Below, piece after piece: positions 1 to 64,000 of a DNA stretch of 64,000 nt (position 1 is the first letter of the stretch; each line of letters starts with the position of its first letter). A program made the position numbers and the translations under genes. The notes under the pieces were generated by a model, which saw only the letters and a list, made by a program, of their open reading frames with translations, ran no database searches and had not been told where the DNA came from. Location of the stretch: positions 8,680,001 to 8,744,000 of the forward strand of contig NC_135262.1 of the NCBI RefSeq assembly GCF_964204865.1, written 5' to 3'. The stretch is from Styela clava. Lineage: Eukaryota > Chordata > Ascidiacea > Stolidobranchia > Styelidae.

Positions 1-93
1 ATACAGAAGTTGAGGGACAGAATTTATTCATATTTCCATCTATATTCATCAACTTATCAATTTTCAGTATTTATTCATCATTCCTGTGTTTAG

Positions 94-3000
94 ATATATC
101 TAGCTTTGTCTCAACGACCAGCTGCTGATTCAACAACTTTTCTGAATCTTGGATGTTGTTGTTTTTATCTTGGAATGTATAAAGAAGCACATGAAAACTG
201 TAAAAAAGGTCGATCTTTTTTATATTAATAAAACATATAATTTTATACTCTTATTTTCTATAAAAATTTACTCAGAATGAAGTCGAATAGACTCACTCCT
301 GGCAAATTGATAAAGCATACAATTTTCGAATCCAATGCTAAGCAAGAGGTTTGTGAATGATAAAAAGTAACCATCAATTTTCATTTTTTTTCAGCTGACA
401 AAAGTCCATTACAAAACAGACTGTTATTTCATCTTTCACATAAGGTAATATAGTTCTCTTTCTTCGTGTTTTTTGTAATTCTGATTCTTCCAAAACGAAG
501 AGTTCATTACTTTTCAGTGACTGTGTATTTTAGGCCTTGTTTGGTGCAAATGTGTGAAACACATTTAAGGGCTATTCCAAGTGACTCTATGGGACGATTC
601 CAGAAATTTTGCATGTCGTTGGATGTAATATATTTTTGCATTTCTGGCTACACGTTTTGTGTCATTGTCCAATCAATTGCTCCAATCCATGCCAATAATG
701 TGCATATTGTATGTGACACTACAGCCGTGACACTATGGGACATTTTTTCACTTTGGAACGGCCTCTATTATCTTTCATAATTCTGGTAATAATAGGTAAT
801 AGGTGAACCCATGTCCCGCAGCACTGCAAAAATAACTGTACCAGGAAATCAAACACTTCTGTTAGTCAATTATATCAAAATTTCTACATTCCAGGCCACT
901 TAGTGTAAATCATCAAAAACCTGGGTGAAATTTTACCTTTTTCGGTGAAATGAATGCAGTCCATTAAAATTCAGTTTTTTTTTATATAAAAAGTACAAAA
1001 CAATTACTTTCACTGCACTTTTAAAAAAAATTGATGGAATTCAACATTTGCTTGGAATGACCCATAAACATATAAAAAATGAAATTGACCTTTGATCACA
1101 TTTGAGATGCCAATGTTGAAATTTAATAAAATTTTTGATATATGAAGAAATTTTCAGTTTTTGATAACCAGTGGGATTATTCCTTAAGTATTCAATTATT
1201 TATTAAAAATTTGTTTCTGAAAAATATCTTTTACTTCCCGTTCTTAAACTTCTTAGAATCAGAATTTTTTGCATTCATAAATATTTTTATCACTGAAAAC
1301 TGTTATTTTTAGTTTAATGATGAAAAACAATTGATGTCTTTTCATAAACAATTGCAAGATCATGTAGAAGACCAACTGAGTCTTGCATCCATTCACTACA
1401 TGCGCTCGCACTACCAGGAAGCGATCGAAATTTACAAACGTCTTCTGTTAGAAAATAGGTTTGATTTTGAGCTCTGGATTTTTTTCGTAGTAATATCAAG
1501 TAATATCAGGAAATTCATTGTGAATGATAAAATATGCATTACATGTATGAATGAATCTTAATTTTGCATCGTATATTAACAGAATCTATGTATACTATCA
1601 AAATAATTATTAACAAACATTTCCCTATTTCTAGTTCAAATGAATCTATTGTCAGATTTTAGGTTATATATTGGTCTGAGTGAGTCGTAGATCATAGAAC
1701 AAGATAAAGTTGTATCCAGTTGAGATCAGTATATTTGTTTATGTGCTATTGTAGTTCAATTAGTAATGGTTTGGAATCTAGAATCTAAACGATAAATGAT
1801 AGATATAAAGTTTTCAATAGAAAAGTTTGGTAGTGCCAGTGCATGTGATGGAAGTAGAGTATAAGAATTATGTTATAAAATATAAAATTTTGCAATATAT
1901 TTGATTTCAGTAGATTTTTACAGCGTTATATGAATCTTAATTAACATTTGGTAGCTTTATTCAGTAGGCATATGGCCATGCCCTACATACACGTTGGTAG
2001 ATGGTGCAGATTTTATAAACCAGTCTAGCTAACTGAAAAAGGAAAGTAAAAACAGGGCAACAAAAGTATGAGTCAGTGAGGAAAATGAGTCCCCAGAAAA
2101 ATCAAAAAGTAGCTAAATCTTTTTGGCTTATTATATTCAGGGCTCTCTAGTACCCAGCAGGAAAATTTTGACTCTAGCTCTGAACTAGAACCGAGAAAAA
2201 AACTTGATAACAGATATATAAAACTTGAAAATTTTGATAACAGATATTGCTTAATTTGCTTGCTTTCTCAATTTTTTGGTTGGAAAGTTTAACTTTGAAC
2301 ATCGCTATAAATATTTGAAACTCTTCAAAGAATTCAAAATGTTTTCTGGGAGTTTGAAATGACGACTCCAATATTAATAGAAAAATTTAGAACTTCAGAT
2401 TCCACCTCCACATTCAGATTGTAATGAAAAAATAGACTGATTGAAAGAAAGTACGAGTTTTAACATTCTTGAAAATTACAAGAAAAAAGTTTTTATTGCA
2501 GAATTTTGATTGTAATCAGCTTTAGAATAATGATTTAAAAATTAGCGTAAGATAATTTTGAATCTTAGTTTTAGTTTCTATTTGATCTTTAGTTTGGAGA
2601 TGAGTTTGAGTTATTGACGCATCATTCTAAATTTGAAGATTGTTTATTGGATCAATTATGCCTTGCCAGTTTACATTATATGAGAGGACATTATCACGAG
2701 GCAGTTAGAATATATAAGGAATCTATTGCAGAAGATAGCAAGAGGTGAGAATAGGACACATAATAATATACAAATAGTCTTTTTTTTTAAATATGGCACT
2801 ATATTTCTATTATATTTTGATTATTATATTTTCATGATGACGGTTAAATTTTAAAGTTGGTTTCATATTATTTATTGTATGAGACATTGTTGGTACCAAA
2901 TCACACAAAAATTTCTTTAAAAGAATATTGGTACTGCCAGTAAATCTTAAATCGAAATGACTCTTTCACTTATGATAAGATTGTTTCCCTGGCCTGGTGT

Positions 3001-6000
3001 TCCGGTAGATTTAAGTCAAGATGACAATTTTTGTTCAAGTTTTTTCTTCTTATAGTGTAGTGTAGTAATTTTATATTCTTCTAATCCAGGGAATTTCTGG
3101 CATTGAATGTGTATGTTGCTCTGTGTTATTACAAACTGGACTACTATGACGTGTCACAGGTAATTTTTTTTTTTTCTTGAATTTCCTGTGTAATTTTTGG
3201 GGGATAAAATTTAGGGTCTCATAATATCTAATAAATTTTCATTCTTTTAATTAAAAAAATAGCAATTTTTTTTAAATCATTTGTGATTTTTATCAAATTT
3301 TATGAAGCGGCTCAAGATAACATTTCATTACAGTGATTCCCAAATCCTGGTCCACGGACCGATTTCGGCCCATGTAACAATTTGATATGGCCCACGAACC
3401 ATTTTTATGTCATTATCACAGTTGAGGCGCCTTAATATTATTAACAATTCAATTATACATGTATCTTAATAATACGTAAAGGTAATTTGATTACCGTACA
3501 TACGGAATGCGCCCTTGTGGGCTGTCCTGCGAATAGCCTATTCTTTCCGCTTCTAATTTTGGCCCCTGGTAAATAAACTTTGGGAATCACTGCTTTATAA
3601 TATCCAAAATTGGAAACAAAATATGCAAGAAAAAAATAATTTATGTCAGTTCACCATAAACCAATTTCTCTTTATATTTACAATTACAATTATTTATAAC
3701 TACCATTAATTTAACTTTTTTCAGGAAGTATTAGCTGTATATCTACAACATTTTCCAGACAGTGCTATTGCATTGAACTTGAAAGCTTGTAATCATTTTC
3801 GCTTATATAATGGTAAAGCAGCTGAGACCGAACTGAAAAATTTGCAAGAAATGGCATCATCTAGTTTTACTTTTGCTAGTGAACTGATCAAACATAACTT
3901 GGTGAGTTGTTACTCTTTCATAAGAATATACATTATTTATATGAGATAGAATAGGCATTTTATATTTAGCGTGGTAAAAGAAAAGCCATTAGGATAAATT
4001 TATCATAAGGCATGCCACATACTCTCATGTCTGGTATGTGAATAATTAGTCAGTCAATACCTAATCATATGGTTTTATTATGATATATACCGTATACTAT
4101 GCAGGTTGTATTCCGTGGTGGAGAAGGAGCACTTCAAACATTACCTCCACTTATTGATGTAATGACAGAAGCGAGGTTGAATCTTGTTATTTATTATTTA
4201 AAACAAGGTAAGTTATATAAAAATAAAATATATTTTCTGACCGGTAATTATTTGAAATATCACTATTATTTGACACAATTTCAGATGATATTCTTGAAGC
4301 TTTCAATCTCATCAAAGAAATTGATCCATCTACTCCGCAAGAATATATATTGAAAGGAGTCGTCAATGCTGCTTTGGGGCAGGAACAAGGATCTGTATGT
4401 CCGTTTATTCATTTTGTATTAGTGTATGAATAGCATAAATTCAAGGCTTCAAGGTGTTATTAAACTGTTAAGTGATCTTGGATCTTCATCGTTAAAGACT
4501 GGAGTTATTTAGGATCTCAGAACTGATTGCATCATATATTACATTTTTAGAAGTTATAGATTTCGAATCCAATATGCGGATAATTATGTGTGAGAGGATT
4601 TCCGGACTCCTCGCCTTTGTAGAATGTCCATCCATCTGAAACAAATACCTGGCAAACTAATCCCATACCTGACATTAACTGGTTGCCGGATAGGAGAGCG
4701 TCCGTGGCTTGACTTATGATTAAGCCTTCTTATCACCTTTCTTCTCCTCGGGATAAATATGAAAATCGATCCCATCCTAGATAAGTTAGATAGATAGTTT
4801 ATTTCGAAGTCCATGCTTCGAAAATTTAGAACACACCAGATTAAAAAATTAGGAAAGTCGCCAAATCATACAATACAAGTAGAAAAACTTCAACCTTGTG
4901 AGCATTGTGTTAATTTATGCCTGTGTTATACATGCCATAGCACACAAACAATGAAGTGATACAGCTATCGGCTTCTATTAGTCAAGTAGCCTTCTTATTA
5001 ACTCTTGGCTATTTTGTCACTCAGTATGAGGTTATTCTAGTGGAATTGGGAATGGCTGGATTTTCAAACCACAGCGAAATACATTTGACAACTTACTTAT
5101 TTATTGCACTGTCTCAGTATGAATGGAAATTCAATGTTCTATATGATTTAGCAGCCTATTAAGTATTAATCAGTAATTTTTATTTATTTTCTAGCGAGAA
5201 CATTTAAAAATTGCTCAGCAATATTTTCAACTTGTAGGAGGTTCAGCAAGTGAATGCGGTAAGTATTTCTTCATCATGGCATGTTTCTTGGAAACTATAT
5301 GGGAGTTCAACTTCCAGCTGAAGCAAAATTTGACTCCAGTAATATTTTGAACTAATTATAATCCAGACTTCAGCATTTTACCAAGAAAAGCGTTATCGCT
5401 GAATTATTCGCATTTCTAGAGACTTTGTTTGGGGATATCTTACCGTAATTATAATAATGAATAAAATTTTTGTCTGGGCAGACGACATGATTCAATTTTA
5501 TTCTATTTCTGTTTCAGACACTATACCAGGAAGACAATGTATGGCTTCTTGTTTCTTCTTGTTGAAGCAGTTTGACGATGTTCTTATCTATCTTAACTCT
5601 GTCAAGGTAGATTTTTGAGATTTATTCTGAAATTTACTTAATTCACTGTACCATCCAGAATCTAGTTTATAAAAGGGGAAAAAACAAGATAACACATTCA
5701 GTTTAGAGTTCTGTTTGGAGAAACTACTACTTTGTAAGATGAGGAAAATACTCATAATTTCTGGGATTACCAATTTTAAAACAAGTATCTCAGCAATTCT
5801 GTTGTAATCAAGTTATTTAACTTAGTCAACTTGAACTTAGACAGTCAACTGAAAAAGCAACATTGTTCAACAATAAGTCTTTTCAATATGTTTTTAATGA
5901 CGATCCTTGTAATCCTACATTTTGAGTATTTACGATTTTTAAATGATTCTCATTGAGTGTAGTTAAAATTATTGTAATTTGAAATTTTCAGAGCTACTTC

Positions 6001-8259
6001 TATAGTGACGATTGCTTCAATTTTAATTACGCCCAAGCAAAAGCTGCTTCAGGCAATTACAAAGAAGCAGAAGAGGTATGTTCATTGTATCTAATTTTAA
6101 GGCCTATTTTGTACCATAAAATCTTTCTGTGCAATTTGCTTAAGTTGCATTTTGTATTACATGCTATAAATCTTGTGTATAATTATATTTGATTGTTTAT
6201 TTGTACATGTCTAATAATTTTACTACAGCCTGTTATACCTTGTACTGATTTTACTTTTGATTGCACACTTTATTATGCTTATCAGTTTTAATGAATGTTT
6301 TGATTGTTACTTTTCAGATCTTTCTTCTGATTCAAAATGAAAGAATACGAAATGATTACGTTTACCTCAGCTGGTTAGCCAGATGCTGTAAGTTTGAATT
6401 TATTTTGTAGAACTGTATAACAATGGATTTATACCTTACCATTATGAGATATTTGATTATCATTTTGGGAGTATCTTTGTTTACTATTTTTTTTTCATAA
6501 TAACTGGAACCTGGCAAAATTTCCATTTTCTTTCATGCTATTTGATGAATGCCTTCGAGAAATACAAAAACTAATTTGTTTGTGTTAGTTCTTCTAGCAA
6601 GGACGCTATATCTTAAATATAGATGACTGACTATTTTAACTTGAATGCGTTTTGCTGCACACTAACGGAAATGTATTTTCATAATTTTTCATTTGACCAG
6701 GTCAGGCAGAATGTGCGGCATAATGCCTGTCTGAAGGAGTCAACAAAACAATACTGAAATTAGGGTAATGTGCAGCAAAACTCGTCAATCGTGTATCTGC
6801 GGTGTGTCTATTGACGTAACTACAAATTTATGTCCTAAATACTAATCTAATTTCTACTTTTTCTTATACCAAATTCAGATATCATGAACAAGAAAGCAAG
6901 ACTTGCTTGGGAGTTATATTTGAAGATGGATACTTCTGGAGAATCTTTTAGCATTCTGCAACTCATTGCTAATGATTGTTACAAGGTATAGTAAATATAT
7001 TTTAAAAAAGTATAAAAAATATCATAATGTTGGCCCAAGACAATGACAAAGATTTGTGACTTTTATGATTACGATCAAAACAAAGGAACCAAGATTTTCC
7101 AAGCAAATTAGACGAATTGTTCATATTTCAAAATACGGCCTCTCGCTCGTTTGCGAGTTCGTGTCCAGGATACAAACCTGCCCATGCAGGGTAATTAGAA
7201 GTGTGATAGCAAGTTTATTCCTACCCCTTGGCATGATGTGCCAACTGCCAAGCCCAACGAAAATTACATAAAATCTGAGTCTAACCCAAAAATTATGCTA
7301 CTATGTTGAAATAATTTGCTTAAAGTTTCAAGTAATTTAGCATTATTTGATTGATAACTTCTCTGCTACTATTGGCACAATGTTCACTTACTTGCAAGTT
7401 GCAACCTTACTCTTGGGCAATTTTTGTCACTAATGAATGAGTCAGGTTAGGACTTTCATCTCGAGGGAGAGTAAAATTGATAAGACAGCGTCCAGTTACC
7501 AGTCACAAAAATATGGTTGTTAACCAGTTATTGGTTTCATGTGCATCGAATTTCATTGAGCAAAACCGATAGATATGTTGTTAGGGACAACTGTTATTCA
7601 TCTTTCATACAGATGGGACAATTCTATTATGCTGCAAAAGCTTTTGACGTCTTGGAGAGATTGGATCCGAACCCAGAGTATTGGGAAGGAAAACGTGGAG
7701 CTTGTGTTGGAATTTTTCAAATGATATTGGCTGGACATGAACCAAGGTTACTTTAATACTTTCGCTATTATTTAATTATTTCTAGATATTTAGTAGTTTC
7801 CTATTTCCCTTATATTACCGATGTGTCACAAAATTATTGAATGTCATGCCTGAAACCCTATATATGTTGCATTCTTGGTTCAAATAGCGCAAGTCTCCTT
7901 GTTGCAAATTATCTTTTATTCTTTGTAATGGAATCGAGTAATTTCATAATTCATGGTTTAAGTTTAATAGAGTTATTGCTCTCTCAAAACTTTTTGTGTT
8001 ATGTAATTCAACAATCCAAATAAACCATATATGTCTGGTAAACTATTCTCAATATACACGTGGGACTGACTGACAACATCAAGTTATCTTGTGGCAACTA
8101 ATTCTTTTATCCTCCAAAAGTATACAATATCTTTTTAACTTCAGAGAAACACTTCGTGAAATCCTCATGCTTCTTCGTAACACAACAAACCCTCAAGTGG
8201 AGTACATTGTGAGAACGATTAAAAAGTGGGGGAAAGAACAACGACTCAACATGCAATAA
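94..8259 (+). CDS. TTC26: Intraflagellar transport protein 56 (TTC26/IFT56), 3' 14 exons
   Basis: IFT56 is a tetratricopeptide-repeat subunit of the IFT-B complex that moves cargo along cilia. Exons read as 94-208, 395-444, 1313-1458 (or alternative 2593-2744), 3090-3159, 3725-3901, 4105-4207, 4285-4394, 5195-5258, 5518-5606, 5992-6075, 6318-6387, 6879-6985, 7613-7746 and 8145-8259. All junctions are GT..AG and the phases join without a break to the stop at 8257-8259. Recognisable vertebrate IFT56 blocks include [55 protein letters not shown] and [15 protein letters not shown]. The N-terminal exons lie upstream of the window; the first exon shown aligns roughly 100 residues into the human protein, and its left edge (94) is the least certain boundary. 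The donor at 209 (GTCGAT) is weak. An AATAAA at 8298 is a likely polyadenylation signal. Identification is firm; the splice choice at exon 3 is the open point. Confidence 0.95.
1313..1458 (+). other. TTC26: TTC26 exon 3a (canonical TPR exon)
   Basis: This 146-nt exon enters in phase 0 and leaves with 2 extra bases. It encodes the conserved block [11 protein letters not shown]..., followed by the TPR helix [20 protein letters not shown]. It is nearly identical to vertebrate TTC26 and is presumably the ancestral version. Acceptor AG is at 1311-1312 and donor GT at 1459-1460. Confidence 0.9.
2593..2744 (+). other. TTC26: TTC26 exon 3b (divergent tandem copy of exon 3a)
   Basis: This 152-nt exon has the same entry and exit phases as exon 3a and encodes a related block: [11 protein letters not shown]..., then [20 protein letters not shown] and a terminal ED-S-K-R. 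By hand about 25 of 49 positions match exon 3a. It has an AG acceptor at 2591-2592, a GTGAGA donor at 2745 and no stop. It carries a two-residue insertion near its end. Both lengths leave remainder 2 on division by 3, so including both copies or neither breaks the reading frame. Confidence 0.85.
3331..3592. mobile_element. hAT-type MITE in a TTC26 intron
   Basis: A 262-bp element with perfect 14-bp terminal inverted repeats (cagtgattcccaaa). Subterminal sequence is rich in GGCCC, as in hAT elements. The flanking 8-mers tttcatta and ctttataa match at only 5 of 8 positions, so this is an older insertion or the target duplication has decayed. No coding capacity. Confidence 0.7.
4605..4815 (-). 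repeat. Possible LINE 3' tail fragment (minus orientation)
   Basis: Read on the minus strand the segment begins near an AAATAAAC-type run followed by short tandem units (about 4789-4806, CTAT/CTAA), the typical 3' end of CR1/L2-like retroposons. The rest has only a 76-codon open frame with no recognisable domain. It lies in a TTC26 intron. Class is inferred from the tail alone. Confidence 0.35.
7099..7265 (-). repeat. Degenerate tRNA-type SINE-like copy
   Basis: The segment shares a run with 9240-9330: aat(c/t)agaggtg.., then ttcctaccccttgg against ttcctaacccttcg. Its reverse complement has a decayed B-box-like stretch (caggtttgtatcctgg). It lies in a TTC26 intron. SINE identity rests on the better copy at 9.3 kb. 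Confidence 0.4.
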
Positions 8260-9234
8260 ATTCGTCTGAGTGTATATATCGGATCATCGGCATTTCCAAT
8301 AAAAAATTGTAGTAGTAGTCTCCCTTCCGCAGGATGTACTATTTTTTAATTGACTGAGCACAGTTCAAAAATATTAATAGCGGTGCTGTTAATTTTGTGT
8401 CATTGTATGTAGTATATTTGTTTAGTTCTTTTTTCTTGTGTATTATATTTTTCTACTCAATAAAATATAAAGCTATTTGTTTTATTATATTAGCATATGG
8501 AGAATGTTGGAAGTAATATTAGGAGTTGGTAACGTTCTAAGTTTGTGAACATCAATAAAAGAAATCTTCCTCTGGAATATACTGTGAAAACGAGGAGTCC
8601 TATCACGCAAAACATGCAAATCTATATGATTTAACTATCTCCCAATACTGGAACTGTTTGACTGACACTTCTCCAGCCTATTAGATAAACTGTTTGTTGT
8701 TGAGCGACAGCACGACCTACTTTTTAGTGGAGCTTCGGATAGGCTTCACATATTTATCACGGGGAGAGGAAAACCGAGGAGACGGCTTATTACATAGCGA
8801 AATGTCAAACGAGCTGCGCTTAGGAAATTGTCAATGTTTGGGTCAACATACGTCTGCGAATCTGTGATTTCTACCCTAAACACGTGAAATCAAAGCATTG
8901 ATCTTTCCTGGCTGACACCCATGTGTAAGAACTGCTCCGATTAGCCACAACGACATACAAGCCAAATTTAAAGAGGATTGTTTAATCCAAGGAATGCCAG
9001 AAGTCCCACTAAGTACCGTAGCATGCATAAAAATAAATGGCTTGTAAATTTTTGTCATAATCATGTTGGTTAGTGACATTCACAAAAATTAGCATTAAAA
9101 CAGAGCTGAATACAGTTTATATCTGTTGTTCTTGCGTGTTCTTGTTTATAATGTTGCTCTTCTCGTGAATAAAGTACGAAATGCGGCTCTTGGTCTCTGA
9201 CCGTTTGGCCACCCCTGCTGTCTCACCCAACTAT
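8260..9234. other. Intergenic region after TTC26, transposon end near 9217
   Basis: No gene seen. After the TTC26 polyadenylation signals (AATAAA at 8298 and another near 8459) the sequence is unremarkable until about 9180-9217. There the reverse complement reads caggggtggccaaacggtc, a typical hAT terminus. No matching left end was found, so the element is truncated or its other end has decayed. Confidence 0.5.
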
Positions 9235-9332
9235 CCCCGCTTGGGATCCGAACCTGCGAATTCACGCAGAGTAATCAGAGGTGCGGTGGCGAACGTATTC
9301 CTAACCCTTCGAGGCCCGATATTCCGCAAATA
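9235..9332 (-). repeat. tRNA-derived SINE-like sequence
   Basis: On the minus strand the sequence reads gggttaggaatacgttcgcc, and later caggttcggatccc. The latter matches a Pol III B box (GGTTCGANTCC) closely. A related, more decayed copy lies at 7.1-7.27 kb. It sits directly upstream of the SNRPG-like copy. The acceptor stem and cloverleaf were not established, so it is not called a tRNA gene. Confidence 0.5.
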
Positions 9333-9372
9333 TTTTAATGCTTCTATCTGAATCATATCGCGTAATATCAAC

Positions 9373-9614
9373 ATGAGCAAAGCCCATCCGCTGGAATTAA
9401 AGAAGTTTATGGATGAAAGATTGGATTTAAAGTTAAATGGTGGACGATCTGTTACGGGTACATTGCGAGGTTTTGATCCTTTTATGAATCTAGTCGTGGA
9501 TGATGGAACAGAACGTAGAAAAGATGGAACCATTGCACCTGTTGGAATGGCTGAATGGTGGTCGTTCGCGGAAATTCGATAATAATATTGGGAGCATTGG
9601 AACGGATACAATGA
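9373..9614 (+). pseudogene. SNRPG: Small nuclear ribonucleoprotein G (Sm-G) copy, frameshifted, intronless
   Basis: SmG is one of seven Sm proteins that ring the U-rich site of spliceosomal snRNAs. From ATG 9373 the frame gives [20 protein letters not shown], then the Sm1 motif with [20 protein letters not shown], ending at GM. An extra 8 bases (9550-9557, gctgaatg, resembling the flanking ggaatgg) then shift the frame. The original frame stops at 9580-9582. The conserved Sm2 motif ([10 protein letters not shown], then LGALERIQ) continues in the shifted frame to a TGA at 9612-9614. The copy has no introns. No clear poly(A) tail or target duplication was found, so it may be a retrocopy or a recently broken gene. 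A 69-residue truncated product lacking Sm2 should not assemble, and a functional SNRPG is expected elsewhere. Confidence 0.8.
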
Positions 9615-9849
9615 TTTTAAACTGAACTAACCGAAAACGACAAAGGAACCCAATACCCTAATCCATGATTTGTGCGTAGACTGCTATGGAACATCCAATC
9701 TATTTACCAAGCTTGTTTTTTAGTAAAAAAAATTTGTCACTGTGTTATTTTTGCAACGTAATTGAACTAGGCCTACAGCCTCACCATTTTTCGTCAGCGA
9801 GTGTTCTTTAATCCATATATCTGTAGGAAAAGCTCATACACGTCTCACA

Positions 9850-10055
9850 TTTTAATTTATAAGATATTGCCCGATGTCACATCGTGTTTTTGTTTTATTG
9901 TGTTTTGCCTGTTTTGGAGGGACTGGCACGTACTTGTACGTACTTAACTTTTTTATTAAGTTATGCCCGTCCTCCAGGTCCTCTGTATTTTGTTTGTTCC
10001 TTTGTTGTTGTTTTGTTATTATCAGAGTGACAAAATAAATTGATTGATTGATTGA
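9850..10055 (+). repeat. CR1/L2-like LINE 3' end fragment
   Basis: The segment ends in aataaattgattgattgatt (from about 10035), the hallmark 3' microsatellite tail of CR1/L2-type non-LTR elements. It is preceded by cccgtcctccaggtcctctg and T-rich sequence common in their 3' UTRs. No reverse-transcriptase coding remains. Confidence 0.55.
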
Positions 10056-11681
10056 GATGCAGGCTCGGCGATTAGCACGCCACGTTAGTGTCAAAAACAC
10101 GGCTGCCTTCGCGCCTTTGATTATCCTTCTCAGATTTGAATTCCGCTGGAAAAAATTTTGTGCGAGAATATTGAACTTCTCATCGTCGTAGGGACCCGAC
10201 ATGCAGTGGCGTGCCTAGAGGGAGGGCGAAGGGGGCAATCGCCCCGGGCAGCACATTGTAGGGAGGCAGCAGAACCAAGCTGTAAGGTTTGCGTTATTAC
10301 ACGTGCTCTTCTAGATGTGTTCTTATTTAATTAGAAGCTAACATTATGTGTTCTGTGGTGATGGTTATTCAACAAGGGTTGTTTCCCCGACCCTGGACCC
10401 CAGGAAAATTTTCCTATATTTTACAATTGCGAATTCAGCCCACAGGTGTCGCTGACTCGATGACTGTCACAGTCTTTCGCGACTCCTTATCTATTGCTAT
10501 GAATCTCTCACTTGTATGAATTCTGATGTGTATATTTAATTTTTTACGATTGTCATTATACACGTTTGTCAATTTTTCGTGCTTTAAATTTTGTGTTAAT
10601 TCTTGCATGATAGAAATAAATTATCTGAATCTGAATCTGAATTGCAACATTTTTGATGCTCATTTTAATAAAAAAAACGTTTCTTTTTTATTCGACCTTT
10701 ATTGAATTTATTCTCGTGTATAACGACATCTATATTCTGTTTATCACCCAAATTATTTTAGAAGATAGATATGAGGGGCAGCATTATCAAAAACTCGCCC
10801 CGGGCAGCAGACTAGTTTGGCCCTGCCGACATGGACTGGGTACCAAACAACAGGCCGTGGTACGCCATATGATTAAGCTGTATTGTCGTTTTTTCCCCCC
10901 CAAGACTATCTTGCCACTGCTTTGACAGTTAATCCTTGTTGAATTGCGTCAAATTCCCCCGCGGCCCGCCATCTTCTCGATAATTCCGGCGCTCAGCTTC
11001 CGCCGTACCACGTGAGTTGGAAATGTGAATTAATTGCCATTTTTATTAGAATGATCACATATTTCTGGGAATGGTGCATAGCTTATTGCTGTAGTACGTA
11101 AGTCATTAGTCAAGGTATATATTTCAGAATAGCTGTCTTGTTCAGTGTAATACCAGTATTTAGCGGTAGTATCCTTGTTTACTCTTAGTTTCATAATATG
11201 AAAATTTCAGGTTTATTGCACGAACTGAATTGAAAACAACACACAAATTACGTTAGAGGACTACACTATAACTTGTCAATCGCAATCAGCTACGGCTTTA
11301 TGGCTTACTTCTGTATAAACCCATGACGTTAGAAAGTTTGCAACGTCTTTATGAGATGGACAAAATCAAAGAAGTCGAGATAAGGTACGTATGGAGGAAG
11401 TAAAAGTAATCCTGAAAAAAGGTCTTAAAGATATAGTTGTGTCAGTAACGTGAGGAAGATCAACTATTACCTCTCAGCCATGTCCTTCGCTTGGGTATCG
11501 AGTAAATTTGTGTACAGTATGATGTAGTTTCAACACGTACGGTACAGACAGCGCAGTGTACAATTAGTACAACAGTGAATTAAAGGTCCTGCAAATCATA
11601 TTATAGAATAAATAATTACATAGTTAAACATGCCTAGTTTTCTGGTGGTTTAAAATCAAACGTTTATCTCGAATTACGACG
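10056..11681. other. Intergenic region with repeat fragments
   Basis: No gene seen. Repeat fragments are present: cagtggcgtgcctagagg at about 10204 with gcaatcgccccgggcagc, a second gccccgggcagc near 10797, and ttgccactgc near 10910, which could be the ends of an old DNA transposon. An aataaattatctgaatctga retroposon-like tail lies at about 10614-10640. The remainder to the MS4A-like gene is unremarkable. Confidence 0.4.
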
Positions 11682-14600
11682 TTACGTGTTCACAGAAAAT
11701 GTTTGGGACGCCGGTGCTACTGGAGGCAGTGTGTCATTGTTGACTGTGACTGTTGCCAGCCCTGGCTGAGCAGGATATGCAACTGAAAAGAAATGTATAA
11801 GATTGGCAAAAACTCACGAAAAAGGGTTAAAGCTGTTTAATAGATCAAAAAGTACACACACTGTAACGATTCACGCGTTTTTGCCACCTGGCACTTTTAA
11901 GGAACAGTTGTGTTTTTGAAGTTACCGGGGGAGGGGGGATTATCGCTTTTTGGATGTGTCAATCTGCCGTTAACTGTGAGCCTTACTTTGTCTACTGCGA
12001 GTATGCATGGGCAGGGGTAAATGATTTTTAAAACATTTAAAATGTAAAAAATAACAGTTTTCATGCACATATTTGAGATTCTCAGTTAATAACAATAAAA
12101 AAATATAGATGTTTTATTTAGCCCTATTAGAGTCAATTAGATTTGGGAGCAATTTGTTTCAAAGTTATATTCATTCACGGTTACTATTTCAATATAAATA
12201 TAATATTGTGAGTTACTTATCACTATGTAACGAGGTACGATTTTTAAACTCGTTTTTGCGGGCTTGCGTATTATATGATTGCAAGAAATCAAATTTTAAA
12301 ATAATTTCCAGTTTTCTAAATAAATCGAATATTAAAATAATATATTTATACCTGCTCCTCCGGAGTAAGAAGTCACTGGAATTCCCTGGAAAAGAATAAT
12401 GCTAATTAAATGAGTTGTTGACAGACCACCAAGTGATTCACAAAGGAACAATGTAAGGATGTACCGATATATTACTATTTATCACATTTATGTAAAAAAG
12501 GGAATCCAACAGATTGCTTAGTGCATTTAATTTTAGCCACATAGCATGCTCTTCTCCAAAATGTATTATTTATTGATAGCCAAATTATAATATAAAAAAC
12601 TGCAGCGAAATGGAGATGATGCCGAGCTAAGTTTTGTGCAAATCTGTCTCGTTCGTCAAATATTATGTGGGGTTGAAAGAGGTAGCATGAATAAAGTGAC
12701 TGAGATTTGACTCTATAACTGTAAATTGTTTGTTTATTAATTTGTGTGATTTTCCTATGTAGACTTACTGAAGCACGTGGTTTAAGAGCACGTGATATAT
12801 GCATAATTAAAAGGTTTTGTTTACTCTCCTATTCCTCTTGCAATTAAATATACTGGTTGCAAGTATGGAAAATATAATATCAGCAAACATGACTCGTAAC
12901 ATTTTTACATATAAGATATACAAATTCTTGTTTTTATTTTGTATTAAAGCCGCAATATTTATTGTTGTCGACAACTAATATATAAAAAATTTGTGTCTTC
13001 AGATAACACTTAAAAAGGGAGTGGGAAATACCCTAGTATATCTTCAATTAAAAGTGTTTGGTAGTGACAGCACAAAACTAGAAAACGTCACTACTTTTTT
13101 CAATATATATGAACAGTCAGTAAAAGAGATTACTCTACATACAAATTACCTGTAAAGAAACAGGTCCTCTTCTACAGCAAACACAACAGCTCAAAGCAAG
13201 AGAGGCATAGATTGCAGCCATGCTGAATAGCGTCATGAGAGCCATGTAAAATAGAAGAAAGACAACACCTATTCCAACGTAATATCCATCCGCTAGAATA
13301 ATGCATGCAACAACAAATCCGTAAAAACAGGCAAGTGTGGAAAGAATCGACAGAACAAGATTTACAACAGCCTGGAGTATATAGAGAGGGAAACTTCAGA
13401 AGGTGTAAACATTAATTTCAAATTTGATGTCAAAGTCCACTTTTATAATGTAGTAGAAATAATCTAATATATATTTTATCTCGCCCAATGTATGGACCAA
13501 TGCCAAATGTGATTTTGTTATTTATGCTTTTTTCAGAATGAAATGAATACTTACGAGCCATTTAGTTGGTCTAATAGCCATAGTTATCAAAAAAGCTCCA
13601 GAGATAATAGGCTGAAACGGTAAATAATATATAAGATATAGTTAGACTTATTTAAATTTAGTGTTCATTTCATATTTTTCGCTCCGAGTGAGGGTTTTAA
13701 TAAACTCTATCCACTAGACATGTGGTTTGACTTAGCTATGTTTAATTGCAATGCTAACATAGTTGGACACGGGATGTGGGACCGAAGTCTGATTTTGACA
13801 TGTTTTCACCGAAAGTTACTAGTAGTCGAAATGCTTAGTTCGCCGAAGTCATAATTTACGAGAAGTCTAAGTTTTTTTTTAATCTGATGTCGGAGTCGAT
13901 TGAGAAGTTCCCCCGATTTCACACAACTGGTTTGAGCTACAGTGCTATTCACCACAATGTCATCGTTCCTCATGAGTCACGACGTTATTTCATTTGTTTA
14001 GTAATTCTTAACAACAACGTCACAAAATAGATTGTCTTGGTAAAATTTGAACTGCTTTTTTGAATCCTAAAAATAATCTCAATAGTTGGTTCCTGCTCAC
14101 CTCTGACGCAACAACGGCAAAGGCAGGGACAGCGATGGCAGCTAGGATCACACCAATTCCACATATTACCACTTGTGATATCTGGAAAGAAATAACAAAA
14201 ACGTGACGGCTTGAATTTTTCCACACTTATGCTAAATTTAGACGTTCATTTGATGTTCAATCTCGCTCTTTATTTCGTTTGTTCAGTGTACCGCAGTCAC
14301 GTGAACATACTAAATTTAATATCCAAATATGGTATCGGTATGTTGGTGTATCTGATTAGCAAGGAAGGAATGTTACTTGGATGTTCTGCCCCGAATTCCA
14401 TTAAAGGTCCACTTAAAGAACAAAATATATACATAAAAAAATGAATTTCTCAAGAATTAAAACATTTGTGCAGAGTAATGATATTCTATATTGTGATTTT
14501 TATTTTACCACACAAATACTCAATATCATCAGTAGAATAACTCGCTTACCCCCAATCCCAGAAATATCGTCTTTCTCCCTTCCAGATAATTTACTATATA

Positions 14601-15382
14601 GACGTCTTCTTCAAGATTCGCTATCATGCGAGGTGTTAAACGAGAGCTTTCTGTCATATTTATTTATTCCTAGTTGCAGTAATTAGATTTCGAATTTATA
14701 AAACTATAGACAAGGCTAATTAGAAACTGTATCCAGCAATAAACTATGGGCAACGATTTATACAGCAAAAATCTTCGTCATTTCTCATAGAAAAAGTAAC
14801 GTTAACTGGATGCGTGCTATCTCGATTATAAAAAAATATTGCTCGATTGCGAACAAGAATCACTTTCAAAGAAATAATTGGGTTCCACGCATCGTTTTAT
14901 TTTCTTTCTGCCCATCTCCGCGTTTTAGACACAAAGACCTACAGTTGTCATGCATAAAGCTAAATGGCCTTAGCTGAAACTTATTTCTTGTACGAGCAGA
15001 GTTGATGAATAACTAAGTTACTAACAAGAACCCCATCATATAGAATACTTAAATATTTACTTTGCACCTCGTGTCCCATGCACAGAATAATTAAAAACCC
15101 GGTAACGAAGATTACTCAATTTATTAAATATTTACTCGCATGACAAGAATACACATCACGAATTTTCATTCTGATGTCTGTACTGATGAAGGAATAAGGG
15201 AATGCAACCGTCGTTCCGTGTATTTCCAGTCCGCCAAATATATTCCAATATTTTACCTCAATTGCAAAATTTAAGGCAATGATCGCCTGTCCATATATTT
15301 TGTGAGTTTCGATTGCTATTGATGACTCAAACTGGGTCAGAGGTACTACGCCCATTTCAAGCCTCGAACGGCTAAATGCCAT
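11682..15382 (-). CDS. MS4A-like four-pass membrane protein
   Basis: Six exons on the minus strand: 15382-15257, 14181-14101, 13611-13555, 13371-13150, 12385-12352 and 11782-11682. They give a 206-residue protein with all phases consistent. The first four exon ends are phase 0; the 34-nt microexon (GIPVTSYSGGA) sets the frame for the last exon. Family signs are KIYGQAIIALN entering TM1 (about residues 33-60), the MS4A-type PIISGAFLITMAIRPTKW block for TM2 (70-87), TM3 (89-115) and TM4 (about 121-148). A CCVCC palmitoylation-like cluster follows TM4 at 150-154, then a short proline-rich tail (AYPAQPG...PPVAPA). MS4A proteins sit in plasma or endosomal membranes and modulate receptors or ion flux; no specific role can be read here. 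The start is the ATG at 15382. TMEM176-like identity is an alternative. Confidence 0.8.
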
Positions 15383-16577
15383 CGTCACAGTTTTGGATAT
15401 TGCTTAAAAAGAATACCCCGATCTCGATGACAAAGCCATTAAATTACTGCAGTTTTTGCACGAAATCTTTTTATCGTTATCTCTCATAAATGCCAAACAG
15501 AGAAATCGTGTGGAACTCAACACTCTGCTGCATCTTGCAGAAACTTCATTAGAACTTTGCTCAACTGGCATGATATCAAAAAGACCGCAGGAAGTTTTCT
15601 CATCATATTGAATTGTCTGTTTTCGAAATGCATACTTTTGGCGTAATTACATTTGTTTGATTATAATTTTGATATTTTGGATTTAAAAATTTCTACGATA
15701 TGCAGTAAAAGTGAGTGGCATTGGAAACGCGATGTGCACATACAGTCAAATATGCATATACAACCAACCCGTAAACATATACAGGCAATCACATAAACGC
15801 CAATGCCATATTAATATACGCCAATTCAATATATATATATGTACGACCATTCGAGTGATGTACATATACAGCAAATCGATTTTACATACACCAGTGGTAA
15901 TATGTTGGTAATAGAGTGATACCCTCTATGTCCAATTAGAAAATTGCCGAATTGGTTTCAGTGTGTGGTTGTACTCATTCGTTTGCCAAAAATTCCATAT
16001 TTGTCGGTTGCGTTTTAAAGATAATTCACATTGCGTTAGAGCATCTTACAACTGGACTTCAAAATTTTAAAGCTGATCAAATCGTAGTCAATTCAAATCG
16101 ACCGGATTTTTAGCTCAAGTGTAATAAGGTAAAAATTGATATATATATATCTGATTAAACATTTTAGCCATCAGATAAAGCTGAACGTGTAATTTTACGC
16201 CTGTATCTTTAATGCGATAACCTTTTAGTTCATTATGATAAACGTAATACGAAAAACAGCACTTTATTCTGGCATTTTCTCCTATCGATTTCCATGCAAA
16301 TCGTGTTTTAACGCCGCGGGCAATCATACATACATTACACCGCACCGTTGCCATATTGTGTCGTTATGGGCTTATTTTTTGTTTTATATAGAGCTTGAAA
16401 TGGGAAAATGTTTCCATCATATTTAAACGCCCGAGAGGGAGTAAGTTATTTGTCAATCGGCAACTTTGTTAGTCTTACACAAAAAAGCAATAGGTCGGCC
16501 AATATAAACCGAATACGGTTAAAATTCCGCTTTATATTAGTTCATGCTTGTGAAGAATGGACCTTTCCCCGAGCATC

Positions 16578-16634
16578 GACTTCCTGTTTACTTCGCGACA
16601 TTGGCCAATCAGCAAGATGCAAAAAGTGACGTAG
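16578..16634. promoter_or_regulatory. Candidate promoter elements (ETS, CCAAT, CRE cluster)
   Basis: Within about 60 bases there is cttcctg (ETS-like, near 16580), the symmetric attggccaatcag with a strong CCAAT box (16600-16612) and tgacgtag (CRE half-site, 16627-16634). This grouping is common at TATA-less animal promoters. It lies between the divergent MS4A-like and Shisa-like genes, 1.2 kb upstream of the MS4A start. The assignment is inference from motifs only. Confidence 0.3.
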
Positions 16635-16924
16635 CAATGCTCCCTTCTCTCATCCGCTCAGACACTTTTCTTACTCAGACAGATTTTCAAGCGTGGTCGT
16701 AAACATTACTTCGTTTTCGCATTTTTGAACTCTATTCGTTAGATTTCTGTTGTGTTTCGGAAACTTAAATATAAATCAGATAATTCAATGATCACTCTGT
16801 TTTCCTAGGAGTTTTAATTTAATTGCAGTGATAAGAAATTAGTGTAGAAATAGCTGTGATAAACTAGGCTAATACTTTTTACCGGTACTTTTAAAAAACA
16901 GATTGTTGTATGCTATGAATCATA

Positions 16925-17160
16925 ATGATGGTCAAGTCAAGTCAAGTTTATTTTTTCCAACCAGTAAAAAACAAAAAAACATGCAAAAATATAAAGAAAT
17001 AATGATATTTAAATTACTGGGGAAGGGATGCCGCGGGGAACCAAAACTGGTTATCGAGCTGCGACACCCAAGGTTTGAAACACATACCCCATTTTACAGG
17101 CGCCAACTCGCAAAAGCACTCTCAGTGGTGTGCGTTGACTCGTCGACCTAATCTAGAATG
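16925..17160 (-). repeat. Possible LINE 3' tail (minus orientation)
   Basis: The reverse complement ends in aaaataaacttgacttgact, an AATAAA-like run followed by a short tandem repeat (ACTTG units at 16933-16950), typical of CR1/L2-like 3' ends. Upstream sequence on the minus strand has locally higher GC and no recognisable domain. Confidence 0.45.
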
Positions 17161-20100
17161 TAAGGGATTAGTTATGCCGTGTCGTTATACGATTTATTAC
17201 TTGTCACTGGGTATTATGGCCTTTTTTAATAATAATGTTCGAATATGAATCTCATTTGCAGCCACTAACTACATGGGTATAACAAACTGCATGAGGCAAC
17301 ACGTAAGCCGCCATTGTCAAGTTATCTTGTAATTAGCCATAAAATATTCTCATTTTGCAAAATCGATCATCATTTCACTCAGAACGCGTATGATTCATCA
17401 CTATTAACTTTAAAAGGATTTTAAATATTCCAACGGTAAAAATATCCAGCAAGTGAAACTTTATATAAAAGAGAATAATGTACCATATAGCTGTTGCATT
17501 TTTTATTGAGTTTGTCATAGTAACTTCGTCCCTTTAAATAATTTACGATGTGACTTTGGAAATTAATATATTTGCGTAAAGTCGATGACAGCACGTTATG
17601 ACTGAAGACTAACGCTCACGTGATAGTAAAAGCGTCATCAATACGCTGTTGATACAACATTTCGTTGAACGAGGAGCGCATTTCTCTCTTTGAAATCTTT
17701 ACTCGAGTTTGCGTTATTGAAGTGGCACAATACAGCATATAAAGCAATCTCAGCTGAGCAATCGTGTAGGCAGTTTAGTGAGACCGTGCGTGTTAAAATT
17801 ACTGTAGGCGCCATAATTGCTAATTCGCTTCATTACGCACTCGTGAAGGAAGTTGTTTGAATTTGAACATCATTGATACAGTTTGTAAATTTCTAGTTAA
17901 TAAGAGCGCAATTCTGTGCTTTAGTAAGGTAGGTGGATATCGAAAACGCACTGCGCAAGAGATAATATATGTATTATTACAATCGTAATATTTCACGTTC
18001 GCTGAATGAGAAATATCCAAAATCCATGCTGTTTATATCGTTCTAGTTGCATATTATGAAAACAATAAATTTGTGATGTGAAACGGACGTTCATTCCCTA
18101 TGGAACGACCAACCAGGCATTCGAGCGGTTTTTGTACCGGTACCGTTCCGCGGATTCAGGAATGTCTGTTTTCCAGGCGCGATCGTCGGCAATGGAGTAT
18201 ATTAATGTACGAGCTACGTTTAACACACATTCTACGCAAGTGACTGTTGTAATATTGCTGCAAGGATGCGGATTACCAATAAGGGAAATGATGCGTTTTC
18301 CGCACAGGATATTTGACTCGCTTGGCCGGTTTGTGTTTATGTCATGGTGCTTTCGTTTTGACGATGAGCACCGCAGGTATCAGTTTGTTTTCATTCAAAA
18401 TTTTCATCTCTTCGTTACTTGGCCAAGCGAGAGATCACAGAGAAACACAAATACTCGGAGGAAGCGTAGCGCAATTATCTTACCTGGCCCGGAATGGCCA
18501 TAATCAGAGAAATTAAATAGGAAATTTGTAGGCGGGTAGTAATAGGACAAAACGCTGGTGTTTTGATGCGGAATCGAAAATTTTCAAGGTATATGCTAAA
18601 TGTTTTTCCTGGGGAATTCGCGGGGAATTTTTTCGCTTGATATACCATTAAGCCAGTATTGAATTTAACGAAGGATTTTCGAAATCATGAAAATAAGTAA
18701 TGGAAGCAGGTTAACTGTTGTGTTTCGACCAAATGGTTCAACACCAAATGACAAAAGCAGAAATCAAAGTCTGGACTTGCGGTAAGATCGTTCTGTGAAA
18801 AAGCTTGGCAGATTTAAAACTACTGTCGTTCTCCAGTCAAATACTGCGAAACGAATTGAAGGCTATAAAACGCCACTAGGCACAAACTAAAAATTAAAGG
18901 TTTATTTAGGTGATTGGCATTCTTCAGCATGCGGCAAGGTGTGGTATGGGCGTACATTGTAAATGAGTTTGTTTTTTGATAATAGCTAAGTGAACCCAAA
19001 CTGATTTGCTTGTAATCGCGGAGAGACTTTATATAGGCAATAACAGTATAGATATCAACGACTGACTTCGGACAACGTAACCAAAACGTTATGCTCGACT
19101 GGGCAGTGATAAACAGAAAACATGTGGTACAAGAAACTTTAGAACATTCCATTTCAAGAATTCGATCGTCAAATGTTACGCAGCAGTAATTGATATCAAT
19201 AGTATAAGTTTTAGTCGATATGACTTAAGGTTGTAAAATAAAGATGGTTCGCGTTAAGTTAAGACCAATTAAATATTTGTTACGGAGCGCATCAGCTAAC
19301 TTGTGTACGTGACAACGTGAACGCGGATGCCGTAAATTAGAAAATACGGCCAGAATTTGTTTCTTTTACTAAAATTTTAAGGTAGCAAGCTTTATTTTTG
19401 CTTCGGTCGTAGCCTATGCTTTGCTGTTTTTAGGATCGTTAGATTGTAAACATGTCAGCTGATACTACAGAATGACGACATCGGTATAATATCTTAACGA
19501 AGCGAAGTAAATATGTATGTTTTTCTCATATGGAATTACAATTTTATGAAAGCGTAGCCAGAGCTGATCTTCTCAACAATACGATGCAACTTTGTATGCG
19601 TAAATTAAGACTTTGTTCGAAAATTTAGCTTGAGTTGGTATGACACTGTTTGAAATGGAAATTCTTTATAGGTGTAAACAAACTTTTGAAATGTAACATT
19701 GGCAAGTTGTGCTTTGATTGGATACCAGCAGCTGAGGGCATTTCACAGGTAACCTGTTTGAGTCAAGTTTCGTACGTTTGATTTATTTAGACTTCTATTG
19801 TTCGATAAAAAGTTAAGCAAAATTATTCGAAGCCAATTTAAACAAAAATTCCTAATACATAGTAGTTCCATACTTTTATAAATTCAAAGTCGCACCTTCA
19901 CAGTCTGAAGCTGACGGCGAAAAGTAGTCCCTTGGCAACTTAATCTGAAAATTGAGAATAAAGTTCGTCAAACCAGCCCGAAGGACTATTTAAAAAGAGA
20001 TTTGTAACAGCTTTGGTAACGTGATACCTCGACGATGCCTAAGTAACCAACAGTTTTGATTTTTTATGCCGGGCATGTTCATACATGGTATAATGATACA

Positions 20101-21373
20101 ATACGCGCAATGCGCTAGTCAATCGAGCGTAAGTCTGAAATGTCGAAGGCTCAGTACAGCAGTGAAGCGTGTCAAAGTGCCTTCTCGCGTAGTGCTGAAC
20201 AAAAGGCGATCGTGTACGGGAGGAGCTGTCGCTAACAGGTTAGAGAGCGAATCGACAACTGGGACATCGCCCTGAGAAACTGAATCGTGGTTATACCAGA
20301 AAAGGGCTTATTGGGTTCAATCTGGCCAAGTAACAATTTTGAAGAAAGGATTAACAGAGCGAGGTTACGCTTACATTAACTGTGATATTGCTAAATGCTA
20401 AGTAATTAAACGGTATCAATTATCGTTATATAACGACAAGAAAAAGCCAACAAACTAGAAGTCATCTTATGATCAAGTCATTTGTTAAATTGCTGCGAAA
20501 ACACATTTCCTATTTCCATCTAATTTCTTTTTTTTTTGGTCAAAAATATTTATATTGCTGAATTGTAATTGCTTCCGGCAGTACCAAACTGTAGTATACT
20601 TTCAGGATTTATAGTGCTTAGCAGCGATATCTCTCAAGCGTTTGTGGTCCGTCTTCGAACATTATCAAAATATTTGATATTGCTATTTTGCTTTGGTTTC
20701 ATTAGCAAGTTATAGATGTTTAAACAACTATCCGTTGACGAGTATTTTGTTACATCTTTCGTCAATGTCATTAAATATGCTGGGCGTGTCACCAGCAACT
20801 GATTTACCAATGCTGGAGTATTAATTTCGGTCATTTTATATTGTACACCAATTCTAGCTGGAATAATAGTAAAAAACGAACATAAATGTCATTCCCCAGA
20901 TGATATGAAATTTTACCCAAAATCAATGCTAATGTTTAGTGATGATTTGCTTTCATCAAATCCTAGACCGGATTGCGGACTGTGAAATACAATCTCATAA
21001 ATTACACAGCGAAATGCATAATTTCACTCAAAATAAAAAGAAGACTGAAACTGGTTTTCGAATCTGCCATTCTCATGTATTTCGTCAAATATTCAGCTCA
21101 GCCCGCTGAATTATTTAAAAGTGCAGATATCAAGTCTAGAATTTTGATGTACGACTTTGCCTATTGACCTTACATCAAAATGTTTTTAAAACTATAAAGT
21201 TGTACGTTTACATTTTGGTTATGTAAGAATTAGATTAGCTGTTTAATATAAAGCATTTGATATATTTGGGAGTGCAAATTACGTTCGAATTGAATAAGAA
21301 TGGACGGACTGTATTTTAGATAGAAAGAGGTCTTTTTTGTTACTGACAGGTCAATTGCTGTGCCGGTTAAAAC

Positions 21374-21560
21374 GGTGACCGTACATTTGAACCCATGTAC
21401 ATTCGAACCCATGCGTATATCCACGGGTTCAATCTATATGCGGGTGCTAAAACCCATGGGTTTAACTATCCGTGAAACAAAAAAAATTCCATAGGTGCAA
21501 TAGCATACAGGTGCAATTGTCATGGGTTCAAATCTACGTGGGTTCAAATGTAATGGAACC
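21374..21560. mobile_element. Short MITE with 9-bp target duplication
   Basis: A 187-bp element whose ends are inverted: left ggtgaccgtacatttgaacc and right, reversed, ggttccattacatttgaacc. Internal copies of the gaaccca(t/c)g motif recur throughout. It is flanked by an exact 9-bp duplication ggttaaaac (21365-21373 and 21561-21569). A 9-bp duplication is typical of Mutator-like elements. No coding capacity. Confidence 0.75.
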
Positions 21561-22385
21561 GGTTAAAACATCATAATGTTGTTTCATATCTGACTTTGAT
21601 TTATTTGACATCGCTCAATGAGTTACAGAGTCATGCGTCAATCCAAAGACCAATCACAGCCCTGATTAATATTACATGTTTCAAATGTATGCCTTGTTCA
21701 AGAATATCCTTCATAAAAAGAAAATATTTGAACCGCATTCTAAATGTTTAACTGTCAAACTTGTCAACAGTCTAGACTCGGAATTCACACTTAGTGTCAC
21801 ACTAGTGCTGAGCGCGAGATATCGATAAGAACAAAAGCTTGGTATTGTGTTACAGTTGCATAAGTCCTTTGATCGCCTAACGTATTCATTACAACCAATT
21901 TTCGTTTCTGAAAGGCCTACAGACAAGACAATTCGTCTGCTATAAAGAAGATCGATGTTATGAAAACGACGCATATTAAAAGACCAGTCAAAAAACAACA
22001 AGTAACAGTGCTAGATCGTCCAGTAGTGAAAGGTTGAATTCGGAAGTTCTGGTAATACTCTGGCTTGAAAAGAGCTGGCTAATATCAGCTTACGGTATGT
22101 AAATATATTTTATCGCGGACAAGAAAAATCTGAGAGAGAAAAATGTTCGATTTCCGCTGGGCAACGTTCAGGATATACGATTTATTTCGTATAATGTTAG
22201 CACTGATCTGGTAGCGTGAATTCTAAAGTAAACGCAGGAAGTATGAATTTCACACGATAAGCTAACAAGCCAATTTTTCCTAACGAAAAAAGATTTGTCA
22301 ACCGTGTTGCATTTCGGTTACTCAAACCATATTTCAAAGATAAAAAAAAAAAAACGTTTAAATTTTTCAACTCTTTATTTATCAG

Positions 22386-25331
22386 ATTTTACAATATATT
22401 TAAAATATAAGACAAAAATGGTGGAAGCGGGACCTACACTTTTAAAAGTGGAATGCTCAGATTACGAAGTGGAATTGAACTGTTCCGACCGACTTTTAGA
22501 AAGTGGCGTTCAGACGACATGTTGCGAGGAATATTCAGAAGTAACAAAACATGCCTCTCCTCATGTATCATTGAGGGCATGGTATAAATGCTGTGATTCG
22601 TTGGTGGATAACGGATTAGCGCCGTCAAAAACCCCAGACTGGGAAAATAGGTAGGTATTATAAATTCCTCATTGAATTCAATATTCGTCGTCTAACCAAA
22701 TATTTTAATATGGGCAGTACTGGGAATTTGTGTATTGAACTGCATGTCTACTCTACTTGTAAACTCCCTACTTCGAATGCGCATGTGTCTGTTTCCACGA
22801 TGGAGATAGTATTATAGTGATAAATAAGAATACACGAAAGTCAACAAATATACTTGCTATTTCGTGGAAATAAATTATGCTATTCAAATATTATAAATTT
22901 GACCTGCCGAACTTTTGATAATTTTTTTTGTGAATGGCTGAGTAGTTAATAGCCAATAATCCAACTTTTTGAAGCTTCAATTTCGGGTTTAAATCTGCGA
23001 AAATGCGAGTTTTTGCTTAAAGTCGCGTTTTATTGAGTTCTAGCTCACTTCATCTTTTTCAGTATGAAAAATGAACTGAAGTTCATTGCATAGTCTTACT
23101 AAGTCTTTAGTGTACTGTCTATTATTGTATAAAAACAGATATTGTCTCGATTTATTGATTAAACTTAAAGTAACTGGATTTTTGTTAAAAACTCACTGGT
23201 GAAAAAAGACGGAATTGTGATTCTGTTTTCTTGGAACCTACTCCCCAAATTCTAGTCAACAATGTGTACCTTTTATTTTCAGCTACTTTAGATAAGATTG
23301 GTTATTAACAACTTTCTTTTTCTTCTCTGTTACCCTATGTCAGTTTCTGCTAAAATGCGACATTTCTTAGTTACGACCCCCAGTTTATGTGACCCCGGGT
23401 CCCATCGAACTCTTGTTCAAACACCTTGGTTACATAAGACTATGCAAAAAAGTTTATTGATTTTTCAGAACGCTAATCTGGCAGGGTTTCTCATAGACAT
23501 AGCCATAAAATCATTTCATTTGTCACGTTACTCCCACCAATCACCCGCATAATTTTTCTTTTCAGTTCATACCAAGCATATATAATGGGGGTAGCTGTAT
23601 TCGGTATTTTAATTTGTCTTTTTGTGAGTGGTGCCAGATCTGTGCGACGACGAAGAACGCTGATGCGATTACAACAAAGACAAGAAGGTATCTTTTTTAA
23701 TTCGACTTTTCAATTTGAACGAAAAAACACTGATAAAATATTTTAAGGCGCCATTGTCAAAATTATCCAATGTTCGAATGGCTGGCAGGGGCTATAAGAA
23801 GTATAGAAGGATTATACAGTATATAGAATTTCACGAACTAGCCAACGAGCCTGATTATTAGTGAGTGTGAAGCAATTGCAAATGTAATGTAAAATATATC
23901 GCATTGGCAACGAAAAAGCTTTGCGGAACACTGTCTTGTCTCTTGCAAGTTTGGAACTAGATGAGATACACTGTTCCAAAGGCTAACATCGAAGAACCAG
24001 CCAAAATCGCACTATCAATAATAAGTGAAATTGCTGTTAAATTTTCATGATTTAACAGTCATTTTAATCTATCTTAATCAATTAAATCGTGATATCGAGT
24101 TTGGTCCAAATATATCATCATAATTTCGACTAGAGTACGTTGTTACTTAACTAAAAATGCAAATTTTACGGATTCGTGCTTCGATAACTATGCGTGATTC
24201 TATTGTACATGGAAATTTATTGATAAAGGTTGTTTTGCAGCTTAGCGAGTTTCGATTACTTTCGAATGGCCTATTCTTGTCCTCGTTTTAATTTTAATAC
24301 AGCAAAGTCACTGGAATTTCAAACATTAGTTAAATTGCACGAGTTATAGTATCATCTTGAAGTTATCACAAAAGACCGAATAAACCCGGTAGCTCACGTT
24401 TTAATTTTCATTTCCTTGGATTCTAAAATTTCGTTCACTCTTTTGAACAAAATCGTGACAGCTATTACAAAATGGAAATTTTGATCGTTTCCTAAAATAT
24501 TTTTACATTCATTAAAAAAAACTAAACGGGACAATGATTTACCAGTTAGTCTAAATCCTATTCATTATGTATCAACGCGAAAAACGCATGTTATCAAGCA
24601 ATTAAAACGTTATTGAGAATTTGCGGCTACCTGTTATTCACTGCGGAAACTAATATATTACAAAAACATACTCACAGTTATATATATTTATCCCCATCTC
24701 AGTGTTATATGTACAAAGTACAAAATCTTAGATTCAGATCATATTCCGACAACCTCATCCATGGCATAATAAATAATGCATAAAATATACCCATCTGAGA
24801 AGTATTCGTCCTTTTTTCATGGTATCTACGTATGCGTATCTGTCCGTGGCAATTTGTCATTTGGGGTGAATGAGTGAACAATTCTTGTAAATGTTACTAA
24901 ATCTATATTTGCCAATGAGCATATCTTTATAGATGCACTGATGTTATTTTGTTTCAATAACAGACCTGTTGTTTTCAGCACAAGCTGCGGAAGCGGGAGC
25001 TCTGGGAAATCAAGGACCCGATTTTTGTACTCAAGTCAGTTTAGGTCCTCCCACGTATGGAGAACTTGAGTCTAAAGGTCTAACAAAAGACTATAAATTG
25101 GGAGCATTTGACCCACCACCGTATCCTGGAATCGGAGAAGAATCTTTACAATACGTCCCTTCGTCGAGGGAACCCTCCGAAAGTGAGGCCGCACCGCCTT
25201 TAGAAAACGAGAGTGACAAAAATAGCGAAAACAGTATTCAACGACCAGAACCCAACGACGTGACAGAAAACCATCAAGAATTATCGCATAATCTCGACGG
25301 TAGACATGGTGAACAAGGGCAACGTCCATGA
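22386..25331 (+). CDS. Shisa-like (STMC6-type) single-pass adaptor with PPxY motifs; 5' end not found
   Basis: Exons 22386-22650, 23566-23687 and 24979-25331, with phases consistent (enters with 2 bases completing a codon). Numbering from the ATG at 22418, the extracellular part has six cysteines in the pattern C13, C22, CC35-36, CC58-59. A transmembrane helix follows (about 83-101), then a basic stop-transfer run (SVRRRRTLMR). The 130-residue cytoplasmic tail carries PPTY (142-145) and PPPY (164-167), ligands for WW domains of NEDD4-type ubiquitin ligases. Six cysteines, one helix and PPxY define the Shisa/VOPP1/WBP1-like adaptors that regulate receptor trafficking. No signal peptide is present in this exon; a phase-1 signal exon is expected upstream, as in the neighbour at 30.8 kb, but I could not find one. 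AATAAA at 26127 may end the transcript. Confidence 0.75.
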
Positions 25332-26610
25332 TCACCATAAACGTCCATTTGAAATACGATGATCGACGAAACGACTGGAGGCACGCGGCTCGGTGGCGCA
25401 CTGTTTTCAGATGAACATAACTATATAGGATGGAAATGATTTTACTCCAGCTTTTCAAAACCATCATAGCCTTGAATGAAATGGACGCCTGTATCGAGAC
25501 ACATATCGAGCGAGGGCGTTAGCAAACAACCCATAAAAAAAAAATTCAGTGATTCGGGTTGCATGAACAACAGGAAATAATTACGACCGTAATATTAGCA
25601 GAAATATTGCTAAACCTTACGAGAAATCCTAATTCCATGCTGACGCTGTTTGTCTGCTTCGGGATAATAGTCAACCGTTTTATTTTAATCGAAAATATTT
25701 AATGCTATCGCAAATTTACTATGTAGTATTAGCCACGCCGGTGGCTAATAGAAGCTAACACAGAGCAACATTGCTTCGGAATTTATTAGGTCGTTAGACT
25801 AGTCGTGTTTTGTTCAAGAAATTGATATTGCAGTTCATTTTAATGTGGATAATAAGTCTTGTTAATAAATAATTTCAAGAAAATATTGCAAGCGTTTGGG
25901 TGTAGATGTACCTATCGACATTATAAAAGTTATTTCTGCATATTATTAATACGAATACTGATAATTTTTATGTGTAATCTAATCGAAAGTAAATTATAAT
26001 ATTTAACTTTACTTAACGAAAATGTGTTTACTATTTTTACACATAGATCAACTCAAATAGATCGTCGAATGAGCTGAAATTTCAAAACGATTGTTTCCTA
26101 TGCTAGACTGTTACGAAATCTATTTCAATAAAGATGTCATCGGGGATAATTACTGTTGTATGGTGATAACTATGAAGATTTGTTGCACTAACATTACCTA
26201 TTATTTCATTATTGATGTAGGCTTTTTTACCGCGTAGTGCATTTTTATGTTGATTAGCTTGCCAGTAAAATTTGTCGTTGAAAATATAATAGCAAGCGTC
26301 GTTTTCTGTTAATATTTTGGAAATATGGTGGCAGGGAACTGGGCAGAAAAGTAAAGGTCACCATAAGTCACGGGAAGATAGCAAAGACAATAAAGCTGTG
26401 GAAAAAAACGTTATATGAACAAATCGTCCATATACTGCCTAACTGTTTGAACATTATCTTCTGAGCTACGTCCAAAAATAATTACAGTAATGTGAACAAG
26501 CGTTAATTTGCAGAAGGGGAATGTAGGTCATCTTGCTTCGATATGCTTTTTATTGACTCTGTAACGCCTGTCTAAAGCGGTCTCCAATTACATACCGTCG
26601 CGCATCAGGA
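25332..26610. other. 3' UTR and intergenic sequence
   Basis: No gene seen. The 3' UTR of the Shisa-like gene probably occupies the first part; AATAAA-type signals lie at about 25864 and 26127. Confidence 0.5.
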
Positions 26611-26618
26611 GTCTAGAC

Positions 26619-27452
26619 CAGGGGTACTCAACTGGCGGACACTTCGACGATGCTATTTGGACCGTGTCTTGCTTGTTTATTTTGGCAACAAAAGCATCGT
26701 TTCATAGTTTCAGATGATTTTAATACTATTTACATACACAGGGTGGAAAGTCTATAGGATGTTTTCCCTACCTTTGACCCCAGACAGAAAATGTTTTCCT
26801 ATACTTTACCATTGCAAAATTTTGGATGCGTATTTTGCGAGTGTTTCAGTGAGTTGACAATTACAAACTAATTTACAAGCTCAAAACCATTATTTTAATT
26901 GAATTATACAACCACGTCAGGCTCATTAAGCTTAGTCTATCGCAGCTTTCCCGGGACTCATTTTTGATTATTGTATCTTTGATTATTGTAGCTTATCGGA
27001 AGACATAATGACAATAACAATACTCCATTTACAACTAATTTTCAGAAACACAACCAAAAACTAACAAATAACAAGCGGCCTGTTTAAAGCCATGCCGTGC
27101 TTGAATATATGTTTGAGTAGTAGTATATATTTACGGTTTGAGTGAACGGAGTGTCTGAGCGGTTTTAAAAAATTTAATTGTTACGCCATCGTTGACTTTT
27201 TGCTGATTGGTCATTGTTATGGAAATAAACAAGAAAAACGATACTTGGGTAAACATCCATACATTTGCCGTACTGGTATCGATGTGCGACATGTGTATCC
27301 ATATTTGTAGGCCATTCATTGCCTTTGTATTTTATTAATAATGCATTTTAAATTTCGTTTTTTTAATGAAATAAATTTTCTGAAATGTCCGGACCCCAGT
27401 AATTTTAAAGTTTTGTAAACGGACCTTTGGTGAAAATAGTTGAGTAGCCCTG
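26619..27452. mobile_element. hAT element with perfect 8-bp target duplication
   Basis: An 834-bp element. The left end is caggggtactcaact; the right end, reversed, is cagggctactcaact. It is flanked by an exact copy of gtctagac on both sides (26611-26618 and 27453-27460), which fits the palindromic hAT target preference. No intact transposase is visible, so it is non-autonomous. Confidence 0.85.
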
Positions 27453-27460
27453 GTCTAGAC

Positions 27461-30400
27461 GTCTAAGGGGACGTGCTGTAAAACGAATAAAGAGTGTGCG
27501 TCCATGATATCGCATACATAGAAAACAACAATGTCCCACGCTTTTGTGTTTTTATTGGAAATCAAAATATTTGAGAAAAGTAACGAGAAAATGGTACCAA
27601 CAGGTAGGCAATATAAATGTTAAGAGGTTCAAATAGAATTGTTTGATCGATCGATCGAGTTCCGATACTTCTTACACCGATAGTACAATCTAGATTCTAA
27701 AAATGTATTCCGACAAAACATCTTCCAGTAAATTCCTTCCTCCTTTTCATCGATTTCGGTTCATAATCACCACGAGTGGCTACTACATTTTCCTAGTCGG
27801 TTTTCGTCCACCAAAACGCTAAAATCTTTGTGAATTTGATTCCAGCTCAACGCGAAAGAAATTATTTGTTTAATTCTTTATGATACATTTTGTGTAATGA
27901 AATCAGTGAATGGAAAAGTTCCGAATCTCGTCCTATGGGAATATCAACTCTGGATGAATTCTATACTCTACTTTACATTGTTTCATACTCGGGGTGTCAA
28001 ACTCACAGTCCCCTCCTCAACACAACGTATACCAGGCGAATGATTTTGACTTGTGACAAAACAGAGAAAACTTGGATGAAACGGCTTGAAAGCTGGGTGC
28101 GATCAATCGATAAATGAATTCGATTTGGGTTTCATTCATTACGCATCAACCCGCAACGAAAATTTGGTCATAAATTAATAAAAAATGCGAACGAATGAGA
28201 AATAAGGTTGTTGTCATATTATTTCATACAAGTATATATATATTATGTTTATGCAGTTTGAGAATAAGGCGGGAGATATTGTTTTAGTAGCGTCAGGCCC
28301 ACCATCACAAATCGGCAGTATTTGCAATGTCTTCTGTTTTTTTTTTCAATCATTTTCATGCATGAAGCTTCGCTTCATTTAAACAGCAATGAAACTATAT
28401 ATATATATATATATGTTATAAAATCACAATGCAAAAACATTTTCAAGCTGGCAAGTCCTGGAGCATAAATCAGCGCCCAAATAAAGATGTCTCACAAAAA
28501 ATACTTTTATCATACAATATATGCTCAATCGAAGTAACAATGCAAGTCCAGAACGTGAGTGGGCGAAATCGGACTTGCTGCATATTATATGCAATATGTT
28601 ATTTTAAGTTTAAATTGGTAAATTACGATATCCTGGTCAATAGACCAATCAAAATGGCGCTTACGTTCATGAGATCATATTGTCATTTGTTGTACTCCTG
28701 ATTATGCAGAATAGCACCGGTGACACGGAGACATTTGTTTGCGGGTTGTAATTTGTTATGCATATTTCTATCTCAACCTTTTTTTTTATTTTTTATCTCA
28801 ACCACCCGTTAATTCAATTATCGTCGCTGAGTGACTTGGTAAATACGTTGTATATATATATATATTTATTCCAATTAACGCGGAAGGAATCTGTTGCTCG
28901 TTAACTCTATCGATTAGTTATAGACCATTTCTTTCTTTGTTTCAATTTTGGTTGGTCATTTCACAATATTTAGAATAAAAAAACAATACATGTATATATA
29001 TCTGCAATTGACTAATGTAAAGCTCCAGGTTCACGAAAGTCTTATTATAGGCCTTAATGTATGCAAAATATGTGTGAAGTCTGCACCTGAAGGTCTTCAC
29101 TGATAATCAATAATTCACAGATGTACTTGATGCTGTATTAAAATAAGTATTTGACACACCCATGAATTTATTGGATTTTTCCATCAGTTCGGTATGTATG
29201 GCCCAGCATTTTTCAGATCATAAGGGAAGCAGTACTTCTAAATAAAAGTTTTATGCAGAAACTGTTGAGTATAAGATACGCGTTGATGAATTGAATATGA
29301 TGACTGATGATATATTTTAGATTACGAGGTGTGAGTAAGCACTTTATGCATGTTGTTAGAGTATGCTTTGAAAGGCAGTTTTGTGAAAAACTAGTGGTTT
29401 ACGTTTCATGTTTTCTAACGAAAGATACCAATTGCATGCAAAAGGAGACCATCAGGTGTGTGGCTGTGGAACCTGGGAAATTGAAGAATACAATCATATG
29501 TACCATTTAACAAATAATCACATTTACATAATAATCAACTCGAATGACAAATTCTGATCACGTGCTTTAAAAGTTGTCCGCCAACTATTTTGACGCGCGC
29601 GTGATGTTCTTAAGAACAGCGAAACAAATAGGACTTGTATCGCCTCGGGGAACAAACGTTTAATTTTCATCTACATCATAATTCCGTATTGGCTAAGTGA
29701 AGTCTTGTCGTTATTGGACTGTATATAGACTAAAGCCGCAACATATTATCGAGTATACGAATTGGTGAGAATAAATCAGGGATATGTTGAGGTTCAAGAG
29801 AGAAAAATGGCGAAGTTGCAAAAGATGGTTGATTAATATAATATTCTGTCTTTTCTGGAAGATTTCTGTCATTATTGAGATTTCTTTCAGATTGGTGTTA
29901 CTCGTGTATTTCTCTATAAAACTTCTATCAAAATAGATAATAAATGGGGAGATTATAGCGATATAACTCGTTATTGAAACGAGTTTCTGATTGGCCGCCA
30001 CCAGTTTTTCCGACTACAGTGAGTCACTTTAGATAAGTTCTTTCGTCGGAAGATCGTTGAAACGTTCGAATTACGCAACATCTTAGTAAGATTTATAACG
30101 TTTTACAGTCAGAACTGCCTCTGGGCTCTCACAGCGTATTTCACTCCCCTACTTGATAGGTAATTATGAGCAATATCGTAAATTTTGTGAATGCTACAGT
30201 AGTTGTTCAGCTATGGGGATGAGATAATACGGATCTTAAATACACTATCATCACGTACAATGTTCTTTGTCAGACATAAATCGGTGATAACTATTTCAAG
30301 TTTACAATCCATTATCGCGAAAAATAATAGTTCGGCAATTCAAACACAAAAAACTTGTTTTAGAAGTAAGGTTATTTTTGAAAGGTATAAAATTAGGACA

Positions 30401-30806
30401 ACGCGCTGTAATGCAGTTAGCATACGACGTCGCAACTAGAGCTTTGGATATGAATATTAGCAGCATAGATATTTAAAAACTATTATATTACACTAACGAT
30501 GAGTTATTGTTAGAGATTAGTTGTAACGCCAGGTGTTTTGGAGACTTTCAAGAGGCATGTTAGTTAAACTAGGGAGGATGATGATAGAAAGAAATGTTAC
30601 AGAAGTGACAATACTTCACACTATGGCAACTGAATTTTAGAACAGTTGGGTAGTTCTTCAGCAATATGCATTAAGCCCGTTTATACGAATGGAAATAACA
30701 AAATAATAGTTTTTACAGCTTAGGTTAGAATACCACAAGCTAACGGTATAATATGTTCCAAATACTTCAATGAATTCCCATCGCTCATTCAACAAAGCAA
30801 TACAGA
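27461..30806. other. Intergenic region
   Basis: No gene recognised on either strand; open frames are short and without domain features. A (TA)n microsatellite lies near 28391-28413 and another near 28850-28865. The end of the interval should hold the promoter of the gene starting at 30807. Confidence 0.5.
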
Positions 30807-33800
30807 ATGGCAAAATATAAATGGGCTGTAACAACAGTGTTAACTCTGCATTTTCTTCATAACGCTGGATTTTCGTCAGGTAAGAAGATGTTTATACTCA
30901 GTAGTGTTAATTGTACAGTATAGCTGCCATCGGTCATTTTTAAGGCCGTGTAATAAAACGTGACTAAATCAGGCACTCATAAATATGTTAATAAGTTGAA
31001 TATTAAAATTCTAATTCTGTTTTTTCCGAATTGTTGTATTGTCTCGAGGCGCCAAATCCGCCTCTAGATTGAAGATTATAACCCCATCAGTGGCTTTGTT
31101 AGTAAACCGCTTGGTGACTTTTTTCCTGACGTATAAGATGAGTTTGTTTCCTAATCGATTAACTGATGATTTAACTGTATACATGCTCAGGGAGCTTTTA
31201 CGATGATGACTACTATTATGGATCCGGGGACATGCCATCTATAGATACAAAACAAACACACCCGTTTCGAGATTTTTGTTACGAAGATCACGATTGCACT
31301 GACATTTTCAAAAAATATTGTTGTCGTGAAACGCAAAGATGTTGCTATGTGAGGAATCAGGCTGGGATTTATGCAGGAGCTAAAAGAACGTGTACGAATT
31401 CGTATAAGCAATACACAGGAGTAACTTGTCCTCAATCGGATTTTTCTAAAATTTATTGCTGTTATGAAGGCTATAGATGCTGCAGTGCAACAGATATTAT
31501 GAAAGTAGGCCAATTCGTTATATATATCATGTTATGTCATTTGTAAAGTTTTGAAATGAATCTAATGTAAAAAAATTATTAGTCCAATAGTTAGGCTTAC
31601 CATACGTCCCGCTTTTCAGCGTCTTGTCCCGCCGTCCCGACAAGTCAGCCAAAAGTCCCGCTTTTGCGTTCAGCCATCCAGCATAATACACGAACATGTT
31701 CTCGTTACTGATGTTGCTGTGTAGGGCAACGCTAGCGTACTTACTGAAGGTGAATGCGTTATTTCGTTGTTTCCCGCTAACATTGTTAGCAAACGTATCA
31801 CATGTAAAATCAATTCTAATTGTTCTTGTTCGGACGTTCGCGTGAATGTAACATTGAACAACGTTTATTTAAAGGTGTTATCTACAGAAAAGCATGCTTG
31901 GGCGAATAAGTAAATTCTCAATGCTTGAAAACGGCAGACTATTTCATTAACATTTATTCCTTTTGCTGTACATAAAAAACTCTAAAATTCGGATCATTTG
32001 TATCGTTAGCGTCTATGCCTTTCTAATTTTCGAACTGAACTCGATATTTAGACAGAGAATATGCGCATGAACTCTCGATGACAATATAGTTAATGAAGAC
32101 AGCCGGGATGGCTCAAATGTAGGCCCATGTAGTAAAATCGGAAACTGTAAAGTTACAGAAGGCGTCCCGCTTTGAAGTCAAAAAATATGGTAACCCTACT
32201 AATAGTTCACCAGTACTTTTGCAGCAAACAATACTTAATTACAGTTGGATGATATATATATGTATATTTTACTTAAGAGTATATCGCTCTCTTTGACAAA
32301 ATGATATTGACTGGTACAATATTATACCTCCATTTTTTATCGAGACCTATACTTGGACAGGTTTATTAAAAATTATATATGTATAATATTGTATATATAT
32401 ATCCCCTATTTAGTGTATTAGATATACTGATCGTGGTGAGTGTATAAAACCTAAAGATGACCAAGCACAACTGAATCATGTGTATGTGTCTATCAATAAC
32501 AAAATATTACATAATGCTGAGTGAACTATATTATTATTATTATTTTTAAAATCTAGATGACATCATACCCCGACCCAGATCGAGACGCAATTGACAAATC
32601 GGGGTAAGTAATAAAAGTTAGGGATTCAGTGAGAATTTTGAAGACATGCGTACAAATTGTGCTGGCTTGTGATCTAATTATTATTTAATGAACAACAGCT
32701 CATCCTCTGGACTAATTGTAATTTTGAAAGAGCTCAAAACTTATATGTAATGGCACTTCTGTCGTTTCATATATATCTTTTAATTTTGACTCACGGGCAC
32801 TCATTTTCTACTATAATTATTGAATTGATCAAAACATAGGATAGTTCGCGTCAGAAATTGAATCACTAATAATGCTTCTGGCGATACGACTGGTAAGTGT
32901 TAATACTCCCAAAAAACACGTATATTTTTGTTACAGTGTCACCAGCATGGGAGCGATCGCGGGGTTCGTTTTCTTAGCGGTTATCGTTGCCGGCACATTA
33001 CTAACTATAGCAACAAGATATATTAAAGTTAAAGTTCGTAGACAACACGGACGAGCTGGAATCCAGTCACAAGCCTACATAGATGCTATGAATCGAAGAT
33101 TAAATGGAGAAGGTACGACAATAATATACAACAGTATTTCATTTGTGATCATAAAGTCAAAGTAATAACTATTATAGATTGAATTAATTGAATATACGGT
33201 ATCTTAATTTGATTGACTTGTTGTTCACTAATTTCTGAGAGACTTTAAAGCCAAAATATTCAAAAGTAATTAGAACATTCCGTTTGATAGTGCTTTTCCA
33301 TTAAATGTAGCTCGCATTGGACAGTGTTACGCATTACCTGTTTAAATTTTTGTAACCAAAGCCAACCTCGTATCAATTGTTCATAAGGAAAAATCAGGCA
33401 ATGCTCTCAATATTAATATACACAAGCCTAATTTTACCCGCATATAATTACAAAATGAAGAACCATACCATTTTGTTCGTAGGAAACTCTGGCAACAACA
33501 ACTCTTCTGCTACCGGTACAAATGACAGCCAGCTCCCTCCTGATATATTCTATATCTCTCCATCACCGGGCGAATCACAAGACCTGGATGAGGTAAACGT
33601 GGGACCGCCACCTACATATGAAGAGGCAGTTGCAACGTGTCCGGTTGTAGCAGAGGAGAGTTCACGTCAAGAGCAAGCGCAAACACCAGAAATGGTCAGG
33701 CCACAGCAGCGAAACTTCAGATTCAGACCACCTACACGACCAAGTAGACTAGACTTTATAGAACTGTCGGTCTTTAAAAACAATTTGAGTTCTGTATCTG

Positions 33801-33868
33801 AAGATGATTTAACTCCAGATACCGTAACAACTATAACAATACCAAAGCAAGAAGCGTCGAATGCTTGA
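30807..33868 (+). CDS. Shisa-like membrane adaptor with two tandem six-cysteine units and a PPxY tail
   Basis: Five exons: 30807-30879, 31191-31504, 32557-32603, 32937-33112 and 33483-33868. All are GT..AG with consistent phases and encode 331 residues. Residues 1-24 form a signal peptide (hydrophobic VTTVLTLHFL) in its own phase-1 exon. Residues 54-76 hold six cysteines (C54, C60, CC68-69, CC75-76). Residues 92-122 hold a second set (C92, C104, CC114-115, CC121-122). Both units are in one exon and both end CC-x5-CC. A linker rich in D and P precedes the transmembrane helix (about 149-173), followed by basic RRQHGR. The tail has PPTYEEA (246-252), a canonical WW ligand. Shared architecture suggests paralogy with the gene at 22.4 kb. 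The role as a trafficking adaptor is inferred from the family. AATAAA signals lie near 34040 and 34216. Confidence 0.85.
31592..32198. mobile_element. hAT-like element in intron 2 of the tandem six-cysteine gene
   Basis: A 607-bp element. The left end is taggcttaccata; the right end, reversed, is tagggttaccata. Subterminal cgtcccgctt appears near both ends. The flanking 8-mers ccaatagt (31584-31591) and ctaatagt (32199-32206) agree at 7 of 8 positions. No transposase coding seen. Confidence 0.75.
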
Positions 33869-35340
33869 AAATAATTTGCCCCAATAGAGATTGGTATGGC
33901 GGCGTTTCTTCTCAAAATCTCGTCAAAACTTTCTGATATTTCAGTGAGTAAGGTGATAACACAACACAAATACACTATTCAGGTAATTACTCCAGACTAC
34001 TAACAGAAAAAACTGAAGTAAAATTGAGGCAAGTCGTCAAATAAAAATATGTATTTTCTACAAAGAAGCGGTGATGTTTGACATTTTTTGAGATCAAAGT
34101 GTACTTCAAGTCATTGCTTTTGTTTACATGCTCGGTTCAACAAAATATCACGATTTGTTTTACCGTAAATATATACTACTACGATTTGACATCTTGCCCT
34201 GGAGTTTTTACATCAAATAAAATATATTTCTTACTAACCTCGTTTTGAAAATATATAATATAATATTGCTTCATTTCACTGATTTCGTTAAAAAGTAGTA
34301 GTCAGCACCGGACTTCCTTCTACAAAGTGGAAATTGAAGCTTAATTTTTGTTGTTGTAATGTACAGTATAAAGAGCGCATTGCCGTTGCCATTCAGTCAC
34401 GAAAGCCGTTTTTTCTCATACGAAACCATTGAGGTGTCAATGTACGAAACAAGTGTTGGGAAATTTAAATCGGTATAGGTCAACCTAATAACCGAAAAAC
34501 ATTGATGCAGAAGCAACTGTTGCCAGATTGCGAGGGTATAATTGGCCAAACCCAGCTGACAATTTATTATTGTATAGAATTTCCAACATATGAATCTCAT
34601 GGGCATAGGATAGTTTGCACTTTTCAACTTCATCTTAATCTTGTAAATTGATCATTAGAACCTGTTACAATCAGCACGAAGTTTCATATATTTTTTTCCC
34701 CAGTACTGACAGCATTTTATTGGAAGATGGTCGGTATGAACTTGTGACCAAGCATAAAAAAATGTATAGTTTTGACAGCTATGCTCAGGCCTGCTTATAA
34801 TTATCCGTGTACAATGCGCGAAAATGCTGCATCAAAGTAACATAGCAGAACATGGGTATTGTTTTTTGAACTGCGAGTTATTTTTTCCACCATAGAACGG
34901 CCGATGCTTTTGATTTATATGTAAACGATATTGCTGATGTTGTTCTGGATCATGCATCTCACCATCTTCAATTCACGTCGATCAATCAAAAATGAGTAGA
35001 AAAAAAAAGATCAGTCAGGCTATTACGTGATTATTTATATGGAATAAAATAAGATGCTAATTAACTGATAAACTCTCAACAAAAGCGCACAATGGTTAAT
35101 GGTATATCTTGTATCAACTCCTAGGCCTGTTCTTCGATGATGCGCTCATGATTTATTTTAGATAACTATCAGCAGGTCATTAACAAAGTCATGTACCAGA
35201 TTTTAGTTTATCACGCGGAATTAAATCTAATTAAACCTGAAACCTAACCCCAAATCCATCAAGACTGTATCTATAATAAAATTGTTCCCACTTACCTTAT
35301 ATTCATCACCATCTGGGGTAGCCCTGTCATTACATCCGAC
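33869..35340. other. 3' UTR and intergenic sequence
   Basis: No gene seen beyond the polyadenylation signals of the preceding gene. Confidence 0.5.
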
Positions 35341-35342
35341 AT

Positions 35343-35500
35343 GCCGTGGTTACGGCAGCAAAATTTTACCCGCCTTTGGTTTTCAATTTGCTGCCGTGGT
35401 AACGGCATCTCGCCATTGGTTTATGGCAGCTAAAAAGTCAGTCGCCATGGGTTTGGCCATAGCGGCCATGGTTTGGAAACCACGCTATGGTTTTGCGGCA
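35343..35500. repeat. Cluster of short imperfect palindromes
   Basis: At least five short units of the form gcc(g/a)tggtt..ggc occur in about 160 bases: gccgtggttacggc (35343), gccgtggtaacggc (35393), gccattggtttatggc (35412), gccatgggtttggc (35443) and gctatggttttgcggc (35484), with partial copies between. Several can fold on themselves. An 89-codon open frame crosses the cluster but shows no other coding sign. Confidence 0.5.
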
Positions 35501-35553
35501 GCTTCAGACGCCACAAAATACTTGAAACTGCACTTGCAATTTAGAGTCTAATC

Positions 35554-36345
35554 CAGCGTTTCCCAAACTGTGTTCCGCGGAACACTAATGTTCCGTGAGC
35601 GACTTCCGAGTGTTCCGTGGAAAATAAATCAAAAATACGTCTAAATGGGTCACCATGGCGATCTTAGGGATCGTGGAGTTGTCGCCCAACCGACCGTTCA
35701 ATATCGTGTCACCGTTGGCACAAAGCGGACTTACTAAGGGAGGGTAGGGGCATATTCGTTAACCGTCGGCCTAGCTTTTTGACTGTTAAGTTCATTATCA
35801 TGTTTGCAGCAATCCTTTTGGTTTTGCTATAGGCAAACAGGTAGGTCTTAAGAATAAAGGCAAATGGTCAACTCTTCTTCCGTCATCTCTGTCTGATTTT
35901 ACTTTGAAATGCTGAATAATTTACTCATGTTCGATAAACTCGTTTCAGCAGATCGATAAACTGCAGCTCGCGAAGTTGCAGAAAGTACGTCTATCTCCAT
36001 TAGACGTAACATTATAGAGGCAAACACTACGTAATGGAAAGTAAACGATATAGAAAGGTAAAATGAATTTGTTGATTCATATACACAGCATTCAAATTGA
36101 GAAACAATAAAACATTTATAATAAATGAAATATGTAATATATTCAATCATATTTTAGGTATGTTCAACATAATTCTGAGAATAGTTTTTGCGGCGCATTT
36201 GGCAACTCGCCACAACGAACCCATTGGGAACCGCTACATTACACTGTTTTTCTCTAATAACTTTACCCTTTCATTTTTTAGTGTTCCGCGAGGCGAGATA
36301 AAAAGTGTAAGTGTTCCGTGGCCGAGAAAAGTTTGGGAAACGCTG
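35554..36345. mobile_element. hAT element
   Basis: A 792-bp element with perfect 15-bp inverted ends (cagcgtttcccaaac) and subterminal gttccgcg(g/a) motifs on both sides. It is flanked by gtctaatc (35546-35553) and gtttaatc (36346-36353), which agree at 7 of 8 positions. No intact transposase. Confidence 0.85.
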
Positions 36346-36353
36346 GTTTAATC

Positions 36354-37209
36354 TATCAACATGTACAATAGGTAAGGTATTTGGAATTACAGTGATCTGC
36401 CCATTAACACGTCAAACAGAGTGAACGAAATATTCGTTTGGTATGATATCATGAAATTAAGAAATAAATTTTACAAATTACCTTCTTATTATAAATCGTC
36501 AGGGCAGCCACTGTTTAAAAACTTTCACTATGGTGAGTAAGTGACTGAACACATAGATCATTGATTTTTTGCGCGGCTGTCGGTGATATATTAATACGTA
36601 GACTTTGTAATTTAACAGTAATCAACAACGCGTGAAAATATTAGGCCTTTATTTAATTAACAAATGTGATTGACTTCACGAATATCTCATATGCTATTAT
36701 TTGATAAGCAAATATGGTCATTGTATCACGCCCGCTTCCTTTGTCTATATCGCAGTCGCAGAATAACATTTTTGTAACGATGTCCCAGTAAAATCACCAG
36801 AATGGTATACATAGCCTGTTACGACCTCATAAGTGACTAACCTGCGGTACGATTTCAGGCCGTTGACCTTTTTACAAAATGGCGGTTTAATTATAGTTTT
36901 ATACATTGTCCGGGCATCAGTCAACGATAAACCAATCATAACCAGAAATTTATCAATAGAACGTTGCTTGATTATATGTAAACATTTGTGTACTCAAGGT
37001 AAAATGGAACCGGAAATTTTCTCGTCACAAATTCTCTTACGACGACCATGAAAACAATGTTGATGTGACCAGTATTTACGGACTGATTATTACGACTGTC
37101 TAATAAAAGTTGAAGCTTTAACACCATGTATAAATTGCACGTTGTAACTGAAAATTACTCAAACAAATTGTGAAGGACTTGAGAACAATTCGCATATTTT
37201 CGCGTTTCG
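36354..37209. other. Upstream intergenic region
   Basis: No gene seen; it should include the promoter of the type I membrane protein beginning at 37210 or 37234. Confidence 0.45.
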
Positions 37210-37233
37210 ATGAGTTGTGATATTTCGAATAAG

Positions 37234-39066
37234 ATGCTGCGATTTTACGTCACCGTATTCTTCAGCATTTCAGCAATAATACATCAGAGTAAATGTGAGT
37301 CATTTTTATTTGAAATATCATAAGAATAATTCACGAAAAAAATTATTTTAAAGAGAAATCATGATGTCACAACGAGGTTACTTGTGCTGAATTTTGATTG
37401 TACATTATTCGTTGCAAGAATTGTGAACAAAAATGTTTACTTCGTTAGGAAGCTTTATGCTAAGAGGCCAAAAAATTGTTAGTCGGTTTTCTACTACATA
37501 TATATAAGTGTGCGAAAATATTTTCATGGAACGAGTGCAATCAACAAATCCCGTAATCGTTTGTGGATCTGATGGAATGTTTCCCTACCAGTTTCCCTTA
37601 TATCAATTTAGCAACAATTTGGTTTTTAATTTAATCTGAACTACAAAAATCTTTTTCTTCTTAGTTAACGCATATTTCAGTTCCTATATAGAAAATTGTA
37701 CTTTTGTTGATGAATTTTACATCAAATAACGTATGTTCAACAATAAATAATGGCACATTCTGATTGTAAATTAAAGTAAAATGAATTTTAATAAAAAGAG
37801 CACATAACATGAACAGTTAACGTTGGCACAGATAAAGTAAACTCTTTTGAATTTTAGGCGAAACAGAATGCAACTATACAAATCCAATCACCATCTTTAT
37901 TGAAGAGTCTGAAATTACTGTTATTGAAAAACAAGAATCTTCGGTTCTGATGTCGGTCTTGGTAAATCGATCGCCTTCCCACGTGAGAGTTGAGGTCGAA
38001 CATGAAAACCTTGTCAAAGAAGCAATTGCACCAAACCGTACATGTTGCGCATGCAACTATTTCTTCCCAGCGGAAGTGTCAAAAAAGGCGAAAGGTCCCT
38101 ACATTTACACATTCACAGCAAGGGAATTGCTTTTGCCTTACGGTCAAGTCAGTTCTGAAATAAAGCTCGACGTTATAGGTAACTGTGTTTATATTTTAGT
38201 GTTTATGATAAAGTTTGGTTTGATGATAAGTTTTAAATTTTAAAGTATGTACGACACTGCAATGGAACCGAGAGAAGTTGTACAAATGACAGTGTACCGA
38301 AAACGGTCTGCGTTTTCATCTATTTGTGCATTTAGTTTTTATGTTAATTAGACAATTTTACCAACGCCAAAATATTCATAAGCAAGTACAGAGGTTGCCA
38401 TATGGCTTCACGAATTAAAACCCTCTTATATCCGTATCGGTATAATATTATTGAACATATATCTTCCTGTCCCAGATCAACCATTGGATCCGATTGGCCA
38501 AGGAGTTATACCAATCATCATTCTGTTCTTTGTTATATTGGTCATGTTCGTTTCTGTTGCAATAATATTATGCTGGTAAGTAGACTCTTATAATTATAAA
38601 GTTTTTGATCCGGTAAAAGTTGTTGCTGCAGCAGTAATTTATTTAATAAATAATAACCGTTAATCTACTTTCGGGCGACCAAGCATCCTATCGGCAAAGT
38701 AAAAAGTGACTTAAAGAGGCTTGCAAAAAGCATGTAGTTCGAATTAAATTGTTCTATAAGTAATGTTGAACTAATTCAATTTCTTCCTTTATCGGATGTC
38801 ATTTAAAATGCCACATAATAATTAAATTTGACTATCTCGATAATAATCTTATTTCTAACCTAATCACACTTTACACTTCATCGCTATACGGTATCCGATA
38901 GCGCTCTAAAAAATTCAACTTCATTCTTCATTTTAGGAAATGCAGGTACGACTCTGATATTGAAGGCGCTGAATTCCATAATATAGAAGAAAGGAGATAT
39001 CGTGGAAAGAGAGAAAGTACAAAAAGCAATTTGGAGCAAGAAGTGTATTCAATTTTTGATGATTGA
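37234..39066 (+). CDS. Orphan type I single-pass membrane protein
   Basis: Four exons: 37234-37294, 37858-38178, 38476-38575 and 38937-39066, all GT..AG and phase-consistent, encoding 203 residues. An in-frame ATG at 37210 would add eight residues. I chose the second ATG because it starts directly at the hydrophobic signal peptide (about residues 1-18). The ectodomain (21-135) has five cysteines (C21, C25, then CC-A-C near residues 81-84) and alternating beta-strand-like segments, ending YIYTFTARELLLPYGQ and SEIKLDVI. That is faintly immunoglobulin-like, but no family is recognised. The helix is at about 138-160. The acidic/basic tail ends EVYSIFDD, which contains a YxxF-type (YSIF) sorting signal. 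It is third in a same-strand row of single-pass proteins but lacks the six-cysteine pattern and PPxY. AATAAA near 39290 and 39440. Confidence 0.75.
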
Positions 39067-40506
39067 ACAATATTCTAACATTAATACTGTATAATAATAT
39101 GAGGAACATAGCATAATGATGCGTATACAGATTTTGCCAACGGTAAAATGATTCCTTATTGTTTATAGTGTTGTTCAATAAGGAGAATTATTTACTATAT
39201 ATATATATCACCTCATCAAAATTTACTGCCATGAATCAAATGCCAAGGACAATTTCATCTTTGTTATCCTAAATCTCTCACTATTTTAAATAAATATACG
39301 GGAATATGTGAAAATTTAATTACGCTTGTAACTGTGGCTATAAAACCTAGATAGTGTTTTCTTTTTCGACTTGTCATTTTTATTTCTACTACCTTATCGT
39401 GACATGTATTATTTCTCACTGTAAAATAAATTTATACGCAATAAATCCTGTTTAAACCAATACTATTTATTTAAATAAATATCAGTGACCTGTTAACGAT
39501 CAGATTTTAACTGGGTCAATGCAAACAAACTGTATAGAGTGGAGTTTACCTTGGAAAAGTGAGTAGGTTTATAAAATTTAAAGTTGCTATTAGCATTGAA
39601 GAGAAATGTTTTTAAATAATTTATACTATAACAATAGAAGCCTGAGTTTCAGATAAAACTACAATACTGCAAACCCATGTGATTTTATTTTTACATCGCG
39701 CCTCCCCTGGTGATTTAGTTAGAAGTCGTCGGAGTTTACTCTCCCAAATGGTAGCCAGTTTCAATCGTGAACTCGAAAAGTGGAACAAATCTTATCTTCC
39801 AGCTATATATTTCTCCATAATGAGCTCTAAAATTTTTCTCTTTGTCAAGTTACATTAACGTTTCACGGCCTTTACTTCTAGACCGCGTATAATATCCGAA
39901 TTTTTACTTGAAAATGTGAAGAGATAACACAAAATAAATAGGTCCTACAGACATCAATCTCAATGACCAATAATACAATAATGATGCTCTTCATCATATA
40001 TAAATCGCTATGCTGATCAAAACTAACTACATCTATTTACGGAAAATCAGAAAATTAATGTTCTTAAGCGATTAAAAGTTATTCATATATAAAATAGTTC
40101 GGACAGACGCGACCATATTATTCTATATTATCGATAACAACAATAACAAGTGTTCACGTTATATACAAAATATTTTTTTGACAATTACAAAATGGGAAAA
40201 ATAGTATGGAATGAATAAGAAATAGGTTACTCAAAGCAATCTGCAGTACAACTGTAAGCGAACGCAAAACAACTTCAATATTCTGAATAGGAAGTCCATG
40301 CAAAATTAAAATTTTTATTTATTTGTACAGTTCCAATTCGTTTAATTGTGAACATTTAACATTTTGCTTATTGAAGAGAATTCCAATTAGTTCAGTACTA
40401 ATTGAGCATAATTTAAATTATTTACAAGGCAATATTGATTTCTGCAACACTCATTGCTTAAAAATGTTTATTTACAAAGCTTTCTCATTCGTAGTACACT
40501 TCAAGT
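39067..40506. other. Convergent intergenic region
   Basis: No gene seen. It lies between the 3' ends of the plus-strand type I protein and the minus-strand coiled-coil gene. A minus-strand AATAAA is at about 40314-40319 (tttatt on the plus strand), and AATAAA on the plus strand near 39440. Confidence 0.5.
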
Positions 40507-43500
40507 TCACCAATCACAAAATTCTTCCCATTTGGCAGCAATAGCGCCTCCACCTATTGCAGCTACCACTCCTCCTCCGAATAGACAACCAATTGCAATT
40601 TTGGCAACCACGAATCCAAAGATACCAAATGCTGCCAAACCTCCAGTTGCCACGCCCAGGACGACTGCGATGCCAATAAGAGCACCAACTTTCCACCAGT
40701 TCTGAAAAATAATGTAATTAATGTGTTTACCTGAATCTGAGATTTCGCAGCTTTATGTAAACATCAAAATACATCTTCCCATTGTGTAAATTCACCGCTA
40801 AGTACGTTATCGCAAATTGTCTAATTTTGTTTCTTTTCAGTTTCGAAATTTGTCCAAAATTATTCGTTAAATGTTGGGGACATTTTTGTTGACGCTGTTG
40901 CTGTAGTGCAGAAGAAGAGGCTCAAATTCATAATTTGCGATATGATCTTGGTTTCAATATTCTCCGTGAAGTAATAAAATAATTTACACACCGTCTTTTT
41001 TACACCACTTTCTTCCAATTTCTTTCGCATTTTCTCATTTTCTTTCAAAGCTTTGTCGTACTTCTTCTTCAATGCCTCATGTTCTCTAAGCAGGTTCTGA
41101 AAAAATTGAAGATTGTATATATTTTGTTATGAATACCACGGTACAAAAAATATGTCGATCGTAAATCGTATTATGGATTGAATTTACAGTTGCATAATTA
41201 TGCGAAATCCGAGCCAAGCCGTAATGCAGGGGTCGGCATCGTACGTCCCGTGGGCCAGCTCTCGCGACGCTTCGCTGAATTATAGGGACAAAACGGCCGT
41301 TTGGCGATGAATTGCTTTTATAATACATGCTTGAGGAGTTGATTTTATTCTTCACATAACAGAATTATTGCGAGACATGTGTAGATTATATTATAATCTA
41401 GCAATAAAGTGAAAAGCTACTCGTTTAACAAACCTACAATTTAATTATAATTAGACAAATAGCAACACGCAGAAAAGTTGATGCTAAGTGCCGAGAGTTC
41501 AATGGCGCAGAAAATATTCGAATTGAGCTTCTTGAGATGAAATGCAATGAAGAAATAAAATTCATATTTCATTCGATAGATGTATCACTGCTTGATTTTA
41601 TTTATAAAAAGTATCTTCCTGAAGAAAATCTCAAACCATTTACATCGATGTTTGGGAATACATACGAGTGCGAACATCTTGGCTTCCTCTAGCGTGCCGC
41701 CTGATGTCGAGAAGCTATCAAGCGTGATGCAACAACAAGTATCACAGTCTTCTCGCGCTGTTCAAAATCTAAAATTTCAACTTCTGATCGGTGTGAAATA
41801 ATTGTGATTAATCGGCCATCCGTTCGGTTTTTAACTTTCTTAAAATAAGTGCGACCCGCCAAGACTTGCAACCCTCAATTTTGGCCCGCGAGGTACAGTG
41901 GATGCCGACCCCTGAGGCGTAATGTATGTTTTTGTTTTTCTTTGCTGTGTTAAATTTTTTGCCGTTTAGCCCTTGACTTCCTCAGCGATATCCGCTTCTC
42001 TTCTTTTGTGTGGCTCTGATGAAGGTTTGAAGTTGGTTATATGGCCAACCAAAAAAAGCATGTTGCACACCTCTGTGCTGAACATACTTATTTTTACTGG
42101 AAGCACATCGTGGCAGCTGAATGAATGCTGAGTGTTATGAGAATTAAGTTCAGTTATTCCTGTTGCAGTGTGCTACACTTTGTTTATATTCCGTCATTAT
42201 TACATTATCGTTCTTTGTGTTGTGATCACTGATTATCGTCAAGCGACAACGGACTGCATTTGCCTTACTGCATTAGTTACGTGCCGTTACGAGTATTAGA
42301 CGGTAGTCCGATTAAGTTTGGCTATACTTAGTGACTCAATGTAATTATGTTGCATGTTCTTGTGTTTAGGTTAAGATGCGTTTTTAGTTTCTTAAAGCCA
42401 TAATTTTGGTTATAATAAATAAACTGTCATAACAATTTAAGAAACTAAAATCTTAAATATGGATGCATCGATGAAACCAGTGAGACTTGACCTAAATCTG
42501 AATTCTCCAAGCGCGGCAAAGGAATGGAAGCACTGGCGAAAAACATTTGAGAACTACATTGAAGAATTAGAGATGAGTGTACAAGAGGGCCAGTCTGTGA
42601 ATAAACTCAAGAGGCTAATCAACTCAGTATCTCACAATGTTTATGAATATATTGAAGATGTGGACGCTTATAGTAAAGCTATGGAAGTGCTACATAACTT
42701 ATATGTCAAGACGCCGAATGAAATATTTGCACGACATCTGCTAGTTACGGCAAAGCAACAAACTGGTCAATCCATCGACGAATTTTTACAAACTCTGCGT
42801 AATCTAAGTAAAGATTGTAATTTTAAAGATGTTTCTGCCGCGCAGTACCGCGACGAACTTATACGTGATTCTTTTATCAATGGTATTTTGTCAAATAACA
42901 TCCGACAACGTCTTTTGGAAAACAAGGACTTGACTCTTGAATTAGCGTTTTCACAAGCTTCATCACTTGATCTGGCGCAACGTAATTCGTCAGCATATGA
43001 AGCATCTCGAATCGACGAATTGCAACCTTCCGCATTGGCCACTTCCGAAACCTCTTTCGACAATGAAGGTATAGTAACTGGCCGTATAACAGGGCGAAAA
43101 TGTATATTCTGTGGATATAATTACCACAATCGTCAAAATTGTCCCGCACGCAATGCCAATTGCTACAAATGCGATAAAAAAGGCCACTTTGCCAAACTTT
43201 GCCGATCAAAGATGAATAAATCTGAAGACTCTTCATCTATAACGGCGTCAGTAAATCCATCAGTCCACGATTTGCAATCAGCACCACGGTGTTTACTGCC
43301 GGCAACACTTCCAGTTGTCATAGCTGGTCGCAATACAACTGCGTTGATAGATACCGGAAGCTCTCTCTCTTTTATAAACGAAAAAACTGCGAGAATGCTA
43401 CGTTTGAAAATTTTGCCTTCACGGGAAAATGTAGTGATGGCTGTCCAGCATCTGCAAGGAACGACTATTGGATCCTGTTTAACTGATATGATAATTGGTA

Positions 43501-46500
43501 GTCGTTCATATACCAAAGTGCCTCTTAAAGTATTTCGAGGTCTTTGTTGTGATTTATTGCTCGGTCAGGACTTTCAAAGACAACATGAAAGAGTCATTTT
43601 CCCTTTTAACGGCTCTCGTCCTGAACTTCTAGTTCAATATGAATCAAAAGTATGTGGTTTAGCTGCTGCAAACTACACCCCGGCTTCGTTATTTTCTAAT
43701 CTCATGAAAAATTGTCATCCGATAGCTGTCAAATCTCGCCGTTTTGGCGCGTTAGACAAAGAATTCATCGCTAAAGAAGTTTCGAGAATGTACAACGAAG
43801 GAATTATCAGGCCAAGTTCTTCGCCGTGGAGAGCACAGCCTTTAGTTGTGAAGGATCCATTGACCTCAAAACGACGATTGTGCATAGACTATTCACAAAC
43901 GATAAACATTTATACAGAGCTAGACGCCTATCCATTGCCGCGAATTGATGATATGGTTAACGAACTTGCTGGATATTCCTGGTTTTCCACCTACGATCTG
44001 AAATCCGCGTATCATCAGATTCCAATATGCCAGCAAGATAAAATTTTCACTGCGTTTGAAGGCGATGGTAAACTCTGGGAATTCAATCGTATTCCATTTG
44101 GAGTGACCAATGGAGTACCAGCTTTTCAGCGGCTAATGGATGAAATTGTGGAAAAAGGCAATCTGAAAGATACATTTCCATACCTCGACAATGTAACTAT
44201 AGCTGGACATACAAAAGAGGAGCATGACTATAATGTGAAGAAATTTCTCGATACTGTTAAGAAAAACAATTTAACATTAAATGATGCAAAAACAGTATCA
44301 AGTGTACGAAAAATTAACATTTTGGGATATACAGTGGGTAATAATTCAGTAGCTCCAGATCCCGAACGCCTAGCTCCATTGAGAGAACTCCTACCTCCAA
44401 CAAATAGTCGCGCTCTGCAAAGAATAATTGAACTTTTTGCGTATTATTCGAAATGGATTGTAAACTTTTCAGACAAAATTCGACGACTCCGCCAAGCGAA
44501 AACATTTCCTTTAGATTGCGCTACAGTACAAGACTTCGAATCACTAAAAAGAGAAATCGGAAATGCCACTTTGAGCTCAATTGATGAGCATGTTCCATTT
44601 GTTGTAGAATGCGACGCATCGGAAATTGCAATTTCAGCCACACTGAATCAAGGAGGGCGACCAGTGGCATTTTGGTCGCGTGTTCTACAGAAGAGCGAGA
44701 GGTTTTATCCTGCTGTAGAAAAGGAGGCAACGGCAATCATTGAAGCTGTGCGAAAGTGGGCCCATTTTCTGGCAAGACGTCCATTCACTATCGTGACCGA
44801 CCAGCGATCGGTTTCTTTCATGCTAGATAACCGTCGTCGATCCAAAATAAAGAATAATAAAATTCAGTCCTGGAGGCTGGAACTAGCCTCTTTCAGTTAC
44901 GACGTTAGATATCGACCTGGAAAACAAAATGCCGCACCTGATGCTTTAACACGTTCTACATGCGCATCAGTTTTTCCCACGTCATTGCAAGAAATACACG
45001 AAGGTTTATGTCACCCGGGCGTCACAAGACTTCTACATTTCGTCAAATCGAAAAATTTGCCTTTCTCGACTGATGACGTTAAAAGAACTTGTAAATTATG
45101 CCGCGTATGTGCGGAACTTAAACCGAAATTTTATTCCCCACCGTATGGCACATTAATCAAGGCCACACGGCCATTTGAAAGACTGAGTATGGACTTCAAG
45201 GGACCTTTGCCATCACGGACAAAGAACGTATACATGCTAACCATTGTCGATGAATATTCTAGATTTCCATTTGTATTTCCATGCACCAATCTTTCTTCCG
45301 CTTCAGTAATAAGCTGCCTTGAAAAATTATTTGCTCTGTGCGGACTACCTGGTTATATACACTCTGATAGAGGAAAATCTTTTATGTCTGCGGAACTAAG
45401 GGATTTTCTGCTGAAACGTGGTGTAGCCACCAGTCAATCCTCGCCTTATCACCCAATTGGAAACTCCCAAGTTGAACGATTCAATGGAATCATATGGAAA
45501 GCCGTGCGTTTATGCTTGCGTACATATAATCTGCCTATCACACATTGGGAATATGTGTTACCGAAAGCTCTTCAATCGCTCCGATCTTTGCTTTGCACAG
45601 CAGTCAATGCAACTCCACATGAACTATTTTTCAACTTCCAACACCGCTCTCCCAGTGGTCATTCATTGCCTACCTGGTTGTGCGAATCAAAACATGCTTT
45701 TCTGCGGAAATTCGTTCGTTCGCACAAAAATGACGATTTGGTTGAACAAGTGGAACTAAAAAATGTGAATCCCGCATATGCTCGAGTTCGTTTTTCTGAT
45801 GGGCGGGAGAGTACGGTATCGTTAAGAGACTTGTCCCCTTGTCCAGTCTCCCAACGATCTTCAAGTCACGATAGAGAGTCTCAAGACTTTTCTCCTGAAG
45901 ATAGTGAAACAAGTACTAATGCGTCACCACTAAATGATGGATGCAACGTTGACCGAAATGAAGAGTTCAAAATTGAAATTCCAATTAGCTCTGACAATGC
46001 TAATAATGAAAGGATTGCCACACGTCGTTCAACTCGAACTAACATTGGTGTTCCACCAGAACGCTATGGTTTTGAAATATAGACGGGGAGAATGTTATGA
46101 GAATTAAGTTCAGTTATTCCTGTTGCAGTGTGCTACACTTTGTTTATATTCCGTCATTATTACATTATCGTTCTTTGTGTTGTGATCACTGATTATCGTC
46201 AAGCGACAACGGACTGCATTTGCCTTACTGCATTAGTTACGTGCCGTTACGAGTATTAGACGGTAGTCCGATTAAGTTTGGCTATACTTAGTGACTCAAT
46301 GTAATTATGTTGCATGTTCTTGTGTTTAGGTTAAGATGCGTTTTTAGTTTCTTAAAGCCATAATTTTGGTTATAATAAATAAACTGTCATAACACTGAGT
46401 ATGTATCACTGATGGCCCAGTCCCAAAATTTACTACAAGACATCGGTATCAATACTTCTGGAACTGAAGTTAGATCAAGAATTAGTTGATTTGACCTTAC

Positions 46501-49500
46501 CTCCTTGAATGAATAACTCGCTTATTATCAATAAAACAAACCTCAAAAATTTCACCACCTGATTCACTTATTCCTTGAAATGAACATACATAAACTGGCT
46601 GAAGTCGTGACAAATACTGTATAAGGACAATTTGTTGTATTGAATATTTCAATATACATGTATTTTTTGCATGCAATAGGTTGGGCAAATCTTTAAAATA
46701 ACGAACAGCGAATCGAATATTGAAAAAACGAATGCCATTTATCTAACCGAATATTTGGAAGCGCGTGAGCTGCGGCACTTCACTGTGGCGCTTGAAAATA
46801 TCACTGAAACGATAGAATAATACAAGGAGAAGGTCAACTATCGTCTTCGCAAAAATCACCCTCCCGGAATCAGTAATGATAATATTCGGAAGGTCACTTA
46901 CAAACAGCGATAACGATGATCAAAGCCAACACGAATAGTACGAATTAGAATAAACCTAATTTAGAAATCTGGGTTTTGGAGTTACAGCTTTAATTATCTT
47001 CAAATTATGTCAACGCGTCGCTTACTTTGTTGTCCGCCGACGCAGCAACATTTAACTGGAAGAAGGATTGCTTGATCACGCTGACGAAAAGCAATTTACA
47101 AATTTATCGAGTAAAAATAGCGTATTGTAAACTATTTTTTTCGGTCTTCTTCTTCTAAACGGGACTATCGACCCCCGGCGTCATGGCGTCGATTCCGACT
47201 ATACATTATTCGATAGTATTTAGTATTCGCTGAAAATTTTCGAGTTACTCGATTCGAAAAATATATTCAACTTTTCCCCAGTAACTGAAAAAATAAAAAT
47301 AAACCAAAAAAGTGTCATTCAGCAAGTATCATAATTACATACTTCGTGACTCTCGGCAATTTTTTCCAAATTTTTCAACTTTTCTGCATCCTTTGCCCTT
47401 TCGGACATAATCTTTTTGAGCTTTCTCTTCAGCTCTTCGTTTTCTTTGCAGACACGCTCACACCTTGCTATTCGTTCAGCCATATCAGCCTGAAAAAGTT
47501 GTACGTGGCGGAAATTGATCATCTTGTAAGATGAATTGCAATACAGAACATCTGAAATCCAATCAAATTTCCACCGATATCTTGATATTTGTCCCGTCCT
47601 GAGCAAAACACGCTTTTTATCGCTTCGCATCCTGCATTGCAGGCCCCGGTTATGTGATGGTGATCATGTGTGAAGAAATGTTTCATAGTAAACGGGTAGT
47701 TCGTGAAAATTTCCACATTATCAGCTTGATTTGAGAACAATCAGGCCGTTCTATTTTCCCCTAGATTGGGCGCATACCTGATCTATAGTTACTAGTAATA
47801 TTGCAATAACATAACAAGTTTTTACACGTGAAAACCTATTGATTAAATAACCTGTCGAGGTAAACATCCAGTTGTGCGTCTGATTCGTTTTAATAATATG
47901 AAGCAAAAACATGTAGGCTTACAGTATTTATTTTCAACTGATTATAAACTTTACCTTTTCCATTTCTAGATTTTCGACCTTATTGCTTAATGTTCTCATC
48001 TCATCCATCATCTCCCTCACATCGCCCTTTGTTAACACGTCACCTTCTGGGTGCCCAATTCTCTAAAAAAAAGATATGCAGATATCATACAAAAATATAT
48101 CATATAGTGTGCAAGATAAACCAAATGTTTGTTTTAATGCGTGTTTAATGATGACCGATAAATATGTTGACCTAGCTCAATAATGGTCTCTGAGTAACGT
48201 AACACACTCTGGCATTTATAGAGGATGGACAAACCAAGAGACAAACACTGACAGGTTCATCGTTGATCCAACACTAAATTTTCTGTTACACACTACATAA
48301 AAAAAATTTAAATTATTGGAAGCGTAAAGAGATCACAATGAAATGTTTGTCTAGATATAGTGGGATTCAACGCAATGGATCGAATCCCCCCTCCCTCCGC
48401 TCCCCCACGGAAAAAAATTTAAAAATCGCGCCGATGCCAAACAGCATTGCTTTCGCCCGTATATGTCTATGCCGGGACACTAATATGTAATAGTTTTGTG
48501 TAATGTATTTATGTCCATACGTGCAAGTTGTACGTGGGTTTAAAGTCAAACCGAACTAAAAACTAACTATTTTCTTGCATCTTCACCAAAAATTCCAGTT
48601 ATATCGACAAAAGCGACATTAATTATTATCATTGCGTAATCACTAATCACATATTTCCAAAGTCTGGCGTTCATTAAATCTGCTTGTGTTGATATATGCG
48701 CCCAATGGTATGTATCAGGCATTTGAGAGAGTCATTTGCGTCGTAGATCCTAAGAGCATGGTCAAATGCGAATGAGTAGCAAGCAATCGTGCAAAAGAGT
48801 TTCGGAAATTCGGCTGACGTTTTTAATATGCTCAACATCAAACTAGTACAGGAAACAATTAGTAAACGAATGTGTTCTCACGCCCGATGCGGTTTTAAAA
48901 TTTTCTGTTTTGCATGAGCTTTCAATCTTGTTTACACGGGTATTGGACGGCAAGTTTTCTGAATAAACCAATTTTAACAATATGATCTACGTAAGACGTC
49001 TATATCGTAGATCTGGGCGGTCTAAACTGCGGCCGGCTGGTTGCGTGCGGCCCGCAGAACAATTTTAGCGTACACTACTAAACCATTGGCAGATATTTGT
49101 GTTTATTAGCAAACAATTTTGCTTCATTTTCAAACCACCAACTGGAAATAATACAGATGTTGGGATTGATGTTTGTTAATATCACGGAATTTCATTGTTG
49201 TATCTATAAACGTCAAGATGGTGGCTATATGGGAATGACCTTCTATCGGTAAATAGAGAATGAATTGGTTTGTTCTGACAGGAATAAACCGAGTAGAAGA
49301 TCTCGCGTCAAGTAACTCTTCATTTGAAAAGCGTTTCTCGCCTTTATTTTAGTAAAAACACTCCTCGATTTTCAAGCGTTGGCCACGTGACGAGCAGCAG
49401 GGCTGACAGAGCGCCTCGCGATCCAGCTTTTTTTTAAAAAAAAAAACTTTTAACTTAAACGGATTTTGTTGTTTTACGACGGTAGCTCTAGGCCTGCTCA

Positions 49501-50534
49501 CGCTACAAGTAATAATTTTTTTTTAAAATACAACAATTCATTATACGATGAGTGTAGAAAAAAGGTGACAGGGGAAAAGCATTTCCTTACCACAGCAAAG
49601 TTAAACCACAGTGTTAGGTGTGTTTTCAAGTAATATCCGTCACGAAAGAATTTAATTTTTAGCGACAATACAAAACCAAACACGAGAAAAGATACCGAAA
49701 ATATCATGATATTTCTCGGGAAGCAATTTTAAAATAACTAAAGGCTTCATATAGTTTTCTTGAAAAACTGATTTGAACGATAAACTCTCATTCTTAAATA
49801 TATTTGAAGTCAGTAAACTCGCGATGTTTTGATAACTTTTGCGTTTTCTCCGACTGCGGCCCGCGAGACGTCTTCAAATGTTTTTGCGTCCCTTCAACCT
49901 CTCAACCTTGGACCACCCTGTCGTAGATTACTACATCTCCGTTTCGCAATATAAACAGTAATCCGAAAACGATGCCATTCATGTCTTGAGAATTATGGGA
50001 TTCTCTATCAAACAAAACACCAGAATTTTGTTAAAAGGATATTCTGTAAAATTGAAATTGTAGTTTATAAGATGTGGAACCTCATGGCAATGGATGTGGA
50101 AATTTTCCGCAAAGTTTTTATTCTCCGTCATCAAGCAAAAACACTCAGAATTGAAAATTCAATAAGTTTTTCCGCAAATAAAATTACTAAATTTTTACCT
50201 CGATTGTTGCCCAATAGATGTTGTAAAGATATCATCATTACAATTACTAATCAATACATATACTCAACACTAAAACGATATAGTTTATACTCATTTAATC
50301 TATAGTCCTTCCTTTACGCCTTTGTTCTATGGATATTATTCACTTGACTAGTTATCAATAAAAAAGAGACAAACTACGTATTGAGTCTATAGTAAAAGTA
50401 TAACAAATGGCACAATTAAGAATTGGTCGAACAAGTGCATTCATCTTGAAATAAAAGTTTCAAATTTTCTACGTTACCTCTTCGTTCGATACATCATTTG
50501 CTGGTACAAAAGCAGCTTTATTCGCATTTCCCAT
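40507..50534 (-). CDS. Orphan coiled-coil protein with C-terminal glycine-zipper hydrophobic domain
   Basis: Five phase-0 exons on the minus strand: 50534-50478, 48062-47955, 47489-47343, 41096-40992 and 40701-40507. All are GT..AG and encode 203 residues. Residues 1-19 (MGNANKAAF...) are a short leader. Residues about 30-137 are highly charged heptad-like sequence (EELKRKLKKI; EHEALKKKYDKALKENEKM) and should form a coiled coil. Residues 145-195 are a glycine-rich hydrophobic domain with GxxxG spacing (G145/G149, G155/G159, G177/G181) and a GGG pair of clusters, ending AAKWEEFCDW. This layout could let an oligomer insert into membranes. I do not recognise the family; similarity to ISG12- or APOL-type hydrophobic domains is by composition only. 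The 6.2-kb third intron holds a retrotransposon and a hAT element; the 2.4-kb first intron holds another hAT element. Confidence 0.75.
41227..41914. mobile_element. hAT element with transposase C-terminal remnant, in an intron
   Basis: A 688-bp element with perfect 14-bp ends (caggggtcggcatc) and GGCCCG subterminal motifs. Near-duplicate 8-mers ccgtaatg (41219-41226) and gcgtaatg (41917-41924) flank it, the right one displaced by two bases. Between about 41475 and 41820 the plus strand gives a degraded hAT dimerisation domain (LKPFTSMFGNTYECEHL), broken by stops. It lies in intron 3 of the coiled-coil gene. Confidence 0.8.
42133..42434 (+). repeat. 5' LTR
   Basis: 302 bp, TG..CA ends with a 7-bp terminal inverted repeat (tgttatg / cataaca) and an AATAAA near its 3' end (about 42415-42421). 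Contains ttttagtttcttaaa (42382-42396), complementary to the sequence one base beyond the LTR. Confidence 0.95.
42436..42450 (+). promoter_or_regulatory. Putative primer-binding site, complementary to the element's own LTR
   Basis: The 15 bases tttaagaaactaaaa, one base after the 5' LTR, are the exact reverse complement of 42382-42396 inside the LTR. No TGG-type tRNA primer site is present here. This is the arrangement of self-primed elements such as Tf1, in which the RNA 5' end folds back to prime reverse transcription. The function is inferred. Confidence 0.55.
42459..46082 (+). CDS. Gag-Pol polyprotein of Ty3/gypsy-type retrotransposon
   Basis: A single 1207-residue frame. Order of domains: Gag; two CCHC zinc knuckles (C215-C228 and C235-C248); aspartic protease with A-L-I-D-T-G-S (D298 catalytic); reverse transcriptase with the first catalytic Asp in TYDLKSAYHQI (D513) and the YxDD-box as Y-L-D-N (575-578); RNase H (ECDAS, D719; TDQRS, D781); integrase with an HHCC-like zinc finger (HEGLCHPG..CKLCRVC) and D-D-35-E residues D912, D970 and E1006. 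Protease, RT, RNase H, integrase is the Ty3/gypsy order. Gag and Pol are fused with no frameshift or internal stop. No chromodomain is obvious at the C-terminus. The Asn in the RT box departs from the usual YxDD; I cannot tell whether it is normal for this lineage. Confidence 0.95.
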   Translation: MDASMKPVRLDLNLNSPSAAKEWKHWRKTFENYIEELEMSVQEGQSVNKLKRLINSVSHNVYEYIEDVDAYSKAMEVLHNLYVKTPNEIFARHLLVTAKQQTGQSIDEFLQTLRNLSKDCNFKDVSAAQYRDELIRDSFINGILSNNIRQRLLENKDLTLELAFSQASSLDLAQRNSSAYEASRIDELQPSALATSETSFDNEGIVTGRITGRKCIFCGYNYHNRQNCPARNANCYKCDKKGHFAKLCRSKMNKSEDSSSITASVNPSVHDLQSAPRCLLPATLPVVIAGRNTTALIDTGSSLSFINEKTARMLRLKILPSRENVVMAVQHLQGTTIGSCLTDMIIGSRSYTKVPLKVFRGLCCDLLLGQDFQRQHERVIFPFNGSRPELLVQYESKVCGLAAANYTPASLFSNLMKNCHPIAVKSRRFGALDKEFIAKEVSRMYNEGIIRPSSSPWRAQPLVVKDPLTSKRRLCIDYSQTINIYTELDAYPLPRIDDMVNELAGYSWFSTYDLKSAYHQIPICQQDKIFTAFEGDGKLWEFNRIPFGVTNGVPAFQRLMDEIVEKGNLKDTFPYLDNVTIAGHTKEEHDYNVKKFLDTVKKNNLTLNDAKTVSSVRKINILGYTVGNNSVAPDPERLAPLRELLPPTNSRALQRIIELFAYYSKWIVNFSDKIRRLRQAKTFPLDCATVQDFESLKREIGNATLSSIDEHVPFVVECDASEIAISATLNQGGRPVAFWSRVLQKSERFYPAVEKEATAIIEAVRKWAHFLARRPFTIVTDQRSVSFMLDNRRRSKIKNNKIQSWRLELASFSYDVRYRPGKQNAAPDALTRSTCASVFPTSLQEIHEGLCHPGVTRLLHFVKSKNLPFSTDDVKRTCKLCRVCAELKPKFYSPPYGTLIKATRPFERLSMDFKGPLPSRTKNVYMLTIVDEYSRFPFVFPCTNLSSASVISCLEKLFALCGLPGYIHSDRGKSFMSAELRDFLLKRGVATSQSSPYHPIGNSQVERFNGIIWKAVRLCLRTYNLPITHWEYVLPKALQSLRSLLCTAVNATPHELFFNFQHRSPSGHSLPTWLCESKHAFLRKFVRSHKNDDLVEQVELKNVNPAYARVRFSDGRESTVSLRDLSPCPVSQRSSSHDRESQDFSPEDSETSTNASPLNDGCNVDRNEEFKIEIPISSDNANNERIATRRSTRTNIGVPPERYGFEI
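46093..46394 (+). repeat. 3' LTR
   Basis: 302 bp, identical to the 5' LTR at every base I compared. Preceded by the polypurine tract and followed by the ctgag target duplication. Confidence 0.95.
46400..47342. other. Intron remainder of the coiled-coil gene
   Basis: Continuation of intron 3 beyond the retrotransposon. No further gene or element end seen. Confidence 0.5.
49013..49920. mobile_element. hAT element in intron 1 of the coiled-coil gene
   Basis: A 908-bp element with imperfect inverted ends (ctgggcggtctaaac and, reversed, cagggtggtccaagg) and gcggcccgc motifs near both ends. It is flanked by an exact 8-bp duplication tcgtagat (49005-49012 and 49921-49928). No intact transposase. 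Confidence 0.85.
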
Positions 50535-50968
50535 GTCTTGCTTGAATTGTCAAAAAGATTTACGCATATAGATAGGCTTGTTTGTTTCTCCGCAGACTAA
50601 AGTCCACAGTCTTTCCTTGTAACGATTTATACTTTTTCGCAGAAAATGAATAATAGCTGGAAGGAAGCAATCAAGTAATCGAATCTCTAGTGCAGCTTTC
50701 GTACGTGGTAATTACCCTGGTATATGTATATCCATTGTAAGTAGACTGCATTGAGTGGACTTTATACAGTTTTAGCTGAAAATTTCATGCATTCGATTTA
50801 CTATTTTGCTCAACGTAACCTGGTCATTTAACAATGTTTTTGATTATAATATTGTATCGATTCTGTTATAATCTACAAATACAAACTGGATATGATATTA
50901 AATTTGGACTGGCAACAAATTAAACCATTATCGTCTTATTTTTCCCGTGTCAATGGTATATTTTTGCC

Positions 50969-51958
50969 CAGGGGTCTCCAACGTGCGGCCCCGGGTTGAG
51001 ATTTTTTCAAAATACACTAAAATCTTACGATGTTAACTATGAGTTTTATCGTGTTCGTATTTCATTCTATTGTAATAAATAAATTTTTATTTATTATGGT
51101 GAAATAAACAAGTTTCGGTCAGATCATTGAAGTGTGCAGTTATGAATTATTAATTCTGCATATGTGCAGTTAAGCAAAACTGGAATATTATGAACTTTTT
51201 ATAAAGTAGTAAACACATACGCAATGTCGAAGAAGCGTAAATATTCGGAAGAGCACAGAATATTTAATGAGAAGTGGGAGGATCTGTATTTTGTGTGAAA
51301 TTATAATAACAAGGTTCGGTGTATCATATGTTGTGCAATTATTGCTGTTCGAAAATATTGCAACGTCCGACGACTTTACAGCTCATTACCCCGGGAAAAA
51401 TACCATGTCTATACTGAAACAATTCTTCACGGAAAGTCACGGAAATAAAATTTTCACTGATGAAACAGACAAATTTTCTCTCTGACATTAACAAAACTTG
51501 TGAAGATTTGGTAGAAGCAAGCTTTGCCATAAGCGAGATGATTGCGAAATCGTCGCGTCCTTTCGTTGGGGGAAGCTTTATTAAAGAGTGTATGTTTAAG
51601 GCTTGTGAAGTAATTAGCAGCAATCTTTTTTTAAATGAAAGTTAACAAATCAGCCTTTCACACGCGACTAACGGACGAGAGTTTGTGTGCTGTCTTAAAG
51701 ACTAGCAAACCGACGCGAAATAGACCAAACATCGAGTCTCTCACCGCTACAAAATGGTGCCAATTATCCAGCACAAGTAAATGAATATGTTTCATGTCTC
51801 GTTTGGTGTAAGATTCGAGTGTAATTTCAACAAATATATTGAGATTTCTTTGTTAATTTTTGTATAGCAATTTTGTACCTAATTTGTTGGTTTGTGGCCC
51901 GCGTCGTCAATAAATTTCAAAAAGTGGCCCGCGACATAAATTGAGTTGGAGAACCCTG
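50969..51958 (+). mobile_element. hAT element with degraded transposase N-terminus
   Basis: A 990-bp element whose ends are caggggtctccaac and, reversed, cagggttctccaac. The flanks tttttgcc (50961-50968) and ttttagcc (51959-51966) agree at 7 of 8 positions. From ATG 51224 the plus strand encodes a KWEDLYF..VRCIIC..YNVRR-like BED-finger start of a GTF2IRD2/ZBED-type hAT transposase. Further on (51460-51642) is SFAISEMIAKSSRPFVGGSF, a conserved hAT block. The frame is interrupted by stops and a frameshift, so it is dead. It lies about 430 bp upstream of the start codon of the minus-strand coiled-coil gene and may touch its promoter. Confidence 0.85.
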
Positions 51959-51966
51959 TTTTAGCC

Positions 51967-54497
51967 GCAAGAGTTACTAAGTGTCTGCGATAAGAGGTGT
52001 ACTACACGAGTGGTTCCATTATCTTTACATTCCATTCCGTTCCATTATCTTCAGTCTCTGACCGATATTCTCGTTTGTTACTTTGTGTTATCGCAGCACA
52101 CTGAAAACGAGGAGTAAAAACTTTCACTGGGTTTTGCGATAAAAATGAACTCGCGTTGGTCTTTAAGTTGCCGCACTGTCCAGACTCTAGACTAGACTGT
52201 TTTCCGTTCGTGAAGATTTATAATTGCAACTCGTTTTCTAATAGTTTCTGGTCGCCATGCAGAGAAAGGAAGATTGCATATCGTGGAATGAATGGAGCGC
52301 GTTGGTCGTCTAGTTCCTAGGCTGGCTTAGAATTTACCCATTAGTGGACATTGGTAAATGCAACTCACTTTCTGATATTCTGCTTGCTTTCTCACTTCGG
52401 CTGTAAAGCTGCTATGAATATTTTTGCATTTTTATTTGGGGGCTCTATGCCTTACTAAATATCTTACAAAATACGGGCAGGTAGGTGATTGTCCCTTGAA
52501 TGCCTAATTTGATTGGTTCAAAACTTTTCAAACTGGTTAACGAAATCTTTCACATCCATATAATGTGAATTTAAGTAGTCTTCTTCAGGGGTGGTACTGA
52601 CGCTAAAACATTGGGAAAATTAATGAAAAGATCTTTCTACATAGGAAATCCCCCCCAAAAAACTTGGCGATGACTCAAATGTTTTAGATTAAATTTATTT
52701 TAAGCTTACGTGGATGTAGAGGAGAACCAAGCGCTCTCTCTAAACGTGGATTGCAAATAATTTTTGATGTATTTAAAAAAGGATGGCGAATTGGACCTGT
52801 TGAAGTATGCGCACCAAGATGGCGCACAACCTGAATTCAGCTTGTGTATCAGGTTCGGGTTCAGGTTATGCGACATCTTGGTGCGCATACTCCAGGAGTA
52901 CCGGTGAATTTAATAAAGAACACTTGACATCAATCTGTTGCAATGGGTATTCAGTGCAATGTTTTTGAGGACACAACAGACGAAGCAGTCTTTTAATACG
53001 AGCGATATTTCTATATTCTTTTGCACAGTACTTGAAATAATTAGCCAGTAATCGATACCGTATACCAGGAGCTGGCAACAAACATCAAGACAGAATTTCT
53101 CATGACTCGTTGTCTCCTTTTTCTTGGTAACATGAATTTACTAGACCGTGAAAACAATATTCTAGCACGAGTACAGCTGTAAACAGTCGCACGTTTCACG
53201 GTATCGCTCACCGATGTACTGCAGTAATAACAGGCTGTAGTTCGACGTTAAAAGTAATGAGTTATGATTTGTCAGGCTATGGATAGGGAAAAAAAATTCT
53301 GTCGTTGTTTGTTGTTTCCATATTGTTGAGGCAGTTATGTAAGTACTTTCTGAAGTCTTGATACTTTTTTTCCATTGTAAGTGAGCTGAGTTGGTCAATC
53401 ATTGGACACACTTAAAATATGTTGTAAATTTATTGGGATGCTGTTGACATACACACGGACAGTTTAATTTCCCGTGTTTCGAATAGCTTGTATATAGCCA
53501 TATCGATTTTCACTAAGCATTAATGAATTCAAGTTCTTTTTTTTTTAAAGCTGACGAAATTATAGGCTCAATGTAATTGTTGATTTTCATTAAAATTTAT
53601 GTAATATCGGAGAGGGTTCGTAAACATTCATTTGAAATTTAGCTACATGTATAGCGATTTCATTCATTATCAATACGCCTTACTATGCGTAAAATCATTA
53701 ACTACAAAGCTGTGCCTTTGCTCTATTTGGGTTGGTAATCAGCCGGCCGATACTCGGCATTGGTTTGACGTATGACTCATCTTTTTAAACGTCTCTCCTC
53801 TGTGATAAAAACAACAAATTCTATCGATTTATTTCGCAGTTACCAGCGCCGTAAGATAATCCACGCGGTAATTTATATTTTATAGCACTAAAATAACTAC
53901 AACTGCAACTATTCCATTACGTCTTTTGTTATGATACTGCTAAATTGCCAACATTATTTGTGGTGGTTTTGGGATATTTAACCTTCTATTGTATAATCTT
54001 GCGTAATTGGGTATGTTAATATTTGTCGATAATTTGATACGATTAGACATAAAATTCATAAATGCCGAACCAGGAGGGTCCACCACGACAGTTGCAGCCA
54101 TCACGACCTTGTCGAGTGGCTGGGAATACGCCTATACTACGCCCTCTCGTTTCACTAATTAGCGAAATCTCTATCGAAATATGAAACTCCTAATATGTCA
54201 GGTCATAAAGTTTAAAAAGGAGGGAAGGGTAAAACAATATTAATAGAATAGATGATATGTTTAATTTGAAATGGCAATGTTGGATTTTCTAATCCAAACT
54301 AAATTATCCTAAACAACTTAATAACACAGAAAGGCGCCCAAGCTCAGAAGCTTGAGTTTTCTCATAGAAGTGAAGATGTTAAAGCCCGAATCATATATAT
54401 GACGCGTCGAGATGCATATGCATAGATTCTGTTTCAATTATTTTTGTCGTTTTTTATTAATTATTCTTAAACTTTCGACAGATTAATTATAAAAGTC
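51967..54497. other. Intergenic region before HYKK
   Basis: No gene seen. The only clear structure is the foldback at 52804-52891. The promoter of HYKK should lie at the right end. Confidence 0.5.
52804..52891. repeat. Short foldback (32-bp inverted arms, 24-bp loop)
   Basis: Left arm 52804-52835 (agtatgcgcaccaagatggc...) pairs with right arm 52860-52891 at about 30 of 32 positions. The loop is 52836-52859. No target duplication was recognised. Probably a tiny foldback MITE. Confidence 0.7.
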
Positions 54498-56703
54498 ATG
54501 GTGAGTAGAATACCAAAGCGGGAAGTATGGAATTTGCTTCAAAAATATTATAATATAATACCCAGTTCTGTAAGCAAAATGGCAGGTTATTCAAACATCA
54601 ATTACAAGGTAACAGCAAATGACTGTATCAGTCCAATAACCGATTGCAAAACTGCATCAGAAAATTTCCTGCTAAAATTCGCTGATGTTTCACACGTATT
54701 TTACTTAGGTAAGAATTCATCATTTTTCCTTACCTCTTCTATTAATAATTGCTAGAATAGTAATTTAATATCTATACCACGTTTCTATGACTTTGCCGGC
54801 CACGTGAAGTCGTTAGTATTCAAACATTTTAGATTGTCGTTCACGCACAATCGTGAAGCGTTCCTCTATTTTTTAAACAAAAAAAAATAAAAATAAAAAA
54901 TAAATATTTGCAGATAACATCGACATGCAACATGAAATGTTGAAACACCTGCATTTACACGGAATTAACGCATCTTTACCGGTAGAATCCACACATGGCG
55001 AAACAATGATAGATTATTCTTTCGGTAAGTTGTCAGTTTTGAAAAGGTTTACTGAGGTAAATGAATGTCAGTTATAACTGGTGGTTACATGTTTAGGTGG
55101 GAAACAGTACTCCGTACAATTGTTGTCTTTCGTTAATGGCGTGTCGATGAATGAAGCTGATACGAGTCAAGAAGAAGTGATCGACATTGCTTACGATATG
55201 GGGCAGTTATGCGGAAGATTTCATCATACCATGAAGGTAATACATGATATAAATGATGATGATATAAATGGGATGATATAAATCAGTGCATCTAACCCAG
55301 AGTATGAATCAATCCCGCAAAGCCTTACCTTTTTTTGTTATGTCTCGGATTTGCTTGATATTCTATTGTTTTGCAGACATTTAACTACGATTTAGAAACA
55401 GCATCTGGGATCCATTCGCCATTCCATACGGAAAATGCTGCCATGTTCGAGGAAAAGCTCGCATACGTCGGGGATAGATCCTTGAGAAATCAACTCATAA
55501 ACTACATGAATCTTTTTAAAGAAAATTTTTTGCCACGATTATCGGAATTAAGAAAAGGTAACAATTTATCTCTGATCAATACGATATATGTTGACTTGAC
55601 TTATACTCTGCATACGTATTTAAATTTAAAATTTCAGCTTTCACCTTCTACAAATTCTAGCAGAAACACGTACTGTACTCTTGACCAGAGAGAATTCTTT
55701 ATTTAAGTCATTTCGAGCGACCTAACTATAGCTTATTAGGTTATTTTGTTCTCGCCCGCTTTCTCATCACAATTAGGGTAAAATTAAATTTTCCTTAAAT
55801 GTTTCAATTAATGTCACACTCGCAAGTGGCGCCGAGTCACCGACTATCTGAGTCTTGAGTGAAGACCCAGCGAATTTCCAAAGCCATTGTCTTAAGTAAA
55901 GCTTTTTTAATTCAGAAGTCTTTGGGCCAGTCACGCCACTATTGCCCCACAATAAACCAACGCTACTTGGCATACTATTCAGTAATAAACCAAAATCGTT
56001 TTCGGGTTCAGTCAAGTGGTTGTTTCCTCCAGGATTTTCTTTCATTGGGAATCTTTGCAAAAATTAGTTCGAGTCTCTTCGACAATTTATCCATACCAAC
56101 TTTCTTTATGTTCATATTATGTCTATATATGTACTGAGTACACAGAGTTGTAATGAGTGTTTCGATAAAAGTTTAAATTATTTTTTTGCTATTTCAGGTT
56201 TTATTCACGGAGATATGAGTGACACCAACATCATTTTGAAAGATAATTCTCAAAAAGGTGGACAGAGAAGAAAGAGATGGGAAATTGGCGGTCTTATAGA
56301 TCTGGAAGAATGTGCTTACACGTACTTAGTTGGTGAAGTAGGAATATGTGCTGCTTATTCTATGCTCAAAGCGGCATCCGTTGGAGCTGACCCGGTAGAA
56401 GCATCTCTACATATGATACAAGGGTACCAGTTGATGCACGATTTGTCTGCACGAGAAAAAGAAGTTTTGTTCTACGCTGTTTTAAGTAGGCTTGCCGTGT
56501 CGTATGTATCTGCGTGCTACGAGTGTTTTCTAACACCAGAAAATTCGACATATCTTTTTACGCAAGCAAAAAATGTACCGGTGGTTTTGGAAGCGCTGGA
56601 AGAGTGTGGAAAAAATGAAATCGAGAAAATTTGGTTCGGTAGAAGGTACAAATGGCTACGACAACATAATAGTTGGCGAAATAAAGCCCCTCCAAAAGAG
56701 TAG
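54498..56703 (+). CDS. HYKK: Hydroxylysine kinase
   Basis: HYKK (AGPHD1) phosphorylates 5-hydroxy-L-lysine using GTP in lysine/collagen catabolism. Exons 54498-54708, 54914-55024, 55097-55236, 55377-55557 and 56198-56703 join in phase to give 382 residues, close to the roughly 373 of human HYKK. The fold is that of aminoglycoside phosphotransferases. Visible hallmarks are an N-lobe with AGYSNINYKV and FLLKFADVSH (the nucleotide-binding lysine), the HNMQHEML-like helix after it (here NIDMQHEMLKHL), the catalytic loop FIHGDMSDTNIIL (HGDxxxxN) and the metal-binding Asp in GGLIDLEECAYTYLVGEV. It lacks a signal peptide, so it is cytosolic or mitochondrial. A truncated tandem copy follows on the same strand 770 bp downstream. 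Identification is firm. Confidence 0.93.
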
Positions 56704-57471
56704 AGGAACAATCGCTGGTCGCATTTGATTCCAAATCTAAGCATCAGCGTTGCTGTTTGTATAAGTAATTCCTATTTGCGTTGAGTTGCACTGTGGAAAT
56801 TGCAACAAGTAACATTTCAGTCCCATGTTGGGACTCTTCTATATATATATTACATTTTGTACAAAGGGCCGTTTTATTGAATTTATTTCAAACCAATATT
56901 ATTGCTTCCATCTTTTACGTTTTCAAACGACAAATTTCCTATGTCACCTTATTTTTTGATCGTGAATATTTTTAAATTGTTTCTGTAAATATTTCCGAAT
57001 ACCTATGCTGCATTTGGAAGCTGTTTCTGAAACCATTATGCATGTCTTGTTATTTTCATTTCAACGCTGTACGGTTTTGTTTTATGCGACTACTGTTAAG
57101 ACTTGATCCTTTTAATACTATTTTATCAATTTTCTATATAATATACGAAGCGCGTGAACCAGGTTTAATATTGTGCTATATATTTAAGTTATTAGGGAAT
57201 TGTACACGGGTTCGTAAAGGATAAAATAAGTATTTGTATTGAGAAAATATTGATTACCACGAGACTCGAACAAAGTCAACAACGTGTTTTGAAAATTTAC
57301 ATTTGTTGGAGGAAACCTAGTATAACGAAGACGGCGACTGCTTGGTCCTTCGGAAGTTGCTGTCTGTTTTGTAGGCGACAGTAGTAAATTCGTATGCATG
57401 GATATAATTTAAAATTTTACCTCAATTCTTTTTTATTTATTTTCAGACTTTATATTTATAAAACAAATGTA
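56704..57471. other. Spacer between HYKK and its truncated copy
   Basis: HYKK 3' UTR and the upstream region of the duplicate. No further gene seen. Confidence 0.5.
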
Positions 57472-58181
57472 ATGGTGAGCAATATACCGAATGATGAAAC
57501 CTTGAATTTGCTTCAACAATATTATAATATTATACCGAAATCTGTGAACAAATTGGCAGGTTATACAAATATCAACTACAAAGTTAAAATAAATAACCTG
57601 CTCAGCACGGAAGCAGATTGTAAATCCGCCACAAAATGTTTTTTGCTGAAATTTAGCGATGTATCACACGAGTTTTACTATGGTAAGAATTGACTTATTT
57701 TATGATGGTGTCCTGCTAGCAGAAAGTAAATTCTGTCTGATTCTAATACAGATAACTTTCATGATATTGGTCCTAGGTTTCTATTGGATTTATGGTTTTG
57801 TGTTATTGTTTAATATACTGATAAAGCATCATTTTACTAACTGTATCTAGGAAACATTGACATGCAACATGAAATGTTGAAGCATATGCATTTACATGGA
57901 ATAAACGCATCTATTCCGGTAGAATCAACTGATGGCAAAACATTTGTAGATTATGCATTCGGTGGGTTTTCAACTTATTACATATAATCCATAACCGTGA
58001 GGTAATAATTTGAATTAAATAGATATATAGGTACGTCTTTGCCATTATCATGTGCAATATGAATAGCGTAATTCAGAATTTCACCTTTAGCTGTTGCGTC
58101 AGTTGATGCCATTTGACCTTTTCAGGTGGAAAACAGTACTCTGTACAATTGTTATCTTTCGTTGATGGCGTGTCGATTAAT
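57472..58181 (+). pseudogene. Truncated tandem duplicate of HYKK (exons 1-3)
   Basis: Three exons match HYKK: 57472-57682 (211 nt), 57851-57961 (111 nt) and 58126 to about 58181. The first two have exactly the same lengths and phases as in the intact gene. The protein begins MVSNIPNDETLNLLQQYYN and is still open and similar (AGYTNINYKV, NIDMQHEMLKHMHLHGINAS, GGKQYSVQLLSFVDGVSI). Homology stops inside exon 3 at a TTAA (58177-58180), next to the left end of the foldback element at 58183. The catalytic-loop exons are absent downstream of the element, at least to the end of the window. No internal stop precedes the break, so a short product is possible, but it would lack the kinase C-lobe. Confidence 0.85.
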
Positions 58182-58182
58182 T

Positions 58183-61100
58183 CTTTGAACTCTGAATCCC
58201 CAGAACGACGCTACTCTCTCACCCTGACCTCCCACGCCGTCGCATCGATTTGACGCGTTAAAAGATTGTAATATCTCTAATTTTAAATCAACATAACTTC
58301 TAAACCATTAGATATCAGATGGTCTGTAATATGTCATATTAAACCTTATCTAGTATTTTATTTTTAACTGGCAATATTTTTTACGAGATGTTTTGATGAG
58401 ATGTGTAAGTCTACTTTTAGTCCCATCTACTAATTTTTTGTATTTTGGTAAGATTTAATACCTTTTTTAGAAATGTATCATCAATTTCAGTTAAATTTTG
58501 AAAAGTATACAAAATTACCTTTCCGAGAATATACGGATGACTTTCTTGACATACGCATAACTCATTTTAATGCAGAATTTGTACTATCGATTACAATGGT
58601 TGGCGAACAAAATTGATCAACTATTTTGACGCCAAGTTTGCGTAACGACGCAAAGGGCGACGACGACATTGTCGTGATAACGTTTATGCGACGTTTCGTG
58701 CGTAACGATTTGCGCGAGGTAGATTGCGCAACTGCACATCTGGTCGTTCGCAGCTTGAGTTCAGATTGTGTCATCATTGCATCAGTATCATATCCTCGGC
58801 CGCAGATAAAACCCTTATATTCAGACGAATCTTGATCGAACATAGTAAAATTGCTAGAATATAAAGGCCATTTTATATACGTTTATTATTTGAAAAGGGG
58901 ACGAAGATGAATGGCCAAAGTGAAATATTTGATCCTCATGCATTTATGAGGTTCCGCCGGAAACATCAAGGCTAATTATTCACCGTTGGATATCATGAAA
59001 ATTGAATAAAAAAAAACTGATAACGGGTACACGGAAGACATAGGGGCACCAGTAGCTCACCTGGTCAGTGTTTTACATTTTGCGGCCTCATTAGATTTTC
59101 GAAATTACTGCATATACGCTACATTCCAGATATCGCTATATTTACAATGGATTTTAAACGAAAGCTTTGTCCAGATGAAATATTGGATAGTATTCATCTA
59201 TCGGAAGAAGAAAATATGGCACAATAAAATTCAGCAATGGCGCTAAACAATGCATCCATCGATATGTTCCATCACTCCGTTTTTAGAAATCCTTATTTTT
59301 GCTATTCGTATTTTTCATATCATTATGCGATTAAAACGGCAATAACACTGCATATTGTGTGTTTTAGTCGAACAGATTTTGAGGCTGGATGTGATGCGAA
59401 AATTTCCCCGTGTATCGTTTACAAGTCGTTATCGCTTCACGAATACGAACTTAACTCTTTGAACCCTGAAAGCCGCTATAGCGGCTTTCCCGAGAAAGTC
59501 TTCTGACGCTGAAAGCCGCTTTAGCTTAGTGGACTAAGTATAATTTCAAAATTGAGATAAAATATTGTGATCATCTTATGAAAATTGGCAAAATCAAAAA
59601 GCATAAAAAACTTCTGAAAATTGCTCAAATCTAATTGACAAAACTTCAATTTGTTTTCGATCAAACCTGGTACATTATCGACAACATTTGTAGAATTTGA
59701 AGATAGCTTTCCAGTGATACCATTAGATTGAAGTTATGTCGCACCATTCAAATTTTAGAAGCATTTTTCTTCGTGATTTTGTTTGTCGCAAGATCGAGGC
59801 GACGTCAAGGTGACGTAAATAACGACCTAACACATTTACGCCGTTACGCAGCAACGCTAAGCAATTACGTTGGCACGTAGCACGTTTACGTTCCCTATGA
59901 AATAGACTTTTCCTCGCATGCTCGTAACGTCATTTACTTAAGTTCGTACTCGTGAAGCGACTAACGACTTGTAAACGATACACGGGGAAATTTACGCATT
60001 ACATTCAGCCTCAAAATATGTTCGTCTAAAACACACAATATGCAGTGTTATTGCCGTTTTATTGCATAAAGATTTGAAAAATACGAATAGCAAAAATAAG
60101 GATTTCTAAAAACGGAATGATGGAACATATCGATGGATGCATTGTTCAGCGACATTGCTGAATTTTATTGTGCCATATTTTCTTCTGTCGGTAGATGAAT
60201 ACTATCCAATATTTCATCTGGACAAAGCTTTCGTTTAAAATTCATTGTAAATATAGCGATATCAGGAATGTAGCGTACCTGGCGTAATTTCGAAAATCTA
60301 ATGAAGCCGCAAAATGTAAAACACTGACCAGGTGAGCTACTGGTGCCACCATGTCTTCCGTGTACCCGTTATCAGTTTTTTTTGTTATTCAATTTTCATG
60401 ATATCCAACGGTGAATAATTAGCCTTGATGTTTCCGGCGGAACCTCATAAATGCATGAGGATCAAATATTTCGTTTTGGCCATTCATTTTCGTCCCATAT
60501 CCAAATAATAAACGTATATAGAATGGCCTTTATATTCTACCAATTTTACTATGTTCGATCAAAATTCGTCTGAATATAAGGGTTTTATCTGCGGCCGAGG
60601 ATATGATACTTATGCAATGATGACACAATCTGAACTCAAGCTGTGAACGACCAGATGTGCAATTGCGCAATATACCTCACGCAAAGCGTCACGCACGAAA
60701 CGTCGCATGAACGTTATTACGACAATGTCGTCGCCGCCCTTTGCGTCGTTACGCAAACTTGGCGTCAAAATAGTTGATCAATTTTGTTCGCAAACCATTT
60801 GAATCGATAGTACAAATTCTGCAAAAAAATGAGTTATGCGTATGTTAAGAAATTCATCCGTATATTATCCGAAAGGTAATTTTGTATACTTTTCAAAATT
60901 TGACTTATATTGATGATACATTTTTAAAAAAGGTATTAAATATTACCAAAATACAAAAAATTAGTAGATGGGACTAAAAATAGGCTTACACATCTCATTA
61001 AAACATCTCGTGAAAAATAATGCCAGTTAAAAATGAAAGACTAGATAAGCTTATATATGACATATTACAGACCATCCGATATCCAATGGTTTAGAAGTTT

Positions 61101-61211
61101 TTTTGATTTGAAATTAGGGATATTACAATTTTTTAACGCGTCAAATCGATGCGAAGCCGTGAGAGGTCAGGGTGAGAGAGTAGCGTCGTTCTGGGGATTC
61201 AGAGTTCAAAG
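58183..61211. mobile_element. 3-kb foldback element, probably piggyBac-derived
   Basis: Two arms of about 1.27 kb (58183-59454 and 59938-61211) are inverted copies, about 90-95% alike by eye. They share outer ends ctttgaactctgaatcccca. Each arm carries, from about 59147 in the left arm, a 26-codon frame MDFKRKLCPDEILDSI... that resembles the N-terminus of piggyBac transposases, then a stop. A 483-bp core (59455-59937) starts ctctttgaaccctg and is bounded by TTAA on both sides. The arms meet at that TTAA (cgaacTTAAgttcg). The left outer end follows TTAA (58177-58180), while on the right a TTAA lies four bases beyond the end (61216-61219). TTAA targets and CYCTTTG-like ends suggest piggyBac. 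The element interrupts the HYKK copy. Confidence 0.8.
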
Positions 61212-61219
61212 AGTTTTAA

Positions 61220-62604
61220 TGTGTTTGTCAAGTTTTCAAATTTACAGCCTCAATATATATACTTTATCTGTGATATTTAGATAAAAAAGTTTGAGCATTC
61301 AAATTACCTAAAGTATGTATTGTCATTAGCCCAAAGTAATTTTACCTTACTCAGGAATATTAATCAGTAAATAACAATGTGGTGTTTGGCTGCATTATTT
61401 TCCAAATTTATTTGTGGAGCTCCGTGAAGAATAACCAACCTCTTCAAGGGCTCCGTAACATCGAAAGTTTGCGAACCCCTGCTGTAAGAATCATAAACAA
61501 ATTGAAGAAATGGATTTATTTTAAAAAGTTGCCTTTACTGCTGCTGCTGTTAACCATCGAAGTTTTAAGCCAATGTGCCTCGCTACTTCAATGATGGGAA
61601 AAATGACGCATCCCGAAACAAGTTTGAGACCGGTCATATTTGCAACTCTTGATATCGGTCATGAAGCTTAATAACAGTACTAGGAGCGCCAGTGCAAATG
61701 TTGTAACGATACTCCATACAGCGGCAATCAAGTGAATAGTTCAAGTAATGCTCTAATTTCCAATCATTGTTATATTTGACTTAAAAAGAGCTCTTCACCC
61801 CTTTGAATATAATCTGAATCAGACCTTGTAATATCTTTCATCAAATTATGCGAAGAATTGTATTTACGACCCATATATGAATATACAACTTTTAATAATA
61901 TGTCAACAATATATTTTACATACAAAGATGTCTGACACGAAACGTTACTAAACTTGAGATATATGAACATTGACAACTTTTATCCCGAACGTTATTGACA
62001 TCGTTATGACTCGTGAGATCGTTATGAGATTTAGTCCGAAGAAATGAGTAAATATATATATTATAGTTAAAATAAAATTAGCTTCGGGATTGAAACAAAA
62101 TTTTTCTCCTTCGTGACTGAGTTTTCCTTTAAATTGTATCCGTGCCAATTGTATACCCTCATAATACTAAAAACTTGCTGCGTGGTATCGTTGTTTTTAT
62201 TTGATTTTATGAGTCTTACGTTTTTTTTCATTCATACAAAGCATATTGAAATATCTAAAATATTGTTCTTTCAGTTGGGATTTTGAAACCTAGTATTGTA
62301 AAGTAGGACTTCGAAGCAATATATCTTGGGAAAACCCAAAAATACGATTGCGATTAAGATTCGTGGTACGATTCAGCGGGTTGGTGCGAACTCGTTATTG
62401 GAATGAACGCGTTCTTGTTTTAGACGTTAAACAAATGCAACACCGTAGTTAATGATTACGATTATATTTGGCGTTCCGTAGAACCTGTTGATGGTGGGGC
62501 GATACGAGAGAAAACCCAATTTTAAATTTTTGAACCCAGCACTGATTAAGATTTAACAATATTTCAACTTCTTTTAAAGAATTTATTTCTCAGTGGTATT
62601 TTTC
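61220..62604. other. Intergenic region
   Basis: No gene seen and no continuation of the HYKK copy. Near 61395-61485 the text (ttatttgtggagctccgtga; tttgcgaacccctgctgtaa) looks like the decayed right end of another hAT element. Confidence 0.4.
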
Positions 62605-62612
62605 ATCTAAAT

Positions 62613-63063
62613 CAGGGATGTGCAATCTGCGGCCCGCGGGGCAAATGCGGCCCGCAAGAAGAAGTTGTGCGGCCCGCGGAGAAATAACAATTTCGAATGG
62701 TGTACCCGCAAAACGAGTATTTATTCTTTTTCGTCGCAAAGCCCATACTAGTCATATTAGCAAAACAAGCTAGCAAAATTTTGTTGCAAAATACACGATT
62801 TATATTGCAAAAACGTGTTTCTCACTGCATTCGTTTGAAGTCGGTGTGACAAAAAATTTAAATAGCAGTTTCTTCAGAAGTTTATGCGTTTTAAATCTAC
62901 TACTTCTGCAAGAACACCTAATAATGCCGTAAGATCAATAGCACATATAGGCAATTTTTGTGCTTGCAACTACCATAAAGCCTAAATTAAATGAAGGTGC
63001 GTCCCGCGGCTTCACCCAGTTACTTGTATTTGGCCCGCAAATAAAAAAGATTGCACACCCCTG
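62613..63063. mobile_element. hAT MITE with perfect 8-bp target duplication
   Basis: A 451-bp element. The left end is cagggatgtgcaatctgcgg; the right end, reversed, is caggggtgtgcaatctttt. Several gcggcccgc units lie near the left end. It is flanked by exact atctaaat on both sides (62605-62612 and 63064-63071). No coding capacity. Confidence 0.88.
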
Positions 63064-63071
63064 ATCTAAAT

Positions 63072-64000
63072 CTTTAGATGAAATATTTTCGGAGGTTGTT
63101 CATTGTCAAGTAATAAAAATATTACAAACGATTCCATAGGTGCTGTGAAGTTTCATTTGAAAACATTACTATTATTCGGGGTTAGGCATCGTGAAAATAA
63201 TATTGTTTAGTTTGAATGACATTTAATCATCCCATTCCCGTGGCCGGAACATTCTTTTGCTCAGTGCCAGAAACAGATCAAATGTGCTAATAAATAAATG
63301 TGGTTGTAACCAATATTGTAGGGGAAGATGGGGCACGTTGGGACATGGGGCACAGTGGAAAATCAGATCTCGCACTGATACTATATCCGCAATCCTGTCC
63401 GCGGTTCGATGTTTCAATCCGCCCTTCGGTGAGTTACAACGTCCCCGCAAACGGACAACGGACGGGTAGAGCGGCGCAAGCTATGAGGTGAAATTTGTTT
63501 TGGGAGGTTGAGACTAAAATTTCACCGTTCCAGTTTTTTCTTTCTTCATTTTGAGCCTTTCCAACATGACAAACCACCGTCTGATATTTTTCAGCTTTAG
63601 TCCACTGTAAAATATTCTTAACTTTGGCGAGTGGATGTACCTTCCGAATTTCGCCGTGGGGTGGTCTGAAAATATTTGTTTCCTATGGGGAACAATGGAC
63701 CGGGGTTCAGTGGGTCATGCGCTACAGGGCAAAATTCGAGAGTGTTTGATACAATAAGTGCTCAGAGACCTAGAGATGCGGTATATTTTGTGTAAGATTA
63801 TGGTTTCTTTCGACCCATGGCCCAATATGGAATATATTCCAGAATCAATAATATTTCCAGGTTTAGATTCGATTTAGATTTTAGGAACTAATCAAATTTG
63901 TTTACAAATTTTTTTGTCAAAATATTGGAACTATTCCAGTTGAACATTGATTTTAAAAATATTAAATCTTCAAATTTGAAGTCTCCCTGTTCTTTAGACG
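63072..64000. other. Window end; repeat-like sequence with GGGGCA/GGGACA units
   Basis: No gene recognised. Around 63318-63355 runs ggggaagatggggcacgttg and gggacatggggcacagtgg, with related ctatggggaacaatgg near 63685, a pattern seen at ends of dispersed repeats. Overlapping short frames in this GC-richer patch have no domain features. Confidence 0.4.

Follow-up and report, generated by a model that had tools for sequence, protein, structure and literature searches.

An old tandem duplication of a TPR-coding exon in the ascidian IFT56/TTC26 gene: a frame-locked pair whose copies are probably used singly

The stretch of DNA analysed here, a window of 64,000 nucleotides from Styela clava, opens within the IFT56/TTC26 gene, which lies on the + strand and contains two consecutive exons that encode the same TPR segment. 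Judged from the sequence, an IFT56 exon was probably duplicated in tandem long ago, both copies being kept as coding exons and used singly. The original prediction of two such neighbours, with about half of their residues identical, is borne out at its coordinates. Exon 3a, the conserved copy, which matches Chlamydomonas IFT56 (PDB 8bd7_E), occupies 1313-1458 (+, 146 nt); exon 3b, the diverged copy with 51% identity to 3a, occupies 2593-2744 (+, 152 nt); and the intron separating them (1459-2592) measures 1134 nt. The "3" in these names is a label only, the exon that ends at 444 being the fourth found.

The gene model, rebuilt from the window and 10 kb of upstream sequence, comprises 17 exons, both duplicates counted, with AG acceptors and GT donors throughout; this sequence yielded no exon carrying the initiator Met. 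The two most upstream exons, both coding, precede the window (C17:8678386-8678520 and C17:8679169-8679261). They are followed by a third at 94-208 (+), placed by its GT-AG borders and frame, and by the exon that precedes the duplicated pair, at 395-444 (+), which the gene model ends in phase 0; both fall within the full-length match to 8bd7_E. Downstream of the pair, a common exon at 3090-3159 (+) finishes a split Arg codon (AG/G) behind either 3a or 3b. The 10 remaining constitutive exons span 3725-8260 (+), each with a single genomic match and with the frame unbroken to the TAA stop codon, held by the last of them (3725-3901, 4105-4207, 4285-4394, 5195-5258, 5518-5606, 5992-6075, 6318-6387, 6879-6985, 7613-7746 and 8145-8260). 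The predicted identity of the gene holds along the whole protein: residues 20-550 of the 555-residue isoform with 3b align with 8bd7_E (4.7e-206), and a 202-aa piece containing 3a matches it at 1.3e-83. Directly downstream of IFT56, the window carries an intronless LSM-domain gene (9373-9582, +; Pfam LSM 4.2e-14), which we take to resemble snRNP G.

Both exons are bounded by GT-AG sites (3a, ttttag/TTT ... ATAG/gtttga; 3b, ctttag/TTT ... AGAG/gtgaga), and they align without gaps at 24 identical residues out of 48, with two additional residues at the end of 3b. In six-frame searches of the 376.6-Mb genome, 3a retrieved itself and 3b only at E <= 0.001 (3b at 1.2e-9), and 3b retrieved itself, 3a (7.7e-10) and, in third place, a match at chance level (E 0.68). 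Thus the likeness of the two exons is not due to chance, no third copy exists at E <= 0.001 in the six-frame search of this genome, and the adjacent, significantly homologous 3a and 3b qualify as tandem duplicated exons. A blastn comparison of 207-3160 with the window and two upstream 10-kb loci returned the self match only (E <= 0.01). Since neither the exons nor the introns retain a match at the DNA level, the duplication is old. Scans of viral and prokaryote contigs yielded no relatives of the locus, as expected, and Rfam (gathering threshold) and tRNA scans gave no matches.

The two exons are locked in frame. Both lengths are 2 mod 3, and both exons enter in phase 0, leave with two bases and are free of stops, in agreement with the phases and lengths initially claimed; together with the GT-AG borders, this is the pattern of a mutually exclusive exon pair. 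With either exon the model reads through to one TAA, giving 553 aa with 3a and 555 aa with 3b, whereas inclusion of both exons leads to a stop at codon 188, inside 3b, and omission of both to a stop at codon 151. As these early stops are followed by many exon junctions, joint and double-skipped mRNAs would be expected to undergo nonsense-mediated decay. The statement that exactly one of the two exons must be chosen is therefore right for the full-length protein; for splicing itself it would be a prediction, as transcripts with both exons or neither could arise and then be destroyed. Among human mutually exclusive exon clusters, 377 (60%) have lengths not divisible by three and are in this way frame-locked, and 83 of these 377 had reads joining both exons (PMC5740500). 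In the mouse, a Ttc26 nonsense allele lowered the mRNA 5.7-fold, which its authors ascribed to decay (PMC4207615).

Splice sites were scored with models built from the gene's own constitutive sites. The 3b donor scores 8.41, with 4 of 14 constitutive donors higher, and is the best GT in 445-3089. The 3a donor scores 4.08 and falls outside the 12 best GTs of that interval, several intronic GTs scoring above it; the idea that it is unusually weak was dropped, given that 5 of 14 constitutive donors are lower. Both acceptors are on the weak side (3a, 2.75, 2 of 15 constitutive acceptors lower; 3b, 3.48, 3 of 15 lower), 11 of the 15 constitutive acceptors exceeding 5. Weak acceptors are frequent among alternative exons. 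An alternative 3b acceptor at 2575 was rejected, as it would place an in-frame TAG directly before 3b. The intron between the duplicates also holds an acceptor-like site, at about 2141, whose score of 12.22 is above those of both duplicates' acceptors and for which no exon was evident by eye.

No mechanism enforcing exclusion was found in intron length, U2/U12 type or RNA pairing. Steric hindrance needs a distance between donor and branch point of under about 50 nt (PMC5740500), so that with an intron of 1134 nt steric exclusion is unlikely. By eye, neither donor is U12-like and both are of the major type, which does not fit U2/U12 incompatibility. A search for pairing of the docker/selector kind gave a single 17/19 pair, between an arm within exon 3a (1398-1416) and an arm in the next intron (1828-1846) that includes TGCATG. 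The stretch 1780-1910, which surrounds the intronic arm, matches itself alone in the genome. For the whole of exon 3a against the downstream intron (-66.3), equal or stronger pairing occurred in 5 of 300 shuffled introns (uncorrected); other exon-intron pairs of the gene reach similar energies, and exon 3b, in a comparison where the shuffles apply to 3a only, surpasses 3a in its pairing with two introns (-69.8 and -68.8). There are two TGCATG sites, at 610 and 1840, the second of them in the 1828-1846 arm, with about 0.5 expected from base composition. Exclusion through an RNA structure formed by 1398-1416 and 1828-1846 might thus be regarded as a weak lead.

The divergence between the exons is of the coding type. 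The exons differ at 25, 12 and 30 of the 48 first, second and third codon positions, respectively; the same codon is used at 8 of the 24 identical residues, and the synonymous distance is saturated. In neutral simulations starting from 3a, with mutation and without selection (5000 runs in each of two versions), 307 runs stayed open when taken to equal third-position divergence and 363 when taken to equal total divergence, and none kept 24 residues (means 6.5 and 11.5). Exon 3b does not resemble a neutral relic, and the absence of a single such run in either set of 5000 indicates that 3a and 3b were under protein-level constraint over much of their separate history. Moreover, 3b keeps 20 of the 32 residues common to 3a and Chlamydomonas and 4 of the 16 others (p 0.030; when aligned without gaps, 19 of 30 and 5 of 18, p 0.036), a preference that appears modest with 48 residues. 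Depending on the alignment, 3a is identical to Chlamydomonas IFT56 at 30 or 32 of 48 residues, and 3b at 20 of 48; we take 3a to be almost the vertebrate IFT56 sequence. Little is gained from codon usage: none of the 232 overlapping stop-free windows from the gene's introns reaches the score of 3b, but 648 of 7783 stop-free windows in 10001-64000 (both strands, coding stretches included) match its score.

In the TPR register, six of the seven signature positions (4, 7, 8, 11, 20 and 24) are unchanged between 3a and 3b, the exception being a change from L to S at position 27. Four of the five concave helix-A positions are kept, position 2 changing from E to L, and the helix B changes include E22 to R and R26 to E. 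Counted by region, the 17 residues ahead of the repeat carry 11 changes, the 14 of helix A carry 4, the 14 of helix B carry 7 and the 3 final residues carry 2. The proposal that the TPR core was retained while surface positions changed is thus correct for the core, apart from position 27, but less apt for the remainder, as the densest change precedes the repeat. Scores with 3b and 3a, respectively, were 31.8 and 30.6 bits for TPR_2, 18.6 and 23.8 for TPR_19, and 14.6 and 18.4 for TPR_9; beyond the exon, the scored pieces contained an assembly slip of two residues. A consensus TPR protein was matched at 26.5 bits with 3b and 36.4 with 3a, and IFT56 itself at 158 and 189.6 bits.

These changes bear on whether 3b is still in use. 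It could be a former alternative exon that is being lost, long selected and now rarely or never spliced in. Such a history would agree with the half of its residues that differ, among them TPR position 27 and 12 of the 32 residues (ungapped, 11 of 30) common to 3a and Chlamydomonas, and with the lower scores of several TPR models; indeed, divergence is blind to present-day selection, and the constraint on 3b may belong to the past only. We consider ongoing loss rather unlikely, given that 3b is stop-free, retains its AG, its frame and its split codon and has the best-scoring GT donor of 445-3089, whereas neutral drift tends to open stops here, as the small share of runs remaining open at equal total divergence indicates. 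Less likely again is that 3b serves mainly as a poison exon, its inclusion after 3a creating a premature stop that lowers IFT56 through nonsense-mediated decay, with the coding likeness a leftover of its origin. The stop inside 3b upon 3a-3b joining and the good 3b donor, which would favour inclusion, are in line with this role; however, a poison exon requires no amino-acid conservation, while 3b conserves residues over saturated synonymous sites, and its use in place of 3a gives an open model of 555 aa.

It is very improbable that the pair reflects an assembly artefact, an adjoining haplotype or part of a second IFT56 gene. A protein identity of 51% is far beyond allelic, and the neighbouring introns share no blastn similarity. 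Furthermore, a query running from 3b to the protein end, and hence leaving out the exons that precede 3a, returned 13 six-frame matches across the 376.6-Mb assembly. Each exon accounted for one of them, and all lie within C17:8681313-8688256, on a single contig of 20.3 Mb.

If both copies are indeed retained as coding exons and used singly, splicing would lead from the exon that ends at 444 through either 3a or 3b to the exon that starts at 3090, with regulated splice-site choice setting which copy is used where. Joint or double-skipped mRNAs would be removed by nonsense-mediated decay, so that the two proteins alone would accumulate; exclusion would then consist of regulated site choice combined with decay of wrong products. 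As the 3b donor scores above the 3a donor, 3b may need to be held back where 3a is used, although the indication is weak.

At the protein level, the swapped stretch, one N-terminal TPR and the helix preceding it, leaves the C-terminal exons common to both forms. Mouse Ttc26 lacking the last 125 aa loses IFT46 binding (PMC4207615). Given that this C-terminal region is common to both forms, both proteins would be expected to join IFT-B trains. In the genome, the C-terminal domain of the partner IFT46 has one match, within a single open frame of 362 aa (C9:13334717-13335349), so that the genome search showed no matching duplicate in that domain; the single open frame contrasts with the at least 17 exons of IFT56 in the same genome. 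IFT56 is a member of IFT-B1 in Chlamydomonas trains; dynein-arm cargo is expected to dock at the peripheral surface of IFT-B1, the inner arms doing so through IFT56 (PMC10191852). Chlamydomonas dyf13 mutants (oda1 background) have inner-arm dyneins a, f and g halved, and IFT movement seems normal (PMC3936282). What would set the two forms apart is an N-terminal face with a possible role in contacting cargo, and the swap could alter the choice of motility or signalling cargo. A tentative, rather doubtful extension is that one IFT56 gene gives two kinds of IFT-B train, 3a providing the conserved motility-cargo subunit and 3b serving other cargo or another type of cilium (sperm, multiciliated stigmatal cells or sensory cilia). 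If it is true, cargo choice would be controlled by splicing inside the train itself, through an exon pair of long standing in the lineage. To our knowledge, it is an open question how the IFT trains of one animal select distinct cargo for its various cilia, and a natural swap of one TPR that leaves the IFT46-binding end alone would be a ready-made experiment on the cargo-choosing face of IFT56.

Other features were observed in the window and genome. The window contains an intact LTR retroelement frame of 1213 aa (42441-46082, +), with aspartyl protease, reverse transcriptase, RNase H and integrase over the Pfam cut-offs and a zinc knuckle below it. Upstream of IFT56, positions 1-1698 of the neighbouring locus (L003) carry, by eye, an integrase-like frame of another retroelement. 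Two frames at 54471-54755 and 57388-57693 (+) are similar by eye (V-MVS-IP...NLLQ-YYNIIP-SV-K-AGY-NINYKV), which suggests that a gene was duplicated in tandem. A later frame (56068-56703) shows a likeness to APH-type phosphotransferases that scores below the Pfam cut-off. On the IFT46-bearing contig, one GH6 exon over the family cut-off was seen (C9:16179895-16180164), directly preceded by a frame that is membrane-spanning-like by eye and has no Pfam match. Cellulose synthase carrying a GH6 domain is, within the animals, characteristic of tunicates, and the exon and its upstream frame presumably belong to a tunicate cellulose-synthase-like gene. Since the contig also carries IFT46, contamination is unlikely as the source of the GH6 exon. 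A search of the assembly for COX1 gave no match.

The available text of the IFT56 papers PMC3936282 and PMC4207615 does not contain the word "isoform", and no duplicated exon is reported in what is available of these two or of PMC10191852. Among the titles and abstract openings of the literature matches listed, there was no such exon pair in IFT56 or another IFT gene, and existing gene annotation may already show 3a and 3b. The 3b isoform aligns with Chlamydomonas IFT56/DYF13 over nearly its full length. The pair itself resembles the human tandem duplicated exon substitutions (PMC9741552, 236 events) and homologous mutually exclusive exons (PMC5740500, 629 clusters): the exons are adjacent, homologous, internal and of the same phase, their lengths are frame-locked, structural residues are largely kept, and the resulting proteins differ in one homologous stretch. 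The main texts of both studies lack the words "TTC26" and "cilia", and that of PMC9741552 also lacks "IFT". Unlike these human sets, the IFT56 pair is known from genomic sequence alone. In the duplicated exons Ab/3 of U2AF1, the less used copy is the one whose recognition sequences are better, its repression depending on branch points that were mapped and on a stem-loop bound by protein (PMC5224494); nothing comparable is established for the IFT56 pair. To conclude, a duplicated exon pair is a well-known kind of event, and IFT56 is an unexpected gene in which to meet one.
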